Assembly: GCA_028277845.1 (NCBI GenBank)
Contig: JANQFL010000011.1
Coordinates: forward strand, 1 to 64,000
Source of the DNA: Sneathiellales bacterium
Lineage (GTDB): Bacteria; Pseudomonadota; Alphaproteobacteria; JANQFL01
Length of the DNA stretch: 64,000 nucleotides
Reading direction: 5' to 3'
Shown here: positions 1-64,000 of the stretch, in pieces
Numbering within the stretch: the first letter of the stretch is position 1
Layout of the letters: each line of letters begins with the position of its first letter
The notes under the pieces: model-generated
Told to the model about the DNA's origin: nothing
The model's input: only the letters and a program-made list of their open reading frames with translations
Database searches by the model: none
Program-made: the position numbers and the translations under genes

Positions 1-2
1 TC

Positions 3-126
3 GGAAACCCGGAGGGACGGGCGTATTGGCGCCAATTCCGGCGGCTGCCGTCTCGGCCATACCCCGGGTATGGCCGTCACCGCCAGCCTTGGCCTTGGCG
101 CCAATACGCTCCGTCAGAATGTTTCC
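3..126. repeat. Long imperfect inverted repeat at the left edge
   Basis: The outer arms are GGAAAC (3-8) and GTTTCC (121-126). Inside them GACGG+GCGTATTGGCGCCAA (16-35) pairs with its complement at 95-115, with one extra T at 110. A near-palindrome at 55-75 forms the centre. A transcript would fold into a hairpin of about 120 nt. It has no coding content. It could be a MITE-like or REP-type repeat or a strong bidirectional terminator. The left boundary may be cut by the window edge. Confidence 0.6.
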
Positions 127-169
127 ATCTAAGGATGAAACGCTCTAACACCTTCGCTTGTCTGAACAT

Positions 170-280
170 CAGTTCGGCCGGTTTGGAACGAAATCGAACT
201 TGCCATCCTGGAACAGGAACGTGACGCAGGGGTCGATTGACACGTACTTGCCGATGTGCGGCAGGCCGGCGGGAATCATG
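170..280 (-). other. Possible 36-codon ORF or gene remnant
   Basis: An open frame on the minus strand runs from ATG at 280 to TGA near 170-172 and ends in FDFVPNRPN. An in-frame TAA lies just upstream of the ATG, so it is not an extension of a longer gene as it stands. The product resembles no family I recognise. Its amino-acid content looks protein-like, so it may be the tail of a decayed gene. Nothing else is visible between the edge hairpin and the AHSA1-type gene. Confidence 0.2.
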
Positions 281-353
281 TATTAGAACCCGGCCGGCAG
301 GCGCTTTTCCTTTGACGGATCAGCACCTTCGGCGGATGCGGGCGACGATGGCG

Positions 354-821
354 TCAGCCGATGAACGTCTCCAGGCAATCCAGGCTGCTGCTCCAGCCGA
401 ATTCGTGGCCGTCGCGGGACTCCTTGGTCGGCAGCAGATCGTGGAACAGGACCACTTCCGTCCGGCCGCTGAGATCGCGGAAATCGATGCTGATCACCGT
501 TTCGCAATCCTGGTTGGCGGCGCCGTCGCACGGCTGGTTTTCCAAGATCCAGGTCATGACCAGGCGCTTGGGCCGGTTGATCTCGCGAAAGACACCGACG
601 TGGTGGAACACGTCCCCTTCCGGCGGCCGCATGGCCAGGCGATAGGCGCCGCCCACCCGCAGGTCGACCTCGGCAAAATCCAGGCTGTAGCCTTCCGGCC
701 CGAACCAGGACTTCAGGGCGTCCGGATCGGTCCAGGCCTCGAACACCGTTTCGCACGGCGCGTTGAAGGTGCGGACAATCGACACGGTGTGTTGCTGCGG
801 CATGGCCGTCTGAATGTTCAT
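354..821 (-). CDS. SRPBCC/AHSA1-family protein (ArsR partner)
   Basis: A 155-residue protein of the START-like SRPBCC fold (AHSA1/activator of Hsp90 ATPase-like group). It shows the family's early run RTFNAPCETVFEAWTDP, then WFGPEGY, and ends with WSSSLDCLETFIG. Members bind hydrophobic ligands in a central cavity; the ligand is unknown. The start is ATG at 821 because its ATGA overlaps the stop of the upstream ArsR gene, which indicates translational coupling. A longer frame reaching 944 would lie inside the ArsR gene and is rejected. Pairing of an SdpR-like ArsR with an AHSA1 protein is common in proteobacteria. Expression should follow the ArsR operators upstream. Confidence 0.85.
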   Translation of the reverse strand: MNIQTAMPQQHTVSIVRTFNAPCETVFEAWTDPDALKSWFGPEGYSLDFAEVDLRVGGAYRLAMRPPEGDVFHHVGVFREINRPKRLVMTWILENQPCDGAANQDCETVISIDFRDLSGRTEVVLFHDLLPTKESRDGHEFGWSSSLDCLETFIG

Positions 822-1198
822 GGCTTTCTTCCTTTCGATGTACGCGAGCGTTTGGTCGGTGACTTGCCGGACTCCAGAGTGTCCAGATAGTCGCCCAGGG
901 CGTCGAAGCTGCCCTCCCAGAACGACCGGTAATAGTCGACCCAATCGGCGACCCGGCGCAGGGCCTGGGGATTGAGGCTGCAGCGCCGCACCCGCCCTTC
1001 CTTGCGCACCGAGATCAATTCGGCGCGGTCGAGCACATGCAAATGCTTGGAGACCGCGGCCAGGGACATGTCATACGGTTCGGCGATTTCACCGACCGAC
1101 AGTTCCTGCGCCGCCAGTTGGGCGATGATCGCGCGCCTGGTCGGATCCGCCAGCGCCGCGAATGTGGCATCGAGTGTATGCGAGTTATATTCAACCAT
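818..1198 (-). CDS. ArsR-family transcriptional repressor (SdpR-like)
   Basis: A 126-residue winged-helix repressor. ALADPTRRAIIAQLA (about 15-29) is the family's N-terminal signature, followed by the recognition helix MSLAAVSKHLHVL (44-56) and a wing with KEGRVRRCSLNP. No cysteine cluster of metal-sensing ArsR proteins is visible, so the effector is probably not a metal. The C-terminal tail is basic. The ATG at 1198 lies inside a perfect palindrome (1185-1212), so the start codon and the first residues MVEY are part of the likely operator. It is cotranscribed with the AHSA1-type gene downstream (ATGA overlap). It probably represses itself and may also affect the divergent gene at 1337. Confidence 0.9.
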   Translation of the reverse strand: MVEYNSHTLDATFAALADPTRRAIIAQLAAQELSVGEIAEPYDMSLAAVSKHLHVLDRAELISVRKEGRVRRCSLNPQALRRVADWVDYYRSFWEGSFDALGDYLDTLESGKSPTKRSRTSKGRKP

Positions 1199-1212
1199 GT
1201 GGTTGAATATAA
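1185..1212. promoter_or_regulatory. Palindromic ArsR operator 1, overlapping the start codon
   Basis: Perfect 13-bp arms, TTATATTCAACCA and its complement, flank a TG centre. The palindrome covers the arsR start codon (1196-1198) and shares the core TCAACCA-NN-TGGTTGA with operator 2. Confidence 0.75.
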
Positions 1213-1231
1213 GAAATCCATTCCATCATTG

Positions 1232-1247
1232 TCAACCAGTTGGTTGA
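1232..1247. promoter_or_regulatory. Palindromic ArsR operator 2
   Basis: TCAACCA-GT-TGGTTGA, identical in both arms to the core of operator 1. The two centres are 41 bp apart, about four helical turns, so bound dimers would lie on the same face of the DNA. It lies between the arsR start and the candidate ECF41 promoter at 1258. Confidence 0.7.
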
Positions 1248-1257
1248 ATATTTTTCG

Positions 1258-1283
1258 GTCACAAGCGGCGGGTCCCGTTCGTC
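1258..1283 (+). promoter_or_regulatory. Candidate ECF41-type promoter
   Basis: GTCACA at 1258-1263, exactly 16 nt, then CGTC at 1280-1283, 53 nt before the CMD start codon. From memory this matches the ECF41 promoter consensus (TGTCACA-N16-CGTC), apart from a G in place of the first T. The operon it precedes encodes an ECF41 factor, so autoregulation is likely. Confidence 0.6.
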
Positions 1284-1336
1284 AGTGTTGGTAGAAGCGG
1301 CTCTGCGCCGTTATTCGAGACAACGACGAGGATACG

Positions 1337-1780
1337 ATGACCGTAGAAACCAAGCGCAAACACCTGTTGAAAACCACCGCCGCCGGCTCGGCCGAACTGG
1401 CAAAGGTCGAGGGAATTATTGCCGACTCACACCTACCGGCCGGCATCAAGCATTTGGTCAAACTGCGGGTGTCGCAGATCAATGGCTGTGTCTATTGCGT
1501 CGGCATGCACAACAAGGAGGCCAGAGACGACGGTGAAATCCAGGACCGGCTCGATCATCTGGTGGTCTGGCGCCAATGCGGCAAGTTCAGCGAACCGGAA
1601 ATGGCGGCGCTGGCCTGGGCCGAGGCGTTGACCCTGCATGGTCCGGAAACGCTGGAACATCTGCATGACGAACTGGAACGGCACTTCGATCATGACACCG
1701 TCGGCGCGCTCACCCTGTCCGTGGTCATGATCAACGCCTGGAATCGCTTGGCGATTTCCATGCATGGTGACACATTCTGA
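1337..1780 (+). CDS. Carboxymuconolactone decarboxylase / AhpD-like protein
   Basis: A 147-residue protein of the CMD/AhpD fold. The redox centre CVYCVGMH (C51, C54, H58) is the AhpD-type CxxC with a following histidine, so it is probably a thiol peroxidase-like or alkylhydroperoxidase-like enzyme rather than a lactone decarboxylase. It ends 16 nt before the sigma-factor gene and is almost certainly cotranscribed with it. ECF41 sigma factors are characteristically encoded beside CMD, oxidoreductase or epimerase genes, and this pair fits that rule. It is the likely regulatory target of the sigma factor through the promoter at 1258. Confidence 0.88.
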   Translation: MTVETKRKHLLKTTAAGSAELAKVEGIIADSHLPAGIKHLVKLRVSQINGCVYCVGMHNKEARDDGEIQDRLDHLVVWRQCGKFSEPEMAALAWAEALTLHGPETLEHLHDELERHFDHDTVGALTLSVVMINAWNRLAISMHGDTF

Positions 1781-1796
1781 TCGGCGGGAGCGGAGC

Positions 1797-2693
1797 ATGA
1801 CTACCGGTCAGACACCCATGAGCATCGAACAGGCCACAGAAGCGTTCGAGCAAATTCGCGGACGCCTGACCGGCGTCGCCTACCGTATGCTGGGATCTGT
1901 CGCCGATGCCGAAGACGCCGTGCAGGACACATACGTCAAGTGGCAGGGCGTCGATCATGCCATTATCGAGCATCCGGATGCCTGGCTGCTCAGCGCCTGC
2001 ACCCGGCGTTGCATCGACATGCTGCGTTCCGCGCACAAGACCCGGGTGGACTATGTCGGTACATGGTTGCCCGAACCGGTGCTGGGCGAACCTGCGGAAA
2101 CGCCGGGAGATACCGTCGAGCTAGCGTCGTCCCTCACCACCGCGTTCCTGTTGGTGCTCGAGCGCCTGTCGCCCGTGGAGCGGGCGGCCTATCTGCTGCG
2201 CGAAATCTTCGATTACGACTACGAAGACGTCGCTTTCGTTCTCGACAAATCGGAACAAGCCTGCCGCAAGACCGTTTCCCGGGCCAGGAAGCGCCTGGGC
2301 GACAAACACGTGCGGCAACGGCCGTCCGAGGACATGCAGCAAAAACTACTGGACGAGTTCCTGGACGCGCTTCGATCAGGCGACGCCAAAAACCTGGAAA
2401 CCGTGCTCGCCCGCGACGCCGAGTTGTGGGCCGACGGCGGCGGCAAGGTCCCGGCGGCCGAGCATGTCATCGCAGGCGGTACAGATGTCGCCGGGTTCCT
2501 GTCGATGGTGTGGGAGTCCGCCTGGCGCCACATGCAGATCGAGCGGGCGACCGTCAACGGTACTGCCGGATTCATCCTACGTCACGACGAAACGGTCGTC
2601 GGCACGGTCGCCTTGTCCGTGGACGAAGGCGGCCGTTGTCGGCGACTGTTCATCGTCCGCAACCCGGACAAACTGACGCACGTCGACGGCTAA
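1797..2693 (+). CDS. ECF41-family RNA polymerase sigma factor (SigJ-like)
   Basis: A 298-residue extracytoplasmic-function sigma factor. Region 2 is at about 15-80, region 4 at about 115-170 (DYEDVAFVLDKSEQACRKTVSRARKRL), and an NTF2/SnoaL-like C-terminal domain runs from about 185 to 298. The three ECF41 signatures are all present: WLPEP (90-94) between regions 2 and 4, DGGGK (213-217) and NPDKL (289-293). In this family the C-terminal extension both contacts the core and restrains activity, replacing a separate anti-sigma factor; none is encoded nearby. ATG 1797 follows GGGAGCGGAG; an upstream GTG-type extension is rejected because it overlaps the CMD gene. Its end overlaps the convergent multicopper oxidase by 4 bp. 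Confidence 0.92.
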   Translation: MTTGQTPMSIEQATEAFEQIRGRLTGVAYRMLGSVADAEDAVQDTYVKWQGVDHAIIEHPDAWLLSACTRRCIDMLRSAHKTRVDYVGTWLPEPVLGEPAETPGDTVELASSLTTAFLLVLERLSPVERAAYLLREIFDYDYEDVAFVLDKSEQACRKTVSRARKRLGDKHVRQRPSEDMQQKLLDEFLDALRSGDAKNLETVLARDAELWADGGGKVPAAEHVIAGGTDVAGFLSMVWESAWRHMQIERATVNGTAGFILRHDETVVGTVALSVDEGGRCRRLFIVRNPDKLTHVDG

Positions 2694-4108
2694 ACGACCC
2701 GCACCACCGCCGACATCCCGGCCTGCATGTGTTCAAGGACATGGCAGTGCAGCAGCCAATCACCGGGATTGTCAGCGACGAACGCCACCTCGACCGTTTC
2801 GCGGGGCTCCACCAGCACGGTATCGAGCCACGGCGTCCCCGCCACCGGCTTGCCGTTGCGCGACATCAGGCGGAACGAGTGGCCGTGCAAATGCATGGGG
2901 TGGGGAAAGGCCGTGTCGTTACGCATGGTCAGCACCTGCGTCCGGTCGCGGGTGAAGACGAACAGCGGCTTCATCACCGTGGCATGGGCGGCGATACCGT
3001 TGACCGCCCACATCTTGCCCTGCCCCGCCATTTCGCGCAGTCCCATCTCCTTGCCGTCGAGAATCGCCGAGCGCATACCGCCCATGGCGCCGCCCGCCAG
3101 CACGATGTCGTGGCGTTGCGCATCCTTCAGCCGGGGTTCGGGAATGGGATTCGGCGCAAGCGGCGTAACCGGATCGAACGACTCTCTCAGGGGTGTCTCG
3201 GGCCTGTAGGCCAATTCCAGGAACCGGTAGGTTTGCCGCGCATAATAATCGTCTTTGACGGTGTAGCGTTTGCCTGGAGACCCTACGAGGTCGAGAATCA
3301 GATCCGCCCGTCCGGCAGGGGGCAGAATCACACGGTTTCCTTCCGGGGCATGCGGCGTGCAGGGCTGTCCGTCGAGGGCGATGACCACCGGGTCATGATC
3401 CTCGAACGTCAGGGCGAAAATCCGGGCATTGGCCGTATTGATCAGTCGCAGGCGGATCCGCTCACCGGCCCGCACGGCGAAGGACTTGCTGTCCCGGCCG
3501 TTGAGCGTCGCCACGTTACCGAGACGTCCCGCGTGACTGAGATCCATCGGGTGCCCGAACGTATCGCTGATGGCGCCGTCCTCGCCCAGACGCCAATCAT
3601 CGATCACCCAGGTCACGTCCCGGTCCACCTGCGGCGGGTCGGGCTCTTCGACGATCAGGGCCCCATACAGTCCGCGGCCCTGTTGTTCGCTGCTGCGCAC
3701 ATGGGGGTGGTACCAGAACGTTCCGGCATCGGGCAGCGCAAACTCATAACGGAAAGTCCGGCCCGGTTCGATAGGCGGCTGGGTCAGCCCCGGCACGCCG
3801 TCCATGACGTTGGGTAGGCGCAAGCCGTGCCAGTGCACCGTCGTCTCCTGTCCGAGACGATTTTCGACGTCGACGCGCAGCCGGTCGCCTTGCCGCAAAC
3901 GCAGTTCCGGACCGGGCACCATACCGTTGTAACACCAGACCGGTGTCGTAGGCTCATCGCCACCCAGCAACGCGACGTTGGAGGACTGGGGACGCAATAC
4001 CGGCACGGTATCGGCGCGTACCGATTGACGCGGCCGGACAATGGCAAATGCAGACGCCGCGGCGGCACCGACAAGCATGTCACGCCGTGTCATGGTTCCG
4101 TTCTTCAT
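2690..4108 (-). CDS. Tat-exported multicopper oxidase (CueO/laccase type)
   Basis: A 472-residue three-domain cupredoxin oxidase. A Tat signal starts with TRRDMLVGAAAASA (7-20). Copper ligands are visible in order: HWHG (92-95), WYHPH (132-136), HPMHLHGHSF, and HCHVLEHMQAGM near the end (H454, C455, H456, H460, M465). The Met at the axial type 1 position is typical of bacterial CueO/McoA-like enzymes. It should oxidise Cu(I) or phenolic substrates in the periplasm with O2 reduced to water. ATG 4108 and ATG 4093 are both possible starts; the latter sits closer to the twin arginines. A longer frame to 4213 has no ribosome site. It is convergent with the ECF41 gene and has no copper chaperone beside it. 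Confidence 0.92.
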   Translation of the reverse strand: MKNGTMTRRDMLVGAAAASAFAIVRPRQSVRADTVPVLRPQSSNVALLGGDEPTTPVWCYNGMVPGPELRLRQGDRLRVDVENRLGQETTVHWHGLRLPNVMDGVPGLTQPPIEPGRTFRYEFALPDAGTFWYHPHVRSSEQQGRGLYGALIVEEPDPPQVDRDVTWVIDDWRLGEDGAISDTFGHPMDLSHAGRLGNVATLNGRDSKSFAVRAGERIRLRLINTANARIFALTFEDHDPVVIALDGQPCTPHAPEGNRVILPPAGRADLILDLVGSPGKRYTVKDDYYARQTYRFLELAYRPETPLRESFDPVTPLAPNPIPEPRLKDAQRHDIVLAGGAMGGMRSAILDGKEMGLREMAGQGKMWAVNGIAAHATVMKPLFVFTRDRTQVLTMRNDTAFPHPMHLHGHSFRLMSRNGKPVAGTPWLDTVLVEPRETVEVAFVADNPGDWLLHCHVLEHMQAGMSAVVRVV

Positions 4109-4214
4109 CGTGTGATCACATGCCGTTTCATTGATCGCATTCCGCGTTCCATATACGTCCTTCCACCCAGGGGAAGCCAAGAGAGCCGCATGAAATTCAA
4201 TATTCTGCGCCATT

Positions 4215-4484
4215 CTACCCGGTGTGACTTTGCAGCCGGAGATTTATGCAATCATTCCGGGTTATTTGATGAAACTCGTTAACCATATCCACTTTATGAT
4301 CGCTTTCGCTCGGGTCACGCATTAAGAAGTCGAACCCCTTGGCCACGCCGTTCGTCACCGCGCGATACAGAATGCACGGGATCGGCAGCACCGGAGTTCT
4401 GGCCGGCGTAACGAACTCACCAAAGGCGGCGTTGAAAATCGTACCGTCCGGTTCCTCGAAAGACGGATCGGACAGGATTGAAGG
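4215..4484 (-). pseudogene. Unrecognised open frame without a start: probable gene remnant
   Basis: The minus strand is open for about 90 codons between TAG at 4485-4487 and TAG at 4215-4217. The translation looks like real protein (FEEPDGTIFNAAFGEF, then LYRAVTNGVAKGFDFLMRDP). The first ATG lies well inside, leaving only a short tail. I do not recognise the family. The most likely reading is the decayed 3' part of a gene between the oxidase and the desaturase. The same stretch shows nothing else I can support, and its base composition is less GC-rich than the flanks. Confidence 0.3.
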
Positions 4485-4646
4485 CTAAGTCGCACCGAGT
4501 TGGTGCCCAAGACAAGGACCTGAACCATTTCCAGTTACCCGACCGATGCCGTCGCACAAGGCATCCGCGCCGATGAGACCCGCAGCCGCGCCCGACACTG
4601 GGCCCGCCTCACGGCTCCTTATTCCGCGCCCGATGCACGCCGCAGC

Positions 4647-5594
4647 GTGGCGCAGGTCCTGACCACCATCGTGCCGCTCGCCGGTCTCTGGTTCTTCATG
4701 AGCTTGAGCGTCGACCAGGCCTACTGGCTGACACTCGTATTGTCGGTACCGGCCGCGGGTTTCCTGGTTCGCTTGTTCATGATCCAACACGATTGCGGGC
4801 ACCGGTCGTTCTTCAAGTCCCGCCGTCTCAACGATGTGCTCGGCACCGCCATCGGCTGCCTGACCTTGACGCCGCACGGCTACTGGCGCCAGGCGCACAA
4901 TATTCATCACGCGAGTTCGGGCAATCTCGACCAGCGCGGCATCGGCGACATTCATACGTTGACGGTCAGCGAATATCTGTCCCGGTCCCGTCTGGGCCGG
5001 CTGGCCTATCGCATTTACCGCAACCCGCTGACGTTCCTCGGTATCGGTCCGGTCTATCTGTTCGTCCTCAAATACCGTTTGCCGCTCGACTTGATCCGCA
5101 AGCGTCCCGGCACGTTGATCAGTGTCATGCTCACCAACCTGATCATCGCCGGCCTGGTGGTCGGCATGGGTGCCTGGCTCGGATATATCGAACTGCTGAT
5201 GATCCACACGCCGGTGGTCTTGCTGGCATCCCTGGCCGGCGTTTGGCTGTTCTACATCCAGCACCAGTTCGACGGCACCTATTGGCGCAGGAACGAGGAA
5301 TGGAACTTCCACGACGCCGCCATTCACGGCAGTTCCCACTACGTCCTGCCGCAACCCCTGCGCTGGCTCACCGCCGATATCGGCATCCATCATGTGCATC
5401 ATCTGTCGAGCCGCATCCCCAACTACCGGCTGGCCGAATGTTTCGATCAGAACCCGGAACTGCACGTGGCCAAGAAAGTCCGGCTGTGGGACAGCATAAA
5501 AAGCGTGCGTCTGACGCTTTGGTGCGAAGAAACCAATCAGCTGGTCGGATTTTCCACTTTGCGTCACAAACGCAATGAGCCGCAGACAGTGTAA
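4647..5594 (+). CDS. Membrane fatty acid desaturase
   Basis: A di-iron acyl desaturase of the FA_desaturase family. The three histidine boxes are present: HDCGH (48-52), HNIHH (84-88) and, near the C-terminus, HHVHH. Several hydrophobic segments (about 8-45, 145-190) anchor it in the inner membrane, where it would introduce a double bond into lipid acyl chains using O2 and an electron donor. GTG 4647 is the first conventional start, but it falls inside the first membrane-proximal region. The frame continues upstream to 4527 with plausible desaturase-like residues (ARHWARLTAPYSAPDARRS) and begins at an ATT preceded by AAGGA. True length may therefore be 355 residues. It is flanked by an alcohol dehydrogenase on the same strand, with no clear operon. 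Confidence 0.88.
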   Translation: MAQVLTTIVPLAGLWFFMSLSVDQAYWLTLVLSVPAAGFLVRLFMIQHDCGHRSFFKSRRLNDVLGTAIGCLTLTPHGYWRQAHNIHHASSGNLDQRGIGDIHTLTVSEYLSRSRLGRLAYRIYRNPLTFLGIGPVYLFVLKYRLPLDLIRKRPGTLISVMLTNLIIAGLVVGMGAWLGYIELLMIHTPVVLLASLAGVWLFYIQHQFDGTYWRRNEEWNFHDAAIHGSSHYVLPQPLRWLTADIGIHHVHHLSSRIPNYRLAECFDQNPELHVAKKVRLWDSIKSVRLTLWCEETNQLVGFSTLRHKRNEPQTV

Positions 5595-5685
5595 TCACGT
5601 CGTGTCGTCTGACACCGCGCATCCCCTACCCGCGCCGGCCGTCAATCGGCTATAGTCGCCCCGGTCGATCACCGGGAGTATCCGT

Positions 5686-6816
5686 ATGCCAGTTGCGTTC
5701 AAGGCGGCCGTTTTACGGCAAGCCGGCCTGAGCCAGCCCTATTCCGAATCACACCCCCTCAATCTGGAAGACGTCAGCCTGGAAGGTCCGGGACCGGGCG
5801 AAGTGCTGGTGCGCATCGCGGCGGCCAGCCTGTGCCGGTCGGACCTGTCCGTGGTCAGCGGCATCCGCGCCTGGCCCATGCCGATCGTACCGGGCCACGA
5901 AGCCAGCGGCGTGATCGAGGAAACCGGTACCGGCGTCACGACAGTACGCAAAGGCGACCCGGTGGTGCTTGTCTTCCAGCCGCAATGCGGCGTGTGCCCG
6001 AGTTGCGTGTCCGGCGATGCCCATTTGTGCGGACCCGGTCTGCAGGCCAACCGGGCCGGCGAGTTGCTGGCCGGAGGCACGCGGCTGCGCACCGGCGGCG
6101 AAGTCATCCATCATCACATGGGGTTGTCAGCCTTCGCCGAGTATGCCGTCGTGTCGAAGGCTTCGGTCGTACCCATGCCCGACGGCATCGATTTGGATGT
6201 CGGTGCCCTTTTCGGCTGTGCCGTCATGTGCGGCGCCGGCACCGTGCTCAATACCGGCGGCGTGCGGCCGGGAGATACCGTCACCATCGCCGGCGCCGGT
6301 GGCGTGGGATCGAGTGCACTATTGGGCGCGATAGCGGCTGGCGCGGAACGCATCATTGCCGTCGATACGGACCCGGCCCGGCTGGACAGCGCCCGCGCGC
6401 TGGGCGCCACCGATACGGTGCTGGACGAAGACGGCAATGGCGCGGCCCAGGTCATGGAGCTGACATCGGGCGGCAGCGATTTCGGCTTCGAGACCGCCGG
6501 TACGGTGGGCGCCTTCGAAACCGCATACAATGCCGTGCGCCGCGGCGGTACCGTCGTTTCCGTCGGTCTGGTCGATCCAAAGGCGCCGTTTTCGCTGGAT
6601 GTGGCCGCCATGGTCACCGGCGCCAAGACCATCAAGGGCAGCTATATCGGAAGCTGCAACCCGCGCCGCGATATTCCAAAATACATGGCCCTGTATCAAC
6701 GCGGACGCTTGCCGGTCGACCGGCTGATCTCCCACCACCTGCCCCTGGCCGACGTCAATACCGCCCTCGACCGCATGGTCACGCGCGACGCGTTGCGGCA
6801 GATCATTCAGCCTTGA
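5686..6816 (+). CDS. Zinc-dependent alcohol dehydrogenase (MDR superfamily)
   Basis: A 376-residue medium-chain dehydrogenase/reductase. Catalytic zinc ligands C50 and GHE (H71/E72) are present, the structural zinc lobe is CGVCPSCVSGDAHLC (C101, C104, C107, C115), and the Rossmann motif AGAGGVG lies at about residue 204. An acidic IIAVDTD follows, so NAD rather than NADP is expected. The order and the long first lobe resemble class III-like and aryl/acyclic alcohol dehydrogenases. The substrate cannot be told from sequence. GGGAG lies 6 nt before ATG 5686. The 3' end overlaps the convergent LysR gene by 10 bp. Confidence 0.9.
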   Translation: MPVAFKAAVLRQAGLSQPYSESHPLNLEDVSLEGPGPGEVLVRIAAASLCRSDLSVVSGIRAWPMPIVPGHEASGVIEETGTGVTTVRKGDPVVLVFQPQCGVCPSCVSGDAHLCGPGLQANRAGELLAGGTRLRTGGEVIHHHMGLSAFAEYAVVSKASVVPMPDGIDLDVGALFGCAVMCGAGTVLNTGGVRPGDTVTIAGAGGVGSSALLGAIAAGAERIIAVDTDPARLDSARALGATDTVLDEDGNGAAQVMELTSGGSDFGFETAGTVGAFETAYNAVRRGGTVVSVGLVDPKAPFSLDVAAMVTGAKTIKGSYIGSCNPRRDIPKYMALYQRGRLPVDRLISHHLPLADVNTALDRMVTRDALRQIIQP

Positions 6817-7730
6817 GACTCGTCACGCGCCGACAATCGCGCCGAGTCCCTTCGCAGCCTTCGCGCGGCCAGGTCGATGAAGCTGCGGACCTTGGCCGCC
6901 GCCCGGCGTCCCTCCGAATGCATCAGGTGGATGGGCATTTCCCTGTCCTCGGCATCCGCCAGCACTTCGACCAGTTCGCCACTCGAGATCATATCGGCAA
7001 CCTGATAGGACAAAACCCGGGTCAGTCCCCAGCCGGCGGCCGCGGCATCGATCGCCGGGCCGTTGCCGTTGACGCTGAAACCCGGTTGCAGCCGGACCAT
7101 CGATCGCCGTGCTTCGGACACGAACTCCCATGCCGGCGCGCTGGAGGCGGAAGTCGGCAATATGATGCGGTGTGCCTTCAGGTCGTCGGGGATTTGTGGC
7201 ACTCCGGCGTGCTCCAGATATTCCGGCGACGCGACTACCATTCGGCGGACCGCACCGACCCGGGTGGCGGCGAGCGAACTGTCCGGCAGGTCGCCGATCC
7301 GGACGGCGATATCGAGCCCTTCGTCGATCAGATTGACGACGCGGTCGACGAACAGTGCATCCGCCGTCACCGCTGGATGGGCATCCAGATAGTCGCGCAG
7401 GATCGGCGCGACGAACCGCTCGCCGAACAAAACCGGCGCCGTGATCCGTAAAACCCCGCGCGGCACGTCGTGATCGCCGGCGGCCGAGCGTTCGGCCGCC
7501 TCCATATCGGCGAGGACGCGTATAGCGTCGGCATGGAGACGCCGGCCGGCATCGGTCAAGGCCACTTGCCGGGTCGTACGGCTGAACAACCGTACCCCCA
7601 AACGACTTTCCAGCGATGTGACGAAACGGGTCACCGCCGGTGGCGACATGTGCAGCCGGCGCGCCGCGGCGTTGAAGACGCCTTCCTCGGCGACGGCGAC
7701 AAACGTGGAAAGCTCGCGAAACCGGTCCAT
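6807..7730 (-). CDS. LysR-family transcriptional regulator
   Basis: A 307-residue LysR regulator. The N-terminal winged helix has FVAVAEEGVFNAAARRLHMSPPAVTR and SLESRLGVRLFSRTTR, and a periplasmic-binding-like effector domain runs from about 90 to 295. ATG 7730 is preferred over a TTG one codon upstream. It is divergent from the flavoprotein/hydrolase pair starting at 7848 and probably controls it. The 117-nt spacer contains two short palindromes, one of them with a T-N11-A shape. The effector is unknown. Confidence 0.9.
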   Translation of the reverse strand: MDRFRELSTFVAVAEEGVFNAAARRLHMSPPAVTRFVTSLESRLGVRLFSRTTRQVALTDAGRRLHADAIRVLADMEAAERSAAGDHDVPRGVLRITAPVLFGERFVAPILRDYLDAHPAVTADALFVDRVVNLIDEGLDIAVRIGDLPDSSLAATRVGAVRRMVVASPEYLEHAGVPQIPDDLKAHRIILPTSASSAPAWEFVSEARRSMVRLQPGFSVNGNGPAIDAAAAGWGLTRVLSYQVADMISSGELVEVLADAEDREMPIHLMHSEGRRAAAKVRSFIDLAARRLRRDSARLSARDESQG

Positions 7731-7736
7731 CAATTA

Positions 7737-7793
7737 ATTCCAATAAATGGAATAATTACTTTCATATTACCAATATTCCGTTTCAAATTGAAA
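7737..7793. promoter_or_regulatory. LysR intergenic palindromes
   Basis: ATTCCA-N5-TGGAAT (7737-7753) lies immediately upstream of the lysR start and fits a T-N11-A core. TTTCAA-A-TTGAAA (7781-7793) lies nearer the divergent operon. The stretch is AT-rich, as expected for two divergent promoters. These are the best candidates for LysR binding and activation sites. Confidence 0.45.
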
Positions 7794-7847
7794 TATCCGA
7801 TGTTCTCTGGACCGGCCAGTGGGGCCGGAGCAACCACGGAGAACATC

Positions 7848-8477
7848 ATGGCCCGCGCCTTTGCCGAAATCGGCTTCACACCGAGCGTCCGCGCCGAACA
7901 GGCCCGCCAGGGATCGGCCGACGCCTACGCCAGGTTTCTGGCTCCCGATGCCGACGGCGGCGACCGGCTCGGTGAACGGGAAGCCGCCTTCATTGCCGAG
8001 CGGGACAGCGTCTACCAGGCGACCGTGTCGGAAACCGGTTGGCCGTACGTACAACACCGGGGCGGCCCTTCAGGTTTCCTCAAGGTGCTGGACGACAAGA
8101 CCATTGCGTACGCCGATTTCAGCGGCAACCGCCAGTACATCAGCGTCGGCAATCTGAATACCGACGACCGGGTATCGCTGATCCTGGTCGACTATCCCAA
8201 TCGGAGGCGGCTGAAAATCTGGGGGCGTGTCCGACTGATCGACAAGGCGGAGCAACCCGACCTCATCAAGCGCTTACACGACGCGCAGTACCGCGCCCGG
8301 CCGGAGCGCGCGGCGATCATCACCGTCGAGGCCTTCGACTGGAACTGCCCGCAGCACATCCCGCAACGCATGACGATTGAGGAGTTCGAGCCGGTCGTCG
8401 CACCGCTACGCGACGAGATCACTCGGCTTACCGCAGAAAACGAGGCCCTCAAACACCGTATCCGCGAATCCGCTTAA
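7848..8477 (+). CDS. Pyridoxamine 5'-phosphate oxidase family flavoprotein
   Basis: A 209-residue protein with the FMN-binding split-barrel fold (COG3576-like). Recognisable segments are FIAERDSVYQATVSETGWPYVQHRGG, then LDDKTIAYADFSGNRQYISVGNL and VDYPNRRRLKIWGR, typical of the group often annotated as PNPOx-like. It ends in a heptad-like helix (EITRLTAENEALKHRI) that may be a short coiled coil. Members bind FMN or F420-like cofactors and reduce small molecules; the substrate here is unknown. GGAGA precedes ATG 7848, and a longer upstream frame is a shadow of lysR. It is followed after 27 nt by the exported hydrolase, so the two form an operon under the divergent LysR. Confidence 0.85.
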   Translation: MARAFAEIGFTPSVRAEQARQGSADAYARFLAPDADGGDRLGEREAAFIAERDSVYQATVSETGWPYVQHRGGPSGFLKVLDDKTIAYADFSGNRQYISVGNLNTDDRVSLILVDYPNRRRLKIWGRVRLIDKAEQPDLIKRLHDAQYRARPERAAIITVEAFDWNCPQHIPQRMTIEEFEPVVAPLRDEITRLTAENEALKHRIRESA

Positions 8478-8504
8478 CACACCCTGTCAGGCAAGGAGAT
8501 CAAC

Positions 8505-9440
8505 ATGTTCAATCCTCTGAAATCCATTTTGGCCGGTGCCACCATTTTGCTGACGATGCCGTCGACGGCCCTGGCCGACACGGGAAAGCCCGTACACTTC
8601 CGCAGTGAAGTGGTCGATGGCGTCAAAGTCGCGTACCGGGAGGCCGGCGATCCGGCGAAGCCGACAGTCCTGTTGCTGCACGGCTTCCCGACGTCGTCGC
8701 ACATGTTCCGTAATCTGATTCCCAAACTGGCCGACCGGTTCCATGTTCTGGCGCCCGATTATCCTGGCTTCGGCGCGTCCGACATGCCCGCGGCCGAGGC
8801 GTTTGAGTACTCGTTCGCCAACATCGCCCGCGTCATCACGGCGCTGCTCGACCGCAAGGGCGTAGACCGGTACGCCGCCTATGTCATGGACTACGGCGCG
8901 CCGGTGGGATACCGCATGTTCGCCGCCGATCCGGAACGGGTCACGGGCTTCATTATCCAGAACGGCAATGCCTACGCCGAGGGCCTGCGCGCGTTTTGGG
9001 ATCCGATCAGGGCGTACTGGGCCGAACCGAGCAAATCGAACGGCGATAAACTACGGGGTTTCCTGACCCTCGACGCAACCAAGTGGCAATTCACCCACGG
9101 CACGCAAAACCCGGACGCCATCAGCCCGGACAGTTTCTGGCATGTACAGTATCTGCTCGACCGGCCCGGCAACCAGGAGATCCAGCTCAAACTGTTCCTC
9201 GATTACGGCACCAACCTGGCCGAATATCCCAAATGGCAGGCCCTGTTCCGCGAACACCAACCGCCGGCCCTGCTGGTCTGGGGCAAGAACGACCACATCT
9301 TCCCCGAACAGGGCGCGCATCCCTACAAACGCGATCTCGAAAACCTGGAGTTCCACCTCCTCCACACCGGCCACTTCGCGCTGGAGGAATACGGCGACTT
9401 CATCGCCGAACGTATGATCGCCTTCCTCTCCCGCACCTGA
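8505..9440 (+). CDS. Exported alpha/beta hydrolase, haloalkane dehalogenase-like
   Basis: A 311-residue alpha/beta hydrolase with a Sec signal peptide; cleavage is likely after ALA at 22-24. The oxyanion segment is [11 protein letters not shown]. The nucleophile elbow reads VMDYGAPVG, with Asp129 where lipases have Ser, as in haloalkane dehalogenases and epoxide hydrolases. The remaining triad is D263 (WGKNDH) and H290 (HTGHFALEE). A halide-binding Trp directly after the nucleophile, usual in dehalogenases (DW), is Tyr here, so an epoxide hydrolase or related role is equally possible. AAGGAG precedes the ATG. It is cotranscribed with the flavoprotein and ends at a strong terminator. Confidence 0.85.
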
Positions 9441-9471
9441 ACCTAACGCCTCGTTTCCTGTTGGGAATTGC

Positions 9472-9501
9472 GGCGCCACCATTTGGTGGCGCCCTTATTT
9501 T
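9472..9501 (+). terminator. Rho-independent terminator
   Basis: GGCGCCACC and its exact complement form a 9-bp stem with an ATTT loop (9472-9493), followed by CTTATTTT. It closes the flavoprotein/hydrolase operon. Confidence 0.85.
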
Positions 9502-9814
9502 GCCAACTCGGTACCGTATGTCCGGCGGGTTGTTGATTGACTCTTATCCGCAACTTGACTATATCCACGCACCCCGTGCCCGTGATGCGGCACGACAAGA
9601 TAAGAGACCGATGCGAATGCTTGGATTGAACACGACACAGACGGGTTTGATACCCGCCGAGATCCAAGCCCTGCCTGTGCGCTAACAGCGCCCATGCCGG
9701 GTCGGACCCGGCGACGTCATCCCCAAAACAGAAACACTTTCCGTTGCGGACATCCTGCGTCTGCGCGCAGCCCAACGCGTGCCGATGCGTCCAGCAACTT
9801 AGATTGGATGACCC
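9502..9814. other. Intergenic region before the AAA+ gene
   Basis: No convincing gene. It contains an 8-bp inverted repeat CTCTTATC (9541-9548) and GATAAGAG (9599-9606) 50 nt apart, around a TTGACT that could be a -35 box, and a near-perfect palindrome GCCGGGTC-G-GACCCGGC (9696-9712). These may be the promoter and operator of the AAA+ gene. Confidence 0.35.
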
Positions 9815-11872
9815 ATGGGCGAACGATACTTGGCGCTCCGCATTTTGCGGATCGTGACCAGAAACACGGCAGCCGGGTCCGTGCGGGCGGACGCGATCCT
9901 GTCGTGGTGCGACAACAACGGAACATTTCTGGATTTGCCGGACCCCAAACCGCATGCGGCGGAACAGCCGGCCCCGTCGGGTCGCTGGTCCTGGCGACGT
10001 GCACCGGAACCCAAGCAACCCGATGCATGGGAACAGCTTGGCCGGTCCCTCGGCCAATGCCCGGACACGGCGCCGGCCAAACCCGATGCCTTGCTGGACA
10101 TTGTCGGGCGGCTGGCAAATCTGGTTGATCTTGGGGATACCGAAACCCGGCTGCTTCAGGCGATCGTGGCCTCCCATCGGCTCCGCTTTATTTATTCGCT
10201 GTGCGACGTACTGAAAGACAACGGCGTCCACATTGCAGGCCTGCTCGCAGAACTGGCGGGGCTGTCCGGTGCCGAGGACATGAGGCACAGTGCCCTGGTC
10301 CATCTCGGCCTGATCGAGCTGGACACGCGGAACTATGGCAAGGTCGCCGTGACCTTGTCCGACCCGGTTATTCGGGTCCTGCGTGAGGGTGCGCGTGATG
10401 ACGACGGCCTGACCGAAGCCCTGGTCGGCACCCGATGCCAATCAAATCTCGTGCTTGACGATTACCGGGAGCACGCAACTGAGGTCGACCTCATTCGACG
10501 AACGCTCTCGGGTGCTTTACGAAGCGGCGCACCGGGTGTGAACATTCTTCTGCACGGGCCGCCCGGCACGGGCAAGACCGAATTGGCCAAGGTCCTGGCC
10601 GGCGCGGCCGATGCCCACATGTATTCGGTCGGTGAAACAGACGAGTGGGGCGACGAACCCACGCGCTGGGAGCGGGTCATGGCGCTGAAACTCGCACAGC
10701 GTATCCTGGCCGGCCGCCGCGACGTGGTCCTGCTGTTCGATGAAATGGAAGACATGATCGGTGAGGCGGAAATGTCGTCCCGTGGCCGGTATTACTCCAA
10801 ACGCGACGGGTCCAAGATTTTCATCAACCGGCTGTTCGAAACCAACGCCGTGCCGACGATCTGGACCTCGAACGCCATCGAGAATGTCGACCCTGCGATA
10901 CTGCGGCGCATGAGTTACGTCATGAAGCTGGACGTGCCCGCCCCGGCCGTCCGAAAACGCATCATCGACCGCATCACAAGCGACGAAAACGTCGCGCTGC
11001 CGGACGACGCCATTGGCCGTATCGCCGACCTGTCGCCGGAATCCCTGTCCGTCGCCCGCAATATCATGCGAACGGCCCGACTGGCGTGCGCTGACGAGGC
11101 CGAAACCGACAAGGTTGCCGACGCGTTGGTAACAGGTGTTCGTCACGGACGCCGTGTTCCACCTGGTCACAGCCATGGCCACAAACTGGATTTACGGCTG
11201 TGCGACTCACCGCACGACATTTCGGCATTGTTCGGACGCCTAACGGCACCCGGCGCGCCGCTCGACTTCACGCTTCTCCTGACGGGTCCGCCCGGTACAG
11301 GCAAGACAGCGCTGGCACACCATCTGGCGCGTACGCTCGACCGTCCACTGCTGATCAAACGGGCATCGGATATTCTGTCCATGTGGGTCGGCGGTACGGA
11401 ACGGCAGATCGCCGATGCATTCGCACAGGCAGTCAGCGAAGACAGTGTCTTGCTGCTGGACGAAATCGATTCCCTTCTGGCCGATCGCTGCCATGCCGAG
11501 CGGTCCTGGGAGGTCAGCCAAGTCAACGAACTGCTGACCTGGATGGATCATCATCCTCTGCCGTTCATCGCTGCGACCAACCACGCTGACCGGTTGGACC
11601 CCGCCGCTATGCGCCGCTTCGTATTCAAGATTGCGCTTTGCGCCCTGCCCGCGAACAAGGTCCGGCACGCCTATCGGATCTTTTTCAAACACGAACCACC
11701 GGTATGCCTGGACACCGTCGAGGGCCTGACACCCGGCGATTTCGCCAACGTGGCGCGGCAACTGCAGTTTGACGGTGCCGGAATGACACCCGGCGCCATC
11801 GTTGACCGCCTGGCCGCCGAGGCCGCGGCGAAACCCGGCCTTCGGGGGAAGATCGGGTTTCGTCGCGCCTGA
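9815..11872 (+). CDS. Two-module AAA+ ATPase of unknown role
   Basis: A 685-residue protein with two complete AAA+ modules. Module 1 has Walker A GPPGTGKT (248-255), Walker B VLLFDE (305-310), sensor TSN (351-353) and paired arginines at 364-365. Module 2 has Walker A GPPGTGKT (491-498), Walker B VLLLDE (545-550), sensor ATN (587-589) and arginines at 600-601. The modules resemble the classic CDC48/FtsH clade, but there is no protease domain, no membrane segment and no CDC48 N-domain. The first 200 residues form an unfamiliar helical region. It presumably assembles as a hexamer and remodels or unfolds a client. The stop is 9 bp from the convergent Glyoxalase_8 gene. No partner that would reveal the client is coded on the same strand. 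Confidence 0.8.
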   Translation: MGERYLALRILRIVTRNTAAGSVRADAILSWCDNNGTFLDLPDPKPHAAEQPAPSGRWSWRRAPEPKQPDAWEQLGRSLGQCPDTAPAKPDALLDIVGRLANLVDLGDTETRLLQAIVASHRLRFIYSLCDVLKDNGVHIAGLLAELAGLSGAEDMRHSALVHLGLIELDTRNYGKVAVTLSDPVIRVLREGARDDDGLTEALVGTRCQSNLVLDDYREHATEVDLIRRTLSGALRSGAPGVNILLHGPPGTGKTELAKVLAGAADAHMYSVGETDEWGDEPTRWERVMALKLAQRILAGRRDVVLLFDEMEDMIGEAEMSSRGRYYSKRDGSKIFINRLFETNAVPTIWTSNAIENVDPAILRRMSYVMKLDVPAPAVRKRIIDRITSDENVALPDDAIGRIADLSPESLSVARNIMRTARLACADEAETDKVADALVTGVRHGRRVPPGHSHGHKLDLRLCDSPHDISALFGRLTAPGAPLDFTLLLTGPPGTGKTALAHHLARTLDRPLLIKRASDILSMWVGGTERQIADAFAQAVSEDSVLLLDEIDSLLADRCHAERSWEVSQVNELLTWMDHHPLPFIAATNHADRLDPAAMRRFVFKIALCALPANKVRHAYRIFFKHEPPVCLDTVEGLTPGDFANVARQLQFDGAGMTPGAIVDRLAAEAAAKPGLRGKIGFRRA

Positions 11873-11881
11873 TGGCCGCAA

Positions 11882-12316
11882 CTACAGCAGCAACACCATG
11901 TGTGGCTGGCTGCTGGACAATTTCTGCGGCGATACGCCGTCGCCATCAATGACGCTGGTGACCCTTTTGCGGAACGCCGAGAAACTGTCCCAGGTCACCA
12001 CGTCGACCGCCTCGTCGAATTCGATGGTGACCCGGAAGCGATTAGGCGTGCCCAGGATCTGCACCGACATGACCCGGCCCTTGAAGGGTTGGCCCAGATA
12101 GGCACCTTCGACCCGGTCACCGACCGCAACGGGGCAGCCCGCCGGGCGATTGCCGAGGCGGGCATGCAGGGTGTTCCAGTCCCGGAAGCCATGCTGGCGG
12201 GCGATCATTTCGAGCGCCGCCGAATGGCCGAGGGATTGGCCTTTCTCGTCAAACGCCTGGCGCAGACGCTTGGCCTGCTGTTTGAGCTGTTCGATGGAGG
12301 ACAGTGATTCGATCAT
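11882..12316 (-). CDS. Glyoxalase_8-type small protein
   Basis: A 144-residue protein. Its N-terminal third (LKQQAKRLRQAFDEKG, then LGHSAALEMIARQHGFRDWNTLHARLG) is the Glyoxalase_8 / 'glyoxalase superfamily protein' motif, found mostly on plasmids and genomic islands. The rest, after GDRVEGAYLGQPFKGRV, looks like a small beta-barrel. No glyoxalase active site is present despite the name. Function is unknown. GAGG lies upstream of ATG 12316. It is convergent with the AAA+ gene, and the two may have arrived together. Confidence 0.7.
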   Translation of the reverse strand: MIESLSSIEQLKQQAKRLRQAFDEKGQSLGHSAALEMIARQHGFRDWNTLHARLGNRPAGCPVAVGDRVEGAYLGQPFKGRVMSVQILGTPNRFRVTIEFDEAVDVVTWDSFSAFRKRVTSVIDGDGVSPQKLSSSQPHMVLLL

Positions 12317-12490
12317 GCCGAAACCTCATGCAGTCATCGCATGCCACTTGTCGATGGGGCTCGCATTGCCATCAGCACGCATGCACTGAATGGGTTTCAA
12401 CGGTACGTAGGAGGACTTCACCAAAGCGGATGCTTGCGAGCGGCAGGCGCCTCAACCGGAGACGCAGATATAGGGATGCCGGCCGATGTG
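12317..12490. other. Short intergenic spacer
   Basis: No gene, hairpin or promoter that I can support between the mobA stop and the start of the Glyoxalase_8 gene, both on the minus strand. Confidence 0.4.
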
Positions 12491-13189
12491 TCAACCGCCG
12501 GCGGTGAGCAACGCCCGTGCCGTATCCAGATCGTCGGGCCGGTTGGCGTTGAAAAACGGGTCGACCGGATCGGTGGTCCATTCCACTTCGGCCAAGGTAT
12601 AACGCGCCGTCCAACGGTCGATCTTGCGCATGTCTTCATCGGTCATTGCGCTGCGCAGATCATCGGCCAGGGACACCGGCCACAGGCCGACGACCGGATG
12701 CGTTCGGCCGCCGGAGACGGCGCAGGCCATTTGCGCATCCTGCTCCGCAACCGCCGCCAGCAAACGGTCGACCAGGTCCGTGGGCACGAACGGCGCGTCG
12801 GTCGGCACCGTCACCAGCCACGGGCATTCAGGCGCGTTTACGCGCACCCAGTCCATGCCGGTCAGCACGCCGGCCAGGGGACCGGCGAAACCTTCGATGA
12901 CGTCGGGCACCACGGGCAAGTCGAAGTCCCTGAACCGGTCCGGGTCGCCATTGGCGTTGAGGATCAATCGGTCGACCTGGGGCGCCATGCGGTCGGCCAC
13001 GTGGGCCAGGAGCGGCCTGCCGTTCAGGTCGCGCAGGCACTTGTCGCCGCCGCCCATGCGCCGCGCCAACCCGCCGGCCAGCAACACGCCGACCACGGCC
13101 GGGCGGCCGTCAGGCGACGTCTTCGGTGAGGCTTCCCTTGCGGCTGACACGATGGCTTTCTTCCGGCACGGTTTCGGGATCGCTGTCAT
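12491..13189 (-). CDS. mobA: Molybdenum cofactor guanylyltransferase MobA
   Basis: MobA transfers GMP from GTP to molybdopterin to make MGD for DMSO-reductase-family enzymes such as formate dehydrogenase. The nucleotide-binding signature GVLLAGGLARRMGGGDK is present, followed by PLLAHVADRM, the metal-binding region TVPTDAPFVP and NANRPDDL near the end. The frame is open from ATG 13189, overlapping fdhD by 80 bp. Because family members usually begin just before the signature, GTG 13096, 13 nt after the fdhD stop, is an attractive alternative start. It lies directly after fdhD, and the pair serves formate dehydrogenase maturation; no dehydrogenase structural gene is in this window. Confidence 0.9.
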   Translation of the reverse strand: MTAIPKPCRKKAIVSAAREASPKTSPDGRPAVVGVLLAGGLARRMGGGDKCLRDLNGRPLLAHVADRMAPQVDRLILNANGDPDRFRDFDLPVVPDVIEGFAGPLAGVLTGMDWVRVNAPECPWLVTVPTDAPFVPTDLVDRLLAAVAEQDAQMACAVSGGRTHPVVGLWPVSLADDLRSAMTDEDMRKIDRWTARYTLAEVEWTTDPVDPFFNANRPDDLDTARALLTAGG

Positions 13190-13991
13190 ACACGATGCGG
13201 TCCTCTCCGGCCAGACAGATGAAGCGCTTGCCCTTGGCCCGGCCGATCAGGGTCAGGCCGGCCTGCCGCGCCAGGTCGACGCCCCAGGCGGTGAAGCCCG
13301 AGCGCGAAATCAGGATAGGAATGCGCATCTGTACGCACTTGATGACCATTTCCGAGGTCAGCCGCCCCGTCGTGTAGAACGACTTGCCATGGGGCGACAG
13401 GCCATGGCGGAACATGTAGCCGGCGATCTTGTCGATCGCGTTGTGGCGACCGACGTCTTCCATATAGACCAGCGGCCTGTCCTGCTCGCACAGCACGCAG
13501 CCGTGAATGGCCCCGGCGTTGAGATAAAGCGATTCGCTGGTGTTGATTTTGCGGGTGAGCGCATAGAGCCACGAGGTGTGCAGCCTCTCGTCCCTGGGCA
13601 GGTCGATGGATTCGAACACCTCCATCACATCGCCGAACGCCGTGCCCTGGGCGCAGCCGGACGTCAGGGTCTTCTTCTTCAGCTTTTCCTCGAAGTCGGT
13701 GCGCCGTTCCGTGCGTACGACGACGACGTCGATCTCCTCGTCTACATCGATGGCGATCACCGTGTCGTCGGGTCTGAGCATGTTCTGATTAAGCAGGTAG
13801 CCGAGCGCCAGATAGTCCGGATAGTCGCCGATCGTCATCATGGTGACGATCTCCTGGCCGTTGAGATACAGCGTCATGGGCCGCTCGACGACCACATTGG
13901 TCTCGATGCCGTTACCGTGCTGGTCGGTGCCGGACACCCGGTTGGTCAGCTTCGGATCGCCGGGATCGGGGGCAAGGAGGTACTCAGTCAT
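13110..13991 (-). CDS. fdhD: Formate dehydrogenase accessory sulfurtransferase FdhD
   Basis: A 293-residue FdhD protein, which passes sulfur from IscS to the bis-MGD cofactor of formate dehydrogenase. Recognisable segments are NVVVERPMTLYLNGQEIVT, GYLLNQ, HTSWLYALTRKINTSESLYLN, EDVGRHNAIDKI and TGRLTSEMVIKC. The mobile loop reads SGCAQGTAFGD with a single Cys (C113), whereas the E. coli loop has a CxxC pair. The variant occurs in an FdhD subgroup and may mean one-cysteine sulfur transfer. It is first of a two-gene unit with mobA. Confidence 0.92.
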   Translation of the reverse strand: MTEYLLAPDPGDPKLTNRVSGTDQHGNGIETNVVVERPMTLYLNGQEIVTMMTIGDYPDYLALGYLLNQNMLRPDDTVIAIDVDEEIDVVVVRTERRTDFEEKLKKKTLTSGCAQGTAFGDVMEVFESIDLPRDERLHTSWLYALTRKINTSESLYLNAGAIHGCVLCEQDRPLVYMEDVGRHNAIDKIAGYMFRHGLSPHGKSFYTTGRLTSEMVIKCVQMRIPILISRSGFTAWGVDLARQAGLTLIGRAKGKRFICLAGEDRIVYDSDPETVPEESHRVSRKGSLTEDVA

Positions 13992-14450
13992 GCAAACAAT
14001 ATGCGTGCCGGAAGAGCGCCTGCCAAGGAAGAAGCGGCCGGAGTCAGGGCAAATTTAAGTGAGGACTTGGACGATATCTCCGTCACCGCCCAAAGAGCTC
14101 GATACAAAACTGTACAATTTTTGGCTGTGAAATGTTGTATTTTTGCTCGTACAGCAATAATTCTTGGGAGATGTTGGCTGTGATTCAAAGCGATACTGCA
14201 ACTCGCAGAGATCGTTCAGCGCAAGTGAAGACAAGGCTGAGACCTCACTTTCGTACCTTGATTTGCTAACAAATCCATCTCTGCTAATCTGTTCATAGTT
14301 GATTGAGCGGGTGTGGAGATTTACCAGCAAGACAGACTGGAGATCTCTTGCCCGCCTAGAACAGCCCAGCCAAATGATAAGCGGCCCTACCGTCTGAATT
14401 GGCGTCAGGGGCCCTGAGATCGAGTATTCGAAGTGACAGGGAGTCGAACG
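13992..14450. other. AT-richer intergenic region
   Basis: About 460 bp between the divergent fdhD and PEP-CTERM genes. It is visibly richer in A and T than its flanks. A 91-codon minus-strand frame (14055-14330) has an unremarkable composition and no ribosome site, and I do not call it. CTGTAC (14110-14115) and GTACAG (14149-14154) form a weak inverted repeat. Base composition unlike the neighbours suggests acquired DNA attached to the repeat-protein gene. Confidence 0.35.
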
Positions 14451-15311
14451 ATGAAACGATTGTTGTTCGTGGTTGGCGCTTTACTCGCTTTCCCACATAC
14501 GTCTTATGCAGTGCCACAATTTCATTTCGTCACGGAATCGGACCCCGGCGGCCTGAATAACATGAATTTGTTCAGCTTCGACTCTCGGACCGATCTGATC
14601 AATTTCAACACCGCGAGTTCGGCGCCACTGCCCGGTTTGGCCCCTGCTGTCAGCATGTCCGGCATGACCTACGACGGCAACCAGTACCATTTCGTCACGG
14701 AATCGGATCCCGGCGGCCTGAACAACATGAATTTGTTCAGCTTCAACTCTCTCAACGACCTGATCAATTTCAACACCGCAAGCTCGGCGCCGCTGCCCGG
14801 CTTGGCCCCTGCCGTCAGCATGTCCGGCATGACTTACGACGGCAGTCGGTACCATTTCATTACGGAATCGGATCCCGGCGGCTTGAACAACGTGAATTTG
14901 TTCAGCTTCGACTCCCTCACCGACCTGATCAATTTCAACACCGCGAGTTCGGCGCCGATGTCCGGCTTGGCCTCTGGCGTCAGCATCTCCGGCCTGACAT
15001 TCGACGGCAGTCAGTACCATATCGTCACGGAATCCGACCCCGGCGGCCTGAACAACATGAATTTGCTCAGCTTTGACTCGCTGACCGACCTGATCAATCT
15101 CAGCCCCGCGAATTCGGCACCAATGCCCGGCTTAGCTCCCGCTGTCAGCATGTCCGGCTTGATGTTCGTACCCGATCCATTGCAGGTGCCGGAGCCGGCT
15201 ACGGCCGCTTTCTTCGCTGTCGGCCTAGCTGGAATGATGTCGCTGCGAAGGCGCAAAGGGAAGACAGCGAACTTTGGCGTAGGCACGCGGATAGGCTTGA
15301 GCGAATCGTAG
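14451..15311 (+). CDS. PEP-CTERM anchored repeat protein
   Basis: A 286-residue secreted protein. It has a signal peptide (MKRLLFVVGALLAF, cleavage after SYA), four tandem copies of a 55-residue unit, then a PEP-CTERM anchor: VPEPATAAFFAVGLAG plus RRRK. Each unit begins FVTESDPGGLNNMNL and ends SMSGMTYDG, and could form one blade of a beta-propeller-like array. PEP-CTERM proteins are sorted and cleaved by an exosortase (EpsH family) and usually go to the surface with exopolysaccharide. No exosortase is in the window. About 17 residues follow the usual end of the anchor (TANFGVGTRIGLSES), which is atypical. CAGGGAG precedes ATG 14451, better than an upstream ATG. Confidence 0.85.
   Translation: MKRLLFVVGALLAFPHTSYAVPQFHFVTESDPGGLNNMNLFSFDSRTDLINFNTASSAPLPGLAPAVSMSGMTYDGNQYHFVTESDPGGLNNMNLFSFNSLNDLINFNTASSAPLPGLAPAVSMSGMTYDGSRYHFITESDPGGLNNVNLFSFDSLTDLINFNTASSAPMSGLASGVSISGLTFDGSQYHIVTESDPGGLNNMNLLSFDSLTDLINLSPANSAPMPGLAPAVSMSGLMFVPDPLQVPEPATAAFFAVGLAGMMSLRRRKGKTANFGVGTRIGLSES
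14523..15182 (+). repeat. Four tandem 165-bp coding repeats
   Basis: Direct repeats at about 14523-14687, 14688-14852, 14853-15017 and 15018-15182 encode the 55-residue units. The first two are nearly identical in DNA as well as protein; the fourth is the most diverged and runs into the anchor. High DNA identity indicates recent amplification or gene conversion. Confidence 0.85.
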
Positions 15312-15332
15312 GAACCGCAAAGAACTAAGCGG

Positions 15333-16376
15333 TTAAAGCAGCACCCATAGCTGGTAGGCATAGGCGGCGATGCCCGAGCCCACCAGGGCCAGGGCGATGT
15401 ACCAGAGGAACACCGGCCAACGGACCAGGGCGAACACGGCCATGGCGGCGGGGATGCTGGTGACGCCGCCGGCGGTGAGGAAGCCGAGCGCCGCACCCGG
15501 CGCCATGCCGAGATCCATCAGGCCGGCGGTCAGCGGCAGCGCGGCATAGCCGTTCAGATACGCCGGCACGCCGACCAGGACGGCCATGGGAATGGCCCAG
15601 GTGCTGTCCGTGCCCAGCCATTGCGAGACGGTTTCGCCGGGCAGGTATTGCACCATCAGGCTTTCCAGGATAAAGGCCAGGGTCAGCCATTTGAGCAGGA
15701 ACCAGCCGGTGTTGAAGGCCTCGCGGGAGAACGTCGCCCGGCGTTCGGGATCGTCCCAGAACCGCCAGACGATGGCGCTGCCCTTGGCCATGCTCTTGGC
15801 CGCGCAGCCGCCACGGTCGGCGATGCCCGGACGCAACGGATCGGCGAACCCTCCGGCGGCCAACACCATTTGCGTGGCATAGCCGCCGGCCACGCCCAGG
15901 AATACCGCCGTCAGGGTTTTGACCACGGCGAATTCCGTCCCCAGCGCGCCCGCCGTCAAGACGAACATAGCCGGATCGGTCACCGGAGAAGCCAACCAGA
16001 ACGCCATCACGGCCGGCAACGGCACACCCATGGCCAGCAAGGCAGCGATTATGGGAATGACACCGCACGAACAGAACGGCGACAAGCCGCCGAATACAGC
16101 CGCCGCCAGAATAATTGTGCTCGGCTTGGCCGACGCGACCTTGCCGATGATTGTGTCGGCCCCGGATGCTTTGGCCGCCCCCGCGACTGCCACCGACATA
16201 ATCAGGAACGGCACGATGAACAGCAGGCTTTCGCCGACAAACACGGCGCTGCGCCATGCCTGATCGGGGAGAAGGACAATCAGGCCCAGCGCCAGGGCGG
16301 CGATGGCCAAAAACACGCGGTCCAGGGAAACAACCCGGCGCGCCGCCCGTCCGAGCGACAGATCTACCGACGACAT
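15333..16376 (-). CDS. Permease of the DUF318 / ArsP family
   Basis: A 347-residue inner-membrane permease (PF03773). At least eight hydrophobic stretches are visible. The family motif SPFCSCGVIPI lies near residue 100, and a matching AGGVTSIPAAMAVF segment lies in the C-terminal half. ArsP-type members export trivalent organoarsenicals; others are uncharacterised. The middle loop carries charged residues (about 190-225). It is preceded by an ArsR-family gene on the same strand and by a long AT-rich palindrome, so expression is probably induced by the regulator's ligand. Metal or metalloid export is an inference from family and neighbour. Confidence 0.85.
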   Translation of the reverse strand: MSSVDLSLGRAARRVVSLDRVFLAIAALALGLIVLLPDQAWRSAVFVGESLLFIVPFLIMSVAVAGAAKASGADTIIGKVASAKPSTIILAAAVFGGLSPFCSCGVIPIIAALLAMGVPLPAVMAFWLASPVTDPAMFVLTAGALGTEFAVVKTLTAVFLGVAGGYATQMVLAAGGFADPLRPGIADRGGCAAKSMAKGSAIVWRFWDDPERRATFSREAFNTGWFLLKWLTLAFILESLMVQYLPGETVSQWLGTDSTWAIPMAVLVGVPAYLNGYAALPLTAGLMDLGMAPGAALGFLTAGGVTSIPAAMAVFALVRWPVFLWYIALALVGSGIAAYAYQLWVLL

Positions 16377-16385
16377 GGACTAACC

Positions 16386-16411
16386 TTTCTAAATTTCTCG
16401 AAATATAGAAA
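16386..16411. promoter_or_regulatory. Palindromic operator before the permease
   Basis: TTTCTAAATTTC-TC-GAAATATAGAAA has 12-bp arms with one mismatch and starts 10 bp upstream of the permease start codon. It is the expected binding site of the neighbouring ArsR-family protein. Confidence 0.65.
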
Positions 16412-16516
16412 TACAATTCCGCAGATAATGCAAGTCCAAAACGGTTCAAGGGTTAATTTGTCGCGGATTCAGGAATCGATGCCCATGCAGAGACGGAGCA
16501 GATGGTAATCCGGGAA

Positions 16517-16837
16517 CTAAGCCGTTGCGTCGATTGAGTTTTCGGCTTCCGGAGAATCGGCGCAGCATTCATCCAGCAGGAAGCCGACCGCTTCGTTCAT
16601 CGCTTCCAGAATGGGCCGGCAGATCAACATGCGGCCACGGCGCTCCTGCTCCACAAGTCCGACCCAAACCAACTTGCTGATGTGGTGCGATAAAGTGGAG
16701 CCGGGAATATCCAGGGATTTCTGGATATCGCCCACGGGCCGTCCGTCCGGCCCGCCACGGACCAGAACTCGGTAGATTTCCAGCCGCGTGGGATTCCCCA
16801 GGGCTTCCAGACGGCGCGCTGCCAGTTCGATATCCAT
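16517..16837 (-). CDS. ArsR-family repressor with C-terminal cysteine pair
   Basis: A 106-residue ArsR regulator. LEALGNPTRLEIYRVLVRGG (9-28) is the N-terminal signature, and DIPGSTLSHHISKLVWVGLV is the recognition helix and linker. The C-terminal DECCADSPEAE carries vicinal cysteines, a plausible arsenite or thiophilic-metal sensor. It lies upstream of the permease with 140 bp between them containing the operator. Cotranscription is possible, but the operator suggests a separate permease promoter. Confidence 0.88.
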   Translation of the reverse strand: MDIELAARRLEALGNPTRLEIYRVLVRGGPDGRPVGDIQKSLDIPGSTLSHHISKLVWVGLVEQERRGRMLICRPILEAMNEAVGFLLDECCADSPEAENSIDATA

Positions 16838-17025
16838 GGCGCCATTCTATGGCAACAGGCCGCCAAAAGGAACTGCCCGGCGGCGCCGGACCGGACGGTT
16901 TCGGGGCTTGACGCACCGCCGCCACGGTGGTCCACTCCCGCCGCCCGCATTGCCCCGGCCCGTCCGGGGCATGCCGGCCATCAACGAAAACCGGCAGCAG
17001 GCCGGATCGGTCAAAGGGGACAGAG

Positions 17026-17772
17026 ATGTCAGGTGTCATGATCGTCACCGGCGGCGGCCGGGGCATCGGCGCGGCCACGGCCCGGTTGGCCGGCTCACAT
17101 GGCTACAAGGTGTGCGTCAACTATCTTCGTGACGATGTTTCGGCGGACGCCGTGGTCAAGGACATTGTCGACAATGGCGGCGAAGCCTTTGCCGTTCATG
17201 CCGACACGTCCAACGAAGTGGATGTGGTCCGCTTGTTCCGGGAAACAGAGCAGGAGTTGGGCAAACCCACGGTTCTTGTCAACAATGCCGGCATCGTCGC
17301 TCCCTCTGAACGGGTCGAAAACTACACCATCGAGCGCATCACCCAGATCATGTCGGTCAATGTCATCGGCGCGATGCTTTGCGCCCGCGAAGCGGTCCGC
17401 CATATGTCGACGGAGCACGACGGTGAGGGTGGGGCCATCGTCAACGTTTCATCGGTCGCGTCCCGGCTGGGATCCCCCAACGAGTATGTCGACTACGCCG
17501 CGTCCAAGGCAGCGATCGATACGTTCACGCTCGGGCTGTCCAAAGAGGTTGCCGAACAGGGTATCCGCGTCAACGCTGTCCGGCCGGGTATCGTCGAAAC
17601 CGAGATCCATGCCTCCGGCGGCGACCCCGACCGGGCCAAACGCAAGTCTGTCGAAATTCCCATGAAACGGGCCGGCACGCCCGAGGAGATTGCCGAATCG
17701 ATTTTGTGGCTGGCATCGCCCGCCGCATCCTATGTGAGCGGCGCCATTCTCGATGTGTCCGGAGGCCGCTAG
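17026..17772 (+). CDS. Short-chain dehydrogenase/reductase (glucose dehydrogenase-like)
   Basis: A 248-residue classical SDR. It has the cofactor motif TGGGRGIG near the N-terminus, NNAG (about 87-90), a catalytic Ser in NVSSVASR and the YxxxK pair in YAASK, and ends with ISGAILDVSGG-type residues. NYLR after the glycine motif suggests NADP preference. It resembles 3-oxoacyl-ACP reductase or sugar dehydrogenases; the substrate is open. AAAGGGGA precedes ATG 17026. The next gene starts 2 nt after its stop, and the ribosome site of that gene lies inside this one, so they are translated together. Confidence 0.88.
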   Translation: MSGVMIVTGGGRGIGAATARLAGSHGYKVCVNYLRDDVSADAVVKDIVDNGGEAFAVHADTSNEVDVVRLFRETEQELGKPTVLVNNAGIVAPSERVENYTIERITQIMSVNVIGAMLCAREAVRHMSTEHDGEGGAIVNVSSVASRLGSPNEYVDYAASKAAIDTFTLGLSKEVAEQGIRVNAVRPGIVETEIHASGGDPDRAKRKSVEIPMKRAGTPEEIAESILWLASPAASYVSGAILDVSGGR

Positions 17773-17774
17773 TC

Positions 17775-18554
17775 TTGGCGCTTTCGTCTGATCAATGCGC
17801 CGACCTGTCGCGTGAAATCGGACAAGTCGCGCTACGTGCCGGCGCCAGAATTTTGGAAATCTACGGGAGCGACTTCGCAGTCGAGAGCAAAAGCGACCAA
17901 TCGCCCGTCACCGCCGCCGACCAGGCCGCGGAAGATATCATCCTCGAACACTTGGCCCGTTTGACGCCGGACTACCCGGTCGTGGCCGAAGAAAGCGTGG
18001 CCAAAGGCATTGTGCCGCAAATCGACAAGTCTCCGTACTGGCTTGTGGATCCGCTCGATGGGACCAGGGAATTCATTAGCCGTAACGGCGAATTCACCGT
18101 GAATATCGGATTGATCGTCGATCAACGACCTTTGATCGGGACCGTCTACGCGCCGGTCATCGGCACCCTGTATTGCGGCCTGGGCGCCGGCGGCGCCACC
18201 AAACAAATGAACGCCGATCCGCCGCAAGCCATATCTGTCCGCCAACCGCAACCGGACGGATTACGGGTCGTCGCGAGCCGCTCCCATCGTGATGCAGACA
18301 CCGACGCCTACCTGTCCGAGCTCGATGTCAAAGACGTGGTTTCGGCCGGTTCCTCGCTCAAATTTTGCACCGTAGCGGAAGGCAAGGCAGATCTGTATCC
18401 GCGCTTCGGCCGCACGATGGAATGGGATACCGCCGCGGGACAGGCCGTCCTGGAGTCCGCAGGCGGCAAGGTCACGACCATCGATGGCCAGGAATTTACT
18501 TACGGCAAGGAAAGCTTCGTCAATCCGGGGTTTATCGCCCGCGGCGACATTTGA
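17775..18554 (+). CDS. cysQ: 3'(2'),5'-bisphosphate nucleotidase CysQ-like
   Basis: A 259-residue inositol-monophosphatase-fold phosphatase. Metal site residues are in EES (about 76-78) and DPLDGTREF (D and D), and a second motif WDTAAGQAVL lies in the C-terminal half. The surrounding GEFTVNIGLI matches CysQ, which removes the 3' phosphate of PAP from sulfate assimilation. The start is TTG 17775, 9 nt after GGAGG (17761-17765), with no competing ATG. It is coupled to the SDR upstream. Confidence 0.9.
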   Translation: MALSSDQCADLSREIGQVALRAGARILEIYGSDFAVESKSDQSPVTAADQAAEDIILEHLARLTPDYPVVAEESVAKGIVPQIDKSPYWLVDPLDGTREFISRNGEFTVNIGLIVDQRPLIGTVYAPVIGTLYCGLGAGGATKQMNADPPQAISVRQPQPDGLRVVASRSHRDADTDAYLSELDVKDVVSAGSSLKFCTVAEGKADLYPRFGRTMEWDTAAGQAVLESAGGKVTTIDGQEFTYGKESFVNPGFIARGDI

Positions 18555-18658
18555 GCACCGACTTTTCGCCAAGCAAGACGTACGTATACTCCCCAACTTG
18601 TTCGTCACTCACGTCTCACGCACATTGAAGCTGAAAGTAGTAGTGGGACGAGATTCCA

Positions 18659-19174
18659 GTGGGCGAAGAGTATTTTCAGAAAACCGATGTGCAGGTCGAA
18701 GACCTCACCAGGGAGCATCTGCGGCAAACGCTCAGATATTGGGATATGTGCCGGGCGGGCCGTGCGATGCCCTCGCGGGCCGACATAGACCCGCTCGATA
18801 TTCCATATCTTTTATCGTCCCTGATGATCGTCGAACTGAATGGCGATCATCCCGCGGCGTCCGTGCGTTTGACGGGTACCCGCATCGTCGACGAATTCGG
18901 TTTCGATCCCACCGGCCGGTTGCTGCAGGACATTGAGGGGATCGACACGTTCTCGCTGCTGTGCCGTAAAACGGCGGAATGCGCGGCACCCACCTACGCC
19001 GCCGGCGACATGGCCTGGGCGCGCGTGCCGCACAAACAATTTCAGGCGGTCGCATTGCCGCTTTCAAGCGACGGTACCCTTGTCGACAAACTGATATTGT
19101 CGTTTCATTTTCCGGAATGGCGGGAGAGTGAAACGACGGATGTCTCCGCTCACGAATCGGCGAATAACCGCTAA
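18659..19174 (+). CDS. PAS-domain protein (PF07310 family), copy 1
   Basis: A 171-residue single-domain PAS_5 protein. The recognisable core is RYWDMCRAGRAMPSRADIDPLDIP followed by LTGTRIVDEFGFDPTG. These proteins have no attached output domain; they are numerous in Rhodospirillales and of unknown function, perhaps as stand-alone ligand or redox sensors. The start is GTG 18659. No kinase or cyclase partner is nearby. A second member follows at 19269, so the pair is probably a local duplication. Confidence 0.78.
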   Translation: MGEEYFQKTDVQVEDLTREHLRQTLRYWDMCRAGRAMPSRADIDPLDIPYLLSSLMIVELNGDHPAASVRLTGTRIVDEFGFDPTGRLLQDIEGIDTFSLLCRKTAECAAPTYAAGDMAWARVPHKQFQAVALPLSSDGTLVDKLILSFHFPEWRESETTDVSAHESANNR

Positions 19175-19268
19175 GACTTCAAGACGGCACCCGGTTATTG
19201 ACGCCGGTCATGTAATTCCGCTCGAATTCGCCTATGCCATCTCATTTTGGCGGCGTCAGAGCGGCAAC

Positions 19269-19760
19269 ATGGAAACCGAATTCGATGCGGAGCGATTACC
19301 GGAAGGTCCGGTACGGTCTGCCTTCATCTACTGGCAGGAACTCGTCGACCGCGATCCCTATCCGTCCCGGGACAAATTGGACCCCACCGACATCCCGGAA
19401 CTGCTTCCCAGCATCTGCCTGGTCGACGTCGAACACGACCCCGCGCGTTTCAAGGTGCGTCTCATCGGCGACAAGATCAAGGACGGCATGGGCTTCAATC
19501 CGACGGGATCCTATGTCGACGAGGTGGCCGGCACCGAAGATGTTTTCGAACGTTTCAAGAGCGTGGTGGAAACCGGCAGGGGCTATTGGCACGATACCAG
19601 GCTCCGCTTCGGCCCAAAGGACTACAAACGTTACTCGGTTGTTTGTTTGCCTCTGTTCGACGCGGAGCGCCGGGTCAATATGTTGCTGGTCGCTGCTCAC
19701 ATCTATTTCGACGAAACCCGCGCCTACGTTCAGATGACGATCACATCTTCGTCCGGTTGA
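19269..19760 (+). CDS. PAS-domain protein (PF07310 family), copy 2
   Basis: A 163-residue PAS_5 protein with the same layout as the gene before it: RSAFIYWQELVDRDPYPSRDKLDPTDIP then LIGDKIKDGMGFNPTGSY. It is clearly diverged from copy 1. ATG 19269 is chosen over an upstream ATG at 19128 because the extra 47 residues overlap copy 1 and have no family match. Its 3' end overlaps the convergent synthetase gene by 31 bp. Function unknown. Confidence 0.78.
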   Translation: METEFDAERLPEGPVRSAFIYWQELVDRDPYPSRDKLDPTDIPELLPSICLVDVEHDPARFKVRLIGDKIKDGMGFNPTGSYVDEVAGTEDVFERFKSVVETGRGYWHDTRLRFGPKDYKRYSVVCLPLFDAERRVNMLLVAAHIYFDETRAYVQMTITSSSG

Positions 19761-21577
19761 TCGGCATACAGCCGCTCCACCAACCCCGCGCGCCGGGCCA
19801 ACGCCGCATTCTGGTTGATGTAACCCTTGTCGGTGATTTCGTTCGCGTCGATGGATGGCGGTTCGGCCATCAGCATGACCCGGGCTATACGCGTGGACGA
19901 TGCCGGGTTGTCCGCGTTGTACTTTTGCAGACTATTGCGGATGTGGGCCACTACCTCGGAGGAACGCAACAAGTCGTCCGTCGACTCGGGCGCCGCTCCG
20001 GCCGGATGCAACTCCTTGCAGGCCTGCACGTTGGGCCAAGCCAGTACGGCGAGATAGTCCCGGTCGTGCCCGGCGATCAGCGCGTCCTGCAAAACGGGCG
20101 AACATGCCGCCAAGGCGGCAATGCGCAGGCCGCCCACATGCACCCAGGTGCCGGACGTCAGTTTGAAATCCTCGACGACACGGCCGTCGAAGACAAGACC
20201 TTTCGAGGGGTCATCGGGGTCGGCGAACTTTCCGGCGTCGCCGATGCAGTAATACCCTTCGTCGTCGAACGCCGCGTCCGTCAGGTCGGGGCGTTTGTAG
20301 TAGCCGGGCATGATGTTGGGACCCTTGACGCGCAACTCCATCTTGCTGCCGGAAGGCTGCATCTTGATGGCCACGCCCGGCAGCGGCAGGCCGATCACGC
20401 CCGCTTGCTCGATGATCCAATGCACCTGTGTCGACCCCGGTGCGGTTTCCGTTGAGCCCCAGGCCGAAAGCATCGCCACGCGCTCACCCCGCGACTGGAT
20501 GGACAGGTCTTCCAGACGCGTCCACAGGTCCTGGGGCAGAGCGGCAGCGGCATAGAAGGCCACCTGTAAATTCCGGAAGAACGTATCGCGCAGTTCGGCA
20601 TCGCGTTCCATGAACGGCAAAATCATGTTGTAGCCGGCCGGAACGTTGAAATGGATGGTCGACGGGATTTCCCGCAAATTCGCAACGGTCTGTTCGATCA
20701 GACCCGGCATGGGTTTGCCGCCGTCGACATACAGCGTGCCGCCGTTGCGCAATACCATGTTGAAGTTGTGATTGCCGCCGAACGTGTGATTCCACGGCAG
20801 CCAATCGACCAACACCGGCGGCGTTTCCTCCAGGAATTTCCAATATTGCGCCACCATGGCCTGGTTGGAGCACAGCATGCGGTGGGTGTTGATGACACCT
20901 TTGGGCATGCCCGTGGAACCGGAGGTGAAAAGGTATTTGGCGACCGTATCCGGACCGACGGCATCGAAAGCCTCATCCACGGCCTTGGTCGGTGCCGTCG
21001 ACAGCAAGTCGGCGAACGGTGTCGCCGCCATACCGTCGGGCGGCATGTCGCTGACCACCACTTCCACGCCGTCCAGGTCCAAGGCGCCTAGGGCGTTGGC
21101 GAACGGGGCGCCTTTCTCGGCGAACACCACGGCCGGTTCGATCAAGCCGAAAATGTGCTTCAGCTTGCCGTAGTCCTGGCTCATGAGGGAATAGGCCGGC
21201 GATGCCGGTGCGATCGGCACGCCGGCGACATGCGCGCCCAGCATCAGCAATGCGTTGTCGACCGAATTGCCGGAGAGGAACATGACAGGCCTGTCCGGAC
21301 CCAGGCCGCGATCGAGCAAGGATTGGGCAACGGCATTGGCGTAGGCGTTGGCTTGTCCGTAGGTGACTTTGCGCCAGTCCTTGCCGTCGGCGGTTCGCTC
21401 GGCCAAATACAGCCGGTCCGGTGTCCGCTCGGCCCAACGACGCAGCATCACGCCGACACTGCGATCCACATCGCCCAGCGCATAGCCGGACGTAAGAATG
21501 ATCGAACCGTCACGGCGCCGATCAACGTCGACATTGGGTGCGGCGAAATTCAAGTTGATGAATGGCGGCTTCGACAC
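19730..21577 (-). CDS. Feruloyl-CoA synthetase-like acyl-CoA ligase, copy B
   Basis: A 615-residue adenylate-forming ligase. The P-loop [19 protein letters not shown] is present, then GSTETAPG, GYYCIGDAGKF and a hinge with the late motif [13 protein letters not shown]. The layout is that of feruloyl-CoA synthetases (Fcs), which activate ferulate, coumarate or similar aromatic acids; the first-domain phrase LSGNSVDNA is typical. The start is GTG 21577 because AGGGAGA sits 4 nt upstream; an earlier GTG at 21592 lies before that site. It is directly downstream of a paralogue with 34 nt between them. The tail DEDVIVI is shared with copy A. Confidence 0.9.
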   Translation of the reverse strand: MSKPPFINLNFAAPNVDVDRRRDGSIILTSGYALGDVDRSVGVMLRRWAERTPDRLYLAERTADGKDWRKVTYGQANAYANAVAQSLLDRGLGPDRPVMFLSGNSVDNALLMLGAHVAGVPIAPASPAYSLMSQDYGKLKHIFGLIEPAVVFAEKGAPFANALGALDLDGVEVVVSDMPPDGMAATPFADLLSTAPTKAVDEAFDAVGPDTVAKYLFTSGSTGMPKGVINTHRMLCSNQAMVAQYWKFLEETPPVLVDWLPWNHTFGGNHNFNMVLRNGGTLYVDGGKPMPGLIEQTVANLREIPSTIHFNVPAGYNMILPFMERDAELRDTFFRNLQVAFYAAAALPQDLWTRLEDLSIQSRGERVAMLSAWGSTETAPGSTQVHWIIEQAGVIGLPLPGVAIKMQPSGSKMELRVKGPNIMPGYYKRPDLTDAAFDDEGYYCIGDAGKFADPDDPSKGLVFDGRVVEDFKLTSGTWVHVGGLRIAALAACSPVLQDALIAGHDRDYLAVLAWPNVQACKELHPAGAAPESTDDLLRSSEVVAHIRNSLQKYNADNPASSTRIARVMLMAEPPSIDANEITDKGYINQNAALARRAGLVERLYADQPDEDVIVI

Positions 21578-21611
21578 GTTTCTCCCTTTCACTACCGGCT
21601 GTTCTTGTCTT

Positions 21612-23468
21612 TCAATCTATCACGATCACGTCACCATCCGGGTCGGCTGCGTACAGCCGTTCGACCAGGTCGACCCGGCGGTCGAGTGTTGCCCGTTGGT
21701 TGACGTAGCCCTTGTCGGTGATCTCGTTGGCATCGATGGATGGCGGCTCGGCCATCAACATGACGCGCTCTATGCGCATGCTCGACCCGGCCTGTTCCGC
21801 ATTGTAGGCCCGCAACCCGCGCCGGATATGATCGGCAATCGCGGGGGAGCGCAACATGTCGACCGGATCGTCACCATTGGCGGTATCGCCGTAAAGCTCC
21901 TGACACGCTTCCATGTTGGGCCAGGCCAGCAAGCCGATGAATTCCCGGTCCTGACCGGTCACGACCGCATCGCGGACAACTGGCGACGCCGCGCCCAATG
22001 CCGCGACGCGCACGCCGCTGACATGAACCCAGGTTCCGGTTTCCAGTTTGAAGTCCTCGGCGACGCGGCCGTCGAAGCGAACGCCGTCCTCCGGACGGTC
22101 GGGATCAACCAGGCGCCCGGCATCACCGATTCTGTAGTACCCGTCCTCGTCGAACGCATCGGCCGTCAGATCGGGGCGCCGATAATATCCGGGCGTGACG
22201 ATCGGCCCCTTGACCATCAGCTCATAGGTATTGCCGCGCGGAACCATCTTGAGCTTGGCCCCGGGCATGGGCAGCCCGATGACGCCGGCTCCCTCGATGG
22301 CCCAGTTCACCGTGGTCACCGTCGGCGCCGTTTCGGTCGCGCCCCATCCTGAAATAAACGGGACCCGCATGCCGGTTTCCGCTACCGCCAGATCCTGCAT
22401 ACGCTGCCACAAGGCGTGGGGCAGATTGGCGCCGCCATAGGCCATGTATCGCAAGCGCCGGAAAAAACTGCGGCGGAGATCTTCATCCCTTTCCATTTCA
22501 TCGGCCAGCACCGTGAAGGCGATGGGTACCGAAGAATAGGTTGTCGGCGAAACCTCGCGCAGATTGCGGATGGTTTCTCCGAACATGCCCGGCAAGGGTT
22601 TGCCGCCGTCGATGTGGAGTGTTCCACCCAACCGCATGCTGGTATTGAAATTATAGTTCCCGCCGAATGTATGGCTCCAAGGCAGCCAGTCGACCGTGAC
22701 ATTTTCGTCCTCGGGCCCTGGGACGTATGTCAACTGCGCCATCTTCTGATTGGCGCACAACATGCGCTGGGTGTTGATGACGGCCTTGGGCAGACCGGTG
22801 GACCCCGAGGTGAACAGATATTTGGCAACGGTATTGCCGGTTTGGCGTTCGTAGGCATCGTCAACGGCGGGCGTGAACGGTGTACGCCGCAGGTCATCGA
22901 GTGATGTCGCGTCGAGCCCCTCGGGCTGGCCCCCCGCCGTCACAACCTCTATACCGTCCAGCGGCAGGGCCGACAGGGCCTCGGAAAACATCTTGCCGTC
23001 CTGCACGAACACTAGGCCGGGTCGCACCAAGTCAAAGACGTGTTTGAGTTTGGCGAAATCGGCGCTCATCAAGGAATATGCGGGCGACACCGGTGCTGCC
23101 GGTACGCCGGCGGTCATGGCCCCCAGAACGATCAATGCGTTGGCGATGCTGTTGCCCGACAGCAGCATGACCGGGCGGTCCGGGCCGAGATTCCGGTCGA
23201 GGAAGGACTGCGCGATCGCGTCTGCCGATGACCGGGCCGCCGCGTAGGACACTTCGACCCAGTGACCGTCCGAACCACGCTGCGCAAGCATGATGCGGTG
23301 GGGATCCTCATCCGCCCAGCGCCGCATATAGGCGCAGATATGACGTTCATAGTCGCCAAGCGGTGTGGGGTTTTCCAAAACCAGGCTGCCGTCCGGCCGG
23401 GCATCGACTGTGACATGACGCGGACCGAAACTGGTCGGCCGAAACGGTGGTGGAGCGGTTTCGGTCAT
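21612..23468 (-). CDS. Feruloyl-CoA synthetase-like acyl-CoA ligase, copy A
   Basis: A 618-residue ligase with the P-loop [38 protein letters not shown] and [13 protein letters not shown]. It is similar to copy B along its whole length but different at many positions, so this is an old tandem duplication with room for different substrates. Note Ala for Gly after the P-loop Lys. It is the first gene of a two-gene operon transcribed leftward. No enoyl-CoA hydratase/aldolase or vanillin dehydrogenase, the usual next steps of ferulate breakdown, is encoded nearby. Confidence 0.9.
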
Positions 23469-23728
23469 AATCCTCCCTCGGCGACGGCCTTGTACCGGCC
23501 GATTACGCCATAAAGTACCATTTTACCGATACACCCATCGGTGCCGCCGACATTACCCGTGAAATCCGGACGATCCAAGGGCCGGAAGGGTCTACGACCG
23601 AATCTGGCACTCTACCCTCTTGCAGTGCTTGCCGCCGGCATGGCCCAATACTTCTGAACTACGAAAAAAAACGCCCAACCGGAAAGGAAATGCGTCCGCG
23701 TCACGCTTATCAGTACAAGGAGATGCCC

Positions 23729-23992
23729 ATGAGGGATATGGAGTTGCTGACCAAGGATTATCGTCTGACGACGGCGGAGATTCTCTACCACCTCCCGGAT
23801 TTCCCGAGCCTGCTGCAAACCTATCTCTGGCAGGATTACGACCTGGCCCCAAAGTATCCCCACCTGCAGAAATTTCTCGATTTCTGGGAAAGCGAGCTGG
23901 ACGGCAGACTGCATTCGGTCAAGGTCAGTTCACAAACATTGATCAAGCCACCACGCATCCGATCCGCCGCGTGGTCCCAATCCCTGCACTAA
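23729..23992 (+). CDS. Usg family small protein
   Basis: An 87-residue protein of the Usg family (PF06233): DYRLTTAEILYHLPDFP, LLQTYLWQDYDLAPKYP and LQKFLDFWESELDG. Function is unknown. It was named for a gene upstream of trpF in other bacteria, a context absent here. AAGGAG lies 6 nt before ATG 23729, so the in-frame ATGs at 23690 and 23723 are less likely. The upstream 260 bp hold nothing else I can name. Confidence 0.85.
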   Translation: MRDMELLTKDYRLTTAEILYHLPDFPSLLQTYLWQDYDLAPKYPHLQKFLDFWESELDGRLHSVKVSSQTLIKPPRIRSAAWSQSLH

Positions 23993-24096
23993 CGGTTTCT
24001 GCGGCGCAAGGCACGCACAAGTCTGTTTCCAAAGACACCCTTGGTCCTGGCTGGGCATCGACTACTTCACTTTCGGAAACCACGCGAGGATGAAGT

Positions 24097-25074
24097 ATGG
24101 GCAAGCTTGTCGACGGCGAATGGATCACCGACGACCGTATCGAGACCGACACAAGCGGCCGGTTTCAAAGAGTCGAGTCCCAACTCCGGAACTGGGTCAC
24201 CCGCGACGGCCGGGCCGGCCCTTCCGGTCAAGGCGGCTACAAGGCCGAGAGCGGCCGGTACCATCTGTATGCCGCCATCAACTGCCCGTGGGCGCATCGC
24301 ACGATGATCATGCGCAAGCTCAAGTCATTGGAGTCCGTCATTTCGTTGTCCCTGGTGGCGCCGCGCCGCAATGAACAGGGTTGGGTGTTCGACCGGTCAT
24401 CGGAAACCTACCGCGACGACGTCTTGGATACCGGGGCACTGCACCAGGTCTACACCGCCAGCAAACCGGATTACAGCGGCCGGGTGACGGTGCCGGTGTT
24501 GTGGGACAAACAGGGGGCGGAAATCGTCAGCAACGAATCGTCGGAAATCATCCGCATGTTCAACGACGCCTTCGACCCGCTGACCGGCAACAACACCGAC
24601 TACTATCCGGCCGATCTCCGCGAAGAGATCGACACGTTGAACGCGCGAATTTATGCGACCGTCAACAACGGCGTCTACCGCGCCGGGTTTGCGCGCACCC
24701 AGGAGGCTTACGACGAGGCGGTGACGGCGCTGTTCGAAACGCTGGATGATTTGGACGGCCGCCTGGCGACACGGCGGTACCTGACGGGCGACCGCCTGAC
24801 CGAAGCGGACTGGCGGCTGTTCCCCACGCTGGTGCGTTTCGACGTCGCCTACCACGGCGCCTTCAAATGCAATATCCGGCGCATCGCCGACTATGCCCAC
24901 TTGAGCGGCTATTTGCGCGAACTGTTTCAAATGCCCGGGATCGCGGAAACGGTCGATCTGGAAATCTACAAACGCGGGTACTATTCCATATCGGAGTTGC
25001 GCAACCCGCTCGGCATCATCCCCAAGGGGCCGTCCATCGACCTATGGGCGCCGCACGAACGCGACGCCCTGTAG
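24097..25074 (+). CDS. Glutathionyl-hydroquinone reductase (Xi-class GST)
   Basis: A 325-residue Xi-class glutathione transferase. The catalytic cysteine sits in NCPWAHR (C63), and the family residues TVPVLWDKQGAEIVSNESSEI, GNNTDYYP and GYYSISELRNPLGIIPKGP are present. The enzyme reduces glutathionyl-hydroquinones to hydroquinones with GSH, helping clear quinones from aromatic breakdown. GAGGATG precedes ATG 24097. The neighbouring aromatic acyl-CoA ligases are on the other strand, so a shared role is only suggestive. Confidence 0.92.
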   Translation: MGKLVDGEWITDDRIETDTSGRFQRVESQLRNWVTRDGRAGPSGQGGYKAESGRYHLYAAINCPWAHRTMIMRKLKSLESVISLSLVAPRRNEQGWVFDRSSETYRDDVLDTGALHQVYTASKPDYSGRVTVPVLWDKQGAEIVSNESSEIIRMFNDAFDPLTGNNTDYYPADLREEIDTLNARIYATVNNGVYRAGFARTQEAYDEAVTALFETLDDLDGRLATRRYLTGDRLTEADWRLFPTLVRFDVAYHGAFKCNIRRIADYAHLSGYLRELFQMPGIAETVDLEIYKRGYYSISELRNPLGIIPKGPSIDLWAPHERDAL

Positions 25075-25084
25075 CCGTTGCCCT

Positions 25085-25963
25085 TCAAAGACCGAGCACG
25101 AAATCGACCGACTGGCGGATGATGTCGTCATCGTTGAGGATCCGGTTGTGACCCAGGCCGCTGGTCGACACCATGCGGGACCCGGCCCAGCCCTGGGCGA
25201 TCTTGACCCCGTCGGACCAATCCACCTGCCGATCCTCGCGGTCGTGAATGACCAACAGATCCGATTGCGCCGTACGGCCGGCCTGCGGCACGTTGAGATG
25301 GCGCCACGGTACGCCGAGCCGGTCCTCGATTTTTCGTTGCATGCGGAACCGCACGGTTTCCGTCACACCGTGCTGCGCGGCGATGCGCTTCGACTGCTCG
25401 GTCATGTCGGCCGGCGACGCGACGAACACGAGCCGGTCGGTGTCGAACCCGTCATTGATGGCGTGCGCGACGGCGGCCGCACCCATGGAATGCGTCACGA
25501 CGCCGGCCACCGTGCCCAAACGGCGCGACAGGGTCCGTAGGGCACCCGCCATGTCGACCAGGTTGGTCCGCCGCCCCGTACTTTCTCCATGGGCCGGAAA
25601 ATCCATGGCGACGACGCGGAAGCCGGCCTCCAGCAGGGGCTCGACAAACCCCGAAAACTGCGACGCGCGGCCGCCCCAGCCATGCACCAGCAATACGGCC
25701 GGTCCCTTGCCCCAGCTCCAGGCGGCCAGATCCTGGGCGCCGAAGTCCAGGGCGAAGCGGTATCCCTTGTCGAGAAGATGGGGTGGGAAATCCGGATGCG
25801 CCGGTAGCGGCGGCGTAAGGAACCGGGTCACGGCTTGGCGGGACATGGCTTCGGGCGCCAGCACGCACGCCGCCCGCACCAACCCGCGACGCAGGCCGCC
25901 TCTGATCGATTTTATCCGAACGTTCGTGCTTTTTTTATCTGAACCCAATGATATGTCTGTCAT
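25085..25963 (-). CDS. Alpha/beta hydrolase, serine type
   Basis: A 292-residue alpha/beta hydrolase with oxyanion HGWGG (94-98), nucleophile S159 in VVTHSMGAAA (a variant of GxSxG with His at the first Gly), acid in HDREDRQVDW and base in GLGHNRIL. No signal peptide is evident; the N-terminus is basic. Substrate unknown. AAGGAG precedes ATG 25963. It follows a TetR gene by 41 nt and is probably in its operon and under its control. Confidence 0.85.
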   Translation of the reverse strand: MTDISLGSDKKSTNVRIKSIRGGLRRGLVRAACVLAPEAMSRQAVTRFLTPPLPAHPDFPPHLLDKGYRFALDFGAQDLAAWSWGKGPAVLLVHGWGGRASQFSGFVEPLLEAGFRVVAMDFPAHGESTGRRTNLVDMAGALRTLSRRLGTVAGVVTHSMGAAAVAHAINDGFDTDRLVFVASPADMTEQSKRIAAQHGVTETVRFRMQRKIEDRLGVPWRHLNVPQAGRTAQSDLLVIHDREDRQVDWSDGVKIAQGWAGSRMVSTSGLGHNRILNDDDIIRQSVDFVLGL

Positions 25964-26004
25964 GTCTGGTCTCCTTGGGAGAACGGTGAAATCAGATGAG
26001 GGCG

Positions 26005-26649
26005 TTAAGCGGTTTGGCCGTCGCCGTCATCCGGCGATTCAGGCGATTTGGCGTTTTCGGGGATGCGCATTTCGTCGAGCAACGATTCAAACGAGGTGCG
26101 CAACCAGGCCTCCGCATTCCTCGACTGCAGAAGCCGGGCAACATGGTGATAGCCCAAAATCAGGGAATACAGCTCGTAAGCCACCTGCGACGTATCGATA
26201 TCCGGCCGGAACTGGCCCTCGTCGATGGCGATCTGCACCGTCTGGGACAGCGCACCGAGCCAATCCTTTTGCGAACCGACGAGATAGTCCCGCGCCGGTC
26301 CTGGCTTGTCGTCCAATTCGACGGAAATGGCGACAATGGGACAACCGCCGGGCCGTTGCCGCTGTTTTTCCCAGACTAGCCAGTTTTCGAACACGGCCCG
26401 CAGGCGCGCTTCGCCGCGGGGCTGTCTGAACGCCGGCGCCACCACTTCGTCGACGAACTGGTGACAGGCGGCCTTGACCGTTTCCAGCTGCAGATTTTCC
26501 TTCGAGCCGAAATGGGCGAACAACCCGCTTTTGGACATGCCAAGGTCGTCGGCCAGCAAACCGATGCTCAGTCCGTCCAAGCCAAGCTGGCTGGCCAGAC
26601 TGACGGACCGGTCGAGAACCGCTTCCTTGGTCAGTTGTCCTTTACGCAT
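26005..26649 (-). CDS. TetR-family transcriptional regulator
   Basis: A 214-residue TetR-type repressor. The N-terminal HTH (about 10-55) contains GLSIGLLADDLGMSKSGLFAHFGSKENLQ, and a C-terminal ligand-binding region holds VFENWLVWEKQRQRPGGCPIV, matching the TetR_C_33-like group. It is the first gene of the unit with the hydrolase at 25085. A palindrome lies 8 bp upstream of the start, so autorepression is likely. The ligand cannot be predicted. Confidence 0.88.
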   Translation of the reverse strand: MRKGQLTKEAVLDRSVSLASQLGLDGLSIGLLADDLGMSKSGLFAHFGSKENLQLETVKAACHQFVDEVVAPAFRQPRGEARLRAVFENWLVWEKQRQRPGGCPIVAISVELDDKPGPARDYLVGSQKDWLGALSQTVQIAIDEGQFRPDIDTSQVAYELYSLILGYHHVARLLQSRNAEAWLRTSFESLLDEMRIPENAKSPESPDDGDGQTA

Positions 26650-26656
26650 ATTGCCA

Positions 26657-26678
26657 AAATAGTACGATCGTTCGTTTT
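26657..26678. promoter_or_regulatory. Putative TetR operator
   Basis: AAATAGTACGA followed by TCGTTCGTTTT: an imperfect 22-bp palindrome (8 of 11 positions pair) centred on GATC, just upstream of the tetR start and overlapping the likely promoter. Confidence 0.5.
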
Positions 26679-26694
26679 GTCAAGATGCGTTCGA

Positions 26695-28032
26695 TCAACC
26701 GTTCAAGGTATCGATGAAGCGGACCGGACGCCCCGGCCGTTCGCCGGTCAATGCGCCGTCCCGCATGACCACGATACCGCGCACAATCGTGCCGACCGGC
26801 CAACCCGTGACGGTCTGACCCTCGAAGGGCGACCACCCGCACTTGCTGGCAAGCCATTCCCCGGTGATCGTCTGCTGGCGCTTCAGGTCGACGAGCGTGA
26901 AGTCCCCATCGTATCCGACAGCGATACGCCCCTTGCCGGCAATGCCGTAAATTCGGGCCGCACCGGCACTGGTCAGATCCATCAGCCGCGGCAGGGACAA
27001 TCGACCGGCATTCATGTGATCGAGCAGCAGAGGCAGCAGCGTCTGTACCCCCGGCATGCCGGACGGGCTATCGGGATAGGCCTTGGCCTTCTCGTCCTTG
27101 GTATGCGGAGCGTGGTCCGATCCGACCACGTCGACGACGCCCTGGTCGAGGGCACGCCACAAGGCCTGCCGATGCCCGGCATCTCGAATCGGCGGGTTCA
27201 TTTGCGCATAGGATCCAAGGCGTTCGTAGCAATCCGGTGATTCCAGCGTGAGGTGCTGCGGCGTCACCTCGACGGTCGCAATATCCTTGTAGTCCTTAAG
27301 CAGGTCCATCTCCTCGGCGGTGGTGATGTGCAGCACATGCACCTTGCGTGCCGTTTCACGGGCGATACGCAACAGCCGCCGGGTCGATTTCAACGCGGTT
27401 TCCACATCCCGCCACGCCGTATGGCTCGCCGGATCGCCGGCCTGCCGCGCGGGCTTGCGTTCGTTCAGCCGCTCCTCGTCCTCGGAATGGACGGCGACGC
27501 GACGCTGGCCATTTTGCAGCACGGTGCGGATGGTTTCGTCATCGTGTACCAGCAGCGATCCGGTCGACGATCCCATGAACAACTTGACCCCGCAGCAACC
27601 CGGAAGCCGTTCCAGATCAGGCAGCCATGTGGTGTTTTCCGGCGACGCGCCGACAAAGAAAGCGAAATCCGTCGCCGCCCGGCCCGTGGCGCGGTCGACC
27701 TTGTCGGTCAGGGCGTGTTCGTCCACCGTCGCCGGGCTTGTGTTGGGCATTTCGAATACGGCGGTGACGCCACCCAAAGCGGCGGCGGCCATGCCGGTTT
27801 CCAGGTCTTCCTTATGTTCGTTGCCCGGCTCGCGGAAATGCACCTGACTGTCGATCACGCCGGGCAGCACGTGCAGGCCCGTCGCGTCGATGACGGTATC
27901 GGCCTCGGCGGCATCGAGGCCGCCGATTTGGGCGATCCTGCCATCGGCAACGGCTATGTCGGCCACGGCAATTCCCGCGTGGGTCACCAGCGTTCCGCCC
28001 CGAATGATCATCTGAAAGTGTTGGGTCATCAT
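26695..28032 (-). CDS. PyrC-type amidohydrolase (dihydroorotase/allantoinase-like)
   Basis: A 445-residue cyclic amidohydrolase. The first metal motif reads SQVHFREPG (H65, R67), where typical dihydroorotases have HxH, so Gln replaces the first His; this form is known in one annotated dihydroorotase subgroup. The rest of the site is present: carboxylated Lys K150 (GVKLFMGS), H182, H235 and D306 in GSDHAPH. ATG 28032 overlaps the stop of the AsnB-like gene (ATGA), so a frame extending to 28452 is rejected. It is last of four coupled genes. Position after two glycosyltransferases argues for a role other than pyrimidine synthesis, but that is inference. Confidence 0.82.
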   Translation of the reverse strand: MMTQHFQMIIRGGTLVTHAGIAVADIAVADGRIAQIGGLDAAEADTVIDATGLHVLPGVIDSQVHFREPGNEHKEDLETGMAAAALGGVTAVFEMPNTSPATVDEHALTDKVDRATGRAATDFAFFVGASPENTTWLPDLERLPGCCGVKLFMGSSTGSLLVHDDETIRTVLQNGQRRVAVHSEDEERLNERKPARQAGDPASHTAWRDVETALKSTRRLLRIARETARKVHVLHITTAEEMDLLKDYKDIATVEVTPQHLTLESPDCYERLGSYAQMNPPIRDAGHRQALWRALDQGVVDVVGSDHAPHTKDEKAKAYPDSPSGMPGVQTLLPLLLDHMNAGRLSLPRLMDLTSAGAARIYGIAGKGRIAVGYDGDFTLVDLKRQQTITGEWLASKCGWSPFEGQTVTGWPVGTIVRGIVVMRDGALTGERPGRPVRFIDTLNG

Positions 28033-29795
28033 GTCTTCTCCGCCAGCACGGCGAATACATCGCCATCCGGTTTGGTTCCCAGGATATGGATTTGGTGCCA
28101 CAAGGCATAAAACAATAGCAGCCACTGCGCCGACGCGACGTGCCGGCCGCGCGCCGTGAACAGCTTTTGAATGGCATCGGTGTTGCAGGCTTCCCGGATG
28201 CCCGGCTGGTTCGTGATCAACGGAATCAGCTCCGACGCACGGCCACCGACCCAGCGGCCGACAGGAATGGACAGTCCACGCTTTGCCCGGAACGCGCTGA
28301 GCCCGGTGGAATGCCGTTCCAACCACAGGCGCAACAGGTATTTTCCTTTCCGTCCCCGGACCTTCAGATCGTCGCCCAGCATATACGCGAAATCGGCAAT
28401 GCGCCGGTCGAGAAACGGCATGCGTGGCTCGATCCCATGGCCGATAAAACACTTGTCCACCTTGATCAGGACGTCGTTGGGCAGCCAGTCCGCGACGTCC
28501 ACCGCCTGCGCCACCTGCAACGGCGTTCGGCCGAGTACGGCGGCGGCATTGCTTTCCGCCCCCACGATACCGTCACGCCAGCCTGTCGGTTGCCGGCGCA
28601 AAATACCGGTCCCGTCCAGGATGCCGCGATGCCGCATCGCCCGCCCTCCCTGCCACCACGGCCGGACCGCGCTGCGATACCTGCCGTATCCGGCAAACAG
28701 TTCATCGGCGCCGTCGCCAGTGAGGACAGCCGATGTTTCGCCGGAAATGGCCTTGGCCAACCCCCACAACGGCAGCATCGCGTAATCCGCCACCGGGTCT
28801 TCAACGGCACTGACGATCTTTGGCAACAACGTCCAGAAATCCTGTTCGCCGACATGAAACGTCTGGTGGCGGGCGCCGGCCTTTTTGGCCAAATCCTCCG
28901 CGATAACGGCTTCGCGGTGCGCATCCTTGGTCTCCACTTCGATGGTGAAGGTTCTGATGTCGCGGCCACCCCGTTCCTTCAGCAAGGCAAGCAGTACGGC
29001 GCTGTCGACACCACCCGAGAGCAACAGATCATCGTGCGCGCTGCCGGCCAAATGATCTTCGACGCTTTGCTTCAGTAACCCATCCAGTTCCTGCAGCGCA
29101 TCGCCTTCCGACCATGTGCGTGGTTCGCCGTCGGGCAAAGACTGCACCCGTTCCCGTTCGACGACTCGCCCGCGGCTGACCACCAGGGTTTCTCCGGGCA
29201 AAACCCGGTAAATATGATCGAAGATAGTCTCGCGGCCGGTCGTGAATTGCAGTTGCAACAGCTCGTCCCTGGCGGCATCCCGAAGCACGGGGGCACCACC
29301 CCGTTGCCGCACGAGGGCGCATGGGCAAGACGCCGCGGCGAAACCGTGGATGGATTCGGTGTAGTAGAGCGGCTTCACGCCGAACCGATCACGCGCCACC
29401 GCAAGCCGTCTGTTTTCCTGGTCATGAAGAACAACGCCGTACATGCCCTGCAGGGTTTGTGCGAAGCGACTGTCGGCCGTTTCGAATTGCCGCGCGATCC
29501 TGTATTGGTCGGAAGTCGCGCGGTCGTCGCCGGCTTCGGAGGGATCCGTTTCGGGACTGTCGGGCCGTTTCAACCAGGCATCGGCGACCAGATACACTGC
29601 ACCGGAGCCGTGCACAACAGGCCGGACCTCCTTCGCTCCGGACGTATCACCGACTTCGACCATGCCGACATCGCCGACAACATAACGGCCCCGTGTCGTA
29701 TTGCCCCGGCTGGAAATGGCTTCCGACATGGCCGTCAGCAGAGACTCCTCGGGCGGACGGCCATCGGCGGTCATGGTTGCGGCGATACCTGTCAT
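28029..29795 (-). CDS. AsnB-like protein with a dead glutaminase domain
   Basis: A 588-residue homologue of class B asparagine synthetase. The synthetase half is intact: PPi loop LLLSGGVDSA (about 257-266) and TGDGADELFAGYGRY. The N-terminal glutaminase fold is recognisable from DRFGVKPLYY (136-145), but the nucleophile is lost: the protein starts MTGI instead of MCGI, and the RGPD and NGEIYN motifs are replaced (SSRGNTTRG; no Asn equivalent). It should be unable to use glutamine and may take free ammonia or another nucleophile, as beta-lactam synthetase does. ATG 29795 overlaps the upstream gene's stop (ATGA). Likely to adenylate and amidate or condense a carboxylate on a glycan or small molecule. 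Confidence 0.85.
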   Translation of the reverse strand: MTGIAATMTADGRPPEESLLTAMSEAISSRGNTTRGRYVVGDVGMVEVGDTSGAKEVRPVVHGSGAVYLVADAWLKRPDSPETDPSEAGDDRATSDQYRIARQFETADSRFAQTLQGMYGVVLHDQENRRLAVARDRFGVKPLYYTESIHGFAAASCPCALVRQRGGAPVLRDAARDELLQLQFTTGRETIFDHIYRVLPGETLVVSRGRVVERERVQSLPDGEPRTWSEGDALQELDGLLKQSVEDHLAGSAHDDLLLSGGVDSAVLLALLKERGGRDIRTFTIEVETKDAHREAVIAEDLAKKAGARHQTFHVGEQDFWTLLPKIVSAVEDPVADYAMLPLWGLAKAISGETSAVLTGDGADELFAGYGRYRSAVRPWWQGGRAMRHRGILDGTGILRRQPTGWRDGIVGAESNAAAVLGRTPLQVAQAVDVADWLPNDVLIKVDKCFIGHGIEPRMPFLDRRIADFAYMLGDDLKVRGRKGKYLLRLWLERHSTGLSAFRAKRGLSIPVGRWVGGRASELIPLITNQPGIREACNTDAIQKLFTARGRHVASAQWLLLFYALWHQIHILGTKPDGDVFAVLAEKT

Positions 29796-30835
29796 GGCGC
29801 CGCCACCTGATGAAAGAAATCTAGGTAGTGCCGGCAAACGGCCGCTTCCGTGAAGTCGGCTTCGTAAGCCGCCGCGCCGCCGGAGACGAGTGAATCACCC
29901 AGCTGGTGGTCATCGATCACCTGACGCAGAGCCTTTACAAGAGCCGACGTATCGTCTTTCGCAATCAGGAGGCCACTTTCCCGGTCGGCGATCAGCGCCG
30001 CCGGTCCCACGGCGTCGGCAGCCACCACCGGTACGCGGTGCGCCCAGCCCTCCAGCACGACGTTACCGAGGGGTTCGTGCCGTGACGGCACCGCCAGTAC
30101 ATCGCAAGCCGCCAACAGCGCTGCGATGTCGTTGCGCCAGCCCAAGAACCGCACGCGATTGGTCACATCCAATTTGGCGGCAAGTGTCTTGAGCGCGACT
30201 TCCTCCGGTCCCGATCCGGCGATCCACAACCATACGCCGGGCAGATCGGCCAGGGCGTGGATCAGCACGTCGAACGCCTTGTTGGTGTGCAGCCGGCCCA
30301 AGGCCAGCACCAACGGCACATCGGGCGGCGTGTCAACGCTCACGCGCTCCACCGCCGGCGCGGGCCGCGCGTCGATGAAGTTAGGCAGATAGTGCGATTT
30401 TTCCGCCGGCCACCCTTCGCGGACGAAGTAGTCGCGCAGGTCACGGGTATTGCCCACCAGATGATCACACTGACGATAGTACTTCATATCGTAATACCCG
30501 CCCATCCGCGCGGCGTGCACAAACGGGTGGTTGCGAACCTTGGCGGGACAGAACCGGGTGGCCCGGTTCATCCACGTCAGCACAACATGCGGAGAGAAAT
30601 CGGCGATGGCCCGGCGGAACCCCCGGCCCGTGGAAAAATCGAATAGACCGCCAAACGGCAATTCCACTGGTTCAACCCCGCCCGCCCTGAGGGCAGCGAA
30701 ACGGTCCTCGTTGAAGCGCGCCAAAACCAACTGATCCAAAGCGGAGGCATGGAGTCCGACGCACAACCGGGTAAACATGTTCTCGGCGCCGCCCGGCCGG
30801 CCGCTGCCCAACGCCTGTATTACCCGCAATGTCAT
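29792..30835 (-). CDS. Glycosyltransferase, GT4 family
   Basis: A 347-residue GT-B retaining glycosyltransferase. It has GSGRPGGAE near the N-terminus, LALGRLHTNKAFDVLIHAL at the start of the nucleotide-sugar domain, and the EX7E-type motif in PSRHEPLGNVVLEGWAHR. ATG 30835 overlaps the stop of the GT9 gene (ATGA); the frame to 30931 lies within that gene. It probably transfers a sugar to lipopolysaccharide core or another surface glycan at the cytoplasmic face of the inner membrane. Donor and acceptor unknown. Confidence 0.9.
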   Translation of the reverse strand: MTLRVIQALGSGRPGGAENMFTRLCVGLHASALDQLVLARFNEDRFAALRAGGVEPVELPFGGLFDFSTGRGFRRAIADFSPHVVLTWMNRATRFCPAKVRNHPFVHAARMGGYYDMKYYRQCDHLVGNTRDLRDYFVREGWPAEKSHYLPNFIDARPAPAVERVSVDTPPDVPLVLALGRLHTNKAFDVLIHALADLPGVWLWIAGSGPEEVALKTLAAKLDVTNRVRFLGWRNDIAALLAACDVLAVPSRHEPLGNVVLEGWAHRVPVVAADAVGPAALIADRESGLLIAKDDTSALVKALRQVIDDHQLGDSLVSGGAAAYEADFTEAAVCRHYLDFFHQVAAP

Positions 30836-31809
30836 GGTCGGCTGCTGTTCCCCACCGACGGCCGTGTCCGTTGCCACAAATCTTCGGCGGCGGACACGAC
30901 TTTGTCCACCGGCAAAGTGGTCATGTGGCAATCGTGGAGTGTGTAGTCATAGTCCGGCGCCTCGACAATCTCATCGTAAGAGAAGTCGGTCCGCACGGCG
31001 GCGCAATGATCGCCCCATGGGGCGTACAGTTCCTCGCGACTTGGCCCGAACAGTCCCAACGTCGGTGTACCGGACGCCGCGGCCAGATGCATCAGGCCCG
31101 AATCGTTGCCGAGATAAAAATCGGACCGTTCCAGACAGGCGTACGCGGTCGGTAGATCAACCTTGCCGGCCAAGTCGATACACCGTCCGCCCGGAACACG
31201 CATGCTGACTTGGGCCGCCGCTTCGATTTCCGACGGCCCGGCGAACACGGCCACGCGGGCTCCCTCCAGAACTCCGCCGGGGCCGGTCAGCCGGTCAATC
31301 ACCTGGACGAAACGTTCTCCCGGCCACTGCTTACCACCCCAGTTCGCCGTTGGGCCGACGGCCAGCACCGGTCCGCCATCGGGGATGAGGTCCGCGGCCC
31401 GGGCCCGGACGTCCGACGAGACGTGAACTTCAGGCGCGGGCAGCGGGTCCAGCTCCAGTAGCGCCGCATTGTGGCGCACCCGGTGCAGTAAGTCCTTGGA
31501 CGGCGACAAGACGTACCGGTTTTTGGCCCAAAGCAGCCAGGCCAGGGCCGAACCACGCAAATCGACGACCGCGTGCCACCGGGTCATGACCGTTGACAGC
31601 CACAGTTGCCGCCAGTGCCCCGCGTGAGGCTGCTTTGTCAGCGATATCACTCGCGTCACGCCCGGTGCGGCCGCAAACAACGGCGCCGCCAACGGTCCGC
31701 AGGCCACCGTGATCGAGGCATCCGGCCACTGCCGTGACAGATGCCCGAGCAGTCCGGTCGAAAGCACGGCGTCGCCGATGCGGTTTGAGGTGACGAAAAG
31801 AATGTTCAT
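30832..31809 (-). CDS. Glycosyltransferase family 9 (heptosyltransferase-like)
   Basis: A 325-residue GT9 enzyme. The N-terminus FVTSNRIGDAVLSTGLLGHL is the acceptor-domain signature, and GNDSGLMHLAAASGTPTLGLFGPS the nucleotide-sugar site. GT9 enzymes add heptose (or related sugars) to the LPS inner core from ADP-heptose. It is first of the four-gene ATGA-coupled operon running to 26695. A promoter would lie in the 189 bp up to the divergent ygfZ gene; none stands out. Confidence 0.92.
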   Translation of the reverse strand: MNILFVTSNRIGDAVLSTGLLGHLSRQWPDASITVACGPLAAPLFAAAPGVTRVISLTKQPHAGHWRQLWLSTVMTRWHAVVDLRGSALAWLLWAKNRYVLSPSKDLLHRVRHNAALLELDPLPAPEVHVSSDVRARAADLIPDGGPVLAVGPTANWGGKQWPGERFVQVIDRLTGPGGVLEGARVAVFAGPSEIEAAAQVSMRVPGGRCIDLAGKVDLPTAYACLERSDFYLGNDSGLMHLAAASGTPTLGLFGPSREELYAPWGDHCAAVRTDFSYDEIVEAPDYDYTLHDCHMTTLPVDKVVSAAEDLWQRTRPSVGNSSRP

Positions 31810-31998
31810 ATGTGCGAATGGCGGCAGAGAATGGAATTTCCGGCAGAACCGGGCCGCCGCCCGGTGATATATACTTGCGCGGTCCCGCTATTGGCAACCG
31901 GCGGCGGCGTGCGCGGCCGCAGGCATGACTTGCCTGCCCCGGAGATTCGGCCTAACTCTACGGAGAGATACAGACACGGGTTAATGGGTTGCGTGACT

Positions 31999-32913
31999 AT
32001 GAACCACGATAGAATCGGCGATCAATGTGTGGTCCTGGCCGACCGCGGCGTGATTGCCTTGACCGGCGAGGATGTGACGGACTTCCTGCAAGGGCTGATT
32101 TCCAACGATATTGCGCTGGTCTCGGAAAACCGCTCGATTTACGCCACGCTCCTGACGCCACAGGGCAAGTTTCTGTTCGACTTCATTATTTCCGCCTGGC
32201 CGGGCGGTTTTCTGCTCGACGTGGAAGGCAGCCGGCGCGCCGACCTGATCAAACGCCTGACCATGTACAAGCTACGCGCCAGCGTGGATATCGCCGATAT
32301 GACCGATTCGCTTGCGGTTCATGCCCTGTTTGGCGCCGGCGTCATTGCGGATCGGCTGTCATTGGCCGCCGAAGCGGGCGCCGCCAGGGCCATCGACGGT
32401 GGTGTGGTCATGGTCGACCCTCGCCTGACCGGCCTGGGCGTTCGCATTGTCGGCCCCAAGGATCAGGTCCGTGACCTTGCCGAAGACGCAGGCTTCAAGG
32501 ACGGCACCCAGGATGACTATGAGCGGATGCGGCTTGCCTTGGGCGTACCCGACGGCGGCCGGGATATCCTGGTCGACAAATCGTTCCTGCTGGAGTCCAA
32601 CGTTGAAGACCTCAACGGCATTTCCTTCGACAAAGGGTGCTATGTCGGCCAGGAATTGACCGCACGAACCAAACATCGTGGATCCATCCGCAAGCGGCTT
32701 TACCAGGTCACGGTTGAAGGCCCCTTGCCCGAAGCCGGCACGCCGATCATGCACGGCGACGCCGAAGCCGGCACCATGAGATCGGGAATCGGCGATACCG
32801 GCCTGGCGCTGTTGCGGGTCGAACATGTGGAACAAGCAGCGGCGGCCGGAGATCCATTGACTGCGGGAGAGGCCAAAATCACGGCCGCCAAACCGGATTG
32901 GGCGGAATTTTGA
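31999..32913 (+). CDS. ygfZ: Folate-binding protein YgfZ
   Basis: A 304-residue YgfZ/GcvT-like protein. It needs tetrahydrofolate and supports Fe-S cluster maturation of enzymes such as MiaB. The diagnostic motif KGCYVGQE (212-219, C214) is present, and the N-terminal segment FLQGLISNDI matches the family. ATG 31999 is chosen; ATG 31984 five codons upstream is a fair alternative, and the frame to 31810 is a shadow of the divergent GT9 promoter region. It is monocistronic or leads into the VOC gene after 83 nt. Confidence 0.9.
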   Translation: MNHDRIGDQCVVLADRGVIALTGEDVTDFLQGLISNDIALVSENRSIYATLLTPQGKFLFDFIISAWPGGFLLDVEGSRRADLIKRLTMYKLRASVDIADMTDSLAVHALFGAGVIADRLSLAAEAGAARAIDGGVVMVDPRLTGLGVRIVGPKDQVRDLAEDAGFKDGTQDDYERMRLALGVPDGGRDILVDKSFLLESNVEDLNGISFDKGCYVGQELTARTKHRGSIRKRLYQVTVEGPLPEAGTPIMHGDAEAGTMRSGIGDTGLALLRVEHVEQAAAAGDPLTAGEAKITAAKPDWAEF

Positions 32914-32996
32914 CGGCCGACGACCGAGTGGCTTGAAACGCGGTTTCAAAGCCAGTATGGTCGGCGCAGGAGAAGAACAAATAGGGAACATTTGAA

Positions 32997-33374
32997 ATGC
33001 TCGACCATATTTCATTCGGCGTCGACGATGTGCAAAAGGCCGCCGCGTTTTATGATGCGGTGTTGCAGCCGCTTGGCTATTCGCGGCAAATGGAAGCGGG
33101 CGAATATATCGCCTATGGGTCGAAATACCCCAATTTCTGGCTCGGTCCGGCCGGTGATGACGGCGCCGGCGACCGCCGCCCGGGATTCCACCTGGCCCTG
33201 CAAGCGCCGAACCGGGCCGCCGTGGACGCGTTCTATCAGGCCGCCATGGACAACGGCGCGACCGACGACGGCAAGCCGGGCCTGCGGCCGGAATATACCG
33301 ACACGTACTACGCGGCGTTTGTCATCGACCCCGACGGTTACAAGATCGAAGCCGTCACCTACGTGCCGGAATAA
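32997..33374 (+). CDS. VOC-family (glyoxalase/dioxygenase fold) protein
   Basis: A 125-residue vicinal-oxygen-chelate protein. MLDHISFGVDDVQKAAAFYDAVL opens the fold; FHLALQAPNRAAVDAFYQAA and YYAAFVIDPDGYKIEAVTY close it. H4, H185-equivalent and Glu positions consistent with a metal site are seen (DHISF, GFHLAL, KIEAV). Function is not predictable beyond the fold. It ends 3 nt before tag, so the two are one unit. Confidence 0.88.
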   Translation: MLDHISFGVDDVQKAAAFYDAVLQPLGYSRQMEAGEYIAYGSKYPNFWLGPAGDDGAGDRRPGFHLALQAPNRAAVDAFYQAAMDNGATDDGKPGLRPEYTDTYYAAFVIDPDGYKIEAVTYVPE

Positions 33375-33377
33375 TCC

Positions 33378-33950
33378 ATGAATACCGAACAGCGGTCCCG
33401 TTGCGCCTGGCCCGGCGACGACCCGCTCTATGTCACCTACCACGACGAAGAATGGGGCGTACCGATTTACGACGACCGGGCCCTGTTCGAAAAGTTGATT
33501 CTGGATGGTTTCCAGGCCGGCCTGAGCTGGATCACGATCCTGCGCAAACGGGACAACTTCATCGCCGCGTTCGATGGCTTCGAGCCTTCGATCATCGCCG
33601 GCTACGACGACAAAAAGACGGCGGCGTTGATGCAGGACGCCGGCATCGTGCGCAACAAGGCCAAGATCGTGGGCACGGTGCGCAACGCCCAGGGCTATCT
33701 GCAGATCATGGAAGAGACCGGCAGTTTCAGCGATTTCCTATGGGAGTTCGTCGGCGGCGCACCGATCAGGAACGCCTGGCGCACAATGGCCGAAGTACCG
33801 GCGGAAACCGACGAAAGCAAGGCCATGAGCAAGGCGTTGAAATCGCGCGGATTCACCTTCGTCGGCCCGACGATCTGTTATGCGTTCATGCAGGCCGTGG
33901 GCATGGTCAACGACCACACCACCGATTGCTTCCGCCATGGCGAGGTGTGA
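33378..33950 (+). CDS. tag: DNA-3-methyladenine glycosylase I
   Basis: A 190-residue Tag enzyme that removes N3-methyladenine from alkylated DNA. The zinc ligands C9, H22, H180 and C184 match the E. coli pattern shifted by five residues. Further hallmarks are YHDEEWGVP, FEKLILDGFQAGLSWITIL and GFTFVGPTICYAFMQAVGMVNDH. It is translated with the VOC gene in front. Confidence 0.95.
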   Translation: MNTEQRSRCAWPGDDPLYVTYHDEEWGVPIYDDRALFEKLILDGFQAGLSWITILRKRDNFIAAFDGFEPSIIAGYDDKKTAALMQDAGIVRNKAKIVGTVRNAQGYLQIMEETGSFSDFLWEFVGGAPIRNAWRTMAEVPAETDESKAMSKALKSRGFTFVGPTICYAFMQAVGMVNDHTTDCFRHGEV

Positions 33951-33970
33951 CGGAGACTTCCAATCCGCTC

Positions 33971-34300
33971 TCAATGATCGGACTTGGACAGGACGTTGCC
34001 GTAACCCGTATCGAACTCCAGCCCCTCCCGGGTCAGAGTGATCGACATGGGAAAATTCGACTTGGCCAGGCCCTTGCGTTCCAACGCCACCCAGACGGCC
34101 TGGTTGGCGAAACCGCTGGCGTCACGCCCCGACACGACGAATTTTCCTACATGGACATGATCGCCGTGCGGCCTGGGCATGTGCGTGATGGTCGCCTCGC
34201 CGGTTTGCGGATCAATCGACGCCGAGCCTTCATGACGGGCGAGCACCTGAAACAGCGCCAGGGTCCGGTTTTGCAGCTTGTTCAGTTTGATCTTTTTCAT
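33971..34300 (-). CDS. Conserved-looking small protein, unrecognised
   Basis: A 109-residue protein beginning MKKIKLNKLQNRTLALFQVL and containing HMPRPHGDHVHVGKF, a His-rich stretch, and WVALERKGLA. I do not recognise a named family. ATG 34300 overlaps the EamA stop (ATGA), so it is translated after the transporter. Size and charge suggest a soluble protein; the HGDHVHVG histidines could bind metal, which is speculation. Confidence 0.7.
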   Translation of the reverse strand: MKKIKLNKLQNRTLALFQVLARHEGSASIDPQTGEATITHMPRPHGDHVHVGKFVVSGRDASGFANQAVWVALERKGLAKSNFPMSITLTREGLEFDTGYGNVLSKSDH

Positions 34301-35217
34301 TGGCCGACCTCGGTTTTGCCGCGGCGCCGGGTTTCCCGGTGCACCGTGTACAGACCGGCGCTGACGATCAGCGCGGCACCGATCCAGACGTTGCCGCCGG
34401 GAATGTCGTTCCAGATCCAATACCCGAACACGGCGGCCCACACCAGCGCCGTATACTCGAACGGCGCAATGGTGCCGATCGGCGCCAAAATGATCGCCTT
34501 GGTCAGGAGCACCTGACCGAGCAACGCCAATGCCGCCATGGCCAGGAGCAGGCCCATATCGAACGCGCCCATGTCGACCCAGACAAACGGCAGAAAGCAC
34601 GCCGCAATCAGTCCGACACCCACATTGGGATAAAACACCAGAGCGGTCGTCGTTTCGGTACCCCGCAGATAGCGCGTCGTGATCATCATCAGGGCGTAGA
34701 ACAGGCTGGCCAGCACCGCCAACATGGCGACCGGCTGAAAGCCGTCGCCTGTCGGCTGCACGACCACCAGCATGCCGAAAAACCCGAATACGACCGCCCC
34801 CCAACGATGTATCCCGACATGCTCCTTGAGCAGCAGCACGGACAGTGCCGTCATGAACAAAGGGCTGCCGAAGGCCACGACGGTGGCGTCCGCCAGCGGC
34901 ATGTCCCGAAGCGCCATAAAGAAAAACAACGGCGTGAGGAAAGCCACCGTCGCGCGCAAGGCGTGGGCAATCGGCCGCCTGGTCCTTATGGCCCCCAAAT
35001 CGCCCCGCCAGACGTGCCAGGCCAGCAAAACGGGAACGATGGCCGCGGCGCGCAAGGCCAGCATCTGGGTGACGGGTATGGATCCGACCAGCCACTTTCC
35101 GACCACGTCCATCAACGACAGGGCCGCGAACCCGAGCACCATGAAGACGATGCCCAGAATCGGGTTGTCCTGCACGCCGGTCACGGCGGCATGTTGTTGC
35201 GCGCGTTCACCCGTCAT
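34297..35217 (-). CDS. EamA/RhaT-family DMT exporter
   Basis: A 306-residue drug/metabolite transporter with ten predicted transmembrane segments in two EamA repeats. The first repeat begins at ILGIVFMVLGFAALSLMDVVGK, and the middle of the second is ALAALLGQVLLTKAI-like. Typical cargo is amino acids, nucleosides or drugs; none can be named. ATG 35217 is preferred to an upstream frame start at 35358 that intrudes on the thyX end. It is coupled to the small His-rich protein. Confidence 0.88.
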   Translation of the reverse strand: MTGERAQQHAAVTGVQDNPILGIVFMVLGFAALSLMDVVGKWLVGSIPVTQMLALRAAAIVPVLLAWHVWRGDLGAIRTRRPIAHALRATVAFLTPLFFFMALRDMPLADATVVAFGSPLFMTALSVLLLKEHVGIHRWGAVVFGFFGMLVVVQPTGDGFQPVAMLAVLASLFYALMMITTRYLRGTETTTALVFYPNVGVGLIAACFLPFVWVDMGAFDMGLLLAMAALALLGQVLLTKAIILAPIGTIAPFEYTALVWAAVFGYWIWNDIPGGNVWIGAALIVSAGLYTVHRETRRRGKTEVGQ

Positions 35218-35293
35218 GAGTCCATTCACCAATTGCGATGAAGCACGCCGGGAAACGCCGGCGGCTCGTTCAATCCATGGGACGACGACCGGA

Positions 35294-36235
35294 TTAGCCG
35301 TCGGCTTGCCCGATCGTGGCCAGCAATTCGCGCCATTCACGGGCGGACAGGCCGACATCTTCCTTGGTTACGTCCTGCCCGTCCAGCATGCGTTTCACCG
35401 CTTCAAGGCCCTGACGGGACAAAAACGCGCCGCCGACCCGGTAATCGTCGAACGCCTCGTAGGTCAGCGGAACCCAGCGCTTCAGCGATTCGAGCATGGC
35501 GACACCGTAGGCCCGGATCTCATACTGGGCGTGGTCGTCGACCCGCAGCGACAGGAAATGCATCAGATTGTGCAGGTCGATTTTCCAGTACCACTGCGTA
35601 TAGACGTTGAGGGTCAGGTTCATGCGCGCCAGTTCGCGGGTCAGGCCCGAGCGTTCCGGATCGAGCGGTTGGCCTTGATCGTCCTCGTTGAGCATTTCCT
35701 GATAGTGGTCATAGCAACGCTCGGCGTCCGCCTTGAGGATCCCCAGGACCTTGTCGGCTTCCTCCCCTTCCAGCACATCGCCGCGCCCCTGGCGGTTGAC
35801 CTGGGACTGCACGCCGAGATGCTCGGGCGCCGGCACGTAAAATTCCTTGTCGAGGATGGAGTAGCGCGCCGAGTATTCGTTGACGTTGGCGGTGCGATGG
35901 CGAATCCACTGCCGTGCAACGAAGATCGGCAGCTTGATGTGATACTTGATCTCGCACATCTCGAACGGCGTCGTGTGCCGATGGCGCATGAGATAGCGGA
36001 TCAGACCGCGATCCTCGCTCACCTTCTTGGTGCCGCGGCCGTAGGAAACGCGCGCCGCCTGAACGATGGCGCTGTCGTCGCCCATATAGTCGATCACCCG
36101 GACGAAACCATGGTCCAGGGCCGGAATCGGCTGATAGAGAATCTCCTCCAGTTCCGGCGCAACAACCCGGCGTGTACTGGTTTCGGCCGCACGGGCCTCA
36201 TCGATTTCGGTTTGTTGTTCCGGGCTGATTTGCAT
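35294..36235 (-). CDS. thyX: Flavin-dependent thymidylate synthase ThyX
   Basis: A 313-residue ThyX that makes dTMP from dUMP with FAD, NADPH and methylene-THF. The ThyX motif [13 protein letters not shown] (112-124) is an RHRxxSxN-like variant with Ala in place of the first Ser. No thyA is in the window. The C-terminal half has [23 protein letters not shown] 36235 is used; the upstream 180 bp carry nothing identifiable before the tmRNA promoter. Confidence 0.93.
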
Positions 36236-36429
36236 GTGTGTCCGGTTCCCTGTGGCTGGCGGTGATCTCGTGCGGCGGCACTATACCGACATGGGCCGCC
36301 GCCGACCACCGGTCATCGCGCCACACCCGGCAGATCGCAAGGATTCCCAAAATATTGCCGAAAACCCGCAATGATCTAACGTTTTCTAGGCCTTCAATCC
36401 TTAACCATTGATCGCTATATTAGAGGTGT

Positions 36430-36825
36430 CGGGCAACCGACTATGGCGATAAACGCAATTCGGAATAAGCGTAACGGACCCGGGGGCAGTACCCGGCGCC
36501 TCCACCACAAGCACACCGGCGTTTCGACAACGCGGCCAAGATTTCCAGTGTGTTTCTGATGGGGGCGATACAGGATCGACGTGCGTAGTAAAGGGATTGT
36601 TTTCGCCCGGCATGATACCACCGTTATCGGGTCATCTTAATAGTTGCCAACGACAACTATGCTGAGGCTCGCCTCGCTGCCTAAGCAGCGCGGTAACCTC
36701 GTTTAAATTCGCCACGGCTAGCCCCGTGGTGTGGGGCCGCCCGCCGCCTAGCAACAGAAGGCGGGCACCTCTCATTCCGGAATCACCGTAAAGCGCCGCG
36801 AAACGCAACAGGGGTCAAAAACAAC
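36430..36825 (+). ncRNA. ssrA: Circularly permuted two-piece tmRNA
   Basis: The acceptor piece comes first: T-arm CCGGG/CCCGG (36480-36496) with loop GGCAGTA, acceptor strand CGCCTCC (36497-36503) and ACCA to 36507. A spacer (36508-36560) follows, then the coding piece beginning GGGGGCG (36561-36567), which pairs with CGCCTCC through one G-U. P2 strands are seen at 36594-36606 and 36446-36460. The tag frame from 36646 reads ANDNYAEARLAA, stop at 36682. This permuted order is typical of alphaproteobacteria; the precursor is cut in the spacer. A plausible -10 box TATATT lies at 36416-36421 (17 bp from TTCAAT). Outer ends are approximate, as the 3' end after the pseudoknots is not visible. The loop GGCAGTA departs from the usual T-loop. 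Confidence 0.92.
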
Positions 36826-36925
36826 CTCGAAATATCCGCGCATATGATTACACTGTGGCGGCCGGGTGGTTCATGTGTCATACGGGCGCACGGTCCATCT
36901 ATGTGAAACAGGAGAGGCCCCCACC

Positions 36926-37444
36926 GTGTCCCGCGATTACATGAACTATCACGCCATGATGGAAGACGCTCTGCGGTCGGTTATCCGCGACGCGTTGACC
37001 CGCGCGTCCGATGACGGACTGCCTGGAGACCATCATTTTTACATCACGTTCAAGACCGACTATCCCGGCGTGAACATACCGGACAGTTTGCGGGCCCGGT
37101 TTCCGGAAGAAATGACCATCGTTCTGCAGCACCAGTTCTGGGGCCTGGACGTGGGCGAGGAACTGTTCGGCGTCACCTTGAGCTTCTCGGATGTGCAGGA
37201 GCGCCTCGTCGTGCCCTACAGCGCCGTCACGGCTTTTGCCGATCCGAGCGTTCAGTTCGGATTGCAGTTCAGTGCCGATGGCGACACCGACAGCCAAGCG
37301 GTGGGAGCCGAGGGAGATTTGCCGGCGGCACTGCCGGCAGAAGCGACCGACGACCTGCCGTCCGCCGGAAACGAGTCAGGCGAAGAGAAAGCCGACAGCG
37401 ACACCGACAACGTCATTGCCCTTGACGCCTTTCGCAAAAAGTAA
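36926..37444 (+). CDS. sspB: SspB-family ClpXP adaptor
   Basis: A 172-residue SspB protein, alphaproteobacterial type. The folded domain (about 1-115) has HHFYITFKTDYPGVNIPD, FPEEMTIVLQHQFWGLDV and FGVTLSFSDVQERLVVPYSAV. An acidic disordered linker then leads to the C-terminal tail DNVIALDAFRKK, the ClpX-docking element (VIALDAFRK is the family's typical tail). It tethers ssrA-tagged proteins to ClpXP. The start is GTG 36926, 8 nt after GGAGAGG. It lies directly downstream of ssrA on the same strand. Confidence 0.9.
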   Translation: MSRDYMNYHAMMEDALRSVIRDALTRASDDGLPGDHHFYITFKTDYPGVNIPDSLRARFPEEMTIVLQHQFWGLDVGEELFGVTLSFSDVQERLVVPYSAVTAFADPSVQFGLQFSADGDTDSQAVGAEGDLPAALPAEATDDLPSAGNESGEEKADSDTDNVIALDAFRKK

Positions 37445-37536
37445 CAAACGTCCGTCCATAGCCTTTCACGACAACGCGGCGCCGGCTCACGGCCCAACCC
37501 TGACAGCAGGCGCCAACGCCGTCGAGGACCGCGATA

Positions 37537-39147
<1,611 letters not shown>

Positions 39148-39184
39148 CGCTTCGGAAACGCACCGGGTGCGCTAAAGTCTCCTG

Positions 39185-40591
39185 ATGACGACGGAAACGC
39201 GTACCGAAACCGATACGTTCGGCCCCATCGAGGTTCCCGCGGACAAGCTGTGGGGCGCACAAACACAGCGGGCTCTTGACCATTTCCGCATCGGCGACGA
39301 GCGCATGCCGATGGCGGTCATACACGCCCTGGCCGTCATCAAAAAGACGGCCGCCAAGGCCAATTCGGAATTCGCCTTGCTCGATCAGGAGCACGCGGGC
39401 GTCATCGGACAGGCCGCCGACGAGGTCGCGGGTGGCCAATGGGATGCCCACTTCCCCTTGTCCGTGTGGCAAACCGGATCGGGCACCCAAACGAACATGA
39501 ACGTCAACGAGGTGGTCGCCAACCGGGCCAACCAAATTCTCGGCCAGCCGCTGGGTTCGAAGTCCCCGATCCATCCCAACGACCATGTCAATAAAAGCCA
39601 GTCGTCGAACGACAGTTTCCCGTCGGCCATGCATATCGCGGCGGTCGAGGCCATCCACCGCAGGCTGTTTCCCGCGCTCGAGCATTTGCTGGCGATCGTC
39701 GACAAGAAGGCCGCCCTTTGGTCCGGCATCGTCAAAATCGGGCGCACGCATTTGCAGGACGCGACGCCGTTGACCGTCGGGCAGGAGTTCTCGGGATATG
39801 TCGCCCAGGTCGCCAACGGCATCACCCGCCTGCAATCGGTTCTGCCGCGCCTGTACCCCTTGGCCCAGGGCGGCACCGCCGTCGGTACGGGACTGAACAC
39901 GCCGGAGGGGTTTGCCCGGCGGATCGCGGCGTTGATCGCCGAGGAAACCGGCTTGCCCTTCGTGTCGGCGACAAACCCGTTCGAGGCCCAGGCGAGCCAT
40001 GATGCCCTGGTCGAGCTGTCGGGTGTGCTCAACACGATCGCCGTTTCGTTGAACAAGATCGGCAATGACATCCGCTTGCTGGGATCGGGCCCGCGGGCGG
40101 GTTTGAGCGAGTTGCTGCTGCCGGCCAACGAGCCCGGTTCTTCCATCATGCCGGGCAAGGTCAATCCCACCCAGGCCGAGGCCCTGACGCAGGTGTGCGC
40201 GCAGGTGATGGGCAATCATGTCGCCGTGACGGTCGCGGGCGCGGGCGGCCATCTCGAACTGAACGTCTTCAAGCCGGTGATCGCGCGCAACGTTCTGCAA
40301 TCCGTCGCCTTGCTCGCCGATGCCGCCCGCAGCTTCGCCGACCACTGCATCAGCGGGCTCGACGTCAATGTCTCACGCGTTGAACAGTCGGTGCGCGGTT
40401 CGCTGATGCTGGTCACCGCACTGGTGCCCCATATCGGCTACGACGCCGCCGCCAGGATCGCCAAAACCGCCCATGACGAAGGTCTCGACCTGCGTCAGGC
40501 CGCCACCCGGCTCGACATCATATCGGGGGAGGAATTCGATGCATTGATCGATCCCTCCGCCATGACCCGGCCGCAACCGAAGCCGGACTGA
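39185..40591 (+). CDS. fumC: Fumarate hydratase class II
   Basis: A 468-residue FumC, an oxygen-stable tetrameric fumarase without Fe-S. The superfamily signature [11 protein letters not shown] is in the C-terminal half, and the substrate site has [28 protein letters not shown] and [10 protein letters not shown]. It overlaps the next gene by one base. It is the O2-tolerant counterpart of the class I enzyme just upstream. Confidence 0.94.
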
Positions 40592-40851
40592 TGGCCGGAG
40601 ACGTCAGGAAACGGTCCGTGCGGATTGCCGGCCACCAGACCAGCATCTCCATCGAGCGGGAATTCTGGGACGTGCTGAAGACCCTGGCGGACCGGCGGGG
40701 TGTCAGCCTGAACCGGCTGATCGAACAAATCGACGCCAAACGCGACGGCAACTTATCCAGCGCCATCCGGGTGTACGTCTTGCAGGCGGTATTGGACGGG
40801 CGGGCCGGCGCCACCGAACCCAACCCGGTGACGCCGTCCCCTACTGCTTGA
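40591..40851 (+). CDS. Ribbon-helix-helix DNA-binding protein (RHH_4)
   Basis: An 86-residue protein with an RHH core: RKRSVRIAGHQTSISIEREFW then LKTLADRRGVSLNRLIEQID (about 7-50). RHH_4 (PF13467) proteins commonly follow fumC in alphaproteobacteria, and their regulon is unknown. ATG 40591 shares its A with the fumC stop. Its end overlaps the convergent AsmA gene by 11 bp. Confidence 0.88.
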   Translation: MAGDVRKRSVRIAGHQTSISIEREFWDVLKTLADRRGVSLNRLIEQIDAKRDGNLSSAIRVYVLQAVLDGRAGATEPNPVTPSPTA

Positions 40852-43800
40852 GGATGCCTTTCAGGCCTTGCCGCAAGATCTGCTGTAGCGGATCGTCGCT
40901 CTGAGCGGGCGCCCGGGGTTGGGGCTGGGTTTGCGGCACGGACGGCTGGGGCTGACCGGAACCGCCCGAAGGCGCGCCGAACACCGGGGCCTGTGCGGGA
41001 GGCGGGGCCGCCGGGGCCGCCGGTGACGGTTGATTTTCGTCTTCGGCGCCCAAAGCCCGGCGGATCAGCGACGTACCGAAACGGCTGATCAGGAACGACT
41101 CGAGCCGCCGGGCGTTGATGGACTTGGCCGGATTGTCCAACGGTCCGCGCAAGACGACGGCAATCGGCGGGGCATTGGTGTGCTCGGTCAGGCTGAATTC
41201 CCCGGCACCGTCAATCAGCCAGCGCGGCAGATCGATTTTTCCCTGCGCCCGGCCGACGGCGGCATCAAGCTGCGCCGTCAGGTCGTCGCTGCGGACCACG
41301 CCCTGGGTGACGGACAGAGTGCCGTCCAGTTGATGCAGCACCGTTTCGCCCCGTGACGTGACGGTTTGCAGCAGGGCAAGAAAATCGGGAAGCTTGCGCA
41401 ATGACTGCAACCGGTCGGACAACTGCCGCATGTCGATCCCGCGGACCACGCCGTCGCGCGCGCTCAGCCTGCCCGCGCCATTCAACGAATTGATGGCGTC
41501 GAACTGGCTGACTCCATGGGTATCGAAACGTCCGTCGAAGCTGAACGTTCCGGTAACCGGGTTGATGCCCGCGGTTTGCATCAACGCCTGCTCCAATTGC
41601 CCGTCTTGCAAGGACACGTCCACCTCGGCGTTGGGTTCGCCGTTGGCATCGAGGCGGACCGTCATGTCGAAGGCGCCGGAAAACAACCGGCCATTGAGTT
41701 TCTCGATGTCGACGATGCCGTTTTCGACCTTGATGGCCAATTTGGGTTCCTCGACGGAATATCCCATGGCCTCGAGCAGCGGCGCCGTCACCGAAATGTC
41801 CGCATCGAAGGACTTGAGAAACGCCAAATCCATCGGCTCCCGCGACCAGCGTTCCTTTGGCTCCGGAGCGCCGCGCCGCGTTTCCGTGCCGGACCGTACC
41901 CGCCCTTTCGGCCCCGTCGTGGGCAAGGGAAGGAAAAGATCGGCAAGGATTTCGTTGGCCTGCAGCCGCGCTTCGATACGTGGCCGCACGCCGGATGTCC
42001 GAACACCGATGGTTCCATCCATTTCGAGCGGACCGACCTTCGCCTTCAACCCATTGACGGAGACGTCACCGTTTTTTCCGCTGTGGTCGGCCTGGACGGA
42101 CAATCCGCCCAAATTGCGTGCCGCCGGCTGGAAATCAACGCCGACTTCACGCACAAACGCCGTAACATCCTCGTGGCTGATGGATGCGGTCCCGCTGTGG
42201 ACGTATCCGCCGTCGGACGTTCGTTGCAGATCTTCCTCGAACCGCAATTGAGCCCCGGCGGCCGTTCCCTCCAGCGTGACCGCCAGTTGCGGCCCTGCGC
42301 CTTTGATCCGTCCGGACAACCGGTAGGGCGTATCGCTGGGAACATTCGTTTCGAACAAGGCAAGCAGTCGGGACAGATCTTCGCCCTCGGCATCGATCGT
42401 TGCGTCCAGGTTCGCCAAGGGGTCGAGCGGAGACAGTCGGCCGACCGTCTTCAAACCAATGGGAGCCGTCTTGAGCGCGATGTCAAATGCGGTATCGGAC
42501 AGCGTACCGTCCAATATAATTTCAGCTTCGGTCGCGCCCAGGGCGGTGGCGGGAAACGGCACCGCCAAATCAATCAACCTGAAAAACTGAGTCAAATCAG
42601 CACTTCTGGCCACGCTGTTGATCTTCGCGGCAGGAATGCCCGCGAAATTGCCGGCCGTCGCCGTTGCACCGACGGAAACGCCCGCCACTTCGCCAAGCGT
42701 CAAATTGCGCACGGTGAGAACGCCGCCGATCAACGACGCATCCAGTTCCGCGTTTTGCGCCGGAACCGACCGATAGGTCAGCGCACCGGCCGACACCTTG
42801 ATATTGGCGTCGAAATCATCGAGGAAGGCGAGATTCCCGAGATCGCCTGCTTCGTTGGAGTCCGCCTGTTTTCCGCCGTCCTTCGCGGCGTCGCCATGTG
42901 ACATCGCGGCATGGCCGAGATAGGCATCGAGATTGATCCGGTCGATTTTGAAGTCGATACCGAACGACGGCCGTGCACGCAGGGCATATGCCAAGCCACC
43001 GCGTATTCGCGAAGAATCGAGACGGAGGTCCAGACCAAAAACCTGTATCAGTGCCGGCGTCGCCCGAACCGTTGCCATCAACTGGAGTTTTCTGATCCGG
43101 TCAGCCGGAATCGCGCCGACGTCCTGGCCCAACCATTGCAGAACGGCGCGCAGATTGTCCGACGACGCTTCGACCCGGCCATCGAACGCCGCCTGACCCG
43201 TTTCGTCGTTGGATACGGCGCCGGATATGGACAAGTCGGACCCGCCGGGTGCCAGCGCAGACAATCTTTTGACCGTCAAGACACCACCACCGGCTTCGAT
43301 CTCCAGCTGCAATTGGCGTACGACGTTATCGCGCCACGAGACCGCTCCCACTTCCAGCGCAAGACTGCCGTCGAGACCATCCGGTGATGTGATCCGCAAC
43401 GCGCCCGTATCCGGGTTCGCCGATGTATCGGCCGGTCCACGTTGCGCCATCTCTTCACTTGATTCGCGTGCTGTTGCAAGCCAGCCATCCAAATCGATTC
43501 GGTTGACCTTCAACGCCGCATCAATCGTGATTGAATCCGCAAACGCCGTACTGACAGCGCCCGTGGCGAGGGTTTCGCCTATTTTCAACGTGATATCGTT
43601 GAAACTGGCGTCATGCGCCGACATCTGTACGACAAACCGGGTCGAAAACGGCTGGTTCAGCAAATCGGGCAGTACCGCCGGCGCACCCGCCATGTGCATG
43701 GCTCCGGATATGGCCTGGCCGAAACTCTTACCCTCGGCTTTCAGGCTGCCTCGCAACTGCGCATTCGCGGTCGGTTCCGAGGCGGATCCGTTGAATTGAA

Positions 43801-44503
43801 TTCGGGATTCACCCTGCGCCAACTTCACATTGGCGGTGATGGGAACCGGCGTTTCGTCCTGCAATTCGCCGACACCGGCATCGAATTCGACGGCAAGCCC
43901 GCCGACCTTACCGGTGCCCGCCAACCGAAACGGCCCATTCAGGCTGCCCGCCGAAATCTCACCGTCAAATTCTTCAACCCGAGTTGCGGTCACGCCATCC
44001 CGTACGAACGAGAACCGTCCGTCGACTACCGCTACGTGGTCGATGCGGATATTGAACGGGCCGGCCGCCCCGCGACCATCGCCGCCATCCATTTCACTTT
44101 TGGATACCGGCTCCCCGACCGCGAACAGCCAGTTTTGCCGGCCGTCCGGCAAGATTTCCAAAACGATATCCGGCTCGATAAATCGGATTTTTTCAACCTG
44201 AATATCGCCACCGATCAGCGGCAAAAGGGCGACTTCGACTTCCAGCGACTTGAGCCGGGCCATTTCTGGGACGGACGCCCCTTCCACGTTACCCAGGGTC
44301 AGTTCGTTCACCGACAAGGCCGGAAACGGCAGTAATTTCAGGTCGATATCGCCGGCGATGCGGAAATCCCGGCCGGTGGCCTGTTTGACCCGGCCCGCAA
44401 TGTCGTCCTTGTATTCGTTGAAATCGACGAACATGGGCGCGGCAAACAATCCGCCAACCAGCAGCACCAGGAGAACGACTATGCCGGCAACGAGTTTGTT
44501 CAA
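40841..44503 (-). CDS. AsmA-family envelope protein
   Basis: A 1220-residue AsmA/YhdP-type protein. One N-terminal membrane segment (LVAGIVVLLVLLVGGL, about 4-20) is followed by VDFNEYKDDIAGRVKQATGRDF, the AsmA opening. A very long periplasmic beta-repeat region follows, with the C-terminal AsmA domain around 960-1100. The last 80 residues are rich in Pro, Ala and Gln (APPPAQAPVFGAPSGGSG). AsmA-like proteins are linked to lipid transport across the periplasm to the outer membrane. It faces DUF4169 and fumC convergently. No partner gene is coupled to it. Confidence 0.9.
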   Translation of the reverse strand: MNKLVAGIVVLLVLLVGGLFAAPMFVDFNEYKDDIAGRVKQATGRDFRIAGDIDLKLLPFPALSVNELTLGNVEGASVPEMARLKSLEVEVALLPLIGGDIQVEKIRFIEPDIVLEILPDGRQNWLFAVGEPVSKSEMDGGDGRGAAGPFNIRIDHVAVVDGRFSFVRDGVTATRVEEFDGEISAGSLNGPFRLAGTGKVGGLAVEFDAGVGELQDETPVPITANVKLAQGESRIQFNGSASEPTANAQLRGSLKAEGKSFGQAISGAMHMAGAPAVLPDLLNQPFSTRFVVQMSAHDASFNDITLKIGETLATGAVSTAFADSITIDAALKVNRIDLDGWLATARESSEEMAQRGPADTSANPDTGALRITSPDGLDGSLALEVGAVSWRDNVVRQLQLEIEAGGGVLTVKRLSALAPGGSDLSISGAVSNDETGQAAFDGRVEASSDNLRAVLQWLGQDVGAIPADRIRKLQLMATVRATPALIQVFGLDLRLDSSRIRGGLAYALRARPSFGIDFKIDRINLDAYLGHAAMSHGDAAKDGGKQADSNEAGDLGNLAFLDDFDANIKVSAGALTYRSVPAQNAELDASLIGGVLTVRNLTLGEVAGVSVGATATAGNFAGIPAAKINSVARSADLTQFFRLIDLAVPFPATALGATEAEIILDGTLSDTAFDIALKTAPIGLKTVGRLSPLDPLANLDATIDAEGEDLSRLLALFETNVPSDTPYRLSGRIKGAGPQLAVTLEGTAAGAQLRFEEDLQRTSDGGYVHSGTASISHEDVTAFVREVGVDFQPAARNLGGLSVQADHSGKNGDVSVNGLKAKVGPLEMDGTIGVRTSGVRPRIEARLQANEILADLFLPLPTTGPKGRVRSGTETRRGAPEPKERWSREPMDLAFLKSFDADISVTAPLLEAMGYSVEEPKLAIKVENGIVDIEKLNGRLFSGAFDMTVRLDANGEPNAEVDVSLQDGQLEQALMQTAGINPVTGTFSFDGRFDTHGVSQFDAINSLNGAGRLSARDGVVRGIDMRQLSDRLQSLRKLPDFLALLQTVTSRGETVLHQLDGTLSVTQGVVRSDDLTAQLDAAVGRAQGKIDLPRWLIDGAGEFSLTEHTNAPPIAVVLRGPLDNPAKSINARRLESFLISRFGTSLIRRALGAEDENQPSPAAPAAPPPAQAPVFGAPSGGSGQPQPSVPQTQPQPRAPAQSDDPLQQILRQGLKGILKQ

Positions 44504-44679
44504 GATGGCCTCAAACGCTTGGATTGGCCGGCGGACGCCGGGTTAAAATCGGTCGATCCCGTGTTCAAAGACTTTCGCCTCAAACCGGGTTTCGTTTAAG
44601 CTAGGCCTGCCTGGGCCACATTGACTGTCCGGTGCGCATTGCGGCGCCGGCCGGTCCCGTAGAGAAGCGAAAACCTGCC

Positions 44680-44889
44680 ATGGGAGATTTAATCAACCTG
44701 ACCCGGTACCGCAAGCAAAGACGCCGTTCGGACAAGGAACGTTCCGCGGCGGAAAACCGGGCGAAATACGGGCGAACGAAATCGGAAAAGCGTTCGACCG
44801 CTCAAATTCGCGCCCTCGAGGAAACCAAACTCGCCGACGCGCGCATGCAAAAGCGTTCGAATTCCGACGATAATCCCGAGGCAGATTGA
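44680..44889 (+). CDS. DUF4169 protein
   Basis: A 69-residue basic protein: MGDLINLTRYRKQRRRSDKE then ENRAKYGRTKSEKR. The DUF4169 family is restricted to alphaproteobacteria and of unknown function, and often lies near fumC and RHH_4 genes, as here. ATG 44680 is chosen; an in-frame extension to 44632 has no family match. About 80% of residues are charged or polar. Confidence 0.82.
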   Translation: MGDLINLTRYRKQRRRSDKERSAAENRAKYGRTKSEKRSTAQIRALEETKLADARMQKRSNSDDNPEAD

Positions 44890-44976
44890 AATCGACGCGG
44901 GTTTAATTGGCGCAAAACAGCGCCCAATAAGCAAAAACACGTACGAACCATTCTAGGAACGGAGTTCCCAATCGCT

Positions 44977-45774
44977 ATGACCGGCAAGGCAGCGCAGACC
45001 ATGGACACAGACGAACAATCAGCCAGCATCCCCGACATTAAAGACATCACCATGGATAGTCCTTGGGATTGGCTGGCGGAAGGTTGGCGCGACCTGCGGC
45101 GAGCGCCTTCGATCAGCCTGACGTATGGCACAGGCTTCGTGATCGCGAGCTGGATATTGGCCTTGTTGCTCTTGGCGGTCGATCTGTGGTTCCTGGTGCT
45201 GCCCATGGCCGCCGGATTCATGCTGCTGGGCCCCTTGTTCGCCGTCGGTCTCTACGACGTCAGCCGCAAGCTGGAAAGGGGCGAAACGCCGACATTGGGC
45301 GCGGCGGTCACCGCCTGGCGCCACGAACCGAGCCAGATGGGCATGATGTGCGTTGCCCTGCTGTTGCTGCACATGATTTGGGTCGAGGTCGCGATCATCA
45401 TTTTCGCCCTGTTTCTCGGAGACGTGACGCCGACAATGGAGCGGCTGATCGGCGATGTGTTCTTCCAAGCGCATAGCGTGCCGTTTTTGATCGTCGGCAC
45501 AGGCGTGGGCGCCATATTCGCCCTGATCGTGTTTTCGATCTGTGCGGTATCCATCCCGATGATCATGGACCGCCACGTCAACGTCATAACGGCGATACTG
45601 ACGAGCTTGCGCGCCGTTCAGGCCAATTGGCGCCCGATGATGCTGTGGGCCGGACTGATCGTCGTCTTCACGGCTGCCGGTATCGCCACCCTGTTCGTTG
45701 GTCTGGCGATCACCCTGCCCCTGATCGGACATGCCACATGGCATGCCTACCGGGCACTCGTGGGGGACAATTAG
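44977..45774 (+). CDS. DUF2189 integral membrane protein
   Basis: A 265-residue membrane protein with six hydrophobic segments. The DUF2189 features are PWDWLAEGWRDLRRAPSISLTYG before the first segment and GPLFAVGLYDVSRKLERGETP after the second. Function is unknown. The N-terminal 35 residues are soluble. Its end overlaps the convergent FAD-linked oxidase gene by 4 bp. Confidence 0.88.
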   Translation: MTGKAAQTMDTDEQSASIPDIKDITMDSPWDWLAEGWRDLRRAPSISLTYGTGFVIASWILALLLLAVDLWFLVLPMAAGFMLLGPLFAVGLYDVSRKLERGETPTLGAAVTAWRHEPSQMGMMCVALLLLHMIWVEVAIIIFALFLGDVTPTMERLIGDVFFQAHSVPFLIVGTGVGAIFALIVFSICAVSIPMIMDRHVNVITAILTSLRAVQANWRPMMLWAGLIVVFTAAGIATLFVGLAITLPLIGHATWHAYRALVGDN

Positions 45775-47156
45775 ACCCGGATCACCTTGCCCGGATTCAT
45801 CAGATTGTCCGGGTCCAGCGATTTCTTGATCATGCGCATGACGCTGACCGCCTCGCCGTGCTCGGCCACGAGAAAGTCCAGCTTGCCGTATCCGACGCCA
45901 TGTTCGCCCGTGCAGGTGCCTTCCATGGCCAGCGCACGGTGAACCAGCCTGTCGTTCAACCGGTTGGCTTCGTCAATTTCCTCAGGTTTGTCGGGATCGA
46001 CCAGAAAGACCAGGTGGAAATTGCCGTCACCCACGTGACCGACCAGGGGCGTGATCAGGTCGGTGCCTTCAAGGTCTTTCTTGGTTTCCATGATGCATTC
46101 GGCCAGGCGCGATATGGGCACGCAGACGTCCGTCGCCCATCCCTTGGCGCCCGGGCGCAACGCCATCGCCGCATAGGCGGCGTCGTGACGGGCCTGCCAT
46201 AGTTTGGTGCGCTCCTCGGCCTTGGTGGTCCACTGGAAGTTTCCGCCACCGTTTTCACCGGCGATTTCCTGCACCATCCGCGCCTGCTCGGCCACGCCGG
46301 CATCCGTCCCGTGAAACTCGAGAAACAGGGTGGGTTTCGCCGGGTAGTCGAGGTCTGAATACCTGTTGCAGGCATCCATCTGCACGTCGTCCAGCAACTC
46401 GATGCGCGCGACGGGCACGCAGCATTGGATGGTCGTGATCACCGTATCCACGGCGCCCTTGATCGTCTCGAACGAGCACACGGCGGACGATATGGCTTCC
46501 GGGATACCGTAGAGACGCAAGGTGACCTCGGTGATGACGCCGAGGGTGCCTTCCGAGCCGACGAACAGCCGCGTCAGATCGTATCCGGCGGACGACTTGC
46601 GGGCACGGCGCGAAGTCTTGATGATGCGCCCGTCGGCCAATACCACGGTGAGGCCCAACACGTTTTCCCGCATGGTGCCGTACCGTACGGCGTTCGTGCC
46701 CGATGCCCGGGTCGCCGTCATGCCGCCGATCGAGGCGTCGGCGCCGGGGTCGATGGGGAAAAACAGACCGGTGTCGCGCAGGTATTCGTTGAGCTGCTTG
46801 CGGGTGACGCCGGGCTGAACGGTGACATCCATATCCTCGGCGTTGACCCGCACGACCTCGTTCATCTGGCTGACATCGATGCAGATCCCACCCTTGAGCG
46901 CGGCGACGTGGCCTTCCAGCGATGTGCCGGTGCCGAAGGGAATGATCGGCGTACCGTGTTCGGCACATATCTTGACGATTTCCGCCACTTCCTCGGTACT
47001 CTGGGCGAAGGCCACGGCATCCGGCGGATGAGGCGTATGGTAGGATTCGTCCTTGCCATGCTGTTCCCGGACCGCAACGGACACGGACAGGCGATCGCCC
47101 AACAGGGCACTGAGGGCATCGATCGTAGGCTGGACTTCGGCGGCGGCGACACTCAT
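45771..47156 (-). CDS. FAD-binding oxidoreductase (GlcD / D-lactate dehydrogenase type)
   Basis: A 461-residue flavoprotein of the PCMH-type FAD family. The FAD domain shows PFGTGTSLEGHV and PGADASIGGMTATRASG; the C-terminal cap domain ends with GEHGVGYGK and NPGKVI. It most resembles D-lactate dehydrogenase, D-2-hydroxyglutarate dehydrogenase or glycolate oxidase subunit GlcD, and oxidises a 2-hydroxyacid to a 2-oxoacid. No GlcE/GlcF partners are beside it. ATG 47156. Confidence 0.9.
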   Translation of the reverse strand: MSVAAAEVQPTIDALSALLGDRLSVSVAVREQHGKDESYHTPHPPDAVAFAQSTEEVAEIVKICAEHGTPIIPFGTGTSLEGHVAALKGGICIDVSQMNEVVRVNAEDMDVTVQPGVTRKQLNEYLRDTGLFFPIDPGADASIGGMTATRASGTNAVRYGTMRENVLGLTVVLADGRIIKTSRRARKSSAGYDLTRLFVGSEGTLGVITEVTLRLYGIPEAISSAVCSFETIKGAVDTVITTIQCCVPVARIELLDDVQMDACNRYSDLDYPAKPTLFLEFHGTDAGVAEQARMVQEIAGENGGGNFQWTTKAEERTKLWQARHDAAYAAMALRPGAKGWATDVCVPISRLAECIMETKKDLEGTDLITPLVGHVGDGNFHLVFLVDPDKPEEIDEANRLNDRLVHRALAMEGTCTGEHGVGYGKLDFLVAEHGEAVSVMRMIKKSLDPDNLMNPGKVIRV

Positions 47157-47264
47157 GGCGGACTCCCTATGCGTTTGCGTACAATCTATCGCCCCACCCC
47201 CGCGCCATCAAGCAACCCACGCGGGCCTTGCCCGGCCAGGCGCCGCGCGGGTATACCGGGCGCC

Positions 47265-47762
47265 ATGAAAGATATCGCTGACTACCCTGTCCCGCTCGAT
47301 TTGGGGGGCGAAACCGTCCAGTCCGGCTGGATCGATTATAACGGCCATATGAATGTGGCCTTCTATGTGCTGGCCTTCGACCATGCAGTCGACCGGTTGT
47401 TCGACATCATCGGCACCGGGCCCGCGTATGTGGAGCGGGAGCAGTGCTCGCTGTTCGTCCTGGAAAGCCACGTCACCTATCAGCAGGAACTGGTGGAAGG
47501 CGAGCCCATGCGGTTTACCGGTCTGATCCTGGATTCCGACGAGAAACGCCTGCATGGTTTTCTGGAGATGTATCACGCGGAAAAAGGCTTTCTGGCCGCT
47601 ACATACGAGTTTCTGGCCTTGCATGTCGACAGCCGGGAGCGGCGCAGCACCCCGATGCCCGAGGCCCAGCGGGCCCGATTGACGGCGCTGCGGGATCGCC
47701 ATGCCAATGCGGATCGACCGCCGGCTGTCGGGTCCCGCATCGGTATTCGCCGCAGAGCTTAA
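47265..47762 (+). CDS. Hotdog-fold acyl-CoA thioesterase
   Basis: A 165-residue hotdog thioesterase. DYNGHMN (24-30) with D39/H40 (FDHAVD) is the 4HBT active-site pattern, and the later YQQELVEGEPMRFTG fits. It resembles carnitine-pathway and 4-hydroxybenzoyl-CoA-type thioesterases; the substrate is open. ATG 47265 is internal to a much longer frame that shadows the FAD gene. Confidence 0.86.
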   Translation: MKDIADYPVPLDLGGETVQSGWIDYNGHMNVAFYVLAFDHAVDRLFDIIGTGPAYVEREQCSLFVLESHVTYQQELVEGEPMRFTGLILDSDEKRLHGFLEMYHAEKGFLAATYEFLALHVDSRERRSTPMPEAQRARLTALRDRHANADRPPAVGSRIGIRRRA

Positions 47763-47856
47763 GGCGGCACCACACTTCCTACTCGCCGTACGGGTAAAAA
47801 GCCGCTAGGTTTTGCGGCCAAAGACGTCACATCCGCCTATCGACGAGCGTCCCCGC

Positions 47857-49635
47857 ATGGCTTGGCGCATGCCCTCCGCCGGATCCCTTGCCCGGCAGTG
47901 GAACCGCATAACCCACAACGACCAGGTGATCCTCTCCGTCCTGGCCATGGTCATCGGCGTGGCCGCGGGCTATGGCGCCATCGCCTTTCGCTGGCTTTTG
48001 GCCGGCGTACAGCAGATCGCCTTCGGTTTCTCCTCCGAAAATGTTTACACCCTGGCCGCAGAATTGCCGTGGTGGCACATCGTTCTGGCGCCGGCCATCG
48101 GTGGGCTGTTCGTCGGACTGTTTCTGAAATACCTCATGCCGGGCGGCCGGCCGGAAGGCGTCGCCCAGGTCATCGAAGCGGCCAGCCTGAAGGGCGCGCG
48201 CATGGACCTGAAACGCGGATTCGGCGCGGCAATCGTCAACGCCGTGTCGTTGGGCGTCGGCGCGTCGACCGGCCGTGAAGGGCCGCTGGTCCATTTCGGC
48301 GCCACGCTCGGCAGTTGGTTCAGCCAGTTGTTCAAACTGGACAGGGCCATGACATTGACCCTGCTGGGTTGCGGCGTCGCCAGCGGCGTGGCGGCGTCGT
48401 TCAACGCGCCCATTGCCGGGGTGTTTTTCGCCCTGGAAGTGGTGGTGGGACATTATGCCCTGCACGCGTTCGCCCCCATCGTCATCGCATCGGTCGCCGG
48501 TACCATCGTTTGCCGCATTCATCTCGGCGATTTTCCCGCCTTCATCCTGCCCGATTATGCCATCCAATCGCTGTGGGAATTTCCCGGGTTCGCGTTGATG
48601 GGCCTGGTGTGCGGCCTGACGGCGATGATTTTCATGCGCAGCGCCATCCTGGCCGAGGACATCGCCGAGAAAGTGCCGTTGCCCGATTGGCTGCGTCCGG
48701 CCGTCGGCGGCTTGGCGATCGGCGGGATAGCGGTGTTCTTTCCCCATGTCCTGGGGGTCGGCTACGAGGCCACAGACGCCGCCCTGAAGGAACAGTTTAC
48801 CCTGCTTTTCCTCATCGGGTTGATTGCGGCCAAGACATTGGCCACGGCCATTTCCCTGGCCAGCCGGTTCGGCGGCGGCGTGTTTTCGCCTTCCCTGTTC
48901 CTCGGCGCCATGACCGGTGGCGCCTACGGCATCGTCGCCGCCATGGTGTTTCCGGAAGCCGCGGCCGGACACGGACTTTACGCCATCGTCGGGATGGGCG
49001 CCGTGGCGGCGGCCGTTCTCGGCGCGCCCATGTCGACCACGTTGATCATTTTCGAGATGACCGGCGACTACAAGGTGACCATTGCGGTGATGCTCGCCGT
49101 CGCGGTCGCCAGCATTCTGACCCAGCAGGTCATGACGCGGTCGTTCTTTCTGTGGCAACTGGAACGCCGCGGTATCAGCCTGGCCGGCGGCCGCGAGCGG
49201 CAATTGCTGCAGTCCCGCACGGTCTCGGACGTGGCCGTGGACGCCTACAACCAGGTGCACGCGGAAGATACCCTCAAGACCCTGCGTGAACTGCTTCAGA
49301 CCAAGCCCTATGGGGATTTCTACGTCGTCGACGATGACGAACGATTGTCCGGTACCATCACGTTTGCCGATTTGCGGCCCATCGCCTTCGAGCCGGGCAT
49401 GGACGACCTGATCAACGCCCTCGACATCGCCCACGCCGACCCGCATGTGTTGGAAGCCGATTCCAATCTGGAGGAAGCTCTGCGCGTGATGGAGGAACTG
49501 TCCATCACCCGCATGCCGGTGGTCGACAGTTTCGACGGCATGAAGGTGGTCGGGGTCGCCCGCTATCGGGATGTTCTCAGGGCCTACACCCGGGTTCTGC
49601 TGCAGGCCCGAGCCGAGGAGCGCGGGGAACGCTGA
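47857..49635 (+). CDS. ClC-family chloride channel/exchanger with CBS domains
   Basis: A ClC protein of 592 residues. The anion pathway motifs are GASTGREGPLVHFGA (with the gating Glu in GREGP) and SGVAASFNAPIAGVFFALE, with GAMTGGAYG late in the membrane part. Two cytoplasmic CBS domains (about 440-580) end the protein and may bind adenine nucleotides. A TTG at 47812 opens the frame, but ATG 47857 is preferred. It ends one base before the convergent ubiG stop. Confidence 0.9.
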   Translation: MAWRMPSAGSLARQWNRITHNDQVILSVLAMVIGVAAGYGAIAFRWLLAGVQQIAFGFSSENVYTLAAELPWWHIVLAPAIGGLFVGLFLKYLMPGGRPEGVAQVIEAASLKGARMDLKRGFGAAIVNAVSLGVGASTGREGPLVHFGATLGSWFSQLFKLDRAMTLTLLGCGVASGVAASFNAPIAGVFFALEVVVGHYALHAFAPIVIASVAGTIVCRIHLGDFPAFILPDYAIQSLWEFPGFALMGLVCGLTAMIFMRSAILAEDIAEKVPLPDWLRPAVGGLAIGGIAVFFPHVLGVGYEATDAALKEQFTLLFLIGLIAAKTLATAISLASRFGGGVFSPSLFLGAMTGGAYGIVAAMVFPEAAAGHGLYAIVGMGAVAAAVLGAPMSTTLIIFEMTGDYKVTIAVMLAVAVASILTQQVMTRSFFLWQLERRGISLAGGRERQLLQSRTVSDVAVDAYNQVHAEDTLKTLRELLQTKPYGDFYVVDDDERLSGTITFADLRPIAFEPGMDDLINALDIAHADPHVLEADSNLEEALRVMEELSITRMPVVDSFDGMKVVGVARYRDVLRAYTRVLLQARAEERGER

Positions 49636-50388
49636 TTAGGCATCGCGGACGGCACACGCCATGTAATTGACATCGACGTCGCGGCTCTTGCGCCAACTAT
49701 TGTCCATTGGGCTGTACACCACTCCCGCCAAGTCCTCGAGTGACATGCCGGCTGAGCGCAGAAACCGGGCCAGTTCGGCCGGCCGGATGAACTTGTCCCA
49801 GTGGTGCGTGCCCTGGGGCAGCCAGCGCAGCACATATTCCGCGCCGACGATGGCGAAGGCGTAGGATTTGAGCGTACGGTTGATGGTGGCCAGCAGCATC
49901 AAACCGCCCGGTTTGACCAGGGCGGCGCAGGAGCGCACGAACAGGCCGGGGTCGGCCACGTGCTCGAGCACCTCCATGCTGACCACCACGTCGAACTGTT
50001 CACCGGCGTGGGCCAGAGCTTCGGCCGTGGTGTGCCGGTAGTCAATGGCCAATCCCATGCGGCTTGCATGGCCGGCGGCCGCCGCCACCGTCTCCTCGCC
50101 GGCGTCGATGGCCGTCAGGTCGGCGCCGAGCCGGGCCATCGGTTCGCTCAACAGACCGCCGCCGCAGCCGACATCGACCATGCGCAACCCGTCAAAGACA
50201 CGAATGGCCGTATCGTCCAACCCGAACCGGGCCACGACTTTGTCACGGATATACTGCAGCCGGACGGGATTCAAACGGTGCAGCGGTGCGAAAGGCCCCT
50301 CGGGATCCCACCAGTCATCGGCCATGGCGGCAAAATCGGCTATTTCGCGCCCATCTACGGTGGTTTGGCTGGTTGACGCACGCGTCAT
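49636..50388 (-). CDS. ubiG: Ubiquinone biosynthesis O-methyltransferase UbiG
   Basis: A 250-residue SAM methyltransferase catalysing both O-methylations of ubiquinone synthesis. FAAMADDWWDPEGPFAPLHRLNPVR opens the UbiG family, MVDVGCGGGLLSEPMARLGA is the SAM site, and MEVLEHVAD and INRTLKSYAF follow. ATG 50388 is chosen over a TTG at 50412. It is divergent from lysC, a common alphaproteobacterial arrangement. Confidence 0.95.
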   Translation of the reverse strand: MTRASTSQTTVDGREIADFAAMADDWWDPEGPFAPLHRLNPVRLQYIRDKVVARFGLDDTAIRVFDGLRMVDVGCGGGLLSEPMARLGADLTAIDAGEETVAAAAGHASRMGLAIDYRHTTAEALAHAGEQFDVVVSMEVLEHVADPGLFVRSCAALVKPGGLMLLATINRTLKSYAFAIVGAEYVLRWLPQGTHHWDKFIRPAELARFLRSAGMSLEDLAGVVYSPMDNSWRKSRDVDVNYMACAVRDA

Positions 50389-50570
50389 TGACTCGTTCCA
50401 TTTGCAGTCCAAGGGGCCTACTTATACGCCAAACGCCAAATGGTTCCAGTGCTTGCCCTTTTGCCGCCGCATAGAGTATGAATACGCGCCTTTTTCCGAA
50501 CAAGGTAAATAGTCCCTTTTGATTTGACCCGTAGCGGCACCCGTTCGTGCCGGCAGAGGACCCATTCGCT

Positions 50571-51791
50571 ATGGCGCGTCTGGTTATGAAATTTGGCGGC
50601 ACGTCGGTCGCCGACCTGGATCGCATCCGCCGGGCCGCCGGCCGTGTCGCGGCGGAAGTGGAGGCCGGCCATCATGTCGCCGTCATCGTCTCGGCCATGG
50701 CCGGCGAAACCAACAAGCTGGTTGGCCTGACCGGCGATGCGTCGGCGTTGCACGATGCCCGCGAATATGACGCCGTGGTGGCTTCGGGCGAGCAAGTCAC
50801 CGCCGGCCTGCTGGCCATGGTTCTGCAGAACGACGGCATTTCCGCCCGGTCCTGGCTGGGCTGGCAAATTCCCATCCATACGGACGGCGTGCATGGCGCC
50901 GCCCGCATCGAATCGATCGACACGGCCGAGATCGAACGCCGCTTCGACGAAAACCAGGTGGCCATCGTCGCCGGATTCCAGGGACTGGGGCCGGACAACC
51001 GCATTACGACGCTGGGCCGGGGCGGCTCGGACACCAGCGCCGTGGCCCTGGCGGCCGCCCTGAAGGCGGACCGTTGCGATATCTATACGGACGTGGATGG
51101 CGTTTATACCGCCGATCCGTCGGTGGTGGCCGGCGCGGCCAAACTGGACAAGATTACTTACGAGGAAATGCTGGAACTGGCGTCCCTGGGCGCCAAGGTC
51201 CTGCAAACCCGCTCGGTCGAAATGGCCATGAATCACGGCGTCCGGGTACAGGTTCGTTCCAGCATGAACGACACATCTGGTACGCTGTTGGTAGATGAGG
51301 ACGAAATCGTGGAACAGCATGTAGTCAGCGGCGTGACCTACGCGCCCAACGAAGCCAAAATCACCCTCATGCAGGTCGCCGACAAGCCGGGCGTCGCGGC
51401 GGCGATTTTCGGCCCCTTGTCGGACCACAACGTCAATGTCGACATGATCGTCCAGAACATCTCGGAAGACGGCAAGCGAACCGATCTGACGTTCACGGTC
51501 GGCCGCGGCGACCTGGACCGGGCAATTGCCGTTATCAAGGAGATGAAGGGCGCAATCGACTACAAGGACCTGGTCTCCGACGCCGATGTGGTCAAGGTCT
51601 CGATCGTCGGTGTCGGCATGCGGTCCCACGCCGGCGTGGCGCAGAAAATGTTCACCGCGCTTGCGGAGAAGAACATCAACATCCAGGTGATTTCGACATC
51701 CGAGATCAAGATCAGCGTCCTCATCGCGGACGACTATTCCGAACTCGCCGTGCGCGCCCTGCACAGCGCCTTCAATTTGGACGACCTATAA
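50571..51791 (+). CDS. lysC: Aspartate kinase
   Basis: A 406-residue monofunctional aspartokinase, first step of lysine, threonine and methionine synthesis. MKFGGTSVADLDRIRR is the kinase start; GRGGSDTSAVALAAAL and DCDIYTDVDGVYTADP-like residues form the active site. Two ACT domains in the C-terminal half (about 265-400) bind the regulatory amino acids. AGAGGA precedes ATG 50571. The downstream gene starts 3 nt after its stop. Confidence 0.95.
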   Translation: MARLVMKFGGTSVADLDRIRRAAGRVAAEVEAGHHVAVIVSAMAGETNKLVGLTGDASALHDAREYDAVVASGEQVTAGLLAMVLQNDGISARSWLGWQIPIHTDGVHGAARIESIDTAEIERRFDENQVAIVAGFQGLGPDNRITTLGRGGSDTSAVALAAALKADRCDIYTDVDGVYTADPSVVAGAAKLDKITYEEMLELASLGAKVLQTRSVEMAMNHGVRVQVRSSMNDTSGTLLVDEDEIVEQHVVSGVTYAPNEAKITLMQVADKPGVAAAIFGPLSDHNVNVDMIVQNISEDGKRTDLTFTVGRGDLDRAIAVIKEMKGAIDYKDLVSDADVVKVSIVGVGMRSHAGVAQKMFTALAEKNINIQVISTSEIKISVLIADDYSELAVRALHSAFNLDDL

Positions 51792-51794
51792 ACA

Positions 51795-52847
51795 ATGACC
51801 AACAGCGATCAGGACCGGGACGCCGCCCGCGAAAGACTGAACACCTTGTGGCAACGCGGACGCGCGTTCCTCGGCACCGAATTGGCCATCCTGGGTGGCG
51901 CCATGACATGGGTCAGCGACCACAACCTGGTGTCCGCCATTTCCAACGGCGGCGGCTTCGGCGTGCTGGCGTCGGGCGCCATGCCGCCGGACATCCTGGA
52001 TGAGGAGATCCAGAAGACCAAGGCGCTGACGGGCAAGCCGTTCGGCGTCAACATCATTACCATGCATCCCCAGCTCAACGAGCTGATCGATGTCTGCGCC
52101 GGCCACAAGATCAGCCACGTGGCCCTGGCCGGCGGCCTGCCGCCGCGCGGTTCCATCGAACGCATCAAGGACAGCGGCGCCAAGGCCATGTGCTTTTCGC
52201 CCACCCTGTCCATCGCCAAGAAGCTGGTGCGCACCGGCGCCGACGCCATCGTGATCGAAGGCATGGAAGCCGGCGGCCATATCGGCCCGGTGTCCACCGC
52301 CGTGCTGGCCCAGGAAATCCTGCCGCATTTGCGCGACGTCCCGGTCTTCATCGCAGGCGGGATCGGCCGCGGCGACGCCATCGTCATGTATCTGGAGATG
52401 GGCGCCGCCGGCTGCCAGTTGGGTACCCGGTTCGTGTGCGCGACCGAATGCATCGCGCATGAGAACTTCAAGAAAGCCTTCGTCCGCGCCAATGCCCGCG
52501 ATGCCGTGGTCACCGTCCAGGTCGATCCGCAGTTCCCGGTAATCCCGGTGAGGGCGCTCGCCAACGGCGGCACCCAGAAGTTCGTCGAAACGCAACACGA
52601 GGTGATTGCCCGGTTCCGCGATGGCGAGATGGACCTGAAGGCGGCCCAATTGGAAATCGAACAGTTTTGGGCCGGCGCGCTGCGGCGCGCCGTCATCGAC
52701 GGCGATGTGGAACACGGGTCCCTGATGGCGGGACAAAGTGTCGGCATGGTGAAATCGGTGCAGCCGATCGCCGAGATCCTTTCCGAGCTTGTCGACCAGG
52801 CGGTTGATACGTTGGCGGCCCGGCAGGTCGCCACGGCTGGCGTGTAG
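51795..52847 (+). CDS. Nitronate monooxygenase / enoyl-ACP reductase II-like flavoprotein
   Basis: A 350-residue TIM-barrel FMN enzyme of the NMO/FabK family: ISNGGGFGVLASG (about 50-62), IIEGMEAGGHIG-like (reads VIEGMEAGGHIG) and ELGAAGCQLGTRF-like (reads EMGAAGCQLGTRF). NMOs oxidise toxic nitronates, and FabK reduces enoyl-ACP; sequence alone does not decide. It begins 3 nt after lysC and overlaps ptsP by one base, so lysC, this gene and ptsP form an operon. Confidence 0.88.
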   Translation: MTNSDQDRDAARERLNTLWQRGRAFLGTELAILGGAMTWVSDHNLVSAISNGGGFGVLASGAMPPDILDEEIQKTKALTGKPFGVNIITMHPQLNELIDVCAGHKISHVALAGGLPPRGSIERIKDSGAKAMCFSPTLSIAKKLVRTGADAIVIEGMEAGGHIGPVSTAVLAQEILPHLRDVPVFIAGGIGRGDAIVMYLEMGAAGCQLGTRFVCATECIAHENFKKAFVRANARDAVVTVQVDPQFPVIPVRALANGGTQKFVETQHEVIARFRDGEMDLKAAQLEIEQFWAGALRRAVIDGDVEHGSLMAGQSVGMVKSVQPIAEILSELVDQAVDTLAARQVATAGV

Positions 52848-55114
52848 TGGTCGCGCCGGCTGCGCCCAGCGGGCCGCGGGTTCTCCTGCGGGCGCTGCGC
52901 GAGATCATGGCCGGCTCGGGCGATTCACAGGCCCGCCTCGACAAAACCGTCCGCACCATCGCCAACAATATGGTCGCCGAGGTGTGTTCGGTTTACGTGC
53001 TGCGCGCCGGCGAAGTGCTGGAACTGTTCGCCACCGAAGGCCTGAACCCCGACGCCGTGCACCGCACCCGGCTGCGCGTGGGTGAAGGCCTGGTCGGCGA
53101 CATCGCCGCCCATGCCCGGCCATTGAACCTGTCGGACGCCCAGGCCCATCCGTCGTTTGCCTACCGGCCGGAAACCGGGGAAGAAGTCTACCATTCCCTG
53201 ATGGGTGTGCCGATCCTGCGCGACGGCCGGGTGTGCGGCGTGCTGGTGGTCCAGAACCGCACCATGCGCCACTACACGGAGGAAGAAGTCGAGGCGCTGC
53301 TCACGGTCGCCATGGTCCTGGCCGAGTTGATCGGCACGGGAGGGTTGCTGGGCGGCGACGAATTGGCGCAAATCCACGGCCACGCGGCGGCACCGAGGCA
53401 GATCGAGGGCAAGACCCTGGCCGGCGGACTGGCGCAAGGGATCGCCGTACTGCACTTGCCGCGGGTGGAAATCACCCAAACCATTGCCGAGGATCCGGAT
53501 GCGGAAAAGGACCGTCTGAACAGTGCGCTGCGCACCGTGCGCCTGTCGATCGACCGCATGCTCGAAAACGACGACATCGGCGGCGGCGAGCATCGGGATA
53601 TCCTCGAAACCTATCGCATGTTCACCCATGATCGCGGCTGGCAAAGCCGGCTGCGGGAAGCCGTCGAATCCGGCCTGACCGCCGAAGCCGCCGTACAGCG
53701 CGTCCAGGTGGACACCCGGGCCCGCATGTCGCAAATCACCGACCCGTATCTGCGCGAGCGGCTGCAGGATCTCGAAGACCTGGCCAACCGGGTGCTGCAG
53801 CACCTGGCCGGCCGCACGACGACGGCGGCGGACGAGGAACTGCCCGATCAGGCCGTGGTGGTCGCCCGGTCCATCGGTCCGGCGGAGCTGCTGGACTATG
53901 ACCGCGAGAAACTGGCCGCCGTGGTACTGGAGGAAGGGTCCCGCACCAGCCACGCCGCCATCGTGGCGCGGGCGATGAACATTCCGTTGATCGGCCGCAT
54001 TGAAAAGGCGACGGCCCGTATCGACCCCGGCGATCCCATCATCGTCGATTCCGATCATGCACAGATCTTCATCCGGCCCGGCGAGGACGTGCAGGCGGCC
54101 TTTGCCGAAAGCCTGCAAAACAGGGCGGAACGGCAGGCCAAGTATGCCGCATTACGCGGCCAACCCGCGCTCAGCACGGATGGTCAGCGGGTGAGCCTGA
54201 ATATGAATGCGGGCTTGCTGGTCGACCTGCCGCACTTGCGCGATACCGGCGCCGACGGCATCGGACTGTACCGGACCGAGCTGCACTTCATGGTGCGCTC
54301 GACATTCCCCGACGTCGACGCGCAGACCGAACTGTACACCAAGGTGCTCGACCAGGCCGGCGACAAACCGGTCCTGTTCCGTACCCTGGATATCGGCGGC
54401 GACAAGAAGCTGCCCTACATCGGCGATGAAAAGGAAGCCAACCCGGCCTTGGGTTGGCGGGCGATCCGTGTCGGCCTGGACCGTCCCAATCTGTTGCGCA
54501 CCCAGCTCAAGGCCCTCCTTCAGGCCGGCGCCGGTCGGCAACTGCACGTCATGTTCCCCATGGTCGCCGATGCGTCGGAATTTCTGACCGCCCGCGAAAT
54601 CGTCGAAAAGGAAGTCAATCGGCTGAAGGCCGCCGGCACCGGCACGCCAAAGGACATTCGCGTCGGCACCATGCTGGAAGTTCCGGCCCTGGTCTGGCAA
54701 TTGCCGACGCTGTTGCAGTCGGTCGATTTCATCTCCGTCGGCTCCAACGACCTGATCCAGTTCCTCTATGCCGTGGACCGGGAAAACCCCCGCGTGTCCG
54801 AGCGTTACGACCGGCTGGGGCCGCCGTTGCTGTCGTTGCTGCGCGATGTGGCCCGGCAATGCCGAGACGCCGACGTGCCGCTGAGCCTGTGCGGTGAAAT
54901 GGCGGGGCGGCCCATCGAAGCCCTGGCCTTGCTGGCGGCGGGCTATCGCTCCTTGTCGATGGCGGCGCCGAATATTGGCCCAATCAAGGAACTGGTGTGC
55001 TCAATCGACATCAATGCAGCCGAAAGTTATTTGGAAACATTACTGTCGTCGTCGGAGCATTCACTTCGCAGTCATTTGCAGGACTTCGCGCGAGATCACG
55101 GCATTTCCATTTAA
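52847..55114 (+). CDS. ptsP: PTS-Ntr enzyme I (PtsP)
   Basis: A 755-residue EI-Ntr. The N-terminal GAF domain (about 20-165) holds VCSVYVLRAGEVLELFATEG; the central phosphohistidine domain has H369 in SRTSHAAIVARAMNIPLIG; and the C-terminal PEP-binding barrel has GLYRTELHFM and SVGSNDLIQFLYAVDR. It starts the nitrogen PTS relay from PEP to NPr and EIIA-Ntr; neither partner is in the window. GTG 52847 shares a base with the upstream TAG. Confidence 0.94.
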   Translation: MVAPAAPSGPRVLLRALREIMAGSGDSQARLDKTVRTIANNMVAEVCSVYVLRAGEVLELFATEGLNPDAVHRTRLRVGEGLVGDIAAHARPLNLSDAQAHPSFAYRPETGEEVYHSLMGVPILRDGRVCGVLVVQNRTMRHYTEEEVEALLTVAMVLAELIGTGGLLGGDELAQIHGHAAAPRQIEGKTLAGGLAQGIAVLHLPRVEITQTIAEDPDAEKDRLNSALRTVRLSIDRMLENDDIGGGEHRDILETYRMFTHDRGWQSRLREAVESGLTAEAAVQRVQVDTRARMSQITDPYLRERLQDLEDLANRVLQHLAGRTTTAADEELPDQAVVVARSIGPAELLDYDREKLAAVVLEEGSRTSHAAIVARAMNIPLIGRIEKATARIDPGDPIIVDSDHAQIFIRPGEDVQAAFAESLQNRAERQAKYAALRGQPALSTDGQRVSLNMNAGLLVDLPHLRDTGADGIGLYRTELHFMVRSTFPDVDAQTELYTKVLDQAGDKPVLFRTLDIGGDKKLPYIGDEKEANPALGWRAIRVGLDRPNLLRTQLKALLQAGAGRQLHVMFPMVADASEFLTAREIVEKEVNRLKAAGTGTPKDIRVGTMLEVPALVWQLPTLLQSVDFISVGSNDLIQFLYAVDRENPRVSERYDRLGPPLLSLLRDVARQCRDADVPLSLCGEMAGRPIEALALLAAGYRSLSMAAPNIGPIKELVCSIDINAAESYLETLLSSSEHSLRSHLQDFARDHGISI

Positions 55115-55377
55115 CTCTTTGCAAAAATTTACCTTTTCTGCATAATTCGCCCGTCTAGATAGGGATATCCGGACCGAGGTCGGCACACGCGTCCCGATAG
55201 CGGGCGAATTCGAAGAACCGCTTCCGGTTAAGGTGCGTTGGTCGACGGGTCACAAATGCAGGAGACAAAGCGCCCGCACGAGCTGGTTCTCGCTGTTGGA
55301 TCTTAGGATTGCCCATTTCCGGTTCGGAGACGGCAGTCCGCGGCGATAGGTCGGACGTCGTGGGGCGCAATGACGGC

Positions 55378-56694
55378 ATGAATCATTTTTCGCACCCGGA
55401 AGGTGCGTCAGACGCCCGCGAGGCGTTTCCGGCGATAGACTCTTTGGAAACCGAAAACACCACATACAGCGGAATCGGCGCCGAACTCTACGCAGCACGC
55501 TTGCGGGCGGGGCTCGAGTTGTCCGACGTCTCCCAGCGTCTGCGCATTCGCCTCCAGCATCTGGAGTCGATCGAGCGCGGCGCGTTCGACGAAATCCCCG
55601 GCCGGATCTATGCCATCGGTTTCCTGCGCACCTACGCCGAATTCCTCGGTTTCGACGGCGACGACATCGTCAATCGATTCAAGGCGGAGACCGGCGGCGG
55701 GGCGGCCCCGGCGAAACTGGTGTTTCCCTCTCCGGCACCGGAATCCCGCATGCCGGGCGCGACCATCATCATCGCCGCGCTGGTCCTGGCCGCCGTCGCG
55801 TACGGCGCCTGGTATTACATGCACGATATCCAGCGCATCGCCACGGAACTGGTGTCCGAGGTGCCGCCGCGTCTGCAGACGGAAGAAACTGCGCGGGACA
55901 CGGCGTCGACGGCGGCAACCGATTCGTCTTCCGGCGAAGAGACAGCAGAAGACGAAGAGACAGCAGAACAACCGGCGGCGGCGACGCCGGAGTCGTCGGA
56001 GACACCGGCTGCCGAAACGAATCCTGTGGAAACACAGGAAACGCAAACGGCCAGCGCCGAACCCGTCGTACCTGTCGAAACCGAGCCCGCGCCCCAGGCG
56101 GCACCCGAGCCGGAGCCGGTCGAAACGGCCGCGGCGGTTGAGCCGACGGAACCGGCCGCTACACCGCAACCCGCACCGGCCGACGACCAACCGGCCGAGG
56201 CCGAGACCACCGGACAAGTCGCGAGTTTGCCGCCGCCGGCGGCGCCCGCGGTGACCGGCGTGGAGCCGAATATCGAACCCGCACAGACTGCCGAATCGGC
56301 GGCCGAATCAGCGACCGAACCGACGCCGGCATTGACGTCATCGCCGCCACCGCCACCGCCACCGCCGGCCGCACCGCCGTCGGAGCCGCTGAACGATGCC
56401 TACGCACCGCAGCAATACGGCATCAGCAACACCGATGCCCGGGTGGTCCTACGGGCGCGGTACGACTGCTGGGTGCAAGTGCGCGGCGCCAACGACGAAC
56501 AGTTCCTGACCAAGGTCCTGCGGGCCGGCGACACCTACCATGTGCCCAACCGGGCGGACATCCGGCTCTATGCCAGTGACGCCGGCGCACTGGAGGTTCT
56601 GGTCGACGGCCAGTCCATTCCGCCCATCGGCGGACCCGGCGAAATCGTCCGCGATGTGCCCCTTGAGGCTTCGAGCCTGCTCAACCGGGGTTGA
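55378..56694 (+). CDS. RodZ-like membrane helix-turn-helix protein
   Basis: A 438-residue bitopic protein. The cytoplasmic HTH_25 domain (about 32-102; ELYAARLRAGLELSDVSQRLRIR) is followed by one membrane segment (127-147), a disordered Ala/Glu/Thr/Pro-rich linker (about 150-350, ending in a polyproline run) and a DUF4115 domain (about 362-435). The layout is that of RodZ, which links MreB to the wall-elongation machinery. ATG 55378 is used; a TTG at 55309 would give an unrelated extension. The upstream 260 bp after ptsP hold nothing I can name. Confidence 0.85.
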   Translation: MNHFSHPEGASDAREAFPAIDSLETENTTYSGIGAELYAARLRAGLELSDVSQRLRIRLQHLESIERGAFDEIPGRIYAIGFLRTYAEFLGFDGDDIVNRFKAETGGGAAPAKLVFPSPAPESRMPGATIIIAALVLAAVAYGAWYYMHDIQRIATELVSEVPPRLQTEETARDTASTAATDSSSGEETAEDEETAEQPAAATPESSETPAAETNPVETQETQTASAEPVVPVETEPAPQAAPEPEPVETAAAVEPTEPAATPQPAPADDQPAEAETTGQVASLPPPAAPAVTGVEPNIEPAQTAESAAESATEPTPALTSSPPPPPPPPAAPPSEPLNDAYAPQQYGISNTDARVVLRARYDCWVQVRGANDEQFLTKVLRAGDTYHVPNRADIRLYASDAGALEVLVDGQSIPPIGGPGEIVRDVPLEASSLLNRG

Positions 56695-56811
56695 AGCCGT
56701 TTCGGCCCTGGGGTGTGATTGACCGGCGACACGAGCAATTTTCCGTTTAATTTCAATACTTTAATGTATGCTTGATCTTATCGGGCGTTGACGCCACATT
56801 ACTGGCGCGTT

Positions 56812-56867
56812 CCGGGACAGTTCCTGCCCGGCGAGACCCCGTTGTGGGCGGCTGAGAAAGCAGCCGC
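56812..56867 (+). promoter_or_regulatory. Paired hairpins in the ispG leader
   Basis: CCGGG (56812-56816) pairs with CCCGG (56827-56831), and GCGGCTG (56848-56854) pairs with CAGCCGC (56861-56867), just before ispG. No U-tract follows. It may be an RNA leader element or a weak terminator for the gene before. Confidence 0.4.
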
Positions 56868-56895
56868 TTAGTCCTACTTTGATCCAGGTTTGGTC

Positions 56896-58041
56896 ATGAG
56901 CGTCCGTCCCTATCGCGACATCACGCGCCGCAAAAGCCGTCAGGTCCATGTCGGACCGGTGCCGGTCGGCGGCGGTGCGCCGATCACGGTCCAGTCCATG
57001 ACCAACACGCCGACGACGGACGTGGCGGCGACGGTCGCGCAGATCAAGGCGCTCGAGGATGCCGGCGCCGACATCGTGCGCGTTTCGTGCCCCGACGAAG
57101 ACTCGTCGCGGGCGCTGAAGCGGATCGTGCCCCAGGTCAGCGTGCCCATCGTGGCGGACATTCATTTCCACTACAAGCGGGCCATCGAAGCGGCCGAGAA
57201 CGGTGCCGCCTGCCTGCGCATCAACCCGGGCAATATCGGTTCGGAGGACCGCGTCCGCGAGGTGGTCAAGGCGGCCAAGGACCACGGCCTGTCCATGCGC
57301 ATCGGCGTCAACGCCGGGTCGCTGGAGAAACACCTGCTGGAGAAATACGGCGAGCCATGCCCGGAAGCGATGGTCGAGAGCGCGCTCTCGCACGCCCGCA
57401 TCCTCGAAGACCACGATTTCTTCGACTTTAAGGTCAGCGTCAAGGCGTCCGACGTGTTCCTCGCCGTGGCGGCCTATCAGGGATTAGCCGACGCCTGCGA
57501 CTATCCCCTGCACCTGGGCATCACCGAAGCCGGCGCCCTGCGCGGCGGCACGGTCAAGTCGTCCATCGGTATGGGCACGTTGCTGTGGGCGGGTATCGGC
57601 GACACCATCCGCGTGTCCCTGTCGGCCGATCCGGTCGAGGAAATCCACGCCGGTTACGAAATTCTCAAGGCGCTCGGATTGCGGCACCGGGGCGTAACGA
57701 TCGTGTCCTGCCCGTCTTGCGCCCGCCAGGCCTTCCCCGTCATCAAGACCGTCGAAGTCCTTGAGGAACGGCTGGCGCATATTTCGACGCCGCTGACCCT
57801 GTCGATCATCGGCTGTGTGGTCAACGGCCCTGGCGAAGCGCGGGAGACCGACATCGGACTGACCGGCGGCGGCAACGGCAATCACATGGTGTATCTCAGC
57901 GGGGTCACCGACCATAAAATCGACGACGACACCATGGTCGACCATATCGTGTCCCTCGTCGAAGCCAAGGCAGCCGAACTGGACGCCGCAGGCGATGGCG
58001 AGGGACGGAACACCGACACACCCTTGGCCCACGCTTCCTAG
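56896..58041 (+). CDS. ispG: 4-hydroxy-3-methylbut-2-en-1-yl diphosphate synthase IspG
   Basis: A 381-residue IspG (GcpE), the penultimate enzyme of the MEP isoprenoid pathway, with a 4Fe-4S cluster. [12 protein letters not shown] is the N-terminal signature; the cluster cysteines are in SCPSCARQ and [14 protein letters not shown] 56896 is chosen, two codons inside a TTG. It is followed by hisS after 20 nt. Confidence 0.95.
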
Positions 58042-58061
58042 CTAACATAACGGGGATTCTC

Positions 58062-59315
58062 GTGACTCAGTTTCAGCCGGTTCGCGGCACACATGACCTT
58101 CTGCCCGATGACTACCGCCGGTATGCCCACGTGGTGTCCCTCGCCCGCGGCGTGGCAGAACGCTACGGCTATGCCGAGATGGCGCCGCCGATTTTCGAGT
58201 TCACCGATGTCTTCGCCCGCACCATGGGCGAAACGTCGGACGTGGTGACCAAGGAGATGTACTCCTTCGACGACCGGGGCGGCGAAGGCATTACCCTGCG
58301 GCCCGAATTCACCGCCGGCATCGCCCGGGGGTTCATCAGCAACGGCCTGTATCAGCAGGTACCGATGAAGGTCTTCGCCCATGGCCCGGCGTTCCGCTAC
58401 GAGCGGCCGCAAAAAGGCCGGCAGCGGCAGTTCCACCAGTTCGATATCGAGGTCATCGGATCACCCGAACCGGGGGCCGACATCGAAGTCATCGCCGTCG
58501 GCGCCGACATCCTGCGCGCGCTCGGCGTGCTCGACCGGACGGCGCTGGAATTGAATACCCTCGGCGACCGGGAAAGCCGGCAAGCCTATCGCGGCGTGCT
58601 GGTCGACTATCTGTCCGGCCACAAGGACAAATTGTCCGAGGACAGCCTGAACCGGCTGGAGCGCAATCCCATGCGCATCCTCGATTCGAAAAACGAAGGC
58701 GACAAGGACGTGGTCAAGGACGCGCCCCTGCTGAAGGATCACCTGAACCAGGTGTCGACCGACTTCTTCGCCCGGGTGCGCGAAGGGCTGGACACGCTTG
58801 GCATCCCCTACGCCGTCAACGACCATCTCGTGCGCGGCCTGGACTATTACACGCACACGGCCTTTGAGTTCGTCACCACCGAGCTCGGCGCCCAGGGCGC
58901 CGTACTGGCCGGCGGACGCTACGACGGCCTGATCGAAACCCTGGGCGGCAAGCCGACCCCCGGCATCGGCTGGGCGGCCGGCATCGAGCGTCTGTCCATG
59001 ATGGTCCAAGGCGTGCCCAACGCCGCGCGGCCCATTGCGGTTGTGCCGATCGGCGAGGCCGCCGAGGCCACGGCCCTGCAACTGGCCGATCGCCTGCGCA
59101 AGGACGGTTTCCATGTGGAGCTCGGTTACGGCGGTTCGGTCAAGAAGCGCATGAAACGGGCCAACCGTGTGGACGCGGCTTGCGCCATCCTGATGGGCGA
59201 GGATGAATTGGCGCGCAACGCCGCCACCGTACGCGACCTGGACAGCGGCGAGCAAAAGGAGGTGTTGCTCGAAGACATGATCTCAGCGATGACGTCCTAC
59301 CGCGTCTCCAACTGA
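58062..59315 (+). CDS. hisS: Histidyl-tRNA synthetase
   Basis: A 417-residue class II His[10 protein letters not shown] opens it, motif 2 reads [18 protein letters not shown], the histidine-specific loop reads [13 protein letters not shown], and motif 3 is in GGGRYDGL-like form ([14 protein letters not shown]). The anticodon domain begins at about 325. The start is GTG 58062 after CGGGGA. It is in an operon with prfA. Confidence 0.95.
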
Positions 59316-59325
59316 CCAGAACGCC

Positions 59326-60411
59326 ATGATCCCGGAAGAGTCCCTCGACAAACTGCTGCGCCACTACCAGGAACTGGAGGCCACCATGGCCGCCCAGGAG
59401 TCGCTGTCACCGGACGACTATGTGCGGCTGTCGAAGGAGTATTCCGACCTGACACCGATCATCGAGCAGATCAATGCCTACCGCGATGCTCAGAAGGAAA
59501 TGGGCGACCTGGCTGAACTGATCGCCGATCCGGACAGCGACGCCGAAATGAAGGCGTTGGCGGAAGAGGAATTCCGCGATCTGAAATCCCGTTTGCCGGA
59601 CATGGAGCATCAGGTCAAGATCGCCCTGCTGCCGCGCGACGCGGCCGACGCCAAGAACGCCATCCTGGAAATCCGCGCCGGTACCGGCGGCGACGAGGCG
59701 GCACTGTTCGCCGGCGACCTGTTGCGCATGTACCAGCGATACGCCGAAGGGCACGGCTGGAAGTTCGAGATGCTCAACGCGTCCCAATCGGACCTGGGCG
59801 GCGTCAAGGAAGTGGCGGCCAGCATCACGGGCGCCGGCGTGTTCGCCCGCATGAAGTACGAATCCGGCGTGCATCGGGTGCAACGGGTGCCGGAAACCGA
59901 AGCCGGCGGGCGCATTCATACCTCGGCGGCCACCGTCGCCGTGCTGCCGGAAGCCGAAGAGGTCGACGTGCAGGTCGACGACAAGGACCTGCGCATCGAC
60001 GTCTACCGGGCGTCCGGACCCGGCGGCCAGTCGGTCAATACGACCGATAGCGCCGTGCGCATCACCCACCTGCCCACCGGCATCGTCGTGCAGCAGCAGG
60101 ACGAAAAGTCCCAGCACAAGAACAAGGCCAAGGCCATGCGGGTGTTGCGGGCCCGGCTCTACGAAGTACAGCGGGCCGAACAGGACGCGGCGCGGGCCGC
60201 GGAACGCAAGAGCCAGGTCGGGTCGGGCGATCGGTCGGAACGTGTCCGCACGTACAATTTTCCGCAAGGCCGCGTGACCGATCACCGCATCAATCTGACG
60301 CTGTACAAACTCGACAAGGTCATCACCGGCGAAGCGCTCGATGAAGTGATCGACGCGCTGATCGCCGACGATCAGGCGAAACTTCTGGCGGACATCGAAC
60401 AAAGCGTTTGA
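59326..60411 (+). CDS. prfA: Peptide chain release factor 1
   Basis: A 361-residue RF1 that reads UAA and UAG. The catalytic GGQ is at 233-235 ([15 protein letters not shown]). The next gene encodes the methyltransferase that modifies this glutamine. It starts 10 nt after hisS. Confidence 0.96.
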
Positions 60412-60430
60412 TGCGACGGGAGAACAGGCC

Positions 60431-61288
60431 ATGACGGCCACGACGATCGCGCAATGTCTGAAACTCGGAACGGCGGCACTGCGCCAACAGGACGTACCCA
60501 ACCCACGCTTCGATGCCCAGCTTCTGATGTCGCACGCGACGGGCTTTGGGCGTTTGGCGCTGCTGACCGAATCGGAACGGCCACTCAGCGCCGAGGAACA
60601 AGCCGCGTTCGACGCGATGATCGAACGGCGCTGCAAACGGGAGCCGGTTTCACACATCATCGGCCGCCGCGAGTTTTGGAGCCTGGATTTCCACGTCAAC
60701 AAGCACGTGCTCGATCCACGGCCCGACAGCGAGACTCTGATCGCCGCCGTCCTGGGTTGTATCGAAAACAAGGCGGCGCCCCTGTCTATTTTGGACCTCG
60801 GCACCGGCAGCGGATGCCTGTTGTTGGCACTGCTGAGCGAACTGCCCAATGCTCGGGGCACCGGTATCGACATCAGCCGTCCCGCACTCGACGTTTGCGC
60901 CGCCAACGCCATGGCGTTGGGACTGTCCGACCGTGTCCGTTTCCTGCAAGGTGACTGGGCCCTGGGCCTGTCGGGGCCCTTTAACGTTATCGTCACCAAT
61001 CCGCCCTATATTACCGACCAGGATATGGGTTCGCTTGCGCCCGAAGTGGCGCGACACGAACCGCACGGAGCGTTGTCTGGTGGCTTGGACGGTTTGGACG
61101 CTTACCGGCGCTTGATCCCGCAGACACCGAGACTACTGGACCCCAACGGCTTTATCGCGCTGGAAATCGGGCAAGGACAGGTTGAATCCGTCGGAGCGTT
61201 GCTTACCGACAGCGGACTGGAAATAGACGGTATTCACAACGACTTGGCGGGCATTCCCCGGTGCCTTACGGCAAAACCGGGCAAATGA
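60431..61288 (+). CDS. prmC: Release factor glutamine methyltransferase PrmC
   Basis: A 285-residue PrmC (HemK) that methylates the GGQ glutamine of RF1 and RF2. SAM site LDLGTGSGCLLLALL (about 122-136), substrate motif NPPY (190-193). It lies 19 nt after prfA, the usual pairing. Confidence 0.95.
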   Translation: MTATTIAQCLKLGTAALRQQDVPNPRFDAQLLMSHATGFGRLALLTESERPLSAEEQAAFDAMIERRCKREPVSHIIGRREFWSLDFHVNKHVLDPRPDSETLIAAVLGCIENKAAPLSILDLGTGSGCLLLALLSELPNARGTGIDISRPALDVCAANAMALGLSDRVRFLQGDWALGLSGPFNVIVTNPPYITDQDMGSLAPEVARHEPHGALSGGLDGLDAYRRLIPQTPRLLDPNGFIALEIGQGQVESVGALLTDSGLEIDGIHNDLAGIPRCLTAKPGK

Positions 61289-61368
61289 CGGCCAATCGTT
61301 AAAATAATGGTTGGAATGTGCCGCATTGGAGACTAGTTTGGATCAGGGGATTGTGAGCAGAATGCTCC

Positions 61369-61460
61369 GGCTCGTAAGAGCCGATGTCTCATTCCATCGA
61401 ATGTAGATGGTTTGCCGCCACCGGCCGGTTGCGAAGTTCAACTGGTGTACGTGAGACATC
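61369..61460 (+). promoter_or_regulatory. Structured leader before the DUF4167 gene
   Basis: A short hairpin GGCTC-GTAA-GAGCC (61369-61382) and a wider 9-bp repeat GATGTCTCA (61383-61391) with TGAGACATC (61452-61460) enclosing 60 nt. Together they would form an RNA arm 50 nt before the start codon. Confidence 0.4.
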
Positions 61461-61510
61461 ATGTGCGGGTAGCGGTTCCGGGGTAATGGTACCCACAGAA
61501 AGCAGAAAGT

Positions 61511-61969
61511 ATGAGACCATTGAACGCAAGACGCGGGCGTGGTCGGTCTGGCGGTGGTAACCGCCGGTCGCAACATTCGCCCAATAGAACGTACGACAGT
61601 AACGGCCCCAATATGCGTATCCGGGGCACGGCGTCCCAAATTTACGACAAGTACTGTGCACTGGCACACGACGCCAATGCCTCGGGGGATCGGATCGCTG
61701 CGGAAAACTATTTGCAGCACGCGGAACACTACTACCGCATTCACAATGCCAACGGTGGTGCCAATAACCGCGGACAGCAAAAACAACAACAGCAATCCAA
61801 GCAACAAGACCAGGCGTCACAGGAAATTCCGGGCACGGGCCCTCAGCCCAAGGTAGAAGTGGCTGAAGAACCGGCCGGGGAAAAGAAGGACGAAGCGACC
61901 GTCGAAACGAAGGCCGAGAAGGCCGCCGAAAAAGACGAAGTCGAAGAGACCGCTTCCGCCGCGGATTAA
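61511..61969 (+). CDS. DUF4167 protein
   Basis: A 152-residue basic-then-acidic protein. The conserved N-terminus is RRGRGRSGGGNRRSQHSPNRTYDSNGPNMRIRG, followed by the helical core QIYDKYCALAHDANASGDRIAAENYLQHAEHYYR; the C-terminal half is a low-complexity Gln then Glu/Lys tail. The family, common downstream of prmC in alphaproteobacteria, is uncharacterised; the Arg/Gly-rich front suggests RNA binding. ATG 61511. Confidence 0.88.
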   Translation: MRPLNARRGRGRSGGGNRRSQHSPNRTYDSNGPNMRIRGTASQIYDKYCALAHDANASGDRIAAENYLQHAEHYYRIHNANGGANNRGQQKQQQQSKQQDQASQEIPGTGPQPKVEVAEEPAGEKKDEATVETKAEKAAEKDEVEETASAAD

Positions 61970-62064
61970 GGGAATTCGTTTCCCGGTCCACGGACCGCCG
62001 GCATCTGTCTATCCCGAGCGAGCAGTGGCATTCCCCATCGAGGGAATGGCAGGCTGATTGTCGT

Positions 62065-62835
62065 CTAGCTGCCGTCTACCGGCTCCGTCAGCTTGTCGCC
62101 CACGGCAACACGACCGGCATCGACAACGGTGGCGTAAACCCCAAGGTCGGCATGACCAAAGGCCTTTTGCAGGGTCCGCGGAATGTTCATGTCCCGCTCG
62201 CCCTTGCCGGGATCGACATTGGTGGCCGCACAGCGTTGCGTCCTGTCGATGATCCGCATTTTGACATCGCCGATGACCACTTCCTTACCGACCCAACCGA
62301 ATTCCCGCCAAGCATCCAATCCATCGATATAGATGTTGCCGCGGAATCGCATCGGATCGACGGGCGCGCCCACGACCCTTTCCAAATCGCGCACACTGGA
62401 CAGGTTGATCAGCGACAACAACTGAATGCCGACATCCGAAAAGCAATGATCCTTCGCTGACACGAGCCGCGGGCTGCCGCGGACCTCGCCCTCCAGCCAG
62501 GCGCCGAAGAACTGCTCGATCAGCTTCCGGCCGATCGGCGTATTGATGTCGCCGCGCGCAACATCCTTGCCATCGCGCCGGATGATCAGTACGCCGTTGG
62601 CTTCGTCGAAGCGGGTCTGCAGTTTGGCCAACCGCGGGTTGGCCATCAGCATCAGGAAGTGGGTTTTGGACAAAGGTTTCGGATCGGCCGGATCGAACGG
62701 CGCCGACCCTTGCGCCAACGCAAAGGCGCGATCCAAGGGAATGCCGCCGCGCTCTTCCAGTTGCGTTTCCGTCAAGGCCTCTGGACTCAGGCCCTTTACA
62801 GGGTAGCGGTAAATATGGCCGACGGTGGCAGTCAA
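62065..62835 (-). CDS. MOSC-domain protein
   Basis: A 256-residue protein with MOSC N-terminal beta-barrel (GHIYRYPVKGLSPEAL) and MOSC domain. The conserved Cys is C202 in RTQRCAATNVDPG, typical of molybdenum-cofactor-dependent amidoxime reductases and YcbX-like proteins. Translation appears to begin at TTG 62835, whose TTGA overlaps the DUF1178 stop; no ATG is available before the middle of the domain. Substrate and electron partner unknown. Confidence 0.86.
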   Translation of the reverse strand: MTATVGHIYRYPVKGLSPEALTETQLEERGGIPLDRAFALAQGSAPFDPADPKPLSKTHFLMLMANPRLAKLQTRFDEANGVLIIRRDGKDVARGDINTPIGRKLIEQFFGAWLEGEVRGSPRLVSAKDHCFSDVGIQLLSLINLSSVRDLERVVGAPVDPMRFRGNIYIDGLDAWREFGWVGKEVVIGDVKMRIIDRTQRCAATNVDPGKGERDMNIPRTLQKAFGHADLGVYATVVDAGRVAVGDKLTEPVDGS

Positions 62836-63257
62836 CTGTTGCGCCGTGGCAGCCAGGGCAGTTGGCCGATCTCCAGGCCTTCCTCGACCATTTCCTTGGC
62901 GTCCTCGGCCGACGCCTCGCCGTAGATGCCCCGCTTCTCAGATTCGCCGTAATGGATCTTGCGCGCTTCCTCGGGAAACTCGGAACCGACATAGTCGCAA
63001 TTGGATTCGACATGGTCGCGCAGCTCGCGCAGCAATTCCATTGCTTTGCTGTCCGAGTCATCGGACACGACGGTCGTCGGTTTTTCTTCCGACTTTGTGG
63101 AAATGCGCGGGGCCATCGGCGCTTTCTTGACCTTGGTGTCGCCGCAGACCGGACACTGCACGGCCTTCGCCTTGACCTGTTTCTCGAACGATGCGCTGTC
63201 CGGGAACCAGGCCTCGAAAACGTGCTCGGATGTGCATTTCAAATCGAAAAGAATCAT
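62832..63257 (-). CDS. DUF1178 protein
   Basis: A 141-residue protein beginning MILFDLKCTSEHVFEAWF, with a zinc-ribbon-like pair of motifs (C8/H12 and CPVCG at 35-39). The rest is charged; LRELRDHVESNCDYVG is conserved in DUF1178. Function unknown. ATG 63257 is preferred over a TTG two codons earlier. It is coupled by overlap to the MOSC gene. Confidence 0.87.
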   Translation of the reverse strand: MILFDLKCTSEHVFEAWFPDSASFEKQVKAKAVQCPVCGDTKVKKAPMAPRISTKSEEKPTTVVSDDSDSKAMELLRELRDHVESNCDYVGSEFPEEARKIHYGESEKRGIYGEASAEDAKEMVEEGLEIGQLPWLPRRNS

Positions 63258-63375
63258 TGCCAATCAACGCGCTATGTCGTTTTACTACGCTTACGTTCCC
63301 TATATTTGGCGATTTTTGGTCGATTGGGCAAGCCTTGCGGCCATCCCATGGCCAGAGCCGATTGCAGATACTCCC

Positions 63376-63885
63376 GTGAATTCCACTCCGTCACCCTGGA
63401 TCCTTCAATTTTGTCACCTTGTTCCGGCCGGCGGAAGCGTGCTCGATCTCGCTTGTGGCGGCGGCCGTCATTCCCGCCTGATGCGCGATCGCGGACATCG
63501 AGTGACCGCCGTCGATATCAATGTCGGAAAGCTGGAAGACTTGGCGAGCGATCCGCAAGTCGAGGTGGTGCAAGCCGACCTGGAAAACGATGGCTGGCCG
63601 TTCACCGATCGTTTGTTCGATGGCATCGTCGTCACCAACTACCTGCACCGTCCGCTAATGCCTGCCTTGGTGTCGGCCCTGGCACCGGGCGGCGTTCTGA
63701 TCTACGAGACGTTCGCCATCGGCAACGAGCGCTTCGGCAAGCCGAGCAACCCGGATTTTCTGCTCAAGCCCAACGAACTCCTGCATGCGGCTCTGCCAGC
63801 GCTGACCGTCATCGCTTACGAACACGGCGAGGACACGGAGCCCAAGCCGGCGATGCGCCAACGAATTTGTGCCGTGAAATCCTAA
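63376..63885 (+). CDS. Class I SAM-dependent methyltransferase
   Basis: A 169-residue methyltransferase of the methyltransf_25/TehB-like group: VLDLACGGGRHSRLMRDRGHRVTAVD (SAM site), then YLHRPLMPALVSALAPGGVLIYETFA. Relatives begin just before the SAM motif (here PSPWILQFCHLVPAGG), which supports GTG 63376. ATG 63274 in the same frame would add 34 residues but leave only 16 bp to the divergent DUF1178 gene. Substrate unknown. Confidence 0.8.
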   Translation: MNSTPSPWILQFCHLVPAGGSVLDLACGGGRHSRLMRDRGHRVTAVDINVGKLEDLASDPQVEVVQADLENDGWPFTDRLFDGIVVTNYLHRPLMPALVSALAPGGVLIYETFAIGNERFGKPSNPDFLLKPNELLHAALPALTVIAYEHGEDTEPKPAMRQRICAVKS

Positions 63886-64000
63886 CCGGCTTCGGATTTG
63901 AGTTTCTGTTTCAGATCGCGTGGCAAGGCATTCCAGTGCACGTCGGTCAGTGCGCCATGCAATGCGTACAGGCAAACCAGGGATGTGCCGCGCGGGTTCA
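63882..64000 (-). CDS. Partial gene at the right edge, unrecognised
   Basis: A minus-strand frame stopping at TAG 63882-63884 and running off the window; the visible 38 residues end NALPRDLKQKLKSEAG. It overlaps the methyltransferase stop by 4 bp. No family is recognised from this tail. Confidence 0.5.
   Translation of the reverse strand, partial: NPRGTSLVCLYALHGALTDVHWNALPRDLKQKLKSEAG

What the first reader, a model, noticed from the sequence alone, without database searches (positions are those of the whole stretch)
26695..31809. Four ATGA-coupled genes: GT9, GT4, dead-glutaminase AsnB and a PyrC-like amidohydrolase
All three junctions in the leftward operon 31809 to 26695 are 4-base ATGA overlaps (30832-30835, 29792-29795, 28029-28032), so the four proteins are probably made in fixed ratio. 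Glycosyltransferases with an amide-forming ligase and a cyclic amidohydrolase suggest a dedicated pathway, perhaps amidation or ring chemistry on a surface sugar. I know no named system with this set.
Basis: partly seen in the sequence, partly recalled or inferred. Interest (0 to 1): 0.75.

Follow-up and report, generated by a model that had tools for sequence, protein, structure and literature searches.

The report
Sugar-amide gene set beside pyrC
Three overlapping genes that probably build and amidate a cell-surface sugar, a set widely conserved in alphaproteobacteria, run straight into an ordinary pyrimidine-synthesis gene (pyrC); the one unusual point is that the amide-forming enzyme of this bacterium has lost its glutamine-splitting site, as has happened in some of its relatives.

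Summary
In detail: GT9, GT4, AsnB-like and PyrC-like genes are joined by three ATGA overlaps, and the AsnB lacks its catalytic cysteine. The "one dedicated pathway" reading fails. The amidohydrolase is a PRK09060-type dihydroorotase. The genome's other dihydroorotase, beside pyrB, has lost catalytic residues, and no class II PyrC was found. Across 54 pyrB-bearing alphaproteobacterial genomes, each from a different family, PRK09060 and class II PyrC almost exclude each other (36 only the first, 14 only the second, 1 both, 3 neither; p = 3e-9). Where class II PyrC occurs, the sugar genes can persist without PRK09060, once with a PRK09060 fossil left behind. So gene 4 is almost certainly housekeeping pyrC. 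The other three belong to a conserved, apparently unnamed alphaproteobacterial glycan locus (GT9-[GT2]-[GT4b]-GT4-AsnB, between ygfZ and pyrC). Orthologous AsnB proteins were found in 95 of 385 genomes searched, and nearly all those read keep the MCGIAG-type glutaminase start. In this lineage only AsnB evolved fast: Cys2 is Thr, the glutamine-binding motifs are gone, the ATP loop is kept. Similar losses occur elsewhere, under purifying selection where testable. Most likely it is a WbpS-like uronate amide ligase now fed by free ammonia or another amine; decay is the main rival.

The parts
30832..31809 (-). GT9 glycosyltransferase (heptosyltransferase-like), first gene of the operon
   Evidence: PF01075 1.9e-27; heptosyltransferase II/III models below their cut-offs; rate typical of orthologs, z = +0.6
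30832..30835 (-). ATGA overlap GT9/GT4
   Evidence: sequence
29792..30835 (-). GT4 glycosyltransferase; carries an EX7E motif (EPLGNVVLE)
   Evidence: PF00534/PF13692 about 5e-32; ortholog next to AsnB in 100 of 112 loci
29792..29795 (-). ATGA overlap GT4/AsnB
   Evidence: sequence; tight junction conserved in relatives
28029..29795 (-). AsnB-family amide ligase, WbpS-like by context
   Evidence: PF00733 6e-59; orthologs in 95 of 385 alphaproteobacterial genomes; AF2 model pLDDT 85 with AsnB/beta-lactam synthetase fold
29211..29795 (-). degenerate glutaminase domain of AsnB (residues 1-195): Cys2 to Thr, Gln-binding motifs lost
   Evidence: N/C identity ratio 0.79 against 0.98 +/- 0.04 in canonical orthologs
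28029..29108 (-). synthetase domain of AsnB (residues 230-588): SGGVDS loop kept, GEGGDE changed to GDGADE
   Evidence: long branch 1.77 against a median of 0.23
28029..28032 (-). ATGA overlap AsnB/pyrC
   Evidence: sequence
26695..28032 (-). dihydroorotase PyrC, PRK09060 type (housekeeping pyrimidine synthesis)
   Evidence: NF006559 751 bits, cut-off 482; mutual exclusion with class II PyrC; Lys, His and Asp of the active site present
31999..32913 (+). ygfZ-type gene (folate-binding GcvT-like by recalled annotation, no domain scan run), divergent; conserved left border of the sugar module
   Evidence: ORF 31810-32913, start inferred at 31999; ortholog seen beside GT9 or pyrC in most loci

Best explanation
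The operon is two unrelated functions in one transcription unit. Genes 1-3 (GT9-GT4-AsnB) are a shortened form of a surface-glycan locus conserved in alphaproteobacteria, GT9-[GT2]-[GT4b]-GT4-AsnB, lying between ygfZ and pyrC. GT9 and GT4 add sugars to a lipid-linked oligosaccharide, probably LPS core or a similar envelope glycan (inferred). The AsnB protein activates a carboxylate, most likely of a uronic acid, with ATP and forms an amide, as WbpS/WbqG do (inferred from family, context and precedent). In this lineage the AsnB no longer hydrolyses glutamine (predicted from the loss of Cys2 and of the Gln-binding residues), so it would have to use free ammonia or another small amine at the synthetase site (inferred). 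Gene 4 is the dihydroorotase PyrC of pyrimidine synthesis (strongly supported by comparative genomics, not assayed), riding in the operon through position only.
For: PyrC: NF006559 at 751 bits against a 482 cut-off. The pyrB-adjacent DHOase of the same genome lacks the Lys, His and Asp ligands, as for the proposed PyrX of S. meliloti (PMC5929573). No class II PyrC in G000. Among 54 pyrB-positive genomes: 36 PRK09060 only, 14 class II only, 1 both, 3 neither, Fisher p = 3e-9. In G059 class II pyrC lies 8 bp from AsnB. G028 has class II PyrC and keeps a roughly 58-residue PRK09060 fossil after AsnB. Glycan module: 95 of 385 genomes; GT4 beside AsnB in 100 of 112 loci. The genome encodes two NDP-sugar dehydrogenases and the HldE kinase domain. 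Glutaminase loss: motifs; AsnB alone is accelerated, N-domain z = -3.4 against z of about 0 to +0.6 for GT9, GT4, DHOase and ygfZ. Codon-position GC stays normal. Precedent: WbpS/WbqG uronamide formation (PMC7468200).
Against: No glycan structure is known for any member, and none of the GTs reaches a specific equivalog model. The synthetase domain is also accelerated, and its near-invariant GEGGDE is GDGADE, so the ligase may be changed or failing. Most PRK09060 proteins have Gln where the first metal-binding His of class I DHOases sits; the solved P. gingivalis relative 2gwn has the same Gln, but its activity was not checked here.
Confidence: 0.7

Rival explanations
1. The window AsnB is a decaying or non-catalytic relic: glutaminase lost first, synthetase now drifting, kept in frame because it is translationally coupled to pyrC.
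For: End branch of the synthetase domain 1.77 against a median of 0.23; GEGGDE to GDGADE. In L079, L230 and L234 both domains have lost their motifs and the neighbouring GTs are gone.
Against: ORF of 588 codons intact with normal codon-position GC; SGGVDS, the GKYLLR lysine and EPRMPFLD are kept. In two other lineages with lost motifs the gene is under purifying selection (L222/L224 dN/dS 0.26-0.41; L230/L234 about 0.03).
Confidence: 0.3
2. The AsnB uses an amine other than ammonia (an amino acid, diamine or amino sugar) to form a substituted amide or a ring, as beta-lactam synthetases and lasso cyclases do without a working glutaminase.
For: Beta-lactam synthetase and the hydroxyamidotransferase TsnB9 are among the best structural matches; the nucleophile is lost but the PP-loop kept.
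Against: The same folds match any AsnB; no natural-product genes apparent nearby; the ortholog context is glycan, not peptide or beta-lactam.
Confidence: 0.2
3. One reading: all four genes make one dedicated pathway in which the cyclic amidohydrolase acts on the product of the ligase.
For: ATGA coupling of all four; AsnB and PRK09060 neighbours in 44 of 112 AsnB loci.
Against: Distribution of PRK09060 tracks pyrB and excludes class II PyrC; the sugar genes persist without it in G028, G034, G059 and a SAR116 bacterium; pyrC lies by ygfZ without sugar genes in many genomes.
Confidence: 0.04

Closest known systems
PRK09060 dihydroorotase (NF006559), pyrimidine synthesis
   Same: full-length match far above cut-off, active-site Lys/His/Asp present, mutual exclusion with class II PyrC
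   Different: nothing notable; co-transcribed with sugar genes
WbpS/WbqG/PGN_1234 uronic-acid amidotransferases (TIGR03108 relatives, PMC7468200)
   Same: AsnB family, beside glycosyltransferases, predicted carboxylate amidation
   Different: far below the TIGR03108 cut-off (208 against 817 bits; ortholog L061 371); glutaminase site lost in the window protein
Beta-lactam synthetase / carbapenam synthetase
   Same: AsnB fold with a lost N-terminal nucleophile and kept ATP site
   Different: no natural-product context apparent, low identity (14-18% in structural alignment)
PyrX/PyrC' inactive dihydroorotases beside pyrB (PMC5929573)
   Same: the genome's second DHOase, C119, fits this
   Different: gene 4 itself keeps the residues that the C119 protein lost

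Membership tests
PRK09060 dihydroorotase (NF006559) | score above curated cut-off 482 | tested here: met
   751 bits
PRK09060 dihydroorotase (NF006559) | active-site Lys, His, His, Asp | tested here: met
   present in P0004 and in 2gwn; first His of HxH is Gln in both
PRK09060 dihydroorotase (NF006559) | serves pyrimidine synthesis | tested here: met
   indirect: exclusion with class II PyrC in pyrB+ genomes, p = 3e-9
PRK09060 dihydroorotase (NF006559) | dihydroorotase activity | not testable with these tools
   needs enzyme assay or complementation
Glutamine-hydrolysing asparagine synthase (TIGR01536) | score above cut-off 267.1 | tested here: not met
   229 bits; ortholog L061 410 bits
Glutamine-hydrolysing asparagine synthase (TIGR01536) | N-terminal Cys nucleophile and Gln-binding motifs | tested here: not met
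   MTGIAA, SRGNTT, DAWLKR
Glutamine-hydrolysing asparagine synthase (TIGR01536) | PP-loop SGGxDS | tested here: met
   SGGVDS
WbpS-type XrtA/O-antigen amidotransferase (TIGR03108) | score above cut-off 816.9 | tested here: not met
   208 bits; ortholog L061 371
WbpS-type XrtA/O-antigen amidotransferase (TIGR03108) | glycan-gene context | tested here: met
   GT4 beside AsnB in 100 of 112 loci
WbpS-type XrtA/O-antigen amidotransferase (TIGR03108) | makes a uronamide | not testable with these tools
   needs glycan mass spectrometry
Beta-lactam synthetase | beta-lactam pathway neighbours | tested here: inconclusive
   none apparent beside the gene in window or ortholog loci; no domain scan of the whole window was run
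LPS heptosyltransferase I/II/III (TIGR02193/02195/02201) | score above cut-off | tested here: not met
   56, 87 and 89 bits against 185, 135 and 170

The most novel reading that the evidence does not exclude
The alphaproteobacterial AsnB beside pyrC has lost its glutaminase in several lineages, and in some also its ATP site, yet is kept under strong purifying selection (dN/dS about 0.03 in L230/L234, where no sugar gene remains and it sits between ygfZ and pyrC). It may have become a non-catalytic partner or regulator, perhaps of the neighbouring dihydroorotase, as PyrX is for PyrB; the window protein would be an early stage.
Probability: 0.06. Interest if true: 0.75.

Novelty: new variant of a known kind. 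Interest (0 to 1): 0.38.

Why it matters
It removes a false lead (a sugar pathway with a cyclic amidohydrolase) and replaces it with two testable points: a conserved but apparently unnamed alphaproteobacterial glycan locus with a WbpS-like ligase, and a natural series of AsnB proteins that lost the glutaminase while the rest of the gene set stayed. The series makes the change from glutamine- to ammonia- or amine-fed amide synthesis directly testable. It also supports PRK09060, a family with Gln in place of a metal-binding His, as the working dihydroorotase of many alphaproteobacteria.

Tried and rejected
Literature searches for a named GT9/GT4/AsnB locus in alphaproteobacteria found none; the library holds open-licence papers only. 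The beta-lactam or natural-product reading was considered and set aside for lack of context. A scan for very close relatives found no AsnB above about 50% identity, so dN/dS could not be measured for the window gene itself. Promoter and terminator scans of the operon were not above chance. The careful phylogeny did not finish; the quick tree is used and the place of the window row in it is unsure. One call failed on a stop-containing reference.

Full report
What is there. Four minus-strand genes, 31809 to 26695, translate cleanly and are joined by ATGA overlaps at 30832-30835, 29792-29795 and 28029-28032. They are a GT9 glycosyltransferase, a GT4 glycosyltransferase, an AsnB-family protein and a dihydroorotase-family protein. 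A ygfZ-type gene runs the other way just upstream. Four-base overlaps are common in bacterial operons (own knowledge), so they argue for coupling, not for one pathway.

The amidohydrolase is pyrC. Gene 4 matches NCBIfam NF006559 (PRK09060, dihydroorotase) at 751 bits against a cut-off of 482. The same genome has pyrB at C119:28427-29323 with a second DHOase right beside it (PRK09059 type). That second protein lacks the active-site Lys, His and Asp that gene 4 keeps. It fits the inactive PyrX proposed for S. meliloti, where an essential PyrC lies elsewhere (PMC5929573); whether that PyrC is PRK09060 was not tested. The other DHOase-like hits in the genome include three D-hydantoinase/dihydropyrimidinases, and no class II PyrC was found.

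Distribution supports it. In 76 alphaproteobacterial genomes, each from a different family, 54 have pyrB over the cut-off. Of these, 36 have PRK09060 only, 14 class II PyrC only, 1 both and 3 neither (Fisher p = 3e-9; data). This count takes class II as hits over the cut-off plus two near or partial hits, G029 and G044. In G059 the class II gene lies 8 bp from AsnB on the opposite strand. G028 carries class II PyrC elsewhere and, after its AsnB, a roughly 58-residue C-terminal fossil of PRK09060. So PRK09060 was apparently replaced there while the sugar genes stayed.

Genes 1-3 are a conserved glycan module. AsnB orthologs (E below 1e-100) occur in 95 of 385 alphaproteobacterial genomes. Reading 112 loci shows the pattern ygfZ(divergent) - GT9 - [GT2] - [GT4b] - GT4 - AsnB - [pyrC]. 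GT4 is present in 100, GT9 in 73 and PRK09060 in 44; some loci are cut by contig ends or by the length fetched. GT4-AsnB is the tight pair: 62 of 101 junctions overlap by one base. The window has the short form without GT2 and GT4b. Named carriers include Magnetospirillum, Gluconacetobacter, Commensalibacter and a SAR116 bacterium. No protein reaches a specific glycan equivalog model, so the glycan is unknown; LPS core or a similar envelope glycan is an inference. The genome encodes NDP-sugar dehydrogenases and an HldE kinase domain, so uronic acids and ADP-heptose are plausible substrates. Precedent for AsnB in such a place is WbpS/WbqG, genetically shown to make uronamides (PMC7468200).

The dead glutaminase is a lineage feature. 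In most orthologs the N-terminus is MCGIAG or a close variant, with HRGPDG and NGEIYN/NAEIYN. The window has MTGIAA, SRGNTT and DAWLKR, while SGGVDS is kept and GEGGDE is GDGADE. Several codons differ, so a single sequencing error cannot explain it. Identity in the N-domain relative to the C-domain is 0.79 in the window against 0.98 +/- 0.04 in canonical orthologs. GT9, GT4, DHOase and ygfZ of the window evolve at typical rates (z between 0 and +0.6), the AsnB N-domain does not (z = -3.4), and the C-domain is also fast (z = -1.7). The AF2 model (pLDDT 85) has its lowest confidence at residues 51-55 and 75-94, near the old glutamine site, and matches AsnB, TsnB9 and beta-lactam synthetase structures.

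The loss has happened elsewhere. L222/L224 (one genus) lost the glutaminase motifs and kept the main synthetase motifs; their AsnB now sits beside only distantly similar GTs. L079 and L230/L234 lost both sets of motifs and the neighbouring GTs. Pairwise dN/dS shows purifying selection in L222/L224 (0.26-0.41) and strong selection in L230/L234 (about 0.03, with synonymous sites near saturation). The window gene has no close relative, so its own selection could not be measured. Whether these losses are all independent is unsure, because long branches meet in the tree.

Verdict. A housekeeping pyrC riding behind a conserved sugar-amide module whose ligase has lost its glutaminase site in this lineage. 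Shown: gene anatomy, conservation, mutual exclusion of the two DHOases, motif loss, AsnB-specific acceleration. Inferred: envelope glycan, uronamide product, ammonia or other amine as nitrogen donor.

Noticed in passing
L066/L106 (G028:C67), L106 about 10505-10675: A C-terminal fossil of PRK09060 dihydroorotase remains after AsnB in a genome that now carries class II PyrC elsewhere: a snapshot of gene replacement.
   Followed up: yes
L230 and L234 (family f116), L079 (f3): AsnB-like proteins with both glutaminase and synthetase motifs lost sit between ygfZ and pyrC without sugar genes; dN/dS about 0.03 between L230 and L234 suggests a selected pseudoenzyme.
   Followed up: partly
window 29787-29795 and L222, L224, L230, L234 N-termini: Where Cys2 is lost the new residue is Thr or Ser in the window, L222, L224, L230 and L234, residues that can also serve as nucleophiles in Ntn hydrolases.
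   Followed up: no
L113 (VBWB01000019.1): A contig binned as Stygiobacter (Ignavibacteriota) holds a Magnetospirillum-like copy of this locus, probably mis-binned.
   Followed up: no
window 36389-36769: Permuted alphaproteobacterial tmRNA (RF01849, 274 bits).
   Followed up: no

Follow-up and report, generated by a model that had tools for sequence, protein, structure and literature searches.

The window analysed here, a 64,000-nucleotide stretch of DNA from a Sneathiellales bacterium, carries the gene for tmRNA, which rescues stalled ribosomes and marks their incomplete products with a tag, directly upstream of, and on the same strand as, the gene for the proteolysis adaptor SspB. Permuted two-piece tmRNAs are textbook for alphaproteobacteria, and alpha-type SspB is known to bind the tmRNA tag and to deliver tagged proteins to ClpXP. 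The tmRNA, the tag and the adaptor are all known parts. The question raised by the locus is whether their arrangement is conserved and whether the tagging RNA and its adaptor are transcribed together. The analysis described below indicates an arrangement that is conserved and plausibly operonic.

The tmRNA gene was identified by two approaches. ARAGORN made a single tmRNA* call in the window (36415–36775, + strand) with the tag ANDNYAEARLAA. The Rfam family RF01849 (alpha_tmRNA) matched over its full length (model positions 1–355 of 355) at 36389–36769 with 273.9 bits (E = 1.2e-78; gathering cut-off of 50 bits), and RF04321 (tmRNA_permuted) matched 36445–36684 with 150.9 bits. The acceptor piece lies 5' of the coding piece in the covariance-model match, which is the permuted order. 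The genome holds one tmRNA and one SspB. The acceptor stem formed by the two pieces has a G–U at the third pair, which we take to be the alanine identity mark.

The promoter (36389–36427) has a CTTCAA-like −35 region and a −10 TATATT within CTATATTA, and is conserved inside the RF01849 model. Among 105 tmRNAs the promoter consensus (CTTtcA or CTT..A-N17-CTATATTA) is strongly conserved, and the window matches it. Transcription probably starts at about 36426–36430. The tRNA-like acceptor piece (36426–36507) ends in CCACCA, with the CCA end at 36507; its 5' end is placed by reference to the 82-nt piece mapped in S. meliloti (excerpts of PMC2873474). A spacer of exactly 53 nt (36508–36560), the removal of which by processing is expected, separates it from the coding (mRNA-like) piece (36561–36775; 215 nt), which starts with GGGGGCG. 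The tag reading frame and stop codon occupy 36646–36684, the tag ending in LAA, and a 7 bp 3' hairpin (GCCCGCC...GGCGGGC) is formed around the conserved CAACAGAA.

The window tmRNA is an ordinary alphaproteobacterial split tmRNA, and its permuted layout is not special to this locus. It shares with the alphaproteobacterial two-piece tmRNAs (RF01849/RF04321) the full-length match, the permuted order, the CCA acceptor, the CAACAGAA 3' hairpin and a tag of the ANDN...LAA form. No notable difference from this class was seen, and the lengths are close to those given for Sinorhizobium and Orientia in excerpts of PMC2873474 and PMC7335160, respectively. According to the former, tmRNA pieces of 82 and 214 nt (the latter 1 nt shorter than the coding piece in the window) are stable in S. 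meliloti and the precursor is unstable. For Orientia, PMC7335160 describes a precursor together with acceptor and coding pieces of ∼80 and ∼240 nt, respectively, and cleavage in the spacer loop.

The downstream gene (sspB; 36926–37444, + strand) encodes an alpha-type ClpX adaptor SspB. The Pfam family PF04386 matches the protein with 160.7 bits (E = 3.6e-47; curated cut-off of 27 bits). Similarity to PDB entry 2nys (AGR_C_3712p) spans the whole query, and that to 2qaz ('SspB Protein') covers residues 3–117 (E = 3.6e-37). The C-terminal LDAFRKK tail, presumably the ClpX-docking tail, is identical in 2nys. The protein resembles alpha-type SspB over its whole length, tail included, and differs from it by ordinary divergence. 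The start codon is assigned to GTG 36926 because residue 1 then aligns with residue 1 of 2nys and an AGGAG Shine–Dalgarno sequence is present at 36910. A sequence-only reading of the locus had described a permuted two-piece tmRNA with the acceptor piece first, a 53-nt spacer, the tag ANDNYAEARLAA and a gene for SspB next on the same strand, and each of these points is borne out by the searches. It had also placed sspB 100 nt after the tmRNA, a figure that is too small: with the start at GTG 36926, the gap is about 150 nt from the ARAGORN end of the tmRNA and 156 nt from the Rfam end. Alpha SspB was reportedly described by Lessner et al. in 2007, and Caulobacter CC2102 is presumably SspB. Excerpts of PMC1182365 and PMC2241609 list CC2102 as an alphaproteobacterial signature protein.

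Conservation of the adjacency was assessed in three sets of genomes. Set 1 comprised 115 alphaproteobacterial genomes, one per family, which were searched for tmRNA and SspB. Both genes were found in 101 (SspB was missing from 12 and a tmRNA over the cut-off from ten). The tmRNA lies 5' of sspB, on the same strand and less than 1 kb from the SspB match, in 71 of these 101; six more keep the order and strand at a distance of 1.2–7.5 kb, five have the genes farther apart on one contig and 19 have them on different contigs. The count of 71 is a lower bound, because in two of the latter 19 genomes the contig ends less than 60 nt past the tmRNA 3' end. Set 2 comprised at least 118 named loci that are identical to the window tmRNA over 32 bases of the T arm, and so leans towards conserved tmRNAs. 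Among the matches listed, 97 of 118 have sspB on the tmRNA strand no more than 2.5 kb downstream. Of the 90 listed matches for which 1500 nt or more of downstream sequence exists, 79 have it no farther than 1.3 kb from the search anchor. Set 3, 16 alphaproteobacterial genomes from a phylum-wide draw that are absent from set 1, is less favourable to linkage than the other two: the genes are adjacent (<1 kb) in eight, in the same order 2.8–8 kb apart in six and unlinked in two, with distances worked out from two tables. At 18 alphaproteobacterial SspB loci, a tmRNA was called by ARAGORN in eight and by Infernal in nine, and six more of the same genomes have a tmRNA 2.8–8 kb upstream. The order and strand of tmRNA and sspB are deeply conserved across most sampled alphaproteobacterial families.

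Genes have been inserted between the tmRNA and sspB in several lineages, and the separating genes examined vary; they include a chromate transporter with ChrB and a metal hydrolase with an M19 dipeptidase. Ten reading frames from split loci were tried, of which three had no Pfam family and two, both from one locus, may have been read on the wrong strand. At three of the split loci (L297, L298 and L299) the tmRNA and sspB are ∼2–4 kb apart with unrelated metabolic genes between them, for example chrB and a chromate transporter.

The sequence-only reading had suggested joint regulation from the clustering on one strand. It had named a lack of conserved adjacency as grounds for refutation, but the conservation in 71 of 101 family-level genomes accords with the proposal, as does the length of the intergenic gap in many lineages. 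From the end of the tmRNA model to the sspB start, the gap is at most 50 nt in 27 of 72 cases in set 1 and at most 35 nt in 19; measured from the end of the hairpin in set 2, it is at most 50 nt in 22 of 86 loci among the matches listed. Gaps of this length hold little beyond a Shine–Dalgarno sequence and leave no room for a second promoter downstream of the tmRNA. With such short gaps, and no tmRNA-type promoter ahead of sspB, co-transcription by read-through from the tmRNA promoter is likely in many lineages. The part of the proposal that concerns the window is less firm, since its 156-nt gap has room for a promoter and this counts against read-through there. Judged from the sequence, read-through at the window locus is somewhat likelier than not. 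Joint transcription is not obligatory, because unrelated genes part the tmRNA from sspB in several lineages.

We consider it fairly probable that this is a housekeeping trans-translation locus in which sspB is expressed by read-through from the tmRNA promoter. One strong promoter (36389–36427) would drive a precursor consisting of the acceptor piece, the spacer and the coding piece. Processing would take out the spacer to leave two RNAs, which base-pair to form a two-piece tmRNA charged with alanine, as is known for the class. By analogy, the alpha-type SspB from the adjacent gene would bind the tag (A)ANDNYAEARLAA and pass tagged proteins to ClpXP. Polymerase that continues beyond the hairpin at the end of the coding piece would yield the sspB mRNA. 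The tagging RNA and the adaptor would thereby share a promoter, with sspB expressed at a lower level set by the read-through. A more far-reaching proposal, which we advance tentatively, is that most alphaproteobacteria have a mixed RNA–protein operon in which sspB is promoterless and depends on polymerase reading past the tmRNA 3' end, with precursor processing forming the 5' end of the sspB mRNA and fixing the proportion between tagging RNA and adaptor.

Alternatively, the two genes could be neighbours by conserved synteny, with sspB controlled separately by its own promoter in the gap. The window gap and about half of the linked gaps are long enough for one, the linked order survives where insertions would make a joint transcript longer or disrupt it, and some tmRNAs near sspB end in a hairpin and U-tract resembling a terminator. 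In the window, no tmRNA-type promoter or strong U-tract terminator was found in the gap (36776–36925), a generic sigma-70 and terminator scan of the + strand from 36236 to 37600 returned nothing, and folding of 36700–36945 gave no special structure (z = −1.04). In set 1, 41 of the 72 gaps (those 55–300 nt long with a coding control) were scanned with a model trained on tmRNA promoters, which weak or alternative-sigma promoters would escape. A score at the level typical of tmRNA promoters was reached by one of 41 gaps and one of 41 coding controls. The mean score was 3.1 for gaps and 1.9 for coding controls (P = 0.20), and gaps scored higher than shuffled gaps (P = 4e-5). No tmRNA-type promoter was found before sspB in any of the 87 named loci of set 2 scanned among the matches listed. 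Nine unlinked sspB genes, though necessarily transcribed, scored 0.2–13.0, none reaching the threshold of 16.3 used for the named set; because these also score low, the negative scan weighs little. Given the lack of signal above coding controls and the occurrence in both sets of gaps no longer than 50 nt, a separate promoter is rather unlikely to be the explanation.

Read-through could also take a special form, in which the 3' hairpin of the tmRNA is a leaky terminator that lets a fixed small fraction of polymerases into sspB and so tunes SspB to tmRNA output. In five linked set 1 genomes a U-tract comes immediately after the conserved 3' hairpin, and sspB begins just beyond it. This pattern is confined to a minority, however, and the window tail ACCTCTCATT is a poor U-tract with four T of eight. 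U-tracts after the 3' hairpin were compared between linked and unlinked tmRNAs for 103 of 105 tmRNAs in set 1 and, among the matches listed, for 100 of 118 loci in set 2 (of those left out, 11 lacked a recognisable hairpin anchor and the others had insufficient downstream sequence). At least four T of eight were present in 31 of 68 linked and 29 of 35 unlinked tmRNAs in set 1 (P = 3e-4), and at least five in 19 of 68 and 16 of 35, respectively (P = 0.08). The difference failed to replicate in set 2 (46 of 86 linked and 8 of 14 unlinked with at least four T among the matches listed; P = 1.0). We judge a tuned leaky terminator to be unlikely. Terminator loss as proof of read-through was likewise dropped, as it was significant at one threshold in set 1 and absent in set 2.

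The gene order in the window between 35294 and 40851 is thyX (divergent, upstream), tmRNA, sspB, class I fumarase, fumC and a gene for an RHH_4 protein. Neighbours were compared in 49 of the 118 named loci, those with both flanks adequate among the matches listed; sspB is kept in 45, thyX in 15 and the fumarase gene in 27. Of the neighbours measured, sspB is the one most often retained. Mere inheritance under slow gene shuffling, without functional meaning, is a very improbable explanation of the adjacency when other neighbours are lost far more often, even though all of the examples are alphaproteobacterial and ARAGORN called no tmRNA within 1.5 kb of seven non-alphaproteobacterial SspB loci. 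The linkage may have arisen once. A search for relatives of the window returned genomes of the same class only. The gaps after sspB in the window are 92, 37 and 0 nt, so sspB may be the first gene of a longer operon. Segments of the order from thyX to the RHH_4 gene recur in named loci among the matches listed (for example L217, L196 and L189).

The locus is comparable to the ssrA–smpB clusters of other bacteria, in which the tmRNA gene lies beside the gene for a protein partner and for some of which an operon structure has been confirmed, as cited in excerpts of PMC4131195. In contrast to those clusters, the partner here is a proteolysis adaptor and not SmpB. smpB is on a separate contig, which rules out a wider trans-translation cluster. 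SspB is not mentioned in the text of PMC4131195. Full-text searches of open-licence papers showed no statement of ssrA–sspB linkage among the matches listed, a scope that lacks the founding alpha-SspB paper, and novelty is not claimed. Were sspB transcribed by read-through from the tmRNA promoter, one switch would set both the capacity to tag proteins and the capacity to read the tag. The linkage also provides a simple genome-level marker for alpha-type SspB.

Variation in the tag was seen in other genomes. Four genomes combine a tmRNA above the cut-off with the absence of an SspB match, and the ANDN start is lost in two of their four tags (AKSDYAEYALAA and ANESYAIAA); in the other genomes it is present in 71 of 84 called tags. 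Seven loci, each from a different genome, have unusually long called tags of 20–32 residues, some of which may be ARAGORN errors. These often contain a second AN-x-N-like motif, as if the adaptor site were kept behind an extension.
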